Assembly: GCA_018656005.1 (NCBI GenBank)
Contig: JABHZW010000033.1
Location: 1-37,655 of the forward strand
Direction of reading: 5' to 3'
Origin: Candidatus Pseudelusimicrobium marinum
GTDB lineage: Bacteria; Elusimicrobiota; Elusimicrobia; Elusimicrobiales; Elusimicrobiaceae
DNA length: 37,655 bases
Shown: in pieces, positions 1 through 37,655 of the stretch
Position numbering within the stretch: the first letter of the stretch is position 1
Layout: each line of letters opens with the position of its first letter
Notes under the pieces: model-generated
What the model saw: the letters and a program-made list of their open reading frames with translations, nothing else
What the model was told of the DNA's origin: nothing
Databases searched by the model: none
Position numbers and translations under genes: made by a program

Positions 1-1397
1 GTGGAATGTGCAGTTTTTGTCATTTTAATTTTCTCGTCATACATTTCTTCTGCATTCCCATGATCTGCAGTTATCATAACGGTATAACCCTCTTCTCTTG
101 CTACAACGCCAAGCCGTCCGCAACAAATATCCACAATTTCTACCGCTTGTTTTACACTTTCAAAATTACCAGTATGCCCAACCATATCGCAGTTGGCAAA
201 GTTAACTAAAATAAATTCAAACTTACCACTTTGCATTTGCACTACAGTTTCTTCTGCCACTTTATAGGCTTCCATTTCTGGATGCTGAGCAAATGATGAA
301 GGGTCAAAAGTACTTGGTATTTCTATTCTAGTTTCGTTTTTGTATGGCTCTAATAATTTGCCATTGAAAAACGATGTTACATGTTTAAACTTTTGTGTTT
401 CTGCTATTCTAAGTTGATTTAAACCAGCTTTCGAAATTACTTCGCCAAGTAAATTTTCCATACCGCCACCATCTGTCATAGCACTAATTGCATTATAAGG
501 AAATTCGTCATAATATTTTGTTAAACCACAAAATGTTATGTTTAATTTTTTATCTCTTTTCCCTTCGTATTTATCCTCGATAAAAGCCTGCACAAGTTGT
601 ATTGCTCTATCTTGCCTAAAGTTAAAAAATATTACGCTATCACCATCAGCTACACCTTTATAATTTTTAACTGCAGTTGGTGGGATATATTCGTCTACCA
701 TATCGCTACCGTCTGGTGTTTTTATGTTTTTGTAAGCATCATTTATGGCTTGTTCTATTGATGTTGATTTGTTGCCTTCGCCTTTTACTATTAGGTTGTA
801 AGCTTTATCTGTGAGATTCCATTGTTTGCTTCTGTCCATAGAAAAGTATCTACCACAAATAGTTGCAACTTCGCCAAGCCCGTATTCTGAAATTTTTTCT
901 TCAAGTTGTTTTAAATATTCCAATGCGCTTCTTGGTGCAGAATCTCTGCCGTCAGCAAAAAAGTGTACGAAAACTTTTTTTATACCAACTTCTTTTGCAT
1001 GTTTTAAAAGTTCGAACAAATGGTCTTGATGTGCATGCACACCTTCGTCTTGCACAAGTCCCATTAAATGTAAGGCGGAATTGTTTTTTAAACAATTATC
1101 AAAACAATTTTTTAGGTTTTTGGACTGAAAAAAGCTACCATTTTCAATAGAATCTTTAATTCTTTTAAGCTCTTGCACCACAATTCTACCTGCACCCATA
1201 TTTAGATGTCCAACTTCCGAAGATCCCATATATCCCTTTGGCAAACCCACCTCTTCGCCACTAGCATCTAGCACTGTGTTTGGATATTTTGCTAAATAGG
1301 TGTCTATATTTGATGTTTCCGCAGCTGCTACTGCATTGTGTTCTTTTTCCGTACTGATACCCCAGCCGTCTCTTATAATTAATAAAACTTTATTCAT
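1..1397 (-). CDS. gpmI: 2,3-bisphosphoglycerate-independent phosphoglycerate mutase, C-terminus cut by window edge
   Basis: Cytosolic glycolytic enzyme that interconverts 3- and 2-phosphoglycerate using two Mn ions. Translating the complement from the ATG at 1397 gives 465 uninterrupted codons starting MNKVLLIIRDGWGIS. The catalytic-serine motif GSSEVGHLNMGAGR lies near residue 60 and the metal-binding TADHGNAEEM motif near the left edge; the frame is still open at base 1, with about 40-50 residues missing for a family of about 510. The first codon overlaps the hutH stop (TAATG, sharing one A), so the two genes are probably translationally coupled. It is the last visible gene of the minus-strand operon starting at 5700. 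The metal-independent, cofactor-dependent mutase is unrelated, so the family call is secure. Confidence 0.97.
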   Translation of the reverse strand, partial: MNKVLLIIRDGWGISTEKEHNAVAAAETSNIDTYLAKYPNTVLDASGEEVGLPKGYMGSSEVGHLNMGAGRIVVQELKRIKDSIENGSFFQSKNLKNCFDNCLKNNSALHLMGLVQDEGVHAHQDHLFELLKHAKEVGIKKVFVHFFADGRDSAPRSALEYLKQLEEKISEYGLGEVATICGRYFSMDRSKQWNLTDKAYNLIVKGEGNKSTSIEQAINDAYKNIKTPDGSDMVDEYIPPTAVKNYKGVADGDSVIFFNFRQDRAIQLVQAFIEDKYEGKRDKKLNITFCGLTKYYDEFPYNAISAMTDGGGMENLLGEVISKAGLNQLRIAETQKFKHVTSFFNGKLLEPYKNETRIEIPSTFDPSSFAQHPEMEAYKVAEETVVQMQSGKFEFILVNFANCDMVGHTGNFESVKQAVEIVDICCGRLGVVAREEGYTVMITADHGNAEEMYDEKIKMTKTAHS

Positions 1398-2908
1398 TAT
1401 ATTACTCCTTCAAACTTGCCGTTTAATATGGCATTTTTAACTATTTCAATGTCGCCAGCTAGGCAAACATCTTTTGTTGTTTTTTTAACCAAACTTCTTA
1501 CTATATTGTAAGTTTTTAGGTTAAGTTTACCCGGTGTTAATGGTTTATGAAATTCAAGTCCTTGGGCTGATGCCATAAGTTCCACTGCTATTATTGTAGC
1601 TACATTTTCTATTACTTGTTGCAATTTTAATGCACCCCACATTCCCATACTCACAAAATCTTCCTTGTTTCCGCATGTTGGTATGCTGTCTGCTGAGGCT
1701 GGGTGTGCCAAGGTTTTATTTTCACTAGCTAAACCTGCTGTTAGATATTGCGAAATCATCCAACCGCTTTCTACACCTGGTTTATGTGCGAGCATACTTG
1801 GGAGTATGCCACCAGAATTGGATACTATTTGGAATACTCTTCGTTCGGAAATATTACCAAGTGTTGTTAAACTTGTGCAAGCAAAATCCCATGCAAGAGC
1901 AATTGCTTGTCCGTGGAAATTACCGCCAGAAATTATTTTGATTTTGTTGTTTTTGACCGAAATCAATGGATTATCTGTAGCACTGCCAAATTCTGTATTC
2001 AGAATTTGGCTTGTATATTTCAGAGTATCGTAAACCGCACCATGAACTTGGGGGATACATCTTAAACTATAACTATCTTGTACTCGAACATCACCGTTTT
2101 TATGCGAATTTCGTATTTTGCTGCCAGCCATTAGTTTTGTCAAAATTTTTGCAGTTTTTATTTGACCTTCATGTGGTTTTAAATTGTGTATTGCGATATC
2201 AAAAGGCGAATCTGAACTTTTCATTGCTTCTAAACTTAATCCTGCAGATAAGTTTGAAGCATTAAATACGAAATTCGCTTTTCTTAAACCTAAACCGCCC
2301 ACACTTTGCATTGCTTGAGTTCCGTTTATTAAGGATAGCCCTTCTTTTTCTTCAAGTTGTAACGGTTTTATTTTTAATTTTTTGAATAGCGATTTGGTGT
2401 CTTGCCATTTGGTGTCGCCAATTAATTTTGCTTTACCTTCGCCAATAAGTACTAGTCCGGCATGTGCAGAAGGCGCCAAATCGCCAGATGCTCCCACGCT
2501 TCCACGGGACGGAATATGCGGTACAACTTTTTTATTTAGAACTTCTATAATAGTTTGCACTACTTCTGGGCGAACGGCTGAATGTAGGTAACAAAGCTCG
2601 TTTGCTCTTAAAAATAATATACCTCGTGCCTGTTCGTCAGACAAAGGTTCGCCCGCACCACAAGCGTGGGATCGAATCAAATTAAATTGTAATGTTTTGC
2701 ATTCTTTTGATGGGACAACTGTTGAAGCTAAATCGCCAAAGCCGGTATTGATGCCGTAAACTGCACCTGCATTTTTTACATAATCTTTCATAAGCGAGCG
2801 ATATTTTTTTAAGCTCGCTTTTGTGGAAGCTGTCATTTGCACTTTTCTTGCTAATGCTGAAACTTCGTATAAATCTTTTAAATTTGGTTTTTTTCCTAAT
2901 GTAAACAT
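1397..2908 (-). CDS. hutH: Histidine ammonia-lyase
   Basis: Predicted to deaminate L-histidine to trans-urocanate plus ammonia, the first step of histidine degradation. The 503 residues match the family length. The Ala-Ser-Gly triplet that forms the MIO electrophile is visible in GSVGASGDLAPSAH near residue 140, the catalytic loop is VYGINTGFGDLAS near residue 50, and RSHACGAGEPL carries the Ser-His pair typical of histidine rather than tyrosine/phenylalanine lyases. The Shine-Dalgarno AAGGAG overlaps the end of the upstream exonuclease gene, and the stop codon overlaps the gpmI start. No hutU, hutI or hutG is seen in the window, so urocanate may be handled elsewhere or histidine used only as an ammonia source. 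Placement in an operon with a glycolytic mutase and an exonuclease is unusual. Confidence 0.93.
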   Translation of the reverse strand: MFTLGKKPNLKDLYEVSALARKVQMTASTKASLKKYRSLMKDYVKNAGAVYGINTGFGDLASTVVPSKECKTLQFNLIRSHACGAGEPLSDEQARGILFLRANELCYLHSAVRPEVVQTIIEVLNKKVVPHIPSRGSVGASGDLAPSAHAGLVLIGEGKAKLIGDTKWQDTKSLFKKLKIKPLQLEEKEGLSLINGTQAMQSVGGLGLRKANFVFNASNLSAGLSLEAMKSSDSPFDIAIHNLKPHEGQIKTAKILTKLMAGSKIRNSHKNGDVRVQDSYSLRCIPQVHGAVYDTLKYTSQILNTEFGSATDNPLISVKNNKIKIISGGNFHGQAIALAWDFACTSLTTLGNISERRVFQIVSNSGGILPSMLAHKPGVESGWMISQYLTAGLASENKTLAHPASADSIPTCGNKEDFVSMGMWGALKLQQVIENVATIIAVELMASAQGLEFHKPLTPGKLNLKTYNIVRSLVKKTTKDVCLAGDIEIVKNAILNGKFEGVI

Positions 2909-2922
2909 TTTTTCTTTTCTCC

Positions 2923-3540
2923 TTAGAATTGCTCTAGTTTTTTTCTTGTTTGTAATTTTTGTATATCGCCTAAAGTTTTAGCTCCGTTTTCTTGGAACTT
3001 TTTTAAGAAATGATATAAAACCACTTCTGTCATTTTTGCATCTGCTAATGCTCTGTGCCAGCCTTTGGAATCGTGTCCGAGTTCTTGCGCTATAACACCT
3101 AATCTGTTTTTAGAAAATTCGCCATGTGTTCTTGCGTATTTTAAAGTATCTAAAATAACTTTACTTCCTAACCTAAAGCCACATTCTCCAAGCTCGCCGG
3201 CTATAAATTGAATATCAAAATCTGCATTGTGACATACTATAACACAATTTTCCAAAACAGATAATAATTTTGGTGCTGTTTGGAAGAACATTGGTTCGTT
3301 TGCAACCATCTCATTTGTTATACCATGTATTTTGGTTACTTCTGCACCTATAATTTTGCCAGGGTTTATTAGTGTTTCATAACTAAGCAATCTATTATTA
3401 TTTTGTGATATTAATACCGCAATTTCACATAATCTACCACCTGTTGCAGGGCTAAGTCCTGTGGTTTCGGTGTCCATACATGCAAACTTTATTTCTGATA
3501 TTGGTGTATCTAAAATATTCTTTTCTTTAAGTTTATCCAT
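2923..3540 (-). CDS. DEDDh 3'-5' exonuclease, DnaQ/PolIII epsilon-like
   Basis: A 205-residue exonuclease domain protein. The ExoI motif is CMDTETTGLSP (Asp23, Glu25), followed by CHNADFDIQF (ExoII) and HRALADAKMT (ExoIII with His and Asp), so all DEDDh metal ligands are present. Such proteins either proofread as polymerase III epsilon or act as free-standing exonucleases. There is no helicase or polymerase fusion, and the short tail after residue 190 is lysine-rich, so I cannot tell the two roles apart. Its ATG overlaps the last 8 bases of the DUF3307 gene. It is the third gene of the operon, and only 14 bases separate it from hutH. Confidence 0.88.
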   Translation of the reverse strand: MDKLKEKNILDTPISEIKFACMDTETTGLSPATGGRLCEIAVLISQNNNRLLSYETLINPGKIIGAEVTKIHGITNEMVANEPMFFQTAPKLLSVLENCVIVCHNADFDIQFIAGELGECGFRLGSKVILDTLKYARTHGEFSKNRLGVIAQELGHDSKGWHRALADAKMTEVVLYHFLKKFQENGAKTLGDIQKLQTRKKLEQF

Positions 3541-4246
3541 AATATATTATTATCCTTGCTATTATTCCAAATAAGGCTGTTAGACCAAAAGCTGTGTAAA
3601 AATTGAAGGCAGAAATGTCTATCAATCTTTTTTTCTTTACTACTATTCCTACACCAAGCCAGACTAAAATGAAACCTATCCATAAGTAGCCAGGAAGTAA
3701 AAATAATAAATAAAAAATTATACGATATGCTATTGTTAAATATCTTTCGTCTAGAGTAGGGAAGGGGAGGGTTGTGTTAAATAAATCCGACTCTATACAA
3801 TAGGTTAAAAAAGTTGTGAAGTGTGTTGTCAAAAGTAAAAATGCAATAACTATAACAGCTTTTTCTGCAAATAAACTACCCGTTTGTGCAAATAGGTTTG
3901 GTGCAGAAAACATAAAAATTATTAAGAAATGGGAAATTTGATCGCCAAAGAAAAACAGAGTTCTTTTGTTTTTATATTTCACACTTGTTCTGCTAATGGC
4001 ATCTATAATAAAGTGTATTGTGGTTATAATTGTAATGGCTAGCCAACCGTTTATTTTGAAACTGCCAAGTTGTATCCATATTTCGTTTAAGTAAGAGAAT
4101 GTGAGCAAAATAGAAGTTAAAAAATGTATAACACTATGTGCTAAAACGCCTAGTAATGAGTTTCTTTTCCAAAAAATAAACTCTTTTGTTTGAAACACAT
4201 AATCTGCAAGTAGATGTGCTAATATTAATCGCCAAAAAATAATCAC
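3533..4246 (-). CDS. DUF3307 family integral membrane protein (GTG start)
   Basis: A 237-residue multipass membrane protein. The N-terminal motif RLILAHLLADYVFQTKEF is the signature of DUF3307 proteins, whose function is not established. I see about six hydrophobic segments: residues 1-20, 30-50, 65-85, 105-150, 175-205 and 215-235. The start is GTG at 4246: GTGA overlaps the kinase stop TGA by 4 bases, and a GGAG lies about 10 bases upstream, so the two are probably coupled. In other genomes DUF3307 genes often sit beside regulators, and here it follows a sensor kinase, so a role in the same stimulus pathway is possible. That is inference only. Confidence 0.75.
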   Translation of the reverse strand: MIIFWRLILAHLLADYVFQTKEFIFWKRNSLLGVLAHSVIHFLTSILLTFSYLNEIWIQLGSFKINGWLAITIITTIHFIIDAISRTSVKYKNKRTLFFFGDQISHFLIIFMFSAPNLFAQTGSLFAEKAVIVIAFLLLTTHFTTFLTYCIESDLFNTTLPFPTLDERYLTIAYRIIFYLLFLLPGYLWIGFILVWLGVGIVVKKKRLIDISAFNFYTAFGLTALFGIIARIIIYYG

Positions 4247-5700
4247 TTAGTACTCCTTTTAGTTTTTGTAGGGATTAAACAAGTTATTGTTGTGCCTTTC
4301 GTTTTTGTGCTTGTTGCGGTTATTTTACCACCGTGCATTTTTACTATTAGTTTGGATATAAATAAACCCAAACCATAGCCTTTTTGATTGCTTAGCTTGT
4401 GGAATTTATTGAAAATCAAACCAAGCTCTTTTTTATTTATGCCAATACCATTATCTTTTACGGAAATTTTAAAGTTGTTTGTTGCCATTTCGTAAGTGAT
4501 AGTTATTTTACCGTTTTTCTTGCTAAACTTTATAGCATTTGAAATTAAATTTAATAATACTCGCTCTAATAATTTTTTATCGCACAAAATTTTGGTTTTT
4601 GTTTTTAGTTCTGCAACTATTTTTATATTTTTGTTTTGGGCTTGATAGTTTATTTCTCGTAAAACTTTTTTAAGCATAGATTCAAAATTTTGTGCTTTTA
4701 AAGCAGGCTTCATTTTAGTGCTTTCTAGTCGTGCTGTGTCTAAAATATCCTCTATAAGAGTGGAAATATCTAATAAAGATGTCTTGGTGGATTCTATATA
4801 CTCTTCCCTCTTTTCAGCTGTTATTTTTTTAGATTTTACACCTTCTAAATAACCTTGTGCAGATAGTAATGGCACTTTTAAATCGTGTGCTATGGCATTA
4901 AACAGGTCTTCTTTAAGCTGATTAATTTTTTGTTCCAACATAATTTTATGATGCCTGTCTAATTGATGTGCCATATTGTTAAAGGTTGTAAGTACTTCTT
5001 TAAGTTCGTCCCAGCTTTTGGTAGTATCTATTTTAATTTTAAAGTTTCTTTTAGAAATTTGTTTGGTTGCAAATAATAGTTGATCCATAGGTTTTGTGAT
5101 TTTCCTTGCAAAATAAAGTGCTGCGAAATACGAAAATGTTAAAGTTACCAGCATAAAAAATATTATCAAAAGTGTTATTAGATTTATTGTGTAAAAAATT
5201 TCTCGCTTATCTTGAAGCGAAATTACATAAGCATCTTCCAGCGGAGTTTGATAATAAGCACCAACAAAAGTATGATTGTTATAACTTAGGTCTCTTATTA
5301 TATTGCTTTGCTTTGCTAGAATATTTGCAAGTTGATCTTCATTAAAGCTGGGTGTGTGAGAGGTAAGAATATCGCCACTGGTATTGGCTAAAAATAAAAT
5401 ACCGCTTTTACCAATGGTGTTTTGTTGAATTTTAGTAAGTAAACTAAAAAAACTGCCTCGCCAAAATAAATTGTTAGAGTTTGAGGTATCTATCAAATCT
5501 TGCGGATACTCTTTTAAAAAGCTTGGGTTTTCTATATGTTGGGAAATATTAGATGTCGCCATTTTGGCTAAGTTTAAATGATTTTGTAATAAATTTTCTT
5601 TCGCATGCTTTTGATACGAGAATAAAAGTACGCCCATCGGTATCAATGGTATTATAATGACTATTATAAATATGGTAAATAACCTAGAAAATATACTCAT
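4243..5700 (-). CDS. Membrane sensor histidine kinase (HAMP-HisKA-HATPase)
   Basis: Inner-membrane kinase of a two-component system, 485 residues from the ATG at 5700. Order: TM1 at about residues 6-28, a periplasmic sensor region of about 130 residues, TM2 at about 168-190 ending in FARKITKPMDQL, a HAMP linker, HisKA with the phospho-acceptor His272 in NAIAHDLKVPLL, then the HATPase with NLISNAIKFS (N box), VKDNGIGI (G1) and GYGLGLFISKL (G2). All catalytic boxes are intact. An open frame extends 28 codons upstream to 5784, but that extension runs through the 30-bp palindrome and is not membrane-like. The start at 5700 lacks a Shine-Dalgarno sequence and sits 6 bases after a TATAAT, so the mRNA may be leaderless. 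No response regulator is adjacent, making it an orphan kinase within the window. Confidence 0.9.
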   Translation of the reverse strand: MSIFSRLFTIFIIVIIIPLIPMGVLLFSYQKHAKENLLQNHLNLAKMATSNISQHIENPSFLKEYPQDLIDTSNSNNLFWRGSFFSLLTKIQQNTIGKSGILFLANTSGDILTSHTPSFNEDQLANILAKQSNIIRDLSYNNHTFVGAYYQTPLEDAYVISLQDKREIFYTINLITLLIIFFMLVTLTFSYFAALYFARKITKPMDQLLFATKQISKRNFKIKIDTTKSWDELKEVLTTFNNMAHQLDRHHKIMLEQKINQLKEDLFNAIAHDLKVPLLSAQGYLEGVKSKKITAEKREEYIESTKTSLLDISTLIEDILDTARLESTKMKPALKAQNFESMLKKVLREINYQAQNKNIKIVAELKTKTKILCDKKLLERVLLNLISNAIKFSKKNGKITITYEMATNNFKISVKDNGIGINKKELGLIFNKFHKLSNQKGYGLGLFISKLIVKMHGGKITATSTKTKGTTITCLIPTKTKRSTK

Positions 5701-5706
5701 ATAACT

Positions 5707-5712
5707 ATTATA
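5707..5712 (-). promoter_or_regulatory. -10 box of the kinase operon, leaderless arrangement
   Basis: TATAAT on the minus strand is separated from the kinase ATG at 5700 by only 6 bases, which puts the expected transcription start at or next to the A of the start codon. No purine-rich ribosome site lies between. The -35 region is poor, which would fit activator dependence through the palindrome at 5743-5772. Confidence 0.55.
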
Positions 5713-5742
5713 TCTTTTTTGCGGGGGGTGACTATTTTGTGT

Positions 5743-5772
5743 TGCGATTTTTGGCACGTGCCAAAAATCGCA
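5743..5772. promoter_or_regulatory. Perfect 30-bp palindrome between divergent promoters
   Basis: The left half TGCGATTTTTGGCAC is followed directly by its exact reverse complement, with no spacer. It lies about 40-70 bp upstream of the inferred kinase start site and about the same distance upstream of the RRM-gene start site. This is a class I activator-like position for both. No T-tract follows on either strand, so a terminator is less likely than a dimer-binding site. Confidence 0.6.
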
Positions 5773-5802
5773 CAGATAATGCACATAAAAGTCAGAAATA
5801 AG

Positions 5803-5814
5803 GTATAATTATAC
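5803..5814. promoter_or_regulatory. Palindromic -10 region of the RRM gene promoter
   Basis: GTATAATTATAC is a perfect 12-bp palindrome containing TATAAT at 5804-5809 on the plus strand. It would start a transcript near 5816 with a leader of about 64 nt before the RRM start. The -35 region is weak. Confidence 0.45.
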
Positions 5815-5879
5815 TATAGCGTTATTTTTGAATGGCGTTATAAATAGAATAAGAACGAGAAAAATAGAGAGAGAAAAAA

Positions 5880-6134
5880 ATGGAAAAGAATAAATTATAT
5901 GTAGGCAATCTTTCATGGAACACAACTGAAGATTCCTTACAAGACAAGTTTGCAGAAGCTGGTGAAGTAATTTCTGCAAAAATCATCACAGACAGAGACA
6001 CCAACAGATCTAAAGGCTTCGGCTTTGTAGAAATGGCATCTGATGAAGCTGCTGAAAAAGCAATTGAGCTTTTCAACGGAAAAGAAGTAGATGGCAGAGA
6101 AATAAAAGTTAACTTAGCACAGCCTAAAAAATAA
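5880..6134 (+). CDS. Small RRM-domain RNA-binding protein
   Basis: An 84-residue protein consisting of a single RNA recognition motif. The RNP2 hexamer LYVGNL lies at residues 6-11 and the RNP1 octamer KGFGFVEM near residues 45-52, with the expected beta-alpha-beta-beta-alpha-beta layout. Bacterial and cyanobacterial stand-alone RRM proteins bind single-stranded RNA and are often cold-induced. The purine-rich GAGAGAG about 7 bases before the ATG is the ribosome site. The gene is monocistronic, with its own strong terminator. A DEAD-box helicase with an RNA-binding tail lies 2.7 kb away, and the two could share a role in RNA metabolism. Confidence 0.93.
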   Translation: MEKNKLYVGNLSWNTTEDSLQDKFAEAGEVISAKIITDRDTNRSKGFGFVEMASDEAAEKAIELFNGKEVDGREIKVNLAQPKK

Positions 6135-6158
6135 CTTTCAATATTTCAGAACAAAAAG

Positions 6159-6192
6159 AGAGTACTAGGGGAAACCCTACTACTCTTTTTTT
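6159..6192 (+). terminator. Rho-independent terminator of the RRM gene
   Basis: AGAGTACTAGGG, loop GAAA, CCCTACTACTCT: a 12-bp stem with one mismatch, followed by a run of T. Confidence 0.9.
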
Positions 6193-6228
6193 ATGCCTTT
6201 TTTTATAAATAATGTAAAATACCTATAA

Positions 6229-6242
6229 GTATTTGCAAATAC
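6229..6242. promoter_or_regulatory. 14-bp perfect palindrome upstream of the membrane-protein pair
   Basis: GTATTTGCAAATAC lies directly 3' of a TATAAG that could serve as a -10 box, and 23 bases before the ATG at 6265. The position around +1 suits a repressor operator, possibly for one of the XRE proteins encoded at 7524-8032. Confidence 0.45.
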
Positions 6243-6264
6243 CACTGGGGAGAGGAAATAAAAT

Positions 6265-6759
6265 ATGGAAATAATCAACATGATATGTAATTTACTAAGT
6301 ATGCTAGTAGCTATTGGAATATTTATACTCGCTTTATATTGGAGAAAACAATATATAGAAAAAAACAAAATAGATGTTCAAAGAAAAATAAAAGGTTTAT
6401 TTTTTGGAAGCATAAAATATTTGGAAATTAAAATGACTAAATACAAAGGAGATATTGCAGATAGAAAATATTCTTCTACAGAATATTTAATAAAAAAATC
6501 CAAAAAAATTAGAGATGACTTGAGATATTTAATACGAACTGATGGATTTGCTTTTTTGGACGAGAATTTATGCAAAAAACTTGATGATTTAACAGATGAT
6601 ATTGCAGAAGAATCAAAAAAAATAAAAGATGAAAACATTGATATATTGGATGTTATCATAAACGAAACCTCTAAAGATTTTGGCAAAGGTGATATATACC
6701 AAGAAATAAATGATAATTTAAATAGGATAAGAGAAAAGGTTAAAGAATTTTTAAAATAA
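6265..6759 (+). CDS. Unknown single-TM protein with charged coiled-coil-like domain
   Basis: 164 residues; I do not recognise a family. Residues 6-26 form one hydrophobic helix (ICNLLSMLVAIGIFILALYW), followed by a basic stretch (RKQYIEKNKIDVQRKIK) that predicts a cytoplasmic C-terminus. The remainder is highly charged and helical, with a heptad-like pattern. GAGAGGA about 8 bases upstream is a good ribosome site. It is followed after 42 bases by a second unknown membrane protein in the same direction, and both lie before two XRE regulators. The arrangement looks like a small accessory cassette. Confidence 0.7.
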   Translation: MEIINMICNLLSMLVAIGIFILALYWRKQYIEKNKIDVQRKIKGLFFGSIKYLEIKMTKYKGDIADRKYSSTEYLIKKSKKIRDDLRYLIRTDGFAFLDENLCKKLDDLTDDIAEESKKIKDENIDILDVIINETSKDFGKGDIYQEINDNLNRIREKVKEFLK

Positions 6760-6801
6760 GGAATAAATAAATAAAAATTTATTAATTAAGGAGAAATGGA
6801 A

Positions 6802-7509
6802 ATGGAAACAGTAGAATTAATTGCAAAGTGGTTTTTAACAATAGTTCTTTTAGGTGCTATGTTTTTTTTATCAGTTAATGATAAAGCTGTGTTCGGATTT
6901 TCTGCAGGAACGCTTCTGATATTATTTGTTTTACATGGCGTCCAATATTTTCAATTTGGAAAAGATGGAATTACATTGAGAAAAACTATAAATGAAGCAA
7001 AGGGAGTTATAAGACATTTAAGAAAATTAGCATTAGCTATTACTTTACCAGTAATGGAAATTATGCCAAGGTTAGGAATAGTTGATGCTCAATTTTCTAT
7101 TGAAGAGATGCTTGTGCACAGAGAAATGTTATTAGAAAACTTAAAGGGGTTAGGTGTTGATAAAAAATTAAGAAAACAAATGGTAAGGTTAGATAATGCA
7201 ATGTTAAACAGTATTTGTTACTTAATAATATCTCCTATAAATGGAACTCCTTATGTAAAATATTTGAAAGAACTTATGGCTTGTTATTTTTATGACGGAT
7301 GTTTAGATGACCCTGATTACAATCCTGATATTAATAAAATTAAGAATAAAATTGAAGAATTGGGATTAAACAATCTGTTAGATCACGATGGAAAATATTT
7401 ATTCTTTGAAGCTGAATATTTTAAAAAACACAAAAGCATAAAAAATCTAAAAAAAATGCGCAAAGCTATTAACACCAGGACACATGGAAGCTATAAACCT
7501 AGCAATTAG
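6802..7509 (+). CDS. Unknown two-TM protein with cytoplasmic domain
   Basis: 235 residues from the ATG at 6802; family not recognised. Two ATGs lie 6 bases apart, and the AAGGAG at 6788-6793 gives proper spacing only to the second. Two hydrophobic helices (about residues 7-23 and 30-46) are followed by YFQFGKDGITLRKTINEA, an amphipathic linker, then a soluble alpha-helical domain with no metal- or nucleotide-binding motif that I can see. TM-hairpin-plus-soluble proteins of this build are often paired with partners in accessory cassettes; here the likely partner is the gene at 6265. A link to defence is a guess. Confidence 0.7.
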   Translation: METVELIAKWFLTIVLLGAMFFLSVNDKAVFGFSAGTLLILFVLHGVQYFQFGKDGITLRKTINEAKGVIRHLRKLALAITLPVMEIMPRLGIVDAQFSIEEMLVHREMLLENLKGLGVDKKLRKQMVRLDNAMLNSICYLIISPINGTPYVKYLKELMACYFYDGCLDDPDYNPDINKIKNKIEELGLNNLLDHDGKYLFFEAEYFKKHKSIKNLKKMRKAINTRTHGSYKPSN

Positions 7510-7523
7510 ATAATAAATGTTTA

Positions 7524-7751
7524 CTAAAACAATTTACTGAGTGGTAAAACTAGCCCGCTGGCTAGCCTTGTTAATATTATAATCGATGGGTCGGCTTTGC
7601 CTCGCTCAATAGCACTTATATACCCTGCACTAACACCACACTCTCGGGCTAGTACTACTTGCGAAAAGCGTTTAGCTTTTCGCAATCTTCTTAAGTTAGC
7701 ACCAAAACCTACTAACCACATTTCAATTTTTTCATCAGTTATTTTTCTCAT
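7524..7751 (-). CDS. XRE-family HTH regulator
   Basis: 75 residues, almost entirely a Cro/C1-type helix-turn-helix: LRRLRKAKRFSQVVLARECG (helices 1-2) and VSAGYISAIERGKADPS (recognition helix and the conserved ERGK turn). It is divergent from another XRE gene 57 bases away, and the intervening DNA holds an inverted repeat covering both promoters, so auto- or cross-repression is likely. There is no Shine-Dalgarno; the ATG is 8 bases after TAGAAT. The gene ends 15 bases from the stop of the 6802 gene, tail to tail. Confidence 0.85.
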   Translation of the reverse strand: MRKITDEKIEMWLVGFGANLRRLRKAKRFSQVVLARECGVSAGYISAIERGKADPSIIILTRLASGLVLPLSKLF

Positions 7752-7756
7752 ATATA

Positions 7757-7804
7757 TAAATTCTATTAGAATTGTTAAAAAAAGTCAATATAGAATAGAA
7801 TTTA
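7757..7804. promoter_or_regulatory. Symmetrical divergent promoter/operator between two XRE genes
   Basis: TAAATTCTATT (7757-7767) is exactly inverted as AATAGAATTTA (7794-7804). On the minus strand, TTGACT (7783-7788) is spaced 17 bp from TAGAAT (7760-7765), a strong sigma70-type promoter. On the plus strand, TTGTTA (7772-7777) is 18 bp from TAGAAT (7796-7801). Each arm of the inverted repeat covers one -10 box, so one repressor dimer or tetramer could silence both genes. Confidence 0.75.
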
Positions 7805-7807
7805 TGT

Positions 7808-8032
7808 ATGGGAAAAATAGAGCCAGTATATAAAAAGATAGGAAAAATAGTTAGAGAAGAAAGAATAAAACAAGGTAGAACGATAGAAGATTTGTCTTTT
7901 TCATGTGGTTTTTCTGTTAACTATGTCGGTCTAGTCGAAAATGCTAGAAAAAGAGTGTCGCTAGAGGCATTAAGAAAAATAGCTAAAGAATTAAAAATAC
8001 CTTTATCTAAATTAACCAAAGACTTAAAATAA
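7808..8032 (+). CDS. XRE-family HTH regulator
   Basis: 74 residues with one Cro/C1-type HTH (IGKIVREERIKQGRTIEDLS, then VNYVGLVENARKRVSLEALR) and a C-terminal helix LKIPLSKLTKDL. Its ATG follows the plus-strand -10 box by 6 bases with no ribosome site, so it is probably leaderless. It ends 18 bases before a strong terminator. Together with the divergent XRE gene it forms a two-repressor switch with a shared operator; the regulated targets might include the membrane-protein pair to the left. Confidence 0.85.
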   Translation: MGKIEPVYKKIGKIVREERIKQGRTIEDLSFSCGFSVNYVGLVENARKRVSLEALRKIAKELKIPLSKLTKDLK

Positions 8033-8049
8033 TTTACTCGAAATAAAAT

Positions 8050-8085
8050 AGCCCTCGTTCGATATTTCGAACGAGGGCTTTTCTT
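8050..8085 (+). terminator. Terminator of the XRE gene
   Basis: AGCCCTCGTTCGA, loop TATT, TCGAACGAGGGCT: a perfect 13-bp stem followed by TTTTCTT. The symmetry allows partial function on the other strand. Confidence 0.9.
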
Positions 8086-8121
8086 ATATCTAAAAGGTGG
8101 TTATAGGGTATTAACAAAATA

Positions 8122-8167
8122 AGTGTTATGTGGTCACGAAAAACAAAAAGGGGGTGCCATTGGCACT
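8122..8167. repeat. 46-bp direct repeat, copy 1 (terminator-containing)
   Basis: Matches 8768-8813 with 3 mismatches in 46 bases. On the minus strand it contains GTGCC-AAT-GGCAC followed by CCCCTTTTTGTTTTT, a minus-strand terminator, plus the conserved tail CGTGACCACATAACACT. Copy 2 is the natural terminator of deaD; copy 1 has no minus-strand gene directly feeding it. Confidence 0.85.
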
Positions 8168-8275
8168 GTTATGTAGTGTGCTTAAACAAAAAAAGGAGTG
8201 GACTTTCCACACAATATTATATACTTAAATTGTGGGGATATAGGGATCCTCATAATACAAAATAGGAGAAAAATT

Positions 8276-8677
8276 ATGAGCTTTGATACTTTCTTATCAA
8301 AAAAACTTCAAAAGTTTTCTATTGTGGATATCGGTTTCATAAAAATCGTCTACACCATAGTAGGTTTATTGCTTATATCACTATTTCAAGGGTTGCAAAT
8401 GCTTCATTGGGGCTACTTCTTAACATTAACTTTAATTGCTGTATTTCCTTTGTATGTTAATATGTTTTCTTATCAAGGTGGTTATTTTACAAAAGCAAGA
8501 AAATACATCCAACATAATAACCCGCAAAAACAAGTATTACTATTTTTATCTATGTTTGGCGCTGCAGGTATATTAGCTTGTTTTTTCCCAGTGCTTATTA
8601 GCTACTGTTGGAAATGGTATGTTATAGCAATAGCTGTATTTGCTATTAAACCGCTTACAAAAAGTTGGTATTGGTAA
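8276..8677 (+). CDS. Small multipass membrane protein, unknown
   Basis: 133 residues from the ATG at 8276, chosen because AGGAG at 8264-8268 precedes it by 7 bases; an upstream in-frame ATG at 8198 has no ribosome site. Hydrophobic segments lie at about residues 20-38, 42-62, 82-103 and 107-123, giving four predicted membrane helices. I recognise no family motif. The gene has its own terminator, and the whole unit lies between two copies of the deaD terminator repeat, which suggests it was acquired or duplicated as a cassette. Confidence 0.75.
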   Translation: MSFDTFLSKKLQKFSIVDIGFIKIVYTIVGLLLISLFQGLQMLHWGYFLTLTLIAVFPLYVNMFSYQGGYFTKARKYIQHNNPQKQVLLFLSMFGAAGILACFFPVLISYCWKWYVIAIAVFAIKPLTKSWYW

Positions 8678-8698
8678 TAGTTTAGTTTGAACTGTTTT

Positions 8699-8735
8699 AA
8701 AAGCCCCCGCTCACTAGAGCGGGGGCTTTTTATAT
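8699..8735 (+). terminator. Terminator of the small membrane protein gene
   Basis: AAAAGCCCCCGCTC, loop ACTA, GAGCGGGGGCTTTT: a 14-bp stem with T-tract on the plus strand; A-runs on the 5' side could also make it work on the minus strand. Confidence 0.92.
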
Positions 8736-8767
8736 ATTTAAGGTTCTTTTTAAACTCAAGTAAATTG

Positions 8768-8813
8768 AGTGTTATGTGGTCACGAAAAACAAAAAAGAGG
8801 TGCCCTTGGCACT
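8768..8813 (-). terminator. deaD terminator; direct repeat copy 2
   Basis: Minus strand: GTGCC-AAG-GGCAC followed by CTCTTTTTTGTTTTT, beginning at the deaD stop codon. It matches 8122-8167 with 3 mismatches, including 17 bases beyond the T-tract. Confidence 0.85.
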
Positions 8814-10671
8814 ATTTTTTATCCCATTGTAAAGCTTTTCTTCTTTCTTGTCTATTGCCACCTTTTTTTGGCTTAGCTTCTATTTTAGCGGTTTGTTTCT
8901 TTTTGCTTTTATATGAAGCTGCTCTACTGCTTTCGTTTTTCTTTGGTTTAGATTCTCTGTTGTCTCTATCGCTTCTTCCACCACGGGATCTTCCACCGCT
9001 TCCGCCTCTGCTTTTGCTGTCACCAGAATCGCTAGACTTTTTACCAGTAGCTTTTTGCACTAAATTTCTTATTCTGCCTTCTGGACATTTCAATGTACTC
9101 AAAATAATTTCGGCTTCTTTAAATGGCACATTTACAAAAGAGAATTCGCCACAAACGGTTACGCCGTCTATCAAGCGTTGATTAATTTTTGTTTGTTTTT
9201 CTATCATCTCTACCAAGCTTCTTGGTGTGAGATTATCTTTTCTGCCCATTGCGATGAATAATCTTGTTTGACCGCTACCATCTTCAACAAAAATGTCTCT
9301 TGAATGCGAACCGCCTCGTGAGCTTCTATCGTTTCTATCGCCTCTGTCGCCAGAGCTTGGCACTATTGTTCTATAATGTTTAGGGTCTAGTTTATCGGCG
9401 AAGGAATGTTTTAATACGGCTGCCAATGCTTTTTTAGGATCAACCTCATTAAACATTTTTTCTACTAATTCTTCGTACATTTTCACATCTTCGCTTTCGA
9501 TAATTTCTAAAATATCTTTCAAGACTTTGTCTCTTTTGATACTTATAACATCGTCAACTTTTGGAAGTGTCTTTTTATCTATTTTGGTTTTTGCCACTCT
9601 TGTTATTACAGATAATTTATAATATTCAGCTGGTGTAACAAATGTTATTGCGGTACCAGTTTTACCTGCTCTGCCGGTTCTACCTATTCGATGGACATAT
9701 GCTTCAGGGTCTTGTGGCAAACCGTAGTTGATGACATGGGTGAGGTTGCTTACATCTATACCACGGGCTGCGACATCGGTCGCTACTAATATAGAGATTG
9801 TTTTTCTTCTGAACTTACCTAAAATTCGTTCTCTAAAAGCTTGAGCCATATCGCCATGAAGCCCTTCGGCTTGATAGCCTCGGGCGGAAAGTTCTCTTGC
9901 TAAATTATCTACATCTATTCGGGTTCGGCAAAACACTAAGCTGTAGAAATCTGGTTCTACATCTATAATTCTGCAGAGTGCTTCAAAGCGGTCTTTTTGT
10001 TTTACTTCAAAATAGATTTGGTTTATTAAGCTGGTTGTTATTTGATTTTTCTGTGCCTTTATAAGTTCGTAATCTGGCATATACTTTTTTGCGATTTTTA
10101 AAATAGGATTTGGCATTGTAGCTGAAAATAACAATACCTGCCGTTCTGGGTTTACATGTTGTAAAATTGTATCAATATCGTCTATAAAGCCCATGCTAAG
10201 CATTTCGTCTGCTTCGTCTAATACGGCATATTTTACTTCGGATAGGTTGAGGGATTTTCGCCCTATGTGGTCGAAAATCCTACCTGGTGTGCCTACTACA
10301 ATGTCTACACCTCGTTTGAGATCTCTAAGCTGGTTGCTCATATTGGCGCCACCGTATATTGTGGCTACTTTTAAGTCTGATGTGCTTCGCAATGATGTAA
10401 TTTCTTGTGCAACTTGTATGGCTAGTTCTCGGGTTGGAACGAGCACAATCGCTTTAGGTAGCTTATTACCTGATTTAATTTTCTCCATAAACACAAGCCC
10501 AAACGCGGCTGTTTTACCAGTGCCTGTCTGCGATTGTGCAATAATATCCTTATTACTATTGAGTAGTAGGGGGATAGTTTTAGCTTGAATTTCTGTAGGT
10601 TCTTCAAAGCCTTTATTTTTGATAATTTGAATAGTGGCATCTGAGATGCCTAATTTTTTGAAATTTTCCAT
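8812..10671 (-). CDS. deaD: DEAD-box ATP-dependent RNA helicase (DeaD/CsdA type)
   Basis: A 619-residue RNA helicase that unwinds structured RNA in ribosome assembly and cold adaptation. The Q motif lies near residues 4-30, motif I is SQTGTGKT, then PTRELA (Ia), DEAD in VLDEADEML (II), SATMP (III), and HRIGRTGRAG (VI). After the two RecA-like domains comes a DbpA-type RNA-binding domain at about residues 465-545 (TRLFIAMGRKDNLTPRSLVE), then a Gly/Arg/Ser/Lys-rich disordered tail with RGG-like repeats, as in CsdA. Transcription starts upstream at a TATAAT, giving a leader of about 85 nt. The gene ends in a terminator that is duplicated at 8122. Confidence 0.96.
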   Translation of the reverse strand: MENFKKLGISDATIQIIKNKGFEEPTEIQAKTIPLLLNSNKDIIAQSQTGTGKTAAFGLVFMEKIKSGNKLPKAIVLVPTRELAIQVAQEITSLRSTSDLKVATIYGGANMSNQLRDLKRGVDIVVGTPGRIFDHIGRKSLNLSEVKYAVLDEADEMLSMGFIDDIDTILQHVNPERQVLLFSATMPNPILKIAKKYMPDYELIKAQKNQITTSLINQIYFEVKQKDRFEALCRIIDVEPDFYSLVFCRTRIDVDNLARELSARGYQAEGLHGDMAQAFRERILGKFRRKTISILVATDVAARGIDVSNLTHVINYGLPQDPEAYVHRIGRTGRAGKTGTAITFVTPAEYYKLSVITRVAKTKIDKKTLPKVDDVISIKRDKVLKDILEIIESEDVKMYEELVEKMFNEVDPKKALAAVLKHSFADKLDPKHYRTIVPSSGDRGDRNDRSSRGGSHSRDIFVEDGSGQTRLFIAMGRKDNLTPRSLVEMIEKQTKINQRLIDGVTVCGEFSFVNVPFKEAEIILSTLKCPEGRIRNLVQKATGKKSSDSGDSKSRGGSGGRSRGGRSDRDNRESKPKKNESSRAASYKSKKKQTAKIEAKPKKGGNRQERRKALQWDKK

Positions 10672-10763
10672 TTATGTACCTGTTTACCTGTCTAATTTTA
10701 ACTTGAATCTAATTAGAGGTTTACGGACAATGGAAACTTAATGAGATTATTGTTATTAAGTAT

Positions 10764-10769
10764 ATTATA
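10764..10769 (-). promoter_or_regulatory. -10 box of deaD
   Basis: TATAAT on the minus strand (within GGTATAATATAC), about 92 bases upstream of the ATG at 10671. A leader of about 85 nt containing a short CTTAAT/ATTAAG stem would result; cold-shock helicase genes often have long leaders. AGGT before the ATG serves as a weak ribosome site. Confidence 0.5.
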
Positions 10770-10819
10770 CCATTTTTGAGGGGGTATTTGATAAAAAACG
10801 GAGCATTCCACTGGGGTTT

Positions 10820-12658
10820 TTATTTATCTAAATCAATTTTTTTGCTTATGTAATTTAGTTTGTTTAAAAAATATTCATATTTGCTGTGTTTGTCTTTAAT
10901 TTTCAATTCAGAACGTTTAAATTTTCTAGAATTATCTTGAATTTCTTTAGCAAGCCCTGCAAAATCAGGATATATAGATGTTGGAGTAAATCCTATATTT
11001 TCAAGAGATTTTAAAAAATCTATTCCATTCGCAGAGTTAAAAACAATTTTAAATAAAGCATCTTTTGGGGTGTTTTCTTCTAAGTTTTTTTCTTCAGCAA
11101 AGTAAAAAAACAATCCTTTTTGTATTGTTAATCTTTTGTTTTTAAGTTTTGGGGCAAATACAAAATTATTTTTTAGGATTTGGTGTTTTGTTTCTGGGGG
11201 GGTAATTTTATCAGTAAGTTTTTCTTCTATGGTGGCCCTTACTTCTTCTGAACAACACAATTCTGCTCCTTGGTCAAGTTTGGAATAGTCTAATACCCAA
11301 ACACAAGGGGAAAACATTTCATATTCTTTATCAGTATCTTTAATTGCAAAATAAAGAGCAGTTAGTGCAGATTCTGTGAAATCTAGTAATCTAGTAGGCA
11401 CTCCATAGTGTTGCATTAAACATAGAATATCTGTTGCAGAAAAATGTTCTATTTCGTCTTGAAAATATCCATTTGCCTTTAAACTAAAGTCTCTAAAAAA
11501 ATCTTCTTCTAAATTTTTCAACTTATCATCCCTAAGAACGGATGGAAGTAGGTGGTAAAAAGAATGTCTTTGTCCTCTAAACACAATGTTATTATTTTTT
11601 GTTTTAAGTTTATCTACTACTTCTAAGTATTCTTTAAAAGACTTTACTTTTATAATGTTAACATTGTGTTTATTCTTTCTTTTATCATAATCTTCAATTT
11701 TTTTTATTTTAACTAAATAATTTATTGCTCTTTTTCTTTCTCTTATCAAGTGATTATTAGCATGAGAATTTAGAATCTTATTAAAAGTGGTTTTAGCGTC
11801 CTTGTATTTATTGAGTTCTAAGTAAACTTCTCCCAAGCAATTTAAAACACATATGTCTTGAGGATTTATGTCTAAAGCTTTTTTTAAGTGAATTTCTGCT
11901 TCTTTATATTTTTCCTTAATAAATAAATTGTTTCCCAAATAATAAAGAGCTTTTTGGTTGTTAGGATTAATTTTTAGAGTTTCCTTATATTTTTTTTGTG
12001 CTATTAGGCAGGTTTCTAATTTAAACAATGCTTTTTTATTATTAGGATTAATTTTCAAAACTTTTCTAAAAATTTCTTCTGCCTTTTTATTTTTTCTTTG
12101 AAATCCTAAATTAACCCCTAAATTAGATAATGCAATTTCATCGTTGGGATCTATTTTCAAAACTTTTTTAAAAACATCTTCTGCTTCTTTATGTTTTTTT
12201 TGTTCTCCTAAGGCAACCCCTAAATGAAATAATGCATTTTCATTATTAGGGTCAGTTTTCAAAATTTTTCTAAAAATTTCTTCTGCTTCTTTATATCTTA
12301 TTTGGTGTTCTAAACAAATCCCTAAATTAATAAGTGCTTCTTTATTGTTAGGATTAATTATTAAAGCTTTTTTACAAATTTCTTCTGCTTCTTTATATTT
12401 TTCTTGCCATCCCAAAGATGCCCCTAAACTAACCAATGCTTTCTCGTTGTTAGGATTAATTATTAAAACATTTTTGCAAATATTTTCCGCTTCTTTGTGT
12501 TTTCCTTGTATTCCTAAAGAAAGTCCTAAATTAAGCAAATTATTGTCATTATTGGGGTTAATTTCTAAAACTTTTCTAAACATATCTTCTGCTTTTGTAT
12601 ATTTTTTTTCTTCAAATAATACTAATGCTTTATGTATTAATTCTCTTTCTTTTGACAT
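10820..12658 (-). CDS. TPR-repeat protein with C-terminal FRG domain
   Basis: 612 residues. About nine consecutive 34-residue TPR units fill residues 1-290 (consensus ...KYKEAEEIFRKxLKINPNNxxALxxLGxxL). A linker follows, then an FRG domain at about residues 350-470 showing NNIVFRGQRHSFYHLLPSVLR and HYGVPTRLLDFTESALTALYFA; the FRG[QE] and PTRLLDFT motifs define the domain, whose biochemistry is not settled. FRG proteins are common in mobile and defence regions, and TPR arrays usually mediate protein recognition. An XRE regulator lies immediately upstream on the same strand. AGGAGT before the ATG and a good promoter (TTGTAA-N17-TATAAT) indicate independent expression. The near-identical TPR units suggest recent repeat expansion. 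Confidence 0.85.
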   Translation of the reverse strand: MSKERELIHKALVLFEEKKYTKAEDMFRKVLEINPNNDNNLLNLGLSLGIQGKHKEAENICKNVLIINPNNEKALVSLGASLGWQEKYKEAEEICKKALIINPNNKEALINLGICLEHQIRYKEAEEIFRKILKTDPNNENALFHLGVALGEQKKHKEAEDVFKKVLKIDPNDEIALSNLGVNLGFQRKNKKAEEIFRKVLKINPNNKKALFKLETCLIAQKKYKETLKINPNNQKALYYLGNNLFIKEKYKEAEIHLKKALDINPQDICVLNCLGEVYLELNKYKDAKTTFNKILNSHANNHLIRERKRAINYLVKIKKIEDYDKRKNKHNVNIIKVKSFKEYLEVVDKLKTKNNNIVFRGQRHSFYHLLPSVLRDDKLKNLEEDFFRDFSLKANGYFQDEIEHFSATDILCLMQHYGVPTRLLDFTESALTALYFAIKDTDKEYEMFSPCVWVLDYSKLDQGAELCCSEEVRATIEEKLTDKITPPETKHQILKNNFVFAPKLKNKRLTIQKGLFFYFAEEKNLEENTPKDALFKIVFNSANGIDFLKSLENIGFTPTSIYPDFAGLAKEIQDNSRKFKRSELKIKDKHSKYEYFLNKLNYISKKIDLDK

Positions 12659-12689
12659 TTCTTACTCCTGATTTTTATAGTATCTTCTA

Positions 12690-12718
12690 ATTATACCACG
12701 AATATTTATTAATTACAA
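12690..12718 (-). promoter_or_regulatory. Promoter of the TPR-FRG gene
   Basis: Minus strand: TTGTAA (12718-12713), 17-bp spacer, TATAAT (12695-12690); predicted start near 12683 and a leader of about 25 nt with AGGAGT. The -35 box overlaps the foot of the 17-bp inverted repeat at 12715-12750. Confidence 0.65.
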
Positions 12719-12750
12719 ACCCACTGTAGTATTTACTACAGTGGGTTTGT
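12715..12750. terminator. 17-bp perfect inverted repeat between XRE and TPR-FRG genes
   Basis: ACAAACCCACTGTAGTA, 2 nt, then its exact reverse complement. It could terminate XRE transcription, but no long T-run follows on the minus strand. Because its foot overlaps the -35 box of the TPR-FRG gene, it could equally be an operator for the XRE protein. Call uncertain between the two. Confidence 0.55.
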
Positions 12751-12771
12751 ATGTAAAACCGAAATTTTTTA

Positions 12772-12972
12772 TTAAATTAAGTCTTTTAGGTTTATTTTTA
12801 GAACTTTCATTATCTTGTCTAGGGTGTCTATTGTAAACCCAGTATCGCCTCTCTCTATTTGCCCGATATGAGTTTGAGATGTTTTTGCTTTAAAAGCCAG
12901 CTCGTCCTGAGACATTTCTTTATCTCTTCTTATCTTTCTTAATTTTTTAGAAATTTGTTTTCTTAAGCTCAT
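12772..12972 (-). CDS. Short XRE-family HTH regulator
   Basis: 66 residues forming one Cro/C1 HTH: LRKIRRDKEMSQDELAFKA (helices 1-2) and SQTHIGQIERGDTGFTIDTL (recognition helix, IERG turn), ending with LKINLKDLI. GGAGG 8 bases before the ATG is a strong ribosome site. It lies 113 bases upstream of the TPR-FRG gene on the same strand, the usual position for a regulator of an accessory or toxin-like gene. A perfect 18-bp palindrome precedes it and probably mediates autoregulation. Confidence 0.85.
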   Translation of the reverse strand: MSLRKQISKKLRKIRRDKEMSQDELAFKAKTSQTHIGQIERGDTGFTIDTLDKIMKVLKINLKDLI

Positions 12973-12994
12973 TTATATGTTCCTCCATCTTAAA

Positions 12995-13012
12995 TATATG
13001 TATATACATATA
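12995..13012. promoter_or_regulatory. 18-bp perfect palindrome upstream of the XRE gene
   Basis: TATATGTATATACATATA reads the same on both strands, 22 bases upstream of the XRE start and overlapping its probable -10 region. It is a likely autoregulatory operator, although pure A/T/G/C alternation makes chance palindromes more common. Confidence 0.5.
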
Positions 13013-13030
13013 AATTATCTGAAAAAACAC

Positions 13031-13060
13031 TTGATTTGCATAGTTTGAAAAATATATAAT
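13031..13060 (+). promoter_or_regulatory. Promoter of the small CxxC peptide gene
   Basis: TTGATT (13031-13036), 18-bp spacer, TATAAT (13055-13060) on the plus strand. The predicted start near 13067 produces a leader of about 104 nt that begins with an ATAGATG/CATCTAT stem (about 13061-13080). Confidence 0.65.
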
Positions 13061-13122
13061 ATAGATGTATTTCCATCTATTTACGAGGAAATATTTTTTT
13101 ATAATTTTATACGGAAATAGTG

Positions 13123-13156
13123 CCTTCCATATATGAAAATGTTGTCTAGTGGAAGG
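13123..13156 (+). promoter_or_regulatory. Leader hairpin that could occlude the ribosome site of the CxxC peptide
   Basis: CCTTCCA (13123-13129) is the exact complement of TGGAAGG (13150-13156), which runs straight into the GGGGGGAG ribosome site before the ATG at 13171. Folding would hold part of the Shine-Dalgarno in a stem. Confidence 0.45.
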
Positions 13157-13170
13157 GGGGAGAAAAATAC

Positions 13171-13302
13171 ATGTGTTTACCTGGTATTAAATATTGGTTA
13201 TATATAGTAGTAGAAGACAGCAAATGTAAAGATTGCAAGATTAAAGTTAAAAAAGTAAAACCTAAAATAAAAAAGCGATTCATAAAATTTTTTAATTTTT
13301 AG
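13171..13302 (+). CDS. 43-residue basic peptide with CxxC motif, unknown
   Basis: Begins MCLPGIKYWLYIVVEDSKCKDC and continues with a Lys-rich tail (KIKVKKVKPKIKKRF...). The start is preceded 6 bases upstream by GGGGGGAG, among the strongest ribosome sites in the window, and a good promoter lies 110 bases upstream, which is why I regard it as real despite its length. Cys2 plus the CKDC pair could bind zinc or form a disulfide; the positive tail suggests nucleic acid or membrane contact. No family recognised. It is followed by an imperfect hairpin (AATATTGGAAGCC.../...GCCTCCTAATATT, about 13319-13353) that may end the transcript. Confidence 0.55.
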   Translation: MCLPGIKYWLYIVVEDSKCKDCKIKVKKVKPKIKKRFIKFFNF

Positions 13303-13442
13303 GTCAAAAATCTGCTTAATATTGGAAGCCAGTGGTATGCCTCCTAATATTTTCAATACAATATATTTTTATACAATCCCCCTTAAACTGCTCCAAAAAT
13401 TATATACTATATGTATAATGAAAATAATCAAAAGGCATACCT

Positions 13443-14534
13443 ATGCCAAATAAACTAAAACCTCTTATAATCGGCGACCTCAAAATTAATATACCCATCT
13501 TTCAGGGTGGTATGGGCGTAAAAGTGTCAACCGCTCCGCTAGTATCAGCCGTCGCAAACTGCGGTGGCGCAGGTACTATCGCAAGTGTCGGACTATTTGA
13601 CGGACTCAATAAAAAAACTGCCAAATTTGTACAAGAATCTAGCGATAGTCTCCGAAAAGAAATTCGCAAAACTAAAAAATTAACCAACGGAGTTTTCGGT
13701 GTAAATATTATGGTCGCACTCAGCAACTACGAGGAACTTGTCAAAGTTTCCGTGCAAGAAGAGGCCGATTTTATAGTCTCAGGCGCGGGGCTTCCACTAA
13801 GATTACCAAAATTAGTAGAAGGTAGTAATATCAAACTTATAATAATAGTATCATCCGGCAGGGCAGCCGACCTTATAATAAAAACTTGGAAAACCAAATA
13901 CAACCGCTTGCCAGATGCTATTGTAGTTGAAGGTCCACTTGCCGGCGGACATCTTGGTTTTAAACCTGAAGAATTATCACCATCAAAAACTCAGAACCGC
14001 TTGGCAGAACTGGTGACAGAAACTTTAGAAGTAACCAAAAAATATCAAGAAAAGTACGGTATAAATATACCGGTAATCGCAGCGGGCGGAGTTTTTGATG
14101 GCAAAGATATCGCCAAATTTATCAAACTAGGTGCAAGCGGTGTGCAGATAGCAACACGGTTTGTAGCGACTGATGAATGTGAAGTATCACAAAAATTTAA
14201 AGAGCGATATGTATCTGCCAAAGAAGAAGATGTAATTATTGTGAGCAGTCCAGTTGGTTTGCCGGGTAGAGCGATAAAAAACAAATTTACCGACGATGTA
14301 GCAAAGGGCAAAACAGTACCAACAGACGGATGTTTTAGATGTATAAGAAGTTGTAATCCGGCCAAAGTGCCATATTGTATAGCGACAGCATTGACACATG
14401 CTTTTGAAGGTAATTTAGATGAAGCACTTATTTTTGCAGGTAGTAATGTAGGTAGAATAAAAGAAATTGTGCCTGTAAAACAATTAATGGACGAACTAAT
14501 CGAAGAAACTAATTTGGAACTTTCTAAAAAATAA
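13443..14534 (+). CDS. FMN-dependent oxidoreductase, nitronate monooxygenase/FabK family
   Basis: 363 residues of the 2-nitropropane dioxygenase-like TIM-barrel family, which includes nitronate monooxygenases and the enoyl-ACP reductase FabK. Seen: IFQGGMGVKVS at the N-terminus, VSGAGLPLRLP, VEGPLAGGHLGF with the conserved His, IPVIAAGGVFDGKD and GASGVQIATRFVATDE (phosphate-binding end of the barrel). The C-terminal extension has four cysteines, CFRCIRSCNP...YC, typical of an anaerobe-associated subgroup and able to hold a metal or Fe-S centre, though that is inference. Its TATAAT at 13414-13419 gives a leader of only about 17 nt with AAAGG. There are no other fatty-acid genes nearby, so I do not choose fabK. 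Confidence 0.88.
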   Translation: MPNKLKPLIIGDLKINIPIFQGGMGVKVSTAPLVSAVANCGGAGTIASVGLFDGLNKKTAKFVQESSDSLRKEIRKTKKLTNGVFGVNIMVALSNYEELVKVSVQEEADFIVSGAGLPLRLPKLVEGSNIKLIIIVSSGRAADLIIKTWKTKYNRLPDAIVVEGPLAGGHLGFKPEELSPSKTQNRLAELVTETLEVTKKYQEKYGINIPVIAAGGVFDGKDIAKFIKLGASGVQIATRFVATDECEVSQKFKERYVSAKEEDVIIVSSPVGLPGRAIKNKFTDDVAKGKTVPTDGCFRCIRSCNPAKVPYCIATALTHAFEGNLDEALIFAGSNVGRIKEIVPVKQLMDELIEETNLELSKK

Positions 14535-14618
14535 AAACCAAAATAAAAATAAATTATTTTTTGTAAAAAATATAAGTTTCAAAGAAACGACTAACCAAAA
14601 AGCGGAGCGAAAAATATC

Positions 14619-14643
14619 AGTGGGCATTGCCCACTTATTTTTT
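14619..14643. terminator. Bidirectional terminator between the FMN oxidoreductase and typA
   Basis: AGTGGGC-ATT-GCCCACT with TATTTTTTT on the plus side and GATATTTTT on the minus side. The plus-strand T-tract lies inside the last codons of typA, so two convergent genes share one hairpin. Confidence 0.85.
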
Positions 14644-16446
14644 TGGTATTGATCTTTTTCTTTCTATTGCATTTAATAGTTTTTTTCTCAATCGGATAGC
14701 TTTTGGTGTTATTTCTACAAGCTCATCAGGACCTATAAATGCTAAACAATTTTCAAGACTCATCGCTCGTGGTCTTTCCAAAACTAATGCTTCATCAGCC
14801 GATGATGTTCTCATATTTGTCAAATGTTTACCCTTACATGGATTTACTATCAAATCATTACTTCTATTATGTATCCCAATGATTTGTCCACCATAAACTT
14901 CTTCGCCTGCACCTAAGAAAAACACTCCTCTGTTTTTGATCTTAAATAATGAGTATGACGAGGTCGTACCTTTTTCCATATTAATTAATACACCGTTTTC
15001 TCTGTTTTTCAATTCACCGACATGTGTATCATATTTTAAAAATATTGAACTAATCGTTCCCATTCCTCTTGTTAAAGTCATAAACTCGGCACGAAAACCA
15101 AGTAGCCCACGGATTGGAATTGTATAAATTAATTTATTTAAATCATTTTCTTTTTGCATATCGGTGAGATGTGCTCTTCTGTCGCCCAAGTTCTCCATAA
15201 CTTTACCCATTGTCGAGCCAGAACATGTGACTGTTAATTCTTCATAAGGCTCCAAAAGCTCGCCATTTTCTTCACGGAAAATAACTTGAGGCATAGTAAC
15301 TTGAAGCTCAAAACCTTCTCTTCTCAATTTTTCTATCAACACAGATAAATGCAATTCGCCTCGCCCAGAAACTTTACAACCGATAATATTTGGTACATCT
15401 TCTACTTTTAAGGCAGCATCTGATAAAGTCTCTCGTTCCAATCTTTCTTTGAGCAATCTAGAATTTACAAATTTACCATCTAGTCCAGAAAATGGTGAGT
15501 CGTTTGGGAGAAAATTCATCGAAACGGTTGGTTCATCGATTTTGCTACTCTTCACAATTTTTGGATTTAATGGATCTGTAATTGTATCACCAAGAGAGAC
15601 ACCTTCAACACCAGCTATTGCGACAATCTCGCCGATACCAGCATTTTCTATGGGTTCTAATTTATTCCCAACAAATTGATAAATTTTTGTAACTCTGGAT
15701 TTTGTGATTTTTTTACCATCTTTTGTATAGCAAATATCCTGACCTATTTTTAGTGAGCCACCAGTTATCTTTCCGATAGCGAGTCTGCCTAAGAAAGAGT
15801 CAAACGATAATAAACTCACTAAGAGTTGAGTGCTATCTTTGGCATCGCCGATTGGTGCGGGGATATGTTTTAATATTTTTTCGTATAGAGGTTCTATGTT
15901 TTTAGGTTTATCTTTTATATTGTTTATTGCATATCCATTTTTGGCTGATGCATAAATTACTGGAAAATCTAGCAAATGGTTTGGGGCATCAAGTTTGACC
16001 ATAAGTTCAAAAACTTCGTCTAAAACCCAAGAGCATCGGGCATTTGGTTTATCAATTTTATTGACGACAACGATAACTGGTAAATTTAATTCTAATGCTT
16101 TTTTTAGCACGAAATAAGTTTGAGGCATCGGACCTTCTGAGGCATCTACGAGCAGTAAAACTCCGTCTGACATTTTTAGGACACATTCCACCTGTCCACC
16201 GAAATCGGCATGACCCGGAGTGTCCACGATATTCATTCGATATCCTTTGTACATGAACCCGCCATTTTTTGCGGTGATGGTTAGTCCTCGTTCTTTTTCT
16301 TGATCCATAGAATCCATCATTCTTTCGTCGACGGTTTGATTATCTCTAAAGAGACCACTTTGTTTGAAGAGTTGGTCTACGAGAGTAGTTTTGCCATGGT
16401 CGACATGAGCAATGATAGCTAAATTTCTGATATTTTCTTTATTCAT
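14635..16446 (-). CDS. typA: Ribosome-associated GTPase TypA/BipA
   Basis: A 603-residue translational GTPase that binds the 70S ribosome and assists 50S assembly under stress. G1 is AHVDHGKTTLVDQL, G2 lies in ERGLTITAKN, G3 is DTPGHADFG, G4 is NKID and G5 SAKNG. The EF-G-like domains III and V and the TypA-specific C-terminal domain (GQIIGIHNRSNDLIVNPCKGKHLTNMR) are all present, at normal family length. It is divergent from the cotH-like gene and has a leader of about 74 nt with a possible attenuator. Confidence 0.97.
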   Translation of the reverse strand: MNKENIRNLAIIAHVDHGKTTLVDQLFKQSGLFRDNQTVDERMMDSMDQEKERGLTITAKNGGFMYKGYRMNIVDTPGHADFGGQVECVLKMSDGVLLLVDASEGPMPQTYFVLKKALELNLPVIVVVNKIDKPNARCSWVLDEVFELMVKLDAPNHLLDFPVIYASAKNGYAINNIKDKPKNIEPLYEKILKHIPAPIGDAKDSTQLLVSLLSFDSFLGRLAIGKITGGSLKIGQDICYTKDGKKITKSRVTKIYQFVGNKLEPIENAGIGEIVAIAGVEGVSLGDTITDPLNPKIVKSSKIDEPTVSMNFLPNDSPFSGLDGKFVNSRLLKERLERETLSDAALKVEDVPNIIGCKVSGRGELHLSVLIEKLRREGFELQVTMPQVIFREENGELLEPYEELTVTCSGSTMGKVMENLGDRRAHLTDMQKENDLNKLIYTIPIRGLLGFRAEFMTLTRGMGTISSIFLKYDTHVGELKNRENGVLINMEKGTTSSYSLFKIKNRGVFFLGAGEEVYGGQIIGIHNRSNDLIVNPCKGKHLTNMRTSSADEALVLERPRAMSLENCLAFIGPDELVEITPKAIRLRKKLLNAIERKRSIPKK

Positions 16447-16479
16447 TTTTATTATTCTCTTTGGATATTTTTTGCCACT

Positions 16480-16506
16480 AAAAAAACCACTCTCAACAGG
16501 AGCGGT
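16480..16506 (-). terminator. Possible attenuator in the typA leader
   Basis: On the minus strand ACCGCTC, loop CTGTTGA, GAGTGGT (7 bp with one G-U), followed directly by seven T. It lies between the typA -10 box (16532-16527) and the ATG at 16446. The upstream gene on the other side is divergent, so the only transcript it could stop is typA's own. Confidence 0.55.
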
Positions 16507-16524
16507 ATGTGTTTATCTATACTT

Positions 16525-16585
16525 ATATTATAGCATTTATAGGATGTGTTTATAATCGTTATATAAACAAGCAATGCTATAATAT
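16525..16585. promoter_or_regulatory. Divergent typA/cotH promoters in a 13-bp inverted repeat
   Basis: ATATTATAGCATT (16525-16537) is exactly inverted as AATGCTATAATAT (16573-16585). The left arm carries a minus-strand TATAAT for typA, the right arm a plus-strand TATAAT (16578-16583) 6 bases before the cotH ATG. A second nested pair GTTTATA/TATAAAC lies in the middle. Each arm covers a -10 box, so a common regulator could act on both. Confidence 0.6.
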
Positions 16586-16589
16586 AAAT

Positions 16590-19500
16590 ATGAAGAAAAC
16601 AACTACTGCTATTCCTATGACACCCAAAAAGTTTATAAAAAAACATAAAAAATTTTTATTAATAATTTTTCTGATTGTTAGTGCCACATTATTAGCCATT
16701 TCTCTTGAAAATCTACGAAAAAATGTTAGTAGGAACCCATCTTATTCTATAAGTGATGTTAACTATTCTGTTAAGGATAAGAACTTCTTTACACAAAAAA
16801 TTAACCCAAAAATATTGAAATATCTATATAAAGTAAAAATTGAATTTGATTTTAAAGCTACTGGCTATAACAATTATGACAATATATTTGATACATCTGG
16901 AAATCATAATGGTATCAGAATGGAATTTAATAAAAGTGGTGGATTAGGGCTTGTTACTCATGCAGGATCTTTAATTGCTGGAACACACATCGTAAATAAA
17001 AAAGAGTTAGAAGACGGATATCATAATGTCAAAATTAGGATAAAGGACAATCAAGTAGAATTTAATCTTGATGATCATAATGTTGAAATAAATCAACCCA
17101 AAGCGAAAATACAATTTGATTATCTCAATGTCGGATATGGTTTTAGTAAAGATAGATTTTTTACAGGTAAAATTAAGAATTTTTCAATAAAATATTACTC
17201 TTCACGGTTATTAAAGATTTTAAAAATTTTAATTCCGATATATGCCGTTATAGCTTTTATAATGTTGCTGACATTAGTGCCTTCTATTCTAAAAATATTT
17301 TCTATAGATTTTGATAAACATAAGTTCAAAATTCTATTTGGATTGTTTTTCTTTTTTATAATCGGTTCTTATGTTGGCAAAACTTTGATTGCATTTAATG
17401 ATTATAGAGTTGTAAGTCCTGATATAAAGCTTAATTATAAAATATTTAATTTTCTCTTAGTAAACGAGCTGAAAAAGGATTATAAATATTTAATTACAAA
17501 GAAAAATATACAAGAAACCAATTTGCCAACTTTTTCTATAATAATAAAAAGAGAATATCTTGATAATCTAAATTCTAGTCTTCCAAAAAGTGGCAAGCGA
17601 AAGCCGTATAGAGGTTATTTAAAGATAGATGATGGCGAAGTTTTTAAAATTAAAATGCGGTATAGAGGGGAAGGTAATTTCCATTGGTTATATAAACAAA
17701 AATCCTTACGATTAAAACTAAAGAAAGGTTCTTTATATAATATGGAGAGAAAATTTAATTTAATTAATGGTCCATATATTCATAGTTTTAGAGAAGTTGC
17801 GAATTATGAGATGTCTAAAAAATTAGGCATAATTTCTCCAGATTGTTATCCGGTAAAAGTGTTCATTAATGGCGAATATTTTGGAGTTTATCTATATGTA
17901 AGTCAAGCAAATGAAGGTCTTCTTAGAAAACATAAATTAATGCCTGGTAGTGTTTATTACGGGGATAGTGGCGCACCTATGACTGATAGAGGAGTTTCAG
18001 ATTTATGGTTTAATCAAAAATATTGGGTGAAAAAAGCTTCAAGAAGTGCTGAACATAAAGAATTTAGAGATGATATTAAATTATTTTTGGACAATGTTAA
18101 TTACTCAAATGAAAAAGAATTTTATAAATTTTTTAACAGATTTATGAATAAGGAAAAATTTTATAATTTTATCGCACTTGATAGAGTAGTTGGTAGTGGT
18201 CATCATGATATGAATCATAACCATAAAATATATTTTGATCCATATAAAGGTAAATTTGAGCCAATACAATGGGATGTAAGAGAATGGGACGATAAAGTGA
18301 ATAGTAAAGATATATCAAATGTTCCAACTGTTATGAGAGTAGATTTTAATCCGATTTTATCCTACGAGGCTGATAAAGCAACATACAATTTGTATGAAAA
18401 TTCTATAACGGATAAGTTGTTCAATATATATAAAGAAAACATAATAAAATCAGAAAAAGCACTAAAAGCAGATATGCATAAAGATACAGCAATTCCTGTA
18501 AGAGACCTGTTTAACGGTGCTAAAGGTGCTATTTGGTATTCTGTCCCTTATGAGTATAAAGAACAATTATCTATGATGAATAAAGATTATGATGTTTTGA
18601 AAAATAGAAAAAAATTCTTAATGGATTATTATGAAACTACAGATATAAAAATACAAGTGAGCGAAATATCACCAAATATTAAGCAGATAAGATTTATTGT
18701 TGGTGGTAATTCACCCGTGCTAGTAGATTTTTCAGATTTTAGGAAAATGTATGATATTAAAAGATATTTCGATGAAAAACATATTCCATTTAATGACGAA
18801 ATTGAAATACTCTATCCTGGACGAGTAATAGTAGAAAATAAAATAGCTACGGTTCCCCGAGGGCGAACGAAAGTGGTAAGTGCATATCAAGAGTATGTAT
18901 ATATTATTGATGCACCAATAGATGAGATTAATACCAGTAAAATTTCTTATAAAAATGCCATAACTGGTAAAAAAGTTATTGCTAAAAAAGGTGCAAATTT
19001 CAATATAAATGCTACTTCAATACATCCTTGGAAAATTGAAATGCCACAAACAAAAAACATTGTTTTAAGCGGAAAGATTTATGTTGATAAGGATATTGAA
19101 TATAAAAATTATCAGGAAATAACAATAAAACCAGGAACTACTTTTGTAATGGGAGAGGGTAGTTCAATTGTGTTTTTTGGGAAAGTTAATGCTATTGGTA
19201 CAGAGGATAATCATATAAAATTTGTTGCCAAAGATATAAATAAACCTTGGGGTTCTGTGATAGTACAAGGACAATCTACAAATGGTAGTGAATTTAAATT
19301 TGTTGATTTTGATAGCGGGTCTTTAGCTACGAAAAATTTAATTAATTATACAGGTCAGTTTAATATCCACGATAGCAACAATTTTATAATAGAAAATTGT
19401 ACATTCAAAAATAATAAAATCGGTGATGATAATTTACATATTGCTTATTCAAAAGGAATTTTATCCAATTCTTTATTTTATAATTCTGGTTTTGATGCTA

Positions 19501-19967
19501 TAGATGTTGATATTTCAGATATTGTAATAAAAAACAATGTGTTTTATAAATCTGGAAATGACGGAATAGATTTAATGACAACCGAAGCAAAAATATTGCA
19601 GAATATAATATCCAAATCTGAAGATAAAGGTATTTCTGTCGGAGAATGGTCCAATGCAACTATTGATGGCAATATTTTATACAAAAACAATATTGGTGTT
19701 GCGGTTAAGGATAAATCTAGAGTTGAAATAAAAAATAGTTTATTTATAAAATCTAAAACAACAATGTTAGATGCTTATAATAAAAATTGGCGATATGATG
19801 AAGGTGGTTTTATATCTGGTGATAATATTCTAGTTATTGGTAATGATAAAATAAAATCAGATAAAATATCCAAGATAGATGTTAAAACAAAAAAAACAAA
19901 ACGCGTACCACGAGCATTTTTATGGTACAAAAATCTATATCAAATTCCAGCAGATATAATGGATTAG
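16590..19967 (+). CDS. Membrane-anchored CotH-family kinase-like protein with LamG-like and beta-helix domains
   Basis: 1125 residues from the ATG at 16590; an in-frame ATG at 16509 lies upstream of the promoter and is rejected. Order: TM helix at about residues 20-42; a jelly-roll/LamG-like domain (about 45-205); two hydrophobic helices near 210-285; a CotH domain at about 320-660 with GSGHHDMNHNHKIYFDP and EPIQWDVREWDD, matching the protein-kinase-like catalytic Asp region; then a right-handed parallel beta-helix (about 860-1085) with repeated NNxFYKSGNDGID-type rungs. CotH enzymes of spore coats phosphorylate proteins; those beside VTC and DUF4956 genes are thought to belong to a surface or polymer pathway of unknown product. 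The three genes are contiguous here. No ribosome site, probably leaderless. Confidence 0.85.
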   Translation: MKKTTTAIPMTPKKFIKKHKKFLLIIFLIVSATLLAISLENLRKNVSRNPSYSISDVNYSVKDKNFFTQKINPKILKYLYKVKIEFDFKATGYNNYDNIFDTSGNHNGIRMEFNKSGGLGLVTHAGSLIAGTHIVNKKELEDGYHNVKIRIKDNQVEFNLDDHNVEINQPKAKIQFDYLNVGYGFSKDRFFTGKIKNFSIKYYSSRLLKILKILIPIYAVIAFIMLLTLVPSILKIFSIDFDKHKFKILFGLFFFFIIGSYVGKTLIAFNDYRVVSPDIKLNYKIFNFLLVNELKKDYKYLITKKNIQETNLPTFSIIIKREYLDNLNSSLPKSGKRKPYRGYLKIDDGEVFKIKMRYRGEGNFHWLYKQKSLRLKLKKGSLYNMERKFNLINGPYIHSFREVANYEMSKKLGIISPDCYPVKVFINGEYFGVYLYVSQANEGLLRKHKLMPGSVYYGDSGAPMTDRGVSDLWFNQKYWVKKASRSAEHKEFRDDIKLFLDNVNYSNEKEFYKFFNRFMNKEKFYNFIALDRVVGSGHHDMNHNHKIYFDPYKGKFEPIQWDVREWDDKVNSKDISNVPTVMRVDFNPILSYEADKATYNLYENSITDKLFNIYKENIIKSEKALKADMHKDTAIPVRDLFNGAKGAIWYSVPYEYKEQLSMMNKDYDVLKNRKKFLMDYYETTDIKIQVSEISPNIKQIRFIVGGNSPVLVDFSDFRKMYDIKRYFDEKHIPFNDEIEILYPGRVIVENKIATVPRGRTKVVSAYQEYVYIIDAPIDEINTSKISYKNAITGKKVIAKKGANFNINATSIHPWKIEMPQTKNIVLSGKIYVDKDIEYKNYQEITIKPGTTFVMGEGSSIVFFGKVNAIGTEDNHIKFVAKDINKPWGSVIVQGQSTNGSEFKFVDFDSGSLATKNLINYTGQFNIHDSNNFIIENCTFKNNKIGDDNLHIAYSKGILSNSLFYNSGFDAIDVDISDIVIKNNVFYKSGNDGIDLMTTEAKILQNIISKSEDKGISVGEWSNATIDGNILYKNNIGVAVKDKSRVEIKNSLFIKSKTTMLDAYNKNWRYDEGGFISGDNILVIGNDKIKSDKISKIDVKTKKTKRVPRAFLWYKNLYQIPADIMD

Positions 19968-19978
19968 AGAAAATTAAA

Positions 19979-20698
19979 ATGAAAAATAATAATTTAAAAG
20001 TTTATAGAAGTGAATTGAAATATCTTATTTCAAAAACAGAATATCGTGCTTTTATTAACAGATTAAAACATGTCTTACCAAAAGATAAACACTCTCAAAT
20101 GGGTGAGGGGTATCTTGTAAGAAGCTTATATTTCGATTCGTATAACGATTCGTCTCTAAATGAAAAACAAGCTGGTATACTTTTTAGAAAAAAATATAGA
20201 ATGCGGATTTACGATTTTGATACTAATGAAGTTAAATTTGAAATTAAACACAAACTAAACAATCAAATTTTCAAGGAAACCGCTACGATATCTAGAGAGA
20301 CCGCAAAAAAAGTTATGAATGAGGATTATTCAGATTTGTTAAAGTATGATAATCCAATACTTAACAAAATCCATGCAAAGTTTGTTTTAGGTAGTTATAA
20401 GCCCAAGATTATTGTAGAATATCATAGAGACGCATTTAATGTTGGTTTATTTAATATAAGAATTACAATTGATAAATACACGAAAATGAACCATCATAAC
20501 TTTGATCTTTTTTCAAGGAATATGCATACAACTCCAGTAAATTTTCAAGACAAGCATGTATTAGAGATAAAATTTAATAGGGTGTTACCAGATTATGTGA
20601 GAAAAATCCTTCAAATAGATTCTTTTGAAAGGGTAGCATTTAGCAAATATGTTTTAAGTAGAAGATTTTTAAAGAAATCAAGTTGGGAGGATAATTAA
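19979..20698 (+). CDS. VTC domain polyphosphate polymerase-like protein
   Basis: 239 residues from the ATG at 19979. The VTC fold is a tunnel (CYTH-superfamily) domain that in yeast Vtc4 makes polyphosphate from ATP. Signature parts seen: YRSELKYLIS at the start (basic nucleotide-binding patch), VRSLYFDSYNDSS, FRKKYRMRIYDF, EVKFEIKHK, and VLEIKFNRVLPDYV near the end, all the acidic/basic tunnel strands of the family. It lacks SPX and membrane domains, so the DUF4956 membrane protein that follows may be its partner. It starts 11 bases after the cotH stop, with only a weak GAGAAA ribosome site, suggesting coupled translation. Confidence 0.9.
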   Translation: MKNNNLKVYRSELKYLISKTEYRAFINRLKHVLPKDKHSQMGEGYLVRSLYFDSYNDSSLNEKQAGILFRKKYRMRIYDFDTNEVKFEIKHKLNNQIFKETATISRETAKKVMNEDYSDLLKYDNPILNKIHAKFVLGSYKPKIIVEYHRDAFNVGLFNIRITIDKYTKMNHHNFDLFSRNMHTTPVNFQDKHVLEIKFNRVLPDYVRKILQIDSFERVAFSKYVLSRRFLKKSSWEDN

Positions 20699-20700
20699 TT

Positions 20701-21396
20701 ATGATGAATACTTTTTCTTTTCAGGATATTTTCAAAAACAGTTTTTTAGCTGCAAGTACAACTGCAAACAGTATCACAATACCAGAAATTTTGATAAATG
20801 TTTTTATGTCCGTACTTATGGGACTAGGAATATATTTTGTATATAAGAAGACTTTTCAGGGTGTTTTATATCAAAAGAGTTTTAATGTTTCTTTAATTGC
20901 GATAACTGTTATACTAACCTTTATTATTATGATAATAAAAGGAAATTTAGTTCTTTCTCTTGGTATGGTAGGTGCCTTGTCAATAGTTAGATTTAGAACC
21001 CCAATTAAAGATCCTGTTGATTTGGTATTTATATTTTGGGCAATTTCTGTGGGTATAGCAAATGGTGTAGGATTTTTTCATATTTCTCTTATAACATCTG
21101 TATTAATTACAATAGTATTATTTGTGATGCTTAAATTTAAGGAAAACAATATTTCTTATCTGTTAATTTTACAATTATCTGATGCTAATGCAGAAAATAA
21201 TATAACAAAAATGATTAAAAGTTCTGTTGATAGATATCATCTTAAATCAAAATCTATTAATCCAGATTTTGTAGAGATTATATCGGAAGTAAGAATCAAG
21301 AATGCAGATACTAGTTTTGTGAGCGAAGTTAATAAAAACAAGGGAGTAAACAAAATCACTTTGATTACTTCAAATGATGACTTAACATCATTTTAA
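20701..21396 (+). CDS. DUF4956 integral membrane protein
   Basis: 231 residues. Four hydrophobic segments in the first 150 residues (about 27-46, 62-82, 87-98, 110-150) include LSLGMVGALSIVRFRTPIKDPVDLVFIFWAISVGIANG, the DUF4956 signature loop with the conserved RFRTPIKDP. A soluble cytoplasmic domain of about 80 residues follows. GGGAGG before the tandem ATGs is the ribosome site. Its constant pairing with VTC and CotH genes suggests a membrane subunit for polymer synthesis or export; direct evidence is lacking. A strong terminator follows. Confidence 0.9.
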   Translation: MMNTFSFQDIFKNSFLAASTTANSITIPEILINVFMSVLMGLGIYFVYKKTFQGVLYQKSFNVSLIAITVILTFIIMIIKGNLVLSLGMVGALSIVRFRTPIKDPVDLVFIFWAISVGIANGVGFFHISLITSVLITIVLFVMLKFKENNISYLLILQLSDANAENNITKMIKSSVDRYHLKSKSINPDFVEIISEVRIKNADTSFVSEVNKNKGVNKITLITSNDDLTSF

Positions 21397-21422
21397 TTAA
21401 ACATATCACATAATTTACAATA

Positions 21423-21463
21423 AAAAACCCCGCAAATTGCGGGGTTTTTTAAATTATGGGGTC
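21423..21463 (+). terminator. Terminator of the cotH-VTC-DUF4956 operon; 41-bp direct repeat copy 1
   Basis: AAAAACCCCGCAA/TTGCGGGGTTTTT is a long stem with T-tract. The terminator plus AAATTATGGGGTC recurs at 25698-25738 with one mismatch in 41 bases. Confidence 0.92.
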
Positions 21464-21590
21464 AATATCAAAAATAGAATTAAACCAATTAGAGCAAGAA
21501 TTAAAGCTAATTCATTCTGTAAAAGAGACAATTCCTACCTATATATTAGCCAAAATAGAAAAGGATGCTTCATTTAGAACACATCCTTAA
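21456..21590 (+). CDS. Doubtful 44-codon open frame
   Basis: ATGGGGTCAATATC... encodes MGSISKIELNQLEQELKLIH and a further 24 residues, helical and charged. The ATG lies at the end of the terminator repeat, without a ribosome site or promoter, so expression is unlikely. It may be a decayed gene end carried along with the repeat. The rest of the 347-base gap (21397-21743) holds the terminator to the left and the autotransporter promoter to the right. Confidence 0.2.
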   Translation: MGSISKIELNQLEQELKLIHSVKETIPTYILAKIEKDASFRTHP

Positions 21591-21667
21591 TAGTATTAAA
21601 CTATATATTTTATTTAAGGGTGAGAATTTTAAATAAAAAAAATTAGTTCCTCTTTAATAGAAAAGTG

Positions 21668-21722
21668 TATAATAAAATTAAGTGTTTACAAGATTCACCC
21701 ACATTGTTTTTCAAGACAATGT
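21668..21722 (+). promoter_or_regulatory. -10 box and leader hairpin of the autotransporter gene
   Basis: TATAAT at 21668-21673 predicts a start near 21680. The leader carries ACATTGT (21701-21707) and its complement ACAATGT (21716-21722), a 7-bp stem ending 7 bases before the GGGGAG ribosome site. Confidence 0.5.
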
Positions 21723-21743
21723 AAAAAAAAGGGGAGTAAAAAA

Positions 21744-24700
21744 ATGAAAAAAAGAATAATCCTATTTCTAATAACATTCATTCTGGTTTTTCTAATTAAT
21801 ACAAATTCAAAAGCAGCAACATTTAATGTTGCTAATATTACTGAACTAAATACCGCAATAGCTACGATAAACGGAGCACCAGATTCGGACATAATAAACA
21901 TAACCGCCGATATTTTAACCGGTGGTACTGCAATAACAACATTATCTCAACCTGCAACAATAAATGCTGGTGGGAATACGATAGATGGGCAAGGTTTGGG
22001 AAGTCTTTTTAATTTGACTGGAACAAATACGGTAAATTTCTCAACAAATGTATTTATAAATAATGGTACAAGGGCTGCTGGTGGTGGAATCTATGCAAAT
22101 TCTGTCGCTGATATAACAGCATCTGGAACAATAAGTTTTTCAAGCAATACAGCAACAGCAGGAGCTGCTGGTGCTCTTCAGTTAACAGGTATAGGCGCAA
22201 CATTTACAGCAAGCGACGATGTAACATTTGTAGGAAATGATGCATCAGATTATGCTGGTGCTATTAATGGTAATGCTTCAGATATAAATTTTACAGGTGC
22301 AAATTCAACGGTACTTTTTGATCAGAATACAGCGGGAAGTTTCGGTGGTGCGATTAATTTGACATCTGCAACATTTGATACAGCAGGTACTACAACATTT
22401 TCTACAAACACAGCAACAAACAATGGTGGTGCGATTTTTATGAATGCTGGGTCAGACTTTGCTGCAACTGGTACTTTAAGTTTTTTAAATAACTCAGTAA
22501 CCACAGATGATGGTGGTGCCATTTATATGACTGGTTCAGGCACAACATTTACAGCATCAGAAGATGTTACATTTACAGGAAACGTAGCAGGAGTTGATGG
22601 TAATGATTCAGGTGGTGCTATTTATGCGCTAGATAGTTCCGATACAGATTTTACAGGAGCAAATGCCACAATTCTTTTTGATCAAAACACTGCTGGAGGT
22701 GATGGTGGTGCGGTTTATGTATCAAACTCAACATTAGATATAGCAGGAAGTACAACCTTTCATAACAACACAGCGGGATATGGTGGTGGTGCATTAAGAA
22801 TCGCTGATGGCGGGGATTTTACTATAACAAACACAGTAGTTTTCTCAAGCAATACAGCAACTACAACACACGGTGGTGCTGTTAATTTAGGGAATGCAGG
22901 TACAACATTCACGGCGAGTGGTGATGCCTCGTTTACAGGTAATACTTCAGGGAACGGAACAGGCGATTTCGGTGGTGCAGTTTATATGAGAGATGCTGCA
23001 ACAATGAATTTCACAGGGGCAAATTCAACCATTCTTTTTGATCAAAATTCAACTGCAGGTTATGGTGGTGCTGTGTATATGACAGATGCAAGTACAGCAT
23101 TCACAGCAGCCGGTAATGTTACATTTAGTAGCAACACAGCAGACAATACAGGTGCAGTTTATTTAACCACTAGTGCTGATATGAATTTTACTGGCGCAAA
23201 TTCAACCGTTCGTTTTGATAACAATACAAGTACAGATGATGGTGGTGCTGTTTCTATGAATACAGATTCAACTTTTGATACAGCAGCTACCACAATATTT
23301 GATGGTAATACAGCTGGAGGACACGGTGGTGGTCTTTATGTAATCAACGGGGCAGATTTTACAGCAACAAACGATATAACATTTTCAAGTAATACAGCAA
23401 CCATAGGAAACGGTGGTGCAATACTTTTAAATTCTTCTGGAACAACATTTACAGCATCTGCTAATGCTACTTTCCAAGGAAACCAATCAGGCGATGCAAC
23501 CAACGATTATGGTGGTGCAGTTTATTTAATTGGCAATAGCGCAATGAGTTTTACAGGAGCAAATTCAACCGTTCGTTTTGATGATAACTCAACCACAGGT
23601 TTAGGTGGTGCTATAACAATGACTGGAGCAACATTTGACACAGCAGCTACCACGGTATTTGATAGCAATACATCAGTAAGTCGTGCTGGCGCACTTTATA
23701 TATTTAACAGTGCGGATTTTACTTCAACAAAAGATATAACATTCTCAAACAATACGACAACAGCAGGAGATGGTGGTGCAATTTATATAGCAAATTCAGG
23801 ATCAACATTCGTTTCATCAGGAACTTCTACATTCACAAACAACTCAGCAGATGCAGGACTTGGTGGTGCTATATATATGGGAGCAGGTACATTTGTTAGT
23901 TTGGATGCGTCAACAAGCGATATTGTATTTTCAGGAAATACGGACTCTAGTGGTGCGAACGATATATATTTCGCAGGTACAGGAGAGTTACGATTATACG
24001 GAGCGAACGATATTTACTTTAATGGAGGATTAATTGGTGCGAACACAGGGAATGTAATAAACAAATTAGGTACAGGTACATTATATTTATCAGGTACCAA
24101 TAATGTTGTAGGAGGTACTCTAAATCAAGATGTTGGCACAATAGTTTTAACAAATACAGGAACATTATCAGTTGATACTTTTGTCACATTGGCATCCACA
24201 ACATTTGATGCTAATAATGGTGTAATAGATGATATAGCAGTGACAAACGGTTTTACTAATGTTGGTGATATAAACATAAACATAGATGCTGATGCAGGAA
24301 CAGCCGATAAAATAACTGTCGGAAATACAGGTTTTGTCGTTGGTGGTACGCTTGGAGTAGCAGTAGCAGGTGTAGTTACAGGGACAGAAACATTTGCTAT
24401 TTTAGAATCATCAACTTTAATAGGCACATTAGATGGTGTTAGTTTGTTAAGCGGTAGAGCCAGTTTGGCTCTAGATTATAGTACGGCAAACTGGATATAT
24501 TTAACAGCAACTGCATTAGCAACAAATTATTCTAGTATATCTGGTTTGAGTCATAATCAGTTGCAAGTGGCGAATGCTTTAGATACAGGAAGTTTGAATT
24601 CAACATTAGATTTAAATACCGTGCTGGATACAATTGATAATTTAAGCGATGCTGATAAAAAATTAGCATTCAATGATTTATCGGGAAGCATATATGCCAA

Positions 24701-25676
24701 TGCGATGACAGTTGCTACTTTAAATACAGGCAGAGATCATGTTTATGCGAAAATAGACGAAAGAGTTTTAACTTATAACAAGGAATGTTATGAATGTAAT
24801 AAGGGAGTAAAAAGTGTTTGGGGTCATATGTACGGAGCAAACAACAAATTTGATGCTGATGAAAATACTCCAGGAAATTTCAAAGCAGATAGTTTTGGTT
24901 TAGTAGCAGGTTGGGATATTTATCGACCAAGTAAAGATAAATTTATCGGTGTTATGTTAGGGTATGGCGAACATGAAGCAAAACAAGTAGCTGATAAAGT
25001 AGATATTGAAGAATTCACATTAGGAGCATATGGTGGATTATTCGGCGAAAAATGGGATTTCAAAGGTTTTGCAGGATTAGGAAGTCAAGACTACGAGGGA
25101 ACTAGAAATGTGGCATTTTTATCTAGGACAGCAAAAAGTGATTTTGACGGATATAGTCTTGCATTGGATTTGGAAGCCGGATATAAAAAAGCATTAAAAG
25201 AAGCCATAGAATTAAGACCATTTGTAGGGTTTGGTCTTGGTTATACAGCAATGGATGCATTTAATGAAACAGGAGCAGATAGTGTCAACTTACATGCAAA
25301 GAAAAGTGATTATTTAAGAACGGAGTTAAGATTTGGTGCGAATATCAACAATGGTAAATCAGAAAGGTTCGATTGGTACACAGAAGCAATGATAAAAGCA
25401 TTACCATCAGGAGATACAGGCGAATATAAAGCAACTTTTGAAGATGTGGAAACAAGCACTATGACGATAAGAGGTTCGGATCAAGGAAAAGCTTTATTAG
25501 CATTAGGTTTGGGTGGCGAATATGATGTAGGCAAAAACTGGAGTTTGTACACAAACTTGAGAGCACAAAATTCTGGCGATGTTGAAGGTTATTACGGAAA
25601 TTTAGGTGTAACATATAAATTCTGTGGTGGCGGAAATAAATGTAAGCAAAAAAAGGAAGAACCAAAAAAATCATAA
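21744..25676 (+). CDS. Autotransporter adhesin with Pmp-like repeat passenger
   Basis: 1310 residues. A signal peptide at 1-28 (MKKRIILFLITFILVFLINT then SKAA) is followed by a passenger rich in Gly/Thr/Asn with GGA[IV] and F(S/T)xN motifs, about 24 residues per beta-helix rung, resembling chlamydial polymorphic membrane proteins. A threonine/glycine-rich stalk runs over about 740-940, then a C-terminal outer-membrane beta-barrel at about 1020-1300 (VWGHMYGANNKF ... VTYKFCGGG) with alternating strands. The barrel is followed by a basic tail KCKQKKEEPKKS, which is unusual because barrels normally end in an aromatic residue. Cysteines occur only near the barrel (CYEC before it, CGGGNKC after it). 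It probably displays the helix on the cell surface for adhesion. It is flanked on both sides by the 41-bp terminator repeat. Confidence 0.92.
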   Translation: MKKRIILFLITFILVFLINTNSKAATFNVANITELNTAIATINGAPDSDIINITADILTGGTAITTLSQPATINAGGNTIDGQGLGSLFNLTGTNTVNFSTNVFINNGTRAAGGGIYANSVADITASGTISFSSNTATAGAAGALQLTGIGATFTASDDVTFVGNDASDYAGAINGNASDINFTGANSTVLFDQNTAGSFGGAINLTSATFDTAGTTTFSTNTATNNGGAIFMNAGSDFAATGTLSFLNNSVTTDDGGAIYMTGSGTTFTASEDVTFTGNVAGVDGNDSGGAIYALDSSDTDFTGANATILFDQNTAGGDGGAVYVSNSTLDIAGSTTFHNNTAGYGGGALRIADGGDFTITNTVVFSSNTATTTHGGAVNLGNAGTTFTASGDASFTGNTSGNGTGDFGGAVYMRDAATMNFTGANSTILFDQNSTAGYGGAVYMTDASTAFTAAGNVTFSSNTADNTGAVYLTTSADMNFTGANSTVRFDNNTSTDDGGAVSMNTDSTFDTAATTIFDGNTAGGHGGGLYVINGADFTATNDITFSSNTATIGNGGAILLNSSGTTFTASANATFQGNQSGDATNDYGGAVYLIGNSAMSFTGANSTVRFDDNSTTGLGGAITMTGATFDTAATTVFDSNTSVSRAGALYIFNSADFTSTKDITFSNNTTTAGDGGAIYIANSGSTFVSSGTSTFTNNSADAGLGGAIYMGAGTFVSLDASTSDIVFSGNTDSSGANDIYFAGTGELRLYGANDIYFNGGLIGANTGNVINKLGTGTLYLSGTNNVVGGTLNQDVGTIVLTNTGTLSVDTFVTLASTTFDANNGVIDDIAVTNGFTNVGDININIDADAGTADKITVGNTGFVVGGTLGVAVAGVVTGTETFAILESSTLIGTLDGVSLLSGRASLALDYSTANWIYLTATALATNYSSISGLSHNQLQVANALDTGSLNSTLDLNTVLDTIDNLSDADKKLAFNDLSGSIYANAMTVATLNTGRDHVYAKIDERVLTYNKECYECNKGVKSVWGHMYGANNKFDADENTPGNFKADSFGLVAGWDIYRPSKDKFIGVMLGYGEHEAKQVADKVDIEEFTLGAYGGLFGEKWDFKGFAGLGSQDYEGTRNVAFLSRTAKSDFDGYSLALDLEAGYKKALKEAIELRPFVGFGLGYTAMDAFNETGADSVNLHAKKSDYLRTELRFGANINNGKSERFDWYTEAMIKALPSGDTGEYKATFEDVETSTMTIRGSDQGKALLALGLGGEYDVGKNWSLYTNLRAQNSGDVEGYYGNLGVTYKFCGGGNKCKQKKEEPKKS
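22290..23912 (+). repeat. 360-bp tandem super-repeat in the passenger domain
   Basis: The segment coding FTGANST(V/I)xFD(Q/N)N begins at 22290, 22650, 23010, 23187 and 23550: intervals of 360, 360, 177 and 363 bp. Each full unit holds five beta-helix rungs; the 177-bp unit has lost about half, in frame. Confidence 0.8.
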
Positions 25677-25697
25677 GCATATAATATTTGTTTAAGT

Positions 25698-25738
25698 AAA
25701 AACCCCGCAAATTGCGGGATTTTTTAAATTATGGGGTC
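25698..25738 (+). terminator. Autotransporter terminator; 41-bp direct repeat copy 2
   Basis: Same stem-loop and trailing AAATTATGGGGTC as 21423-21463; one base differs (A at 25719), which weakens the last G-C pair. Its final 7 bases overlap the tRNA-like fragment. Confidence 0.88.
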
Positions 25739-25756
25739 CCGTACGGGATTCGAACC
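25732..25756 (-). other. tRNA 3'-end fragment (probable attachment-site core)
   Basis: On the minus strand GGTTCGAATCCCGTACGGGA followed by CCCCA reads as T-loop TTCGAAT, T-stem 3' half CCCGT, acceptor 3' half ACGGGAC, discriminator C and an encoded CCA. A C at position 73 is characteristic of tRNA-His. To the right the T-stem 5' half fails to pair (TCAGG instead of ACGGG) and no D-arm or 5' acceptor half is found, so this is a displaced 3' fragment rather than a working tRNA gene. Confidence 0.65.
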
Positions 25757-25856
25757 TGATAGCTTACAAGAGTCCAAAGCTACTAATCTGGGAAAAACCG
25801 AAAAAACAGGCAAAATACAGGGAAATTTTGAAGAAGAGAAGAACAGACAGCTAAGA

Positions 25857-25970
25857 ATGTTAGTTGAAATTGTATTTGAATCAGCTTGGGCCGAGGCAGT
25901 AAAGGAACAAAAAGAGAAGGAGAATCAAAATTCCCTAAAAAAACAACAGGGAATTAAAAAACAAGATTAG
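25857..25970 (+). CDS. Possible small charged protein or gene remnant at the element edge
   Basis: An open frame runs from the ATG at 25731 inside the tRNA-like fragment, but its first residues simply read through tRNA sequence. A shorter in-frame start at 25857 gives 37 residues (MLVEIVFESAWAEAVKEQ then a Lys/Gln/Glu-rich tail). No clear ribosome site. It could be the end of an integrase-type gene that lost its 5' part, or noise. Confidence 0.25.
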   Translation: MLVEIVFESAWAEAVKEQKEKENQNSLKKQQGIKKQD

Positions 25971-25999
25971 GGAATTATATTGGATTTATAGCAAAACTC

Positions 26000-26027
26000 T
26001 TGAATTTTAAAAAAGTTTTGTTATAAT
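26000..26027 (+). promoter_or_regulatory. Promoter for the first gene of the element
   Basis: TTGAAT (26000-26005), 16-bp spacer, TATAAT (26022-26027). The start near 26034 gives a leader of about 150 nt. A second TATAAT lies at 26163, just before the ribosome site. Confidence 0.65.
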
Positions 26028-26035
26028 ATGTTTAT

Positions 26036-26135
26036 GAGCTTTTTGGCAAGCTCGCTCGTTCGTGCAAAGATTTTATCAGCCATTAGATAATATAAACCTT
26101 TTCAAGTTTATTATCTAAACAAAAGATTACGAACG
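26036..26135 (+). promoter_or_regulatory. Structured 5' leader with nested hairpins
   Basis: Hairpin 1: GAGCTT/AAGCTC (26036-26053). Outer stem: CGTTCGT (26057-26063) with ACGAACG (26129-26135). Inner stem: TTAGATAATATAAAC (26083-26097) with GTTTATTATCTAA (26106-26118), with one bulge. All lie in the predicted leader of the gene at 26184, ending 49 nt before its start. Together with the promoter and the tRNA fragment this accounts for the 507-base gap after the autotransporter. Confidence 0.5.
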
Positions 26136-26183
26136 CAAAATAAAATATAGATAACAAACTTGTATAATCAGGAGGAATATATT

Positions 26184-26633
26184 ATGAAGAATATTGACTA
26201 TTTCAAACTTCAGGCAAAAAACCTATTCAGGGACTATAAAACAAAAAAACCATATGTTGATGATATTGATGGAGAAACTTATTATAAGTATACTCCTAAG
26301 TATTTTGATATAGATCAAATCTTTTTAGACTATGACTGGGATGAGGAAAAGTTTAGCTTAATGAATGCTCAACATCTTATTGCAAATATGGTTGGATTTA
26401 GAAAGTGGAATGACTTAATAAAAGCATCTGAAACAGAATTAGAACTCGCAAAGCTATTGTTTGATAACCAAGACAAAATTAGTATAGATGAATGGCAAGA
26501 CCATATAGGTGGAATAGCCATTAACAATAATGTTGTTTTGGATGATGAGAGCAAACTAGCCATATTTAAAAAAACCATTGTTAATGTAGATGGGCATAAA
26601 AGTATGTTTTCGAGTTATCGTATATCTAAGTAG
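26184..26633 (+). CDS. Unknown protein with a 'Gxxx-W' helical motif resembling glyoxalase-related domains
   Basis: 149 residues from the ATG at 26184, preceded by AGGAGG at optimal spacing; an in-frame ATG at 26160 lies before the ribosome site. The segment SLMNAQHLIANMVGFRKWNDLIKASETELELAK resembles the helical motif (AQ.LIA...GF..W..L) seen in glyoxalase-related small domains and in many mobile-element proteins. The second half shows no motif. It is the first gene on the plus strand of the element and is followed after 20 bases by a 50-residue gene. Function unknown. Confidence 0.7.
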   Translation: MKNIDYFKLQAKNLFRDYKTKKPYVDDIDGETYYKYTPKYFDIDQIFLDYDWDEEKFSLMNAQHLIANMVGFRKWNDLIKASETELELAKLLFDNQDKISIDEWQDHIGGIAINNNVVLDDESKLAIFKKTIVNVDGHKSMFSSYRISK

Positions 26634-26653
26634 TATATGTTTTGGAAAATATT

Positions 26654-26806
26654 ATGGATAAAGATGTTTTAAAGTTTAAAAAACATTTGGAAGATAAATA
26701 TAATGTTTCGATGACTTATGAAGATGCTACAGAGTCTATGAGAAACTTCTGTGGATTTTTTATGACACTTTATAAAATAGACCAGAGATTAAAAAAATAT
26801 AAATAG
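26654..26806 (+). CDS. 50-residue helical protein, unknown
   Basis: Starts MDKDVLKFKKHLEDKYNVSM and ends FFMTLYKIDQRLKKYK. It begins 20 bases after the upstream stop and is probably cotranscribed with it. The pattern (acidic helix, N-F-CGFF-L---D-R hydrophobic core) resembles small proteins commonly seen in mobile elements, but I cannot name a family. It ends 1 base short of the stop of the facing minus-strand gene, so the two operons are convergent without a terminator between them. Confidence 0.55.
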   Translation: MDKDVLKFKKHLEDKYNVSMTYEDATESMRNFCGFFMTLYKIDQRLKKYK

Positions 26807-26807
26807 C

Positions 26808-27668
26808 CTAATCGACTATTTTTTCAACTTGGATATCTTTAATGTTAAAGGTTATGGTTCCTTCTTTTTTAGGACTTATTTTCTTTTTATTTGTATCTCC
26901 AAGCATTGTATACTGTTCTTTTTTAGGAGGAGTAGGTAATGGGTTTAAGAGATCTGTGATTTGTATATTCTTAAATCCATTGGATGCTAAAACTTCTTTT
27001 AAATGTGTAATAGGATCCTTGTTTTTAGGTATTTTATGTTCCATTTGATTTAAATAGAAATTGTTATCGTCAATAAATCCTATAAATTGGTGATTAGAGG
27101 GGTGTTCACATGTAAAAGCATATTTAAAATACATGGAATGAACAATATCTTTAAATGATGTTGTGAATGTTTGTATGATTTTCTTAGTTCTTTTTTTTAT
27201 GGTAAATTTTTTATCTACAATAAACTTATTTTTATTTGTATGTAGTATAAAATAAAAGGTTTTTTTTATCATCATAAGATAAGCAATATCAACGCTTTTT
27301 CCATCTACAAGATATGCGGAGGTTGGGGGTATGTTTAAAGTTCTAGCTTTGCCTGATTTTAAATGTACAATATCAGTGTTTAAATTTAATGTTAAGATAT
27401 AGTTTGTTTTATCGTTACATACCACCAAATCTATTCTTTCTACATTTAAGTCTTTCTTTTTATTGTTAGTTATTACTAACTTGGAAATACATCCCCCGGG
27501 GTTGAAAATATCTCTGGTTGATGTAGGATTAATATGTATTTTTAGAAAAAAGCGGTCGTACAGATACATTATTACTTTATAAGAGATCCAGCCTACGAAA
27601 GGCACCAAAAACAAACCTGATAATACCTTATATTTCCCTAAAAAAATCTCAATATTATCCAACATCAT
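26808..27668 (-). CDS. Single-TM protein of unknown function, last gene of the restriction operon
   Basis: 286 residues. One or two hydrophobic helices near residues 14-38 (VLSGLFLVPFVGWISYKVIMYL), then a beta-rich soluble region (CISKLVITNNKKKDLNVERIDLVVC ... TLNLNTDIV) that looks like an immunoglobulin-type sandwich, followed by mixed sequence up to about 225 and a Lys/Pro-rich linker to a short C-terminal strand. Its ATG overlaps the upstream methyltransferase stop (ATGA), so it is translationally coupled to the modification genes. I know no standard restriction-modification subunit of this build; it may be a membrane-bound accessory factor. No catalytic motif seen. Confidence 0.65.
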   Translation of the reverse strand: MMLDNIEIFLGKYKVLSGLFLVPFVGWISYKVIMYLYDRFFLKIHINPTSTRDIFNPGGCISKLVITNNKKKDLNVERIDLVVCNDKTNYILTLNLNTDIVHLKSGKARTLNIPPTSAYLVDGKSVDIAYLMMIKKTFYFILHTNKNKFIVDKKFTIKKRTKKIIQTFTTSFKDIVHSMYFKYAFTCEHPSNHQFIGFIDDNNFYLNQMEHKIPKNKDPITHLKEVLASNGFKNIQITDLLNPLPTPPKKEQYTMLGDTNKKKISPKKEGTITFNIKDIQVEKIVD

Positions 27669-28738
27669 ATTTTATATCCTGTTTTTTTGAAGATATATAA
27701 TTGTTCTTTGATTTGTTTTTTTGTTTTAGATAAGCCATTGCTGTTGCTTTTAAATCGAGTGTAATCAAACTCAACCAACTCCACATTTCCATATTTGTTA
27801 AACAAGTTTAAAATTTTATCTTGCTCCATGATGCCCTCATTATTATAACTCAAAACCAAATATTTATATTTTACCTGTTTAATAACTTTTTCTAGTTCTT
27901 TTATTGCTAATTCCTTATTACAAAAATTAGATTTTTGTGTTTTATAATCCCTCATACCTGTTATACCCTTAATATCGGGATTATCATATTTTGCAATAGT
28001 TTCTAGTAAGTGATAATTAGGAGCATATTGTCTCTCATTATACGGAGGATCCAAATATAAAATATCTACATCTATATTATCTATGAGGTTTATACTATTT
28101 TCATTAAATGAAAGATTGTTTTTATTGTTAGAAATTATTTGTATTGTTCTTAATCTAAAATCCTTTAATGCTCTTGGATCCCATTTTTTTCTAAAAGCAG
28201 CATATACTCCAGATATGTTTGCATAAAAAGGGACACTTTCTATTAAACATGCTAGAAGTATAAAATATTCATTTTCATTTATGTCTTTTTCTTTATACCA
28301 TTCTTCTATTTTTGTTCTAATAGAGTCTATTTTCTGAGCATTTTTATCTGAAAAATACATTCTTGGAATTTCTAAGGATTTACTGCCTAAAGGAGAGTAG
28401 TTTTTATAAATAAAACCATCTATGAGAGGTAAATTATTTAAATAACCAATTACTATATCTAATGGTTCCTCAAATAAACGGTCAGAATTAATGTTTATTT
28501 TAGATAATAAGTTTTTGAATTTAGGTTCTTCATTATTTACTATATATGCTTTTTGTAAACAATACGAAAAATATAATAAATCAGACGATATTATTTTGTA
28601 ATTTAATTTTTTGAAGAATCTAGCTACATTTGTTGTTCCAGAGAAAAAATCACAAAAAGAGTTCCCTGATATGTGTCTTTCCTTTAAGACATCATATATA
28701 GCATGGATTAGATTTTCCTTGTTCCCTATAAATCTCAT
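27665..28738 (-). CDS. DNA adenine-N6 methyltransferase, D12 (alpha) class, second modification gene
   Basis: 357 residues. Transfers a methyl group from S-adenosylmethionine to adenine N6. The N-terminal FIGNKENLIHAI corresponds to motif X, FCDFFSGTTNVARFF is the SAM-binding motif I, and DILYLDPPYNERQYAPNYH the catalytic DPPY motif IV. The target-recognition insert lies between about residues 60 and 210. It overlaps the first methyltransferase gene by 47 bases in another frame. Two different alpha-class adenine methyltransferases in one system are typical of restriction systems with an asymmetric (type IIS-like) target, each modifying one strand. Confidence 0.9.
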   Translation of the reverse strand: MRFIGNKENLIHAIYDVLKERHISGNSFCDFFSGTTNVARFFKKLNYKIISSDLLYFSYCLQKAYIVNNEEPKFKNLLSKININSDRLFEEPLDIVIGYLNNLPLIDGFIYKNYSPLGSKSLEIPRMYFSDKNAQKIDSIRTKIEEWYKEKDINENEYFILLACLIESVPFYANISGVYAAFRKKWDPRALKDFRLRTIQIISNNKNNLSFNENSINLIDNIDVDILYLDPPYNERQYAPNYHLLETIAKYDNPDIKGITGMRDYKTQKSNFCNKELAIKELEKVIKQVKYKYLVLSYNNEGIMEQDKILNLFNKYGNVELVEFDYTRFKSNSNGLSKTKKQIKEQLYIFKKTGYKI

Positions 28739-29669
28739 GTGTGTTTTCCTGTGTCATATCAAATAGAGTTAGTTCTTTCTCTATCTTTGGTTTATAATTA
28801 GTTATTAGAACTTCAACTGTCTTGTCGGTATCATTAAAAGAAGTTTGATAGTTTGAGTTAGAATAGTTTTTAGCTATATAGTTGATTACATAATTATTTT
28901 TATTTAACCAATCTTTTAAAATATTATTAATTTTTCCTTTATGTTCCAAAACATTAGATAATGCAAATTTAATTTTCTTTTTGTTTAAATTATCTAGTAA
29001 ATCAAGTAGTTTTTTCTCTTCTTTAAGACCCCAACCTTTAAAACCTCTTTTTCCGTCGTTATATGTTCCTGTGGTTATTAAGTATGGTGGATCGCAATAA
29101 ACAAAATCATTGGAATCAAATTTATCAAATTTTATTTCGTCGAAGGAATTATTAAATATTTCAACATTTGATTCCTGTATTTTTTTAACAAATTTTTCCA
29201 ATTTTTTTTCTATTGATATATTAAAACTGCTTCTGTTTTTACCGAAAGGATTGTTAAATTCATGACTATTATTGAATCTTATTTGATGATTAAAGGAGTA
29301 TGATGTTAAAACGAACAAATCTAACGGGTTTTTATTATTGTTATAAAGTTGTCTTAGTTTTTTATAACCATCATCATTAGTCTTGGATAAATTATATGTG
29401 TTTATTCTAGAGTTTACATGTTCTATTACACTGGAATATGATTTTTTCTGAAACTCTTTATATAAATCAGTTAGATATGTTAAGTTATCGTTTAAAATAA
29501 CTTTTTTTGCCTTTGTGTTTAGTCCTACATTACAGCCACCTGCAAACAGGTCAATAAAAGTACCAATATTCTCTGGAAACAGAGGAAGTATTTGCTTTAA
29601 TATCTTTTGCTTACCTCCTATGTAATTTAGAGGTGAGCTAATAAAGTTATGTTTTTCATTTATTTTCAT
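28692..29669 (-). CDS. DNA adenine-N6 methyltransferase, D12 (alpha/Dam-like) class, first modification gene
   Basis: 325 residues from the ATG at 29669 (a TTG at 29681 is in frame, but GGGGAAAG is placed correctly for the ATG). Seen: SSPLNYIGGKQKILKQIL (motif X), GTFIDLFAGGCNVGLN (motif I, SAM binding) and FVYCDPPYLITTG (motif IV), the layout of Dam and EcoRV-type methylases. Its ATG overlaps the restriction gene stop (ATGA), so methylase synthesis depends on ribosomes finishing the nuclease gene. It differs from the second methyltransferase in the recognition region (about residues 65-165), consistent with two half-sites or two strands. Confidence 0.92.
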   Translation of the reverse strand: MKINEKHNFISSPLNYIGGKQKILKQILPLFPENIGTFIDLFAGGCNVGLNTKAKKVILNDNLTYLTDLYKEFQKKSYSSVIEHVNSRINTYNLSKTNDDGYKKLRQLYNNNKNPLDLFVLTSYSFNHQIRFNNSHEFNNPFGKNRSSFNISIEKKLEKFVKKIQESNVEIFNNSFDEIKFDKFDSNDFVYCDPPYLITTGTYNDGKRGFKGWGLKEEKKLLDLLDNLNKKKIKFALSNVLEHKGKINNILKDWLNKNNYVINYIAKNYSNSNYQTSFNDTDKTVEVLITNYKPKIEKELTLFDMTQENTHEIYREQGKSNPCYI

Positions 29670-31054
29670 TTCTTTCCCCAAAAATCTATCAAATTTTTAA
29701 TGGCTTCTTTAAAAATATCCGGAGCCTTAACTCCAAGAACTAGTTTACCATTTTCATTTAATAAAAATCCTACTTCTATTTCTATAATTTTTTCTGTTGT
29801 GCTTCCATACAAAATAACAGTTCTCTTTATCTTAAATTTTGGATAATGTTTTTTTATGTAGTTTTTTTCAATATAGTTATAGTTTTTAAGCTCTTGTATC
29901 CCATTAGCTCTAAACTGATATTTTTTGCCCTCTATGTTTATTATCTCACTTCTATCAAAGTCTATCAATATAAGATCTGGGATATGTACAATTTTACTCT
30001 TATCTCCTGCTTTGTATTTTTCTCTATCAGAGTATTTTTGAAGAGGAATATGCTCTCCCTTTGCGGTTAGAAAATAACCTTTTTCACAACCGGCATGGTT
30101 TTCAAAAATAGATTCACCTTTTGTAAAATTATCTACAACTATATGTATAAAAATAGTCCCTAATTTTTCACCATCTTTGTCATATTTCCAATACAATTTA
30201 TTTTCTTTAGATTTTGGAACTTTTAGTCCATCAATATTAATTCCTAAATCATTAGCTATTGATATAAATTTATTCCCTGGGGTCAAATGTTTTTGCTTTA
30301 ATCCGTGGTGAGTTATGGTAATATTTCTATTCCAACCTAGCTTTCTTAATACTGCAGAAATAATACTTAATGCTCCTATGTTTGGATCGTAAGATAGGCC
30401 ATTAGATTTAAAAAGTCTTCCTGATACTGTTATTCTCAAACATTTTTTATTTATTAAAATGGGAACGTTGGTTTTATTAGGTTTTTTCATTTCAGACTTT
30501 ACTTTAATAAGTTCTTCCACTGATGTAAAAGGTTTAAAAATATTCTTATCTAGCTTCTTGCCTAATATTTCAACACCTAATGTTAAAAGTAATCTAGTTC
30601 CAAAAATGGATGTTTTAGTGGGTTTTTCTTTTTGCTCTACTTGTAGATTATAGAGCATTATTTTCTTAACATTAGGATAATATTTCTCAATTAATACAAA
30701 TTTTGAACATCGTTGATAAACTCCTGTGTTTCGACTTTCTTTATCGTCTGTTTTTGTTTCTTCGATAATATATAAAGGAGTGTCTTTTTGTGTAGGTTCT
30801 TTTTCTTGATGAAAAACTAAAAAATCAACGAAACTAGAGTATCCACTAACAATTTTTATATAGATTTTATCTACTATATTACAGCGAAATCCAATTACTT
30901 CATAAGTGAAGTTGAATTCACCATTTTTGAGTATTGGAAGTATCTGTAATTTACTGCCAAAAGCCCCTATTTTCTTATCTTTTGCAAATTCAGATAACAT
31001 AGTTTCTAAAACTTTCTTTTTGGGTCTTTCTTCAGTTAAAATCCATAAATTCAT
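29666..31054 (-). CDS. Putative type II restriction endonuclease, PD-(D/E)XK fold
   Basis: 462 residues from the ATG at 31054, chosen over a GTG at 31063 because AAGG lies 9 bases upstream of the ATG. I assign it by context and by one motif: SSFVDFLVFHQ (Asp77), 21 residues, then LYIIEETKTDD (Glu99-Thr-Lys101), fitting the PD-(D/E)XK nuclease core, followed by helix NTGVYQRCSKFVLI. The remaining 350 residues would hold target recognition; a second basic/aromatic region (NIEGKKYQFRANGIQELKNYNYIEK) is also seen. It leads an overlapping operon with two adenine methyltransferases. Known type IIS systems such as FokI and MboII have matching double modification. Specificity cannot be read from the sequence. 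Confidence 0.72.
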   Translation of the reverse strand: MNLWILTEERPKKKVLETMLSEFAKDKKIGAFGSKLQILPILKNGEFNFTYEVIGFRCNIVDKIYIKIVSGYSSFVDFLVFHQEKEPTQKDTPLYIIEETKTDDKESRNTGVYQRCSKFVLIEKYYPNVKKIMLYNLQVEQKEKPTKTSIFGTRLLLTLGVEILGKKLDKNIFKPFTSVEELIKVKSEMKKPNKTNVPILINKKCLRITVSGRLFKSNGLSYDPNIGALSIISAVLRKLGWNRNITITHHGLKQKHLTPGNKFISIANDLGINIDGLKVPKSKENKLYWKYDKDGEKLGTIFIHIVVDNFTKGESIFENHAGCEKGYFLTAKGEHIPLQKYSDREKYKAGDKSKIVHIPDLILIDFDRSEIINIEGKKYQFRANGIQELKNYNYIEKNYIKKHYPKFKIKRTVILYGSTTEKIIEIEVGFLLNENGKLVLGVKAPDIFKEAIKNLIDFWGKK

Positions 31055-31086
31055 TATATTCACCCTTATTTTATGTTTATTATAAA

Positions 31087-31092
31087 ATTATA
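31087..31092 (-). promoter_or_regulatory. -10 box before the restriction gene
   Basis: TATAAT on the minus strand in the 64-base gap between the GIY-YIG gene and the restriction gene, 33 bases before its ATG. The -35 region is poor, so the operon may be fed mainly by read-through from the GIY-YIG promoter. Confidence 0.4.
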
Positions 31093-31118
31093 GTATATTA
31101 ATGTATTTTCATTTTTAA

Positions 31119-31934
31119 CTAATTTCTATTATATCCAAAGTCTCGGGATAAGAGGGCTTTTTTCCAATAGTTTTCTCGATCTATTATGATTTTGTTATCA
31201 GTTTTTATCGAACGATATTCTAGAAGAGTGAATTTAAAATTTTCTTTGGCATAATTTTGATTTTGCTGTTTTATCAATTCTTTTAATCCCTCGTTCCAAC
31301 CATGTCCGGTTTCTATATAGCATCGCCATCTATCCCAAAGGTTGCCGTCGTTTTTATAAGCAGAACCCACATATTTCTTACCAGTTTTTGTGTCAGCAAT
31401 TAAATAAATACCTTTTACACTTTTAAGTGCAGCTTTCCAGTCTTTTTTCTGAGTTTTTATGATATTCTCAAGCTCTGTAAATTGTAAATCTATGTTTTCA
31501 AAACCTGGAAAACTTCGTCCACTATATTTTTCTTTTAAAACTTCGTGAACCACAATGTTGTCGTAAATGTTTTCTAAATTTAGTCTTTTATTTTGAGTTT
31601 TGGAAGAAAATTCTACTTTTAGTCGACCTATTAGACTTTTTCCGATATTTAATAATTTTATTTTATAGAGATGTGCTTTTTTGGGATCTCTACCTAAAAC
31701 TTCATAAATTCCACCGAATAACCAAACATCTTTTTCATGGTAAAATCTCATAAATGAAATAATATATTTTCTGTTGAAACAATTCCTTTTACCTCGCCAA
31801 GCATTCCAATGATCCCACTTGTTTTTATCCTGTGCAAAAACATCTAATGGTTCATCGTGTCCATTATAAACAGCTAAATGTATTTTGTAATCCTTCAAGT
31901 TTTTTATTGATAGTACTTCTGATAGTTTTATCAT
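31119..31934 (-). CDS. GIY-YIG family nuclease with N-terminal accessory domain
   Basis: 271 residues. The C-terminal half is a GIY-YIG endonuclease: KGIYLIADTKTGKKYVGSAY (the GIY and YVG tyrosines), the conserved Arg in NLWDRWRCYI, and the catalytic Glu in DRENYWKKALLS. The N-terminal 150 residues (PLDVFAQDKNKWDHWNAWRGKR ... VWLFGGIYEVLGR) form a domain shared with other stand-alone bacterial GIY-YIG proteins, probably for DNA or modified-base recognition. AAAGGGG before the ATG is a good ribosome site. It is transcribed toward the restriction operon 64 bases downstream and has a 235-nt leader with a terminator/antiterminator fold. It may be a second nuclease of the defence operon or a homing-type enzyme. 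Confidence 0.85.
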   Translation of the reverse strand: MIKLSEVLSIKNLKDYKIHLAVYNGHDEPLDVFAQDKNKWDHWNAWRGKRNCFNRKYIISFMRFYHEKDVWLFGGIYEVLGRDPKKAHLYKIKLLNIGKSLIGRLKVEFSSKTQNKRLNLENIYDNIVVHEVLKEKYSGRSFPGFENIDLQFTELENIIKTQKKDWKAALKSVKGIYLIADTKTGKKYVGSAYKNDGNLWDRWRCYIETGHGWNEGLKELIKQQNQNYAKENFKFTLLEYRSIKTDNKIIIDRENYWKKALLSRDFGYNRN

Positions 31935-31970
31935 CTTTTACCCCTTTGCACCGCCCCCCGATTTAAACAT

Positions 31971-32077
31971 AAAAAAGGGACGATGACATAATGAGGATCT
32001 CGAAACTCCCAAAATGTACATCGCCCCGCCGTACTAAAAAGCACGGCAAAGTAGGCGACGATTTTGGCTTCGAGATC
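31971..32077 (-). promoter_or_regulatory. Terminator/antiterminator switch in the GIY-YIG leader RNA
   Basis: On the minus-strand transcript: P1 GATCTCGAA (32077-32069) with TTCGAGATC (32004-31996), P2 GTCGCC (32059-32054) with GGCGAT (32025-32020), P3 GCCGTGC/GTACGGC (32047-32028). Alternatively GGGGCGATGTACAT (32027-32014) pairs with ATGTCATCGTCCC (31989-31977), with one bulge and one G-U, followed by six T (31976-31971): an intrinsic terminator. P2 and the terminator use the same bases, so only one can form. A further hairpin GTTATTC/GAATAAC lies upstream at 32105-32123. Confidence 0.65.
31988..32006. repeat. 19-bp dispersed repeat, copy 1
   Basis: ATAATGAGGATCTCGAAAC, identical to 37405-37423. 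On the minus strand it is the terminator loop and P1 3' arm of the GIY-YIG leader. Confidence 0.85.
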
Positions 32078-32151
32078 GTTTTACCAGTTGCCTAGCAAAA
32101 CAGCGTTATTCCGTTAGAATAACTCCAAAAATCAGTCTAAATTTTAAACTC

Positions 32152-32217
32152 TTGACCCATATGGATCACATAGACATTATATAACATTCTTCGCAGGTAA
32201 AGTCTAATTTGTATAAT
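32152..32217. promoter_or_regulatory. Overlapping divergent promoters for the GIY-YIG gene and the 32225 gene
   Basis: The hexamer at 32176-32181 reads TATAAT on the minus strand, starting the GIY-YIG leader near 32169. On the plus strand TTGACC (32152-32157) sits 18 bp from the same bases read as ATTATA. A second plus-strand TATAAT (32212-32217) is 7 bases from the ATG at 32225, a leaderless arrangement. Sharing one -10 region would make the two directions compete. Confidence 0.5.
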
Positions 32218-32224
32218 GATGTTT

Positions 32225-32977
32225 ATGGAGATAAAATTTGTAGCAGAAAACATTAGTTTTGATAAAAAAGGCAAATCGTCAAGATATGCCGAATTTGTTT
32301 CTACATGGAAAGGAATACAAGAATATAAGAAAAATGGTTTTTCTGTGCCTGATAAGAAGACATATGAGTTATATCAAGCGTTAAAGCTTAATGATGATTT
32401 TACTACAGAAGTTGAAAGGTTTAGAAAAAAACATTCTATCCCAGATAATGTTAATTATAATGAGTTTCTTAAAATTATAAATCCAAAAAACAGAAAAAGA
32501 ACTAATGCTATGGCAAAAGGCTTATCGAATATTGAACATAAGTATAGTATGCACAGATTAGTGCAGATGAATTTAGATTGTTTGTTTATAGGTGGATTTG
32601 TATTAGTAAATCAAATACCGAATATTTCAATAAGAGTTTTTAGGAAAAAAGATGAAACATATGAACCTTTCTGGTGGAATAGATTGCAAGATAGAAGTAT
32701 AAATATACAAATAGCATCATCTACGGTTAATGAAAACCAAATAATAGAGTTTCTTAAAGAAAATAAAAAAGAATTAAAAAAACAAATTAAAAAAATAGAA
32801 AAAATAGAATTTCCAAACATAAATGCAAGAGACTTGAGTTTTATTAAAGAGAAAAAAAGAAAAACATATTATAATATGGCGAATGATAATAAGGTTTTAG
32901 ATGAGTCTGGTATTAGAATGGCTTATTTAAGAGCCAAAAGAAAAATAAATAATTTGTTCAAAAAAAATAATCTTTAA
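32225..32977 (+). CDS. Unknown basic phage-region protein
   Basis: 250 residues from the ATG at 32225; two earlier in-frame ATGs (32216, 32219) overlap the -10 box. Mixed alpha/beta, strongly basic, with Lys/Arg-rich stretches (NPKNRKRTNAMAKG, KKELKKQIKKIEKIEF, KEKKRKTYYNM, RAKRKINNLFKK) consistent with nucleic-acid binding. No motif that I recognise. First gene of the plus-strand packaging region and divergent from the GIY-YIG gene, so it could be an early regulator or a replication protein. Followed by 85 bases with the AAGGAG of the next gene. Confidence 0.65.
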   Translation: MEIKFVAENISFDKKGKSSRYAEFVSTWKGIQEYKKNGFSVPDKKTYELYQALKLNDDFTTEVERFRKKHSIPDNVNYNEFLKIINPKNRKRTNAMAKGLSNIEHKYSMHRLVQMNLDCLFIGGFVLVNQIPNISIRVFRKKDETYEPFWWNRLQDRSINIQIASSTVNENQIIEFLKENKKELKKQIKKIEKIEFPNINARDLSFIKEKKRKTYYNMANDNKVLDESGIRMAYLRAKRKINNLFKKNNL

Positions 32978-33062
32978 CATTTTTTCATTGATTCCTTGTT
33001 CTGTCGCAAAATAAATTATTCCGGTATCATATAAGTATAAACTTTAAAAAAGGAGTACTTGT

Positions 33063-34400
33063 ATGAAAGAAAAACCAAAATTAGAGATAGAATATCTACC
33101 TCTTTCCACCATAAAGCCATACAAAAATAACCCGAGGGAGCATTCCCCGAAGCAGATATCTCAAATTGCCAAATCTATAAAACAATTTGGGTTCACAGCA
33201 TCTATCTTAATAGATGAGGATAATGAAATTCTCGCAGGCCATGCCCGCCTAGAAGCAGCCAAAATAATAAACCTAAAAACTGTCCCGACAGTTATGATAA
33301 AACACTTGTCTGATGCAGAAAAGAAAGCATACAGGGTAGCTGACAATCAGCTTTGCCTAGTGGGTAAGTGGGATTTTGATTTGCTCAAGCTAGAGTTTGC
33401 AGAAATAGAAAAGCTAGAAAATTTAGATTTTTCTTTGGATATTACTGGTTTTGAAACAGGAGAAATTGACGTAATTTTAGATGGAAGCCTAGCAGATAAG
33501 GACAAAAAACTAAACGAAAAAGATAATACTATTCCTTTCATACCTAAAAACGAAATAATTTCTAAATTTGGAGATATTTGGGAACTGGGCAATCATAAAA
33601 TCTTGTGCGGAGATGCACTACAATCCGAAAACTACAAAAAACTTCTTGGCGACAAAAAAGCAGATATGATATGTGTAGATTTTCCATATAATCTACATGT
33701 TGATAGTTTTGCTTGTAGTGGAAAAATTCAACACAAAAATTTTGCTATGGCTGCAGGCGAGATGAGTTCAGAAGAATTCCAAGAATTTCTAAATAAAAAT
33801 TTCAAACTACTAAAAGAGTATTCTAAAAACGGAAGTCTTCATTATGCTTTTATGGACTGGAGGCATATTAAAGAAATAATATTAGCAGGAACTGATATTT
33901 ATGAACACTATATAAACCTATGTTTGTGGTCCAAAGATAATGCCGGTATGGGCAGTCTGTATCGAAGTCGCCATGAATTAATATTTATTTTTAAACATGG
34001 TAATCGTCCACATACAAATAATGTTCAACTAGGTTCTATGGGACGATATAGGACAAATATTTTTGAATATCCAGGGGTCAATTCTTTTGGTAAGAATAGA
34101 GAAAATCTTAAGTTGCACCCTACATGTAAACCTGTCGAAATGATAAAAGATATGGTGCTTGATGTTACAAATCGAGGGGATTTGGTTCTGGATTCCTTTC
34201 TTGGTAGCGGTACAACCCTAATCGCAAGTGAAAAAATAAATCGTAAATGTTTTGCTATGGAAATTGAACCCTTGTATGTAGATACAGCTATAAGAAGATG
34301 GCAGGATCTTACGGGTAAAAGTGCTGTACATGTTGAAAGCGGTAAAACTTATCGTGAATTATTAGAAATTAAAAAGGAAAAGAAAAATGGAAGAAAATAA
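33063..34400 (+). CDS. ParB-like domain fused to a DNA methyltransferase (phage type)
   Basis: 445 residues. Residues 1-105 form a ParB/Srx nuclease-type domain (LSTIKPYKNNPREHSPKQISQIAKSIKQFG, DEDNEILAGHARLEAAKI, VADNQL). Residues 165-435 form a beta-class adenine/cytosine-N4 methyltransferase with CVDFPYNLHVD in the motif IV position and DSFLGSGTTLIASEKINRKCFAMEIEP as motif I. Motif IV reads DFPY rather than DPPY, a change at a usually fixed proline. Such fusions are common immediately upstream of terminase genes and may protect phage DNA from host restriction, here perhaps from the element's own enzyme. AAGGAG precedes the ATG by 8 bases. It overlaps the next gene by 14 bases. Confidence 0.9.
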   Translation: MKEKPKLEIEYLPLSTIKPYKNNPREHSPKQISQIAKSIKQFGFTASILIDEDNEILAGHARLEAAKIINLKTVPTVMIKHLSDAEKKAYRVADNQLCLVGKWDFDLLKLEFAEIEKLENLDFSLDITGFETGEIDVILDGSLADKDKKLNEKDNTIPFIPKNEIISKFGDIWELGNHKILCGDALQSENYKKLLGDKKADMICVDFPYNLHVDSFACSGKIQHKNFAMAAGEMSSEEFQEFLNKNFKLLKEYSKNGSLHYAFMDWRHIKEIILAGTDIYEHYINLCLWSKDNAGMGSLYRSRHELIFIFKHGNRPHTNNVQLGSMGRYRTNIFEYPGVNSFGKNRENLKLHPTCKPVEMIKDMVLDVTNRGDLVLDSFLGSGTTLIASEKINRKCFAMEIEPLYVDTAIRRWQDLTGKSAVHVESGKTYRELLEIKKEKKNGRK

Positions 34401-34848
34401 ATATAAAATCGGCTACGGAAAACCGCCGAAAGAAACTCAATTTAAAGAAGGTGAAAGTGGAAATAAAAGAGGCAGACCGCGAGGTAGAAAAAATAACTTA
34501 ACCATTTTTAATGAAATTTTGCAGAAAAAAGTTTGGATAAAAGATGAACAGGGAGAAAAGACAAAAATTTCTAAAGTTCAACTGATATTTATGCAACAAA
34601 TTAACAAAGCTTCGAAAGGGGATTCTAAAGCTGTGCAAATAATTATGCCCCTCATATTAGAATGTGATATTAAAGAAGAACAGAAAAACCAAATTATTGA
34701 AAGTTTAGGAAAAAAAGCAGATAAAGATATTTTGCAAGGATTCTGTAAGGGAAATAAACCTATGGAGGAGAATAAAGATGAACGAAAAAGAAGTACTAAA
34801 ATCCGTATTAAGAAGCGACCTAAAATCATTCACAAGGAAAGTGTTTAA
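34387..34848 (+). CDS. DUF5681 protein, probable small terminase-associated factor
   Basis: 153 residues. The N-terminal KIGYGKPPKETQFKEGESGNKRGRPRGRKN is the DUF5681 signature (Y.kPPk.tqFkpGqSGNpkGRPkG), found beside large terminases and proposed to act like TerS. The rest is helical (about residues 35-110), followed by a very basic tail. Overlaps the preceding gene by 14 bases and terL by 71 bases in another frame, so the three are translated as a unit. A second DUF5681 gene lies at 37440. Confidence 0.85.
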   Translation: MEENKYKIGYGKPPKETQFKEGESGNKRGRPRGRKNNLTIFNEILQKKVWIKDEQGEKTKISKVQLIFMQQINKASKGDSKAVQIIMPLILECDIKEEQKNQIIESLGKKADKDILQGFCKGNKPMEENKDERKRSTKIRIKKRPKIIHKESV

Positions 34849-36247
34849 TGAGATATCTCCAAACGCAACATATCTTGATAACTGGCATATAGACATAATT
34901 TGTTATGAATTAAAACAAATTATAGAAGGTAAAAATAATCGAGCGATTATAAATATTCCACCAAGGTATATGAAGTCTATAATCTGCTCGGTTGCACTAC
35001 CTGCTTTTATTTTGGGACATAACCCAAAGGCAACTATAATTGCTGTCAGTTATAGTGATGATTTGGCTGAAAAGTTCGCATTAGATTGTAGAAAAATTAT
35101 TGAAAGCAATTGGTATCAAGAAATTTTTCCTGCAACAAAATTATCTAAAAAAAGAAAAAGTGTTTCCGATTTTGAAACCACTAAAAATGGTGGGAGGTAT
35201 TCAACTTCTGTGCAAGGAACTTTGACTGGTCGTGGTGCAGATTACATAATTATTGATGATCCAATAAAACCAATAGACGCAAATTCTGATACCATTAGGG
35301 CTAAAACTAATAATTGGTATGGTTCTACTTTATATTCGAGATTAAATGATAAGAAAAATGGGAAAATTATCGTCATTATGCAACGACTTCATGAAAATGA
35401 TTTTACGGGATATTTGCTTAACACAGATGACAGTTTTAAGCTTATAAAAATACAGGGTATTGCTGAAAAAAATGAAGTTTGGAATATGAAAGATTATTTT
35501 GGAAATATTAAAATAATTACGAGAGAGAAAGGTGTGGCATTGCATCCTCAAAGAGATGGTATTAATAAACTTTTAGAAGCCAAGAAAACTATGGGAGAAC
35601 TAGTTTTTGCAGGGCAATATCAACAAAGCCCAAGACCACTTGAAGGTGGAGTTATAAAAAGAAGGTGGCTTAATTTTTACAATCCCAAAGAACTTTTTGA
35701 ACAGATAAAAAATGGAGATATTGTTATAAAAAATATTATTCAATCTTGGGACACAGCAAATAAAATAGAAGAACACAACGACTATTCCGTTTGCATAACC
35801 ATGCTAGTTGATAGTGATGATAAAAGATATGTTGTTGGTTGCTATCGTGAAAAGTTAGAGTTTCCTTTTTTGGAACAAAAAATAAGAGATAAATATGAAT
35901 ACATAAAAGAAAAGTATCAAAAACCTGTAGAGATTTTAATAGAAGATAGGGCATCTGGAACACAACTTATTCAAACTTTGCAAAGAAAGTTGAATATTAT
36001 CGCAATAAAACCAGAGCATGATAAAAAAACCAGATTAATAACAGCATCTGCTTCAATAGAGACTGGAAAAGTTATGTTTCCTAATGATAATCCGCCTTGG
36101 TATTTAGATATGGAAAAAGAACTATTAATATTTCCTAACGGAAAGCATGATGATATTTGCGATGCATTAAGCCAAGCATTAATGCACGAAAAACAATATG
36201 CAGATATTAGTTTTAATGTAACACCTATTAAAAAAGAGTGGTATTAA
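34778..36247 (+). CDS. terL: Phage terminase large subunit (ATPase/nuclease)
   Basis: A 489-residue packaging motor. ATPase part: NIPPRYMKSIICSV is a degenerate Walker A (PPR-x-x-KS), YIIIDDPIKP is Walker B, with VIMQRLHENDFTG as the coupling motif region. Nuclease part (RNase H fold): IIQSWDTANK (first Asp), ILIEDRASGTQL (second acidic cluster) and NGKHDDICDALSQAL (third Asp). GGAGGAG before the ATG. The stop shares bases with the stop of the opposing nuclease gene (4-base tail-to-tail overlap), so that gene has been fitted in with no spare sequence. A portal gene would be expected next but is not there. Confidence 0.95.
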   Translation: MNEKEVLKSVLRSDLKSFTRKVFNEISPNATYLDNWHIDIICYELKQIIEGKNNRAIINIPPRYMKSIICSVALPAFILGHNPKATIIAVSYSDDLAEKFALDCRKIIESNWYQEIFPATKLSKKRKSVSDFETTKNGGRYSTSVQGTLTGRGADYIIIDDPIKPIDANSDTIRAKTNNWYGSTLYSRLNDKKNGKIIVIMQRLHENDFTGYLLNTDDSFKLIKIQGIAEKNEVWNMKDYFGNIKIITREKGVALHPQRDGINKLLEAKKTMGELVFAGQYQQSPRPLEGGVIKRRWLNFYNPKELFEQIKNGDIVIKNIIQSWDTANKIEEHNDYSVCITMLVDSDDKRYVVGCYREKLEFPFLEQKIRDKYEYIKEKYQKPVEILIEDRASGTQLIQTLQRKLNIIAIKPEHDKKTRLITASASIETGKVMFPNDNPPWYLDMEKELLIFPNGKHDDICDALSQALMHEKQYADISFNVTPIKKEWY

Positions 36248-37311
36248 AAACTTTCTGGAACAAGTTTTAAGGAATTAATAGAAATATTAACTTTTTCTAA
36301 GTTATCATATACTTCTAATACGTCTTCATAATCCCAATATTTAATTTTGGATAATCCAGGTAGACCTGTTGCCTCTTTTTTGATTTTCTCTATTTGTTCT
36401 TTATTTGAAACAGCTACTATTCCTTGTACAGCTGGGTTATTAGTCGCTTTTAAAAGGTTCATACACAAACTATCTATGCTGCCTTTTGTTTGTACTTCAA
36501 ATACATATATTACTCTACCCATGTTTCCTATTTCAGATTGCCAGATAGTATCCACAACTGAGCCTGTTGCAACTTTTTTTTCTGTTTGCACTTCAAATCC
36601 TAGCCATTTTCCTATGTCTGCAAGTTTATCTCTTACTTCGTTATGAATAAATTCTTTATTGTCAGATTTTATATCTTCTTCAATGGTGTCTTTTTTTATA
36701 GTTGTTTTTGTAAGATTGTCCTCAACCTGTAATTCATTATAAAAGAAAAAATCAACATCCAAAAGTGAGGTGTGTTCAATATCAAAATCCTTCATGGATT
36801 TAGATATTTTATGACCAATATCACATAAATATTTATACTTTTTACCCGTAACTTGATAATTATAAATAGGTAAATCTTTTACTTCTAGATATGCTAAAGA
36901 AGCTAATGCTCGTCTATTCCATATTAAATACTTATCTGGACAATGTCTACAAAGAATTTCACTAATCATTGCTGGACCAAGCCCTTTTATGTTTTTTCTA
37001 AAATTATCCCACCTTGTGACAATATCATCTTTATCAAAAATTAGTTTTGATAGATGGTTTTTTAAATTTTCAAACCCATTATCACTGATTAGCTTATCAA
37101 CATAATATTGTTTGTTACCCCAAATAAGCATAGCCCATAAACTTGAAATATACTCAAAAATATCATCTTCAGAAAAATTCTTTATGTTCTCTGAAGTGTA
37201 CTTTCCATAAGTCATTGCTATTTTTTCTCTATCTTCTTGATCTTGTTTTAGTGTAATCAAAGAAGTTTTTTTATGTTTTTTTAAATGTTTGTTTAGTAGT
37301 TCTATATTCAT
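36244..37311 (-). CDS. Unknown protein: HhH glycosylase-like domain plus PD-(D/E)XQ nuclease domain
   Basis: 355 residues. Residues about 105-145 (NIKGLGPAMISEILCRHCPDKYLIWNRRALASL) resemble the helix-hairpin-helix of base-excision glycosylases, where G-x-G-P contacts DNA and the following D/NRR lies near the active site. The C-terminal part from about 225 to 330 (FIHNEVRDKLADIGKWLGFEVQTEKKV, then VVDTIW ... YVFEVQTKGSIDSL) fits a PD-(D/E)XK-fold nuclease with Asp254, Glu272 and Gln274, the Glu-x-Gln variant known from BglII and BstYI. Encoded against the packaging genes directly after terL, with its own ribosome site AAGGGGA. Position and orientation are those of a phage cargo (moron) gene; a defence or anti-competitor nuclease is my inference. 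Confidence 0.65.
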   Translation of the reverse strand: MNIELLNKHLKKHKKTSLITLKQDQEDREKIAMTYGKYTSENIKNFSEDDIFEYISSLWAMLIWGNKQYYVDKLISDNGFENLKNHLSKLIFDKDDIVTRWDNFRKNIKGLGPAMISEILCRHCPDKYLIWNRRALASLAYLEVKDLPIYNYQVTGKKYKYLCDIGHKISKSMKDFDIEHTSLLDVDFFFYNELQVEDNLTKTTIKKDTIEEDIKSDNKEFIHNEVRDKLADIGKWLGFEVQTEKKVATGSVVDTIWQSEIGNMGRVIYVFEVQTKGSIDSLCMNLLKATNNPAVQGIVAVSNKEQIEKIKKEATGLPGLSKIKYWDYEDVLEVYDNLEKVNISINSLKLVPESF

Positions 37312-37404
37312 TGTGTTCCCCTTAATATTTTATTAACTTGACTTTTGGGCTGTTGTAAGCAATCATTGTGGTACGAGCAAAGTAGCTTAAATTAATTATA
37401 TCAG

Positions 37405-37423
37405 ATAATGAGGATCTCGAAAC
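37405..37423. repeat. 19-bp dispersed repeat, copy 2
   Basis: ATAATGAGGATCTCGAAAC, identical to 31988-32006, located 17 bases upstream of the ATG at 37440 and 4 bases before its AAAGGAG ribosome site. Confidence 0.85.
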
Positions 37424-37439
37424 ACTCAAAGGAGCAGAA

Positions 37440-37646
37440 ATGACCAGAATACCACCAAGGAAATATCAGTTTAAAAAAGGGCAGTCTGGCAATCCAAAAG
37501 GAAGACCTAGAAAGCCATCGCACAACAAAGATATACATGCTTTGTGGGTTTTGGTATTAAAAGCTGCAGACGATCCAAAAGCGATGAAAAGATTACAAAC
37601 TATCAGGAGGGTTTTGGCAAATGAAAGAAAAAATTTATCTTCCTAA
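37440..37646 (+). CDS. Second, short DUF5681 protein
   Basis: 68 residues: TRIPPRKYQFKKGQSGNPKGRP is a clean DUF5681 N-terminus, followed by a helical region (HNKDIHALWVLVLKAADDPKAMKRLQTIRRVLA). Only half the length of the protein at 34387. AAAGGAG lies 5 bases before the ATG. The 3' end overlaps the next gene by 26 bases. Its presence after terL could mean a second packaging module or a composite of two related phages. Confidence 0.8.
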   Translation: MTRIPPRKYQFKKGQSGNPKGRPRKPSHNKDIHALWVLVLKAADDPKAMKRLQTIRRVLANERKNLSS

Positions 37647-37655
37647 AACTTTTGA
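37621..37655 (+). CDS. Start of a further phage gene, cut by window edge
   Basis: The ATG at 37621 is preceded by AGGAGGG 11 bases upstream and opens MKEKIYLPKTF before the window ends. It overlaps the DUF5681 gene in another frame, as terL overlaps the first DUF5681 gene, so a second large terminase or a portal is the best guess. Confidence 0.5.
   Translation, partial: MKEKIYLPKTF

Follow-up and report, generated by a model that had tools for sequence, protein, structure and literature searches.

In a 37,655-nucleotide stretch of DNA from Candidatus Pseudelusimicrobium marinum (the window), a minus-strand gene for a putative GIY-YIG nuclease is preceded by a leader that can be folded in two ways. 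This raises the question whether the leader is a transcription attenuator, and whether such an RNA serves the nuclease in particular or a wider set of genes. In our judgement, minus-strand 32137-31971 very probably belongs to a family of transcription attenuators that act in cis and are conserved in Elusimicrobiota, built as a leader with two folds.

Genes and RNA elements of the window

The genes downstream of the leader were annotated by profile matches as follows.

31119..31934, minus strand: GIY-YIG nuclease; PADLOC UzuA (PDLC03973) E = 8.8e-57 over the whole protein, PHROG 26160 E = 1.3e-43, Pfam GIY-YIG just under the cut-off
29666..31063, minus strand: type II restriction enzyme in the same operon; PADLOC REase_II E = 1.4e-65
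28692..29681, minus strand: D12-class adenine methyltransferase; Pfam E = 4e-39, PADLOC MTase_II
27665..28738, minus strand: second D12-class adenine methyltransferase; Pfam E = 8.8e-37, PADLOC MTase_II

By its predicted protein sequence the nuclease matches the UzuA model of the Uzume defence system, the mechanism of which has been described as poorly understood (PMC10740426). Two plus-strand genes of the window were also noted. One, at 21744-25676, encodes 1310 aa; its product contains repeated segments and looks like an autotransporter in its C-terminal part. The other, at 32216-32977, encodes an uncharacterised protein of a kind also represented by clusters cl11, cl15 and cl30, about 250-285 aa in length and with no Pfam match. 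Such proteins are usually encoded directly before a ParB/methyltransferase gene, and the clusters may form one family.

The elements of the leader are listed in the order of the RNA, after its full extent.

31971..32137, minus strand: whole conserved putative attenuator RNA (family core); match of covariance model R1
32173..32181, minus strand: candidate promoter -10 (TATAATGTC) upstream of the RNA, from the sequence
32153..32169, minus strand: small 5' hairpin GTGATCCATATGGGTCA; minimum-free-energy (MFE) fold, outside the conserved family core
32125..32137, minus strand: strand 1 (GACTGATTTTTGG), partner of strand 2 in the terminator state
32105..32123, minus strand: hairpin P1, 7 bp and a 5-nt loop; covariation in 7/7 pairs
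32078..32101, minus strand: hairpin P2; MFE fold and family helices 3 and 4
32068..32077, minus strand: P3a 5' strand (GATCTCGAAG); P3a covariation
32054..32067, minus strand: strand 2 (CCAAAATCGTCGCC), pairing with strand 1 or with strand 3
32028..32047, minus strand: apical hairpin P4; MFE fold and family covariation
32006..32027, minus strand: strand 3 (GGGGCGATGTACATTTTGGGAG), partner of strand 2 (antiterminator) or strand 4 (terminator); includes 32014-32027
31996..32005, minus strand: P3a 3' strand (TTTCGAGATC); covariation
31977..31995, minus strand: strand 4 (CTCATTATGTCATCGTCCC), 3' half of the terminator; family helices 7-9
31971..31976, minus strand: T-run of the terminator, six T, from the sequence

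No -35 partner for the candidate -10 was scored on the minus strand in a simple scan. Directly 5' of strand 1 lies an AT-rich tail, GTTTAAAATTTA, which resembles the tail in other copies of the RNA. From the T-run to the start codon of the GIY-YIG gene the distance is 36 nt. Elsewhere in the window, at 37405-37430 on the minus strand, a 26-nt piece comprises the end of strand 3, the P3a 3' strand and the start of strand 4. The minus-strand gene 36244-37311 begins about 95 nt further on, and the piece seems, from its sequence, to be what is left of another copy of the element.

Two mutually exclusive folds

The original prediction had described two exclusive folds of the leader, and its minus-strand coordinates were found to be as given when the sequence was checked: 32014-32027 reads GGGGCGATGTACAT, 32020-32025 reads GGCGAT, and the six T end at 31971. 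The exclusivity of the folds was confirmed as well, with practically equal computed energies of -63.2 kcal/mol for the terminator fold and -63.4 kcal/mol for the antiterminator fold of the window copy. In a shuffle test the leader reached z = -7.95, and none of 200 shuffles folded as well. The simple two-way competition that had been proposed did not stand: the pairing of strand 1 (32125-32137) with strand 2 (32054-32067) had been overlooked, and the RNA is predicted to be a four-strand switch.

Every copy inspected has the same plan, running from strand 1 through P1, P2, the P3a 5' strand, strand 2, P4, strand 3, the P3a 3' strand and strand 4 to the T-run. The terminator state consists of 1:2 and 3:4, and the other state of P3a and 2:3 as one long hairpin; strand 1 resembles strand 3 in sequence. 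When the growing window transcript was followed by minimum-energy folding of prefixes (which is not kinetics), 1:2 was predicted to form first and 2:3 with P3a thereafter, before strand 4 had appeared. Averaged over the family, the terminator fold was 5.7 kcal/mol more stable than the antiterminator fold, so that read-through would need help.

A family of related RNAs in Elusimicrobiota

When 199 relatives were searched at the nucleotide level, a single homologue came up, in a genome of the same family as the window (G002), where it lies in the same prophage neighbourhood but not before a GIY-YIG gene. By way of the ParB/methyltransferase gene that adjoins the window element, 26 prophage loci were gathered, and eleven further copies, one of them partial, were recognised in these. 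Covariance model R1 was built from five prophage copies without the window copy. In the collected loci it matched 31974-32137 of the window full length (E = 3.1e-8). Another eight divergent copies, one of them truncated, were matched in the same loci, and R1 also led to distant copies outside prophages; the four copies of group B were reached at E = 5e-4 to 2e-3 only. That a model made from five relatives finds the window copy over its full length excludes that the window element arose by chance.

Model R2 was in turn built from five distant copies found with R1. In the order it gave matches in 64 of 149 genomes at E <= 0.01, with a maximum of 17 per genome, and among 341 Elusimicrobiota genomes it matched 72 at E <= 1e-4. 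Of these, 60 belong to the family of the window and 12 to family f21, which might, as a guess, be Endomicrobiaceae; none were found elsewhere. The divergent window copy lies beyond the reach of R2, and R1, run against the whole genome of the window, found just that one copy (E = 7.7e-8); all of these counts are therefore lower bounds. A weak match in G149 was rejected as a chance stretch, and L083, which is antisense to a long ORF, was judged to be chance and left out of the alignments.

Scans of Rfam agreed with the original prediction that the leader belongs to no known riboswitch or T-box class. The search that had been proposed was run at gathering score and at permissive E-values and gave no family; the only hit, SAM-VI, was a chance one, with a score of 16 bits where 57.5 would be required (E = 2). 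Phage and plasmid collections contained nothing meaningful by nucleotide similarity. Pattern scans of viral contigs gave matches, none of which was the RNA, and 472 kb had no model match at E <= 0.1; these scans double as a specificity control. A pattern scan of genome contigs returned only the known Elusimicrobiales copy and coding coincidences. In the literature searched no published report of the motif was found, and the RNA family, which is absent from Rfam, is apparently undescribed.

Covariation and strand pairing

Covariation was determined on 100 distinct sequences. In the alignment, which was fitted to the terminator fold, 92.8% of the cells of the terminator state were paired and compensatory changes were seen in 52 of 54 pairs, with a covariation score of 0.562 as compared to 0.204 when shuffled and at most 0.122 when slid. 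All 13 pairs of helix 1 (1:2) had compensatory changes (92.8% of cells paired), as had all seven pairs of P1 (97.9% paired), and in 3:4 (family helices 7-9) 90-97% of the cells were paired; P2 and P4 covaried as well. P3a, which was absent from the search model and the columns of which had been picked beforehand as the best-pairing ones, had 93.0% of cells paired, compensation in 8 of 8 pairs and a score of 0.849 against 0.174 in shuffles. Because P3a was not in the model to which the alignment was fitted, its count is a cleaner test of covariation than that of the terminator state.

Strands of one copy paired better with each other than with those of other copies: the own-versus-cross pairing preference was 0.88 for 1:2, 0.94 for 3:4, 0.98 for P3a and 0.96 for P1, with control combinations at 0.48-0.56. 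Pairing of 2:3 had an energy of -14.3 kcal/mol, compared with -7.0 kcal/mol when strand 2 was shuffled; its own-versus-cross preference was weaker (0.63 overall, 0.74 among ten divergent lineages) because both strands are conserved in sequence. Sequence conservation was found mainly in the switching strands. The 2:3 complementarity and P3a together provide a conserved alternative antiterminator pairing that excludes the terminator, and the 3:4 helix, the T-run and the distance to the gene place an intrinsic terminator in the 5' leader of the gene to be controlled. Covariation among homologues, the absence of which had been named as grounds for refuting the original prediction, is present in the terminator state, in P3a and in the own-versus-cross comparison. 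With the fold energies and the gene distance it supports the terminator/antiterminator logic and the leader position that had been put forward. In the alignment, the loop of P1 is very often five nt long and of the GNRAG type, and it is possible that this loop is a protein-recognition site.

The extremely strong covariation of P3a could also be explained by one pseudoknotted structure, with 1:2 and 3:4 present together and P3a as a loop-loop helix between them, perhaps as an element of processive antitermination to which a protein or RNA polymerase would bind. As the two strands of P3a are found in the loops of 1:2 and 3:4, all three helices are topologically compatible, and the frequent GNRAG-like five-nt loop of P1 also speaks for this structure. 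We nevertheless find it unlikely, as it leaves unexplained the strong 2:3 complementarity and the likeness between strands 1 and 3, the two folds are in exact balance in the window copy, and 8-10 pairs in a loop of about 10 nt would be sterically doubtful.

Position of the RNA relative to genes

A gene on the same strand was found within 300 nt in 127 of 132 leaders. The start codon chosen for it follows the T-run at a median distance of 46 nt, and in 73 of the 127 at 60 nt or less. A start within 100 nt together with a ribosome-binding site was present in 92 leaders, as compared to 5 on the divergent side. Since the starts follow the T-run by this median distance, most copies of the RNA are cis leaders. 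In group C, which consists of prophage copies, 100-114 nt separate the T-run from the start codon, and the conserved palindrome and promoter-like sequence between them mean that those genes could have their own promoter. A palindrome like CGACAAACGTTTGTCG with a promoter-like sequence was seen between the T-run and the cargo gene in L054, L055, L060, L061, L063 and L073, with related forms in L005, L065 and group B. A gene for a WYL-domain regulator (cluster cl5) lies on the opposite strand close to the led cargo in many prophages of this kind (L054, L055, L060, L061, L063); it also adjoins cargo in group B. In L168 two copies of the RNA stand in tandem (2309-2495 and 2544-2729, minus strand) before one 449-aa gene, arranged as tandem riboswitches are.

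With a likely -10 close upstream, a compact structure of 160 nt and a T-run at its end, the RNA might instead be a stand-alone small RNA that acts in trans and has its own terminator, the gene being transcribed from a separate promoter. The palindrome and promoter-like sequence 3' of the T-run in group C would suit this, and cross-pairing in trans is thinkable given the strand sequences that copies have in common. What makes it quite unlikely is that the mostly about 20-60 nt from the T-run to a start codon with ribosome-binding site are too short for a promoter and a leader, that the orientation of the genes is strongly biased (92 vs 5), and that a plain small RNA needs no conserved 2:3 alternative.

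Genes led by the RNA

Control of a defence nuclease in particular, as first proposed, proved too narrow, as the same RNA stands before many unrelated genes, most often those of type IV pilins. Out of 100 R2 copies, about 55 stand before genes whose products begin, as judged by motif, like type IV pilins, and one of these was confirmed by Pfam N_methyl. Other led genes encode glycosyltransferases of families 8 and 61, a UbiA prenyltransferase, a sulfatase, zinc-ribbon proteins and lipoproteins, and one is likely an L31 gene. GIY-YIG proteins are led in the window and in L054. A PDDEXK_4 protein in L056 matches the PADLOC candidate PDC-S26 and has homologues in L057-L059; a type III methyltransferase is led in L188, a methyltransferase with an HSDR_N-like N-terminus in L193, and EcoRI-type methyltransferases in L194 and L195. 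By predicted function, defence and restriction genes are one recurrent class of targets (window, L054, L056-L059, L188, L193-L195). In chromosomes and prophages, most of the led genes belong to the envelope (type IV pilins, glycosyltransferases, lipoproteins), and DNA-modifying and defence genes come in addition. L054 and L055 have nearly the same RNA and leader, followed by different genes. The RNA of L056 (13427-13589) is identical to that of L057 (4150-4312), in different genera (G051, g6; G010, g3) and with downstream proteins that differ at their N-termini, and this identity points to a recent transfer of the prophage region.

Such changes of cargo after nearly identical elements (L054/L055, L056/L057), and the 26-nt fragment at 37405-37430 before another minus-strand gene, would also be expected of a mobile or recombination element, in which a hairpin-forming DNA site serves cargo exchange and the RNA features are incidental. 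Compensatory changes in nine helices, and a 3' T-run followed by a ribosome-binding site and start codon, render this highly improbable. An ordinary terminator or a chance fold is refuted by covariation, in the terminator state and in P3a, and with the shuffle z-score and the R1 match against it as well its probability is negligible.

Proposed mechanism and meaning

As an attenuator, the RNA would work as follows. In the terminator state strand 1 would pair with strand 2, enclosing P1 and P2, and strand 3 with strand 4; with the T-run following, RNA polymerase would stop before the gene. In the read-through state P3a and 2:3 would form one long hairpin that leaves strand 4 single-stranded, and the polymerase would enter the gene. 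From these predicted folds we infer a functional terminator, a change between the folds inside the cell, and a signal of some kind that favours one over the other. Upstream of strand 1 we see hardly any space for a leader peptide. A stalled ribosome is therefore a less likely trigger than a protein, a small RNA or a small molecule. More tentatively, and with some doubt on our side, the family might be a new class of signal-responsive RNA switch by which the two families of Elusimicrobiota coordinate their pili and envelope sugars, as structures of the cell surface, with the modification of DNA and defence against phages, and where prophages plug their cargo into a circuit of the host and the signal is a new ligand or RNA-binding protein.

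One conserved RNA switch before outward-facing genes (pilins, glycosyltransferases, lipoproteins, restriction and defence) would offer a concrete and testable way into the gene regulation of Elusimicrobiota, for which molecular genetics hardly exists. The window would be an instance of a prophage defence cassette under a leader attenuator that is common to host genes, and the signal, if found, could bring to light a riboswitch class or an RNA-binding regulator that is new.

Comparison with known systems

Riboswitches with a terminator platform have in common with the family a conserved leader, an alternative terminator, many copies per genome, tandem copies and pilin targets; no known riboswitch class matched in Rfam at curated score. 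In other organisms c-di-GMP riboswitches control pilin genes. A c-di-GMP trigger was not supported here, as GGDEF domains were missing from two carriers with 6 and 7 copies of the RNA (G304 and G305, the latter genome only 63% complete). The put and EAR elements and the RfaH/LoaP type of antitermination likewise involve leader elements before surface-structure genes and phage operons, whereas the present family carries a built-in bistable terminator. Control of the RfaH/LoaP type found no support, since in 25 genomes there was never more than one NusG and hence no paralogue. The lack of GGDEF in the two carriers and a NusG count that never exceeds one weaken c-di-GMP and RfaH/LoaP as triggers. 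T-box leaders are also terminator/antiterminator leaders, but the family has no Rfam T-box match and its targets are not amino-acid genes.

In the leaders of 12 prophage copies and 40 others, inspected by eye, -10-like sites were seen close upstream of strand 1 and no obvious peptide, and from this reading a leader peptide of the trp type was judged unlikely. Attenuators of the trp/his type share with the family the four strands, the 1:2 and 3:4 terminator against the 2:3 antiterminator, and the place in a gene leader. In contrast to these, no leader peptide was seen in the leaders inspected and strand 1 lies near the likely 5' end of the RNA; the family has P1, P2 and P4 in addition, as well as a separate covarying P3a, and the genes under its predicted control are unrelated to each other.
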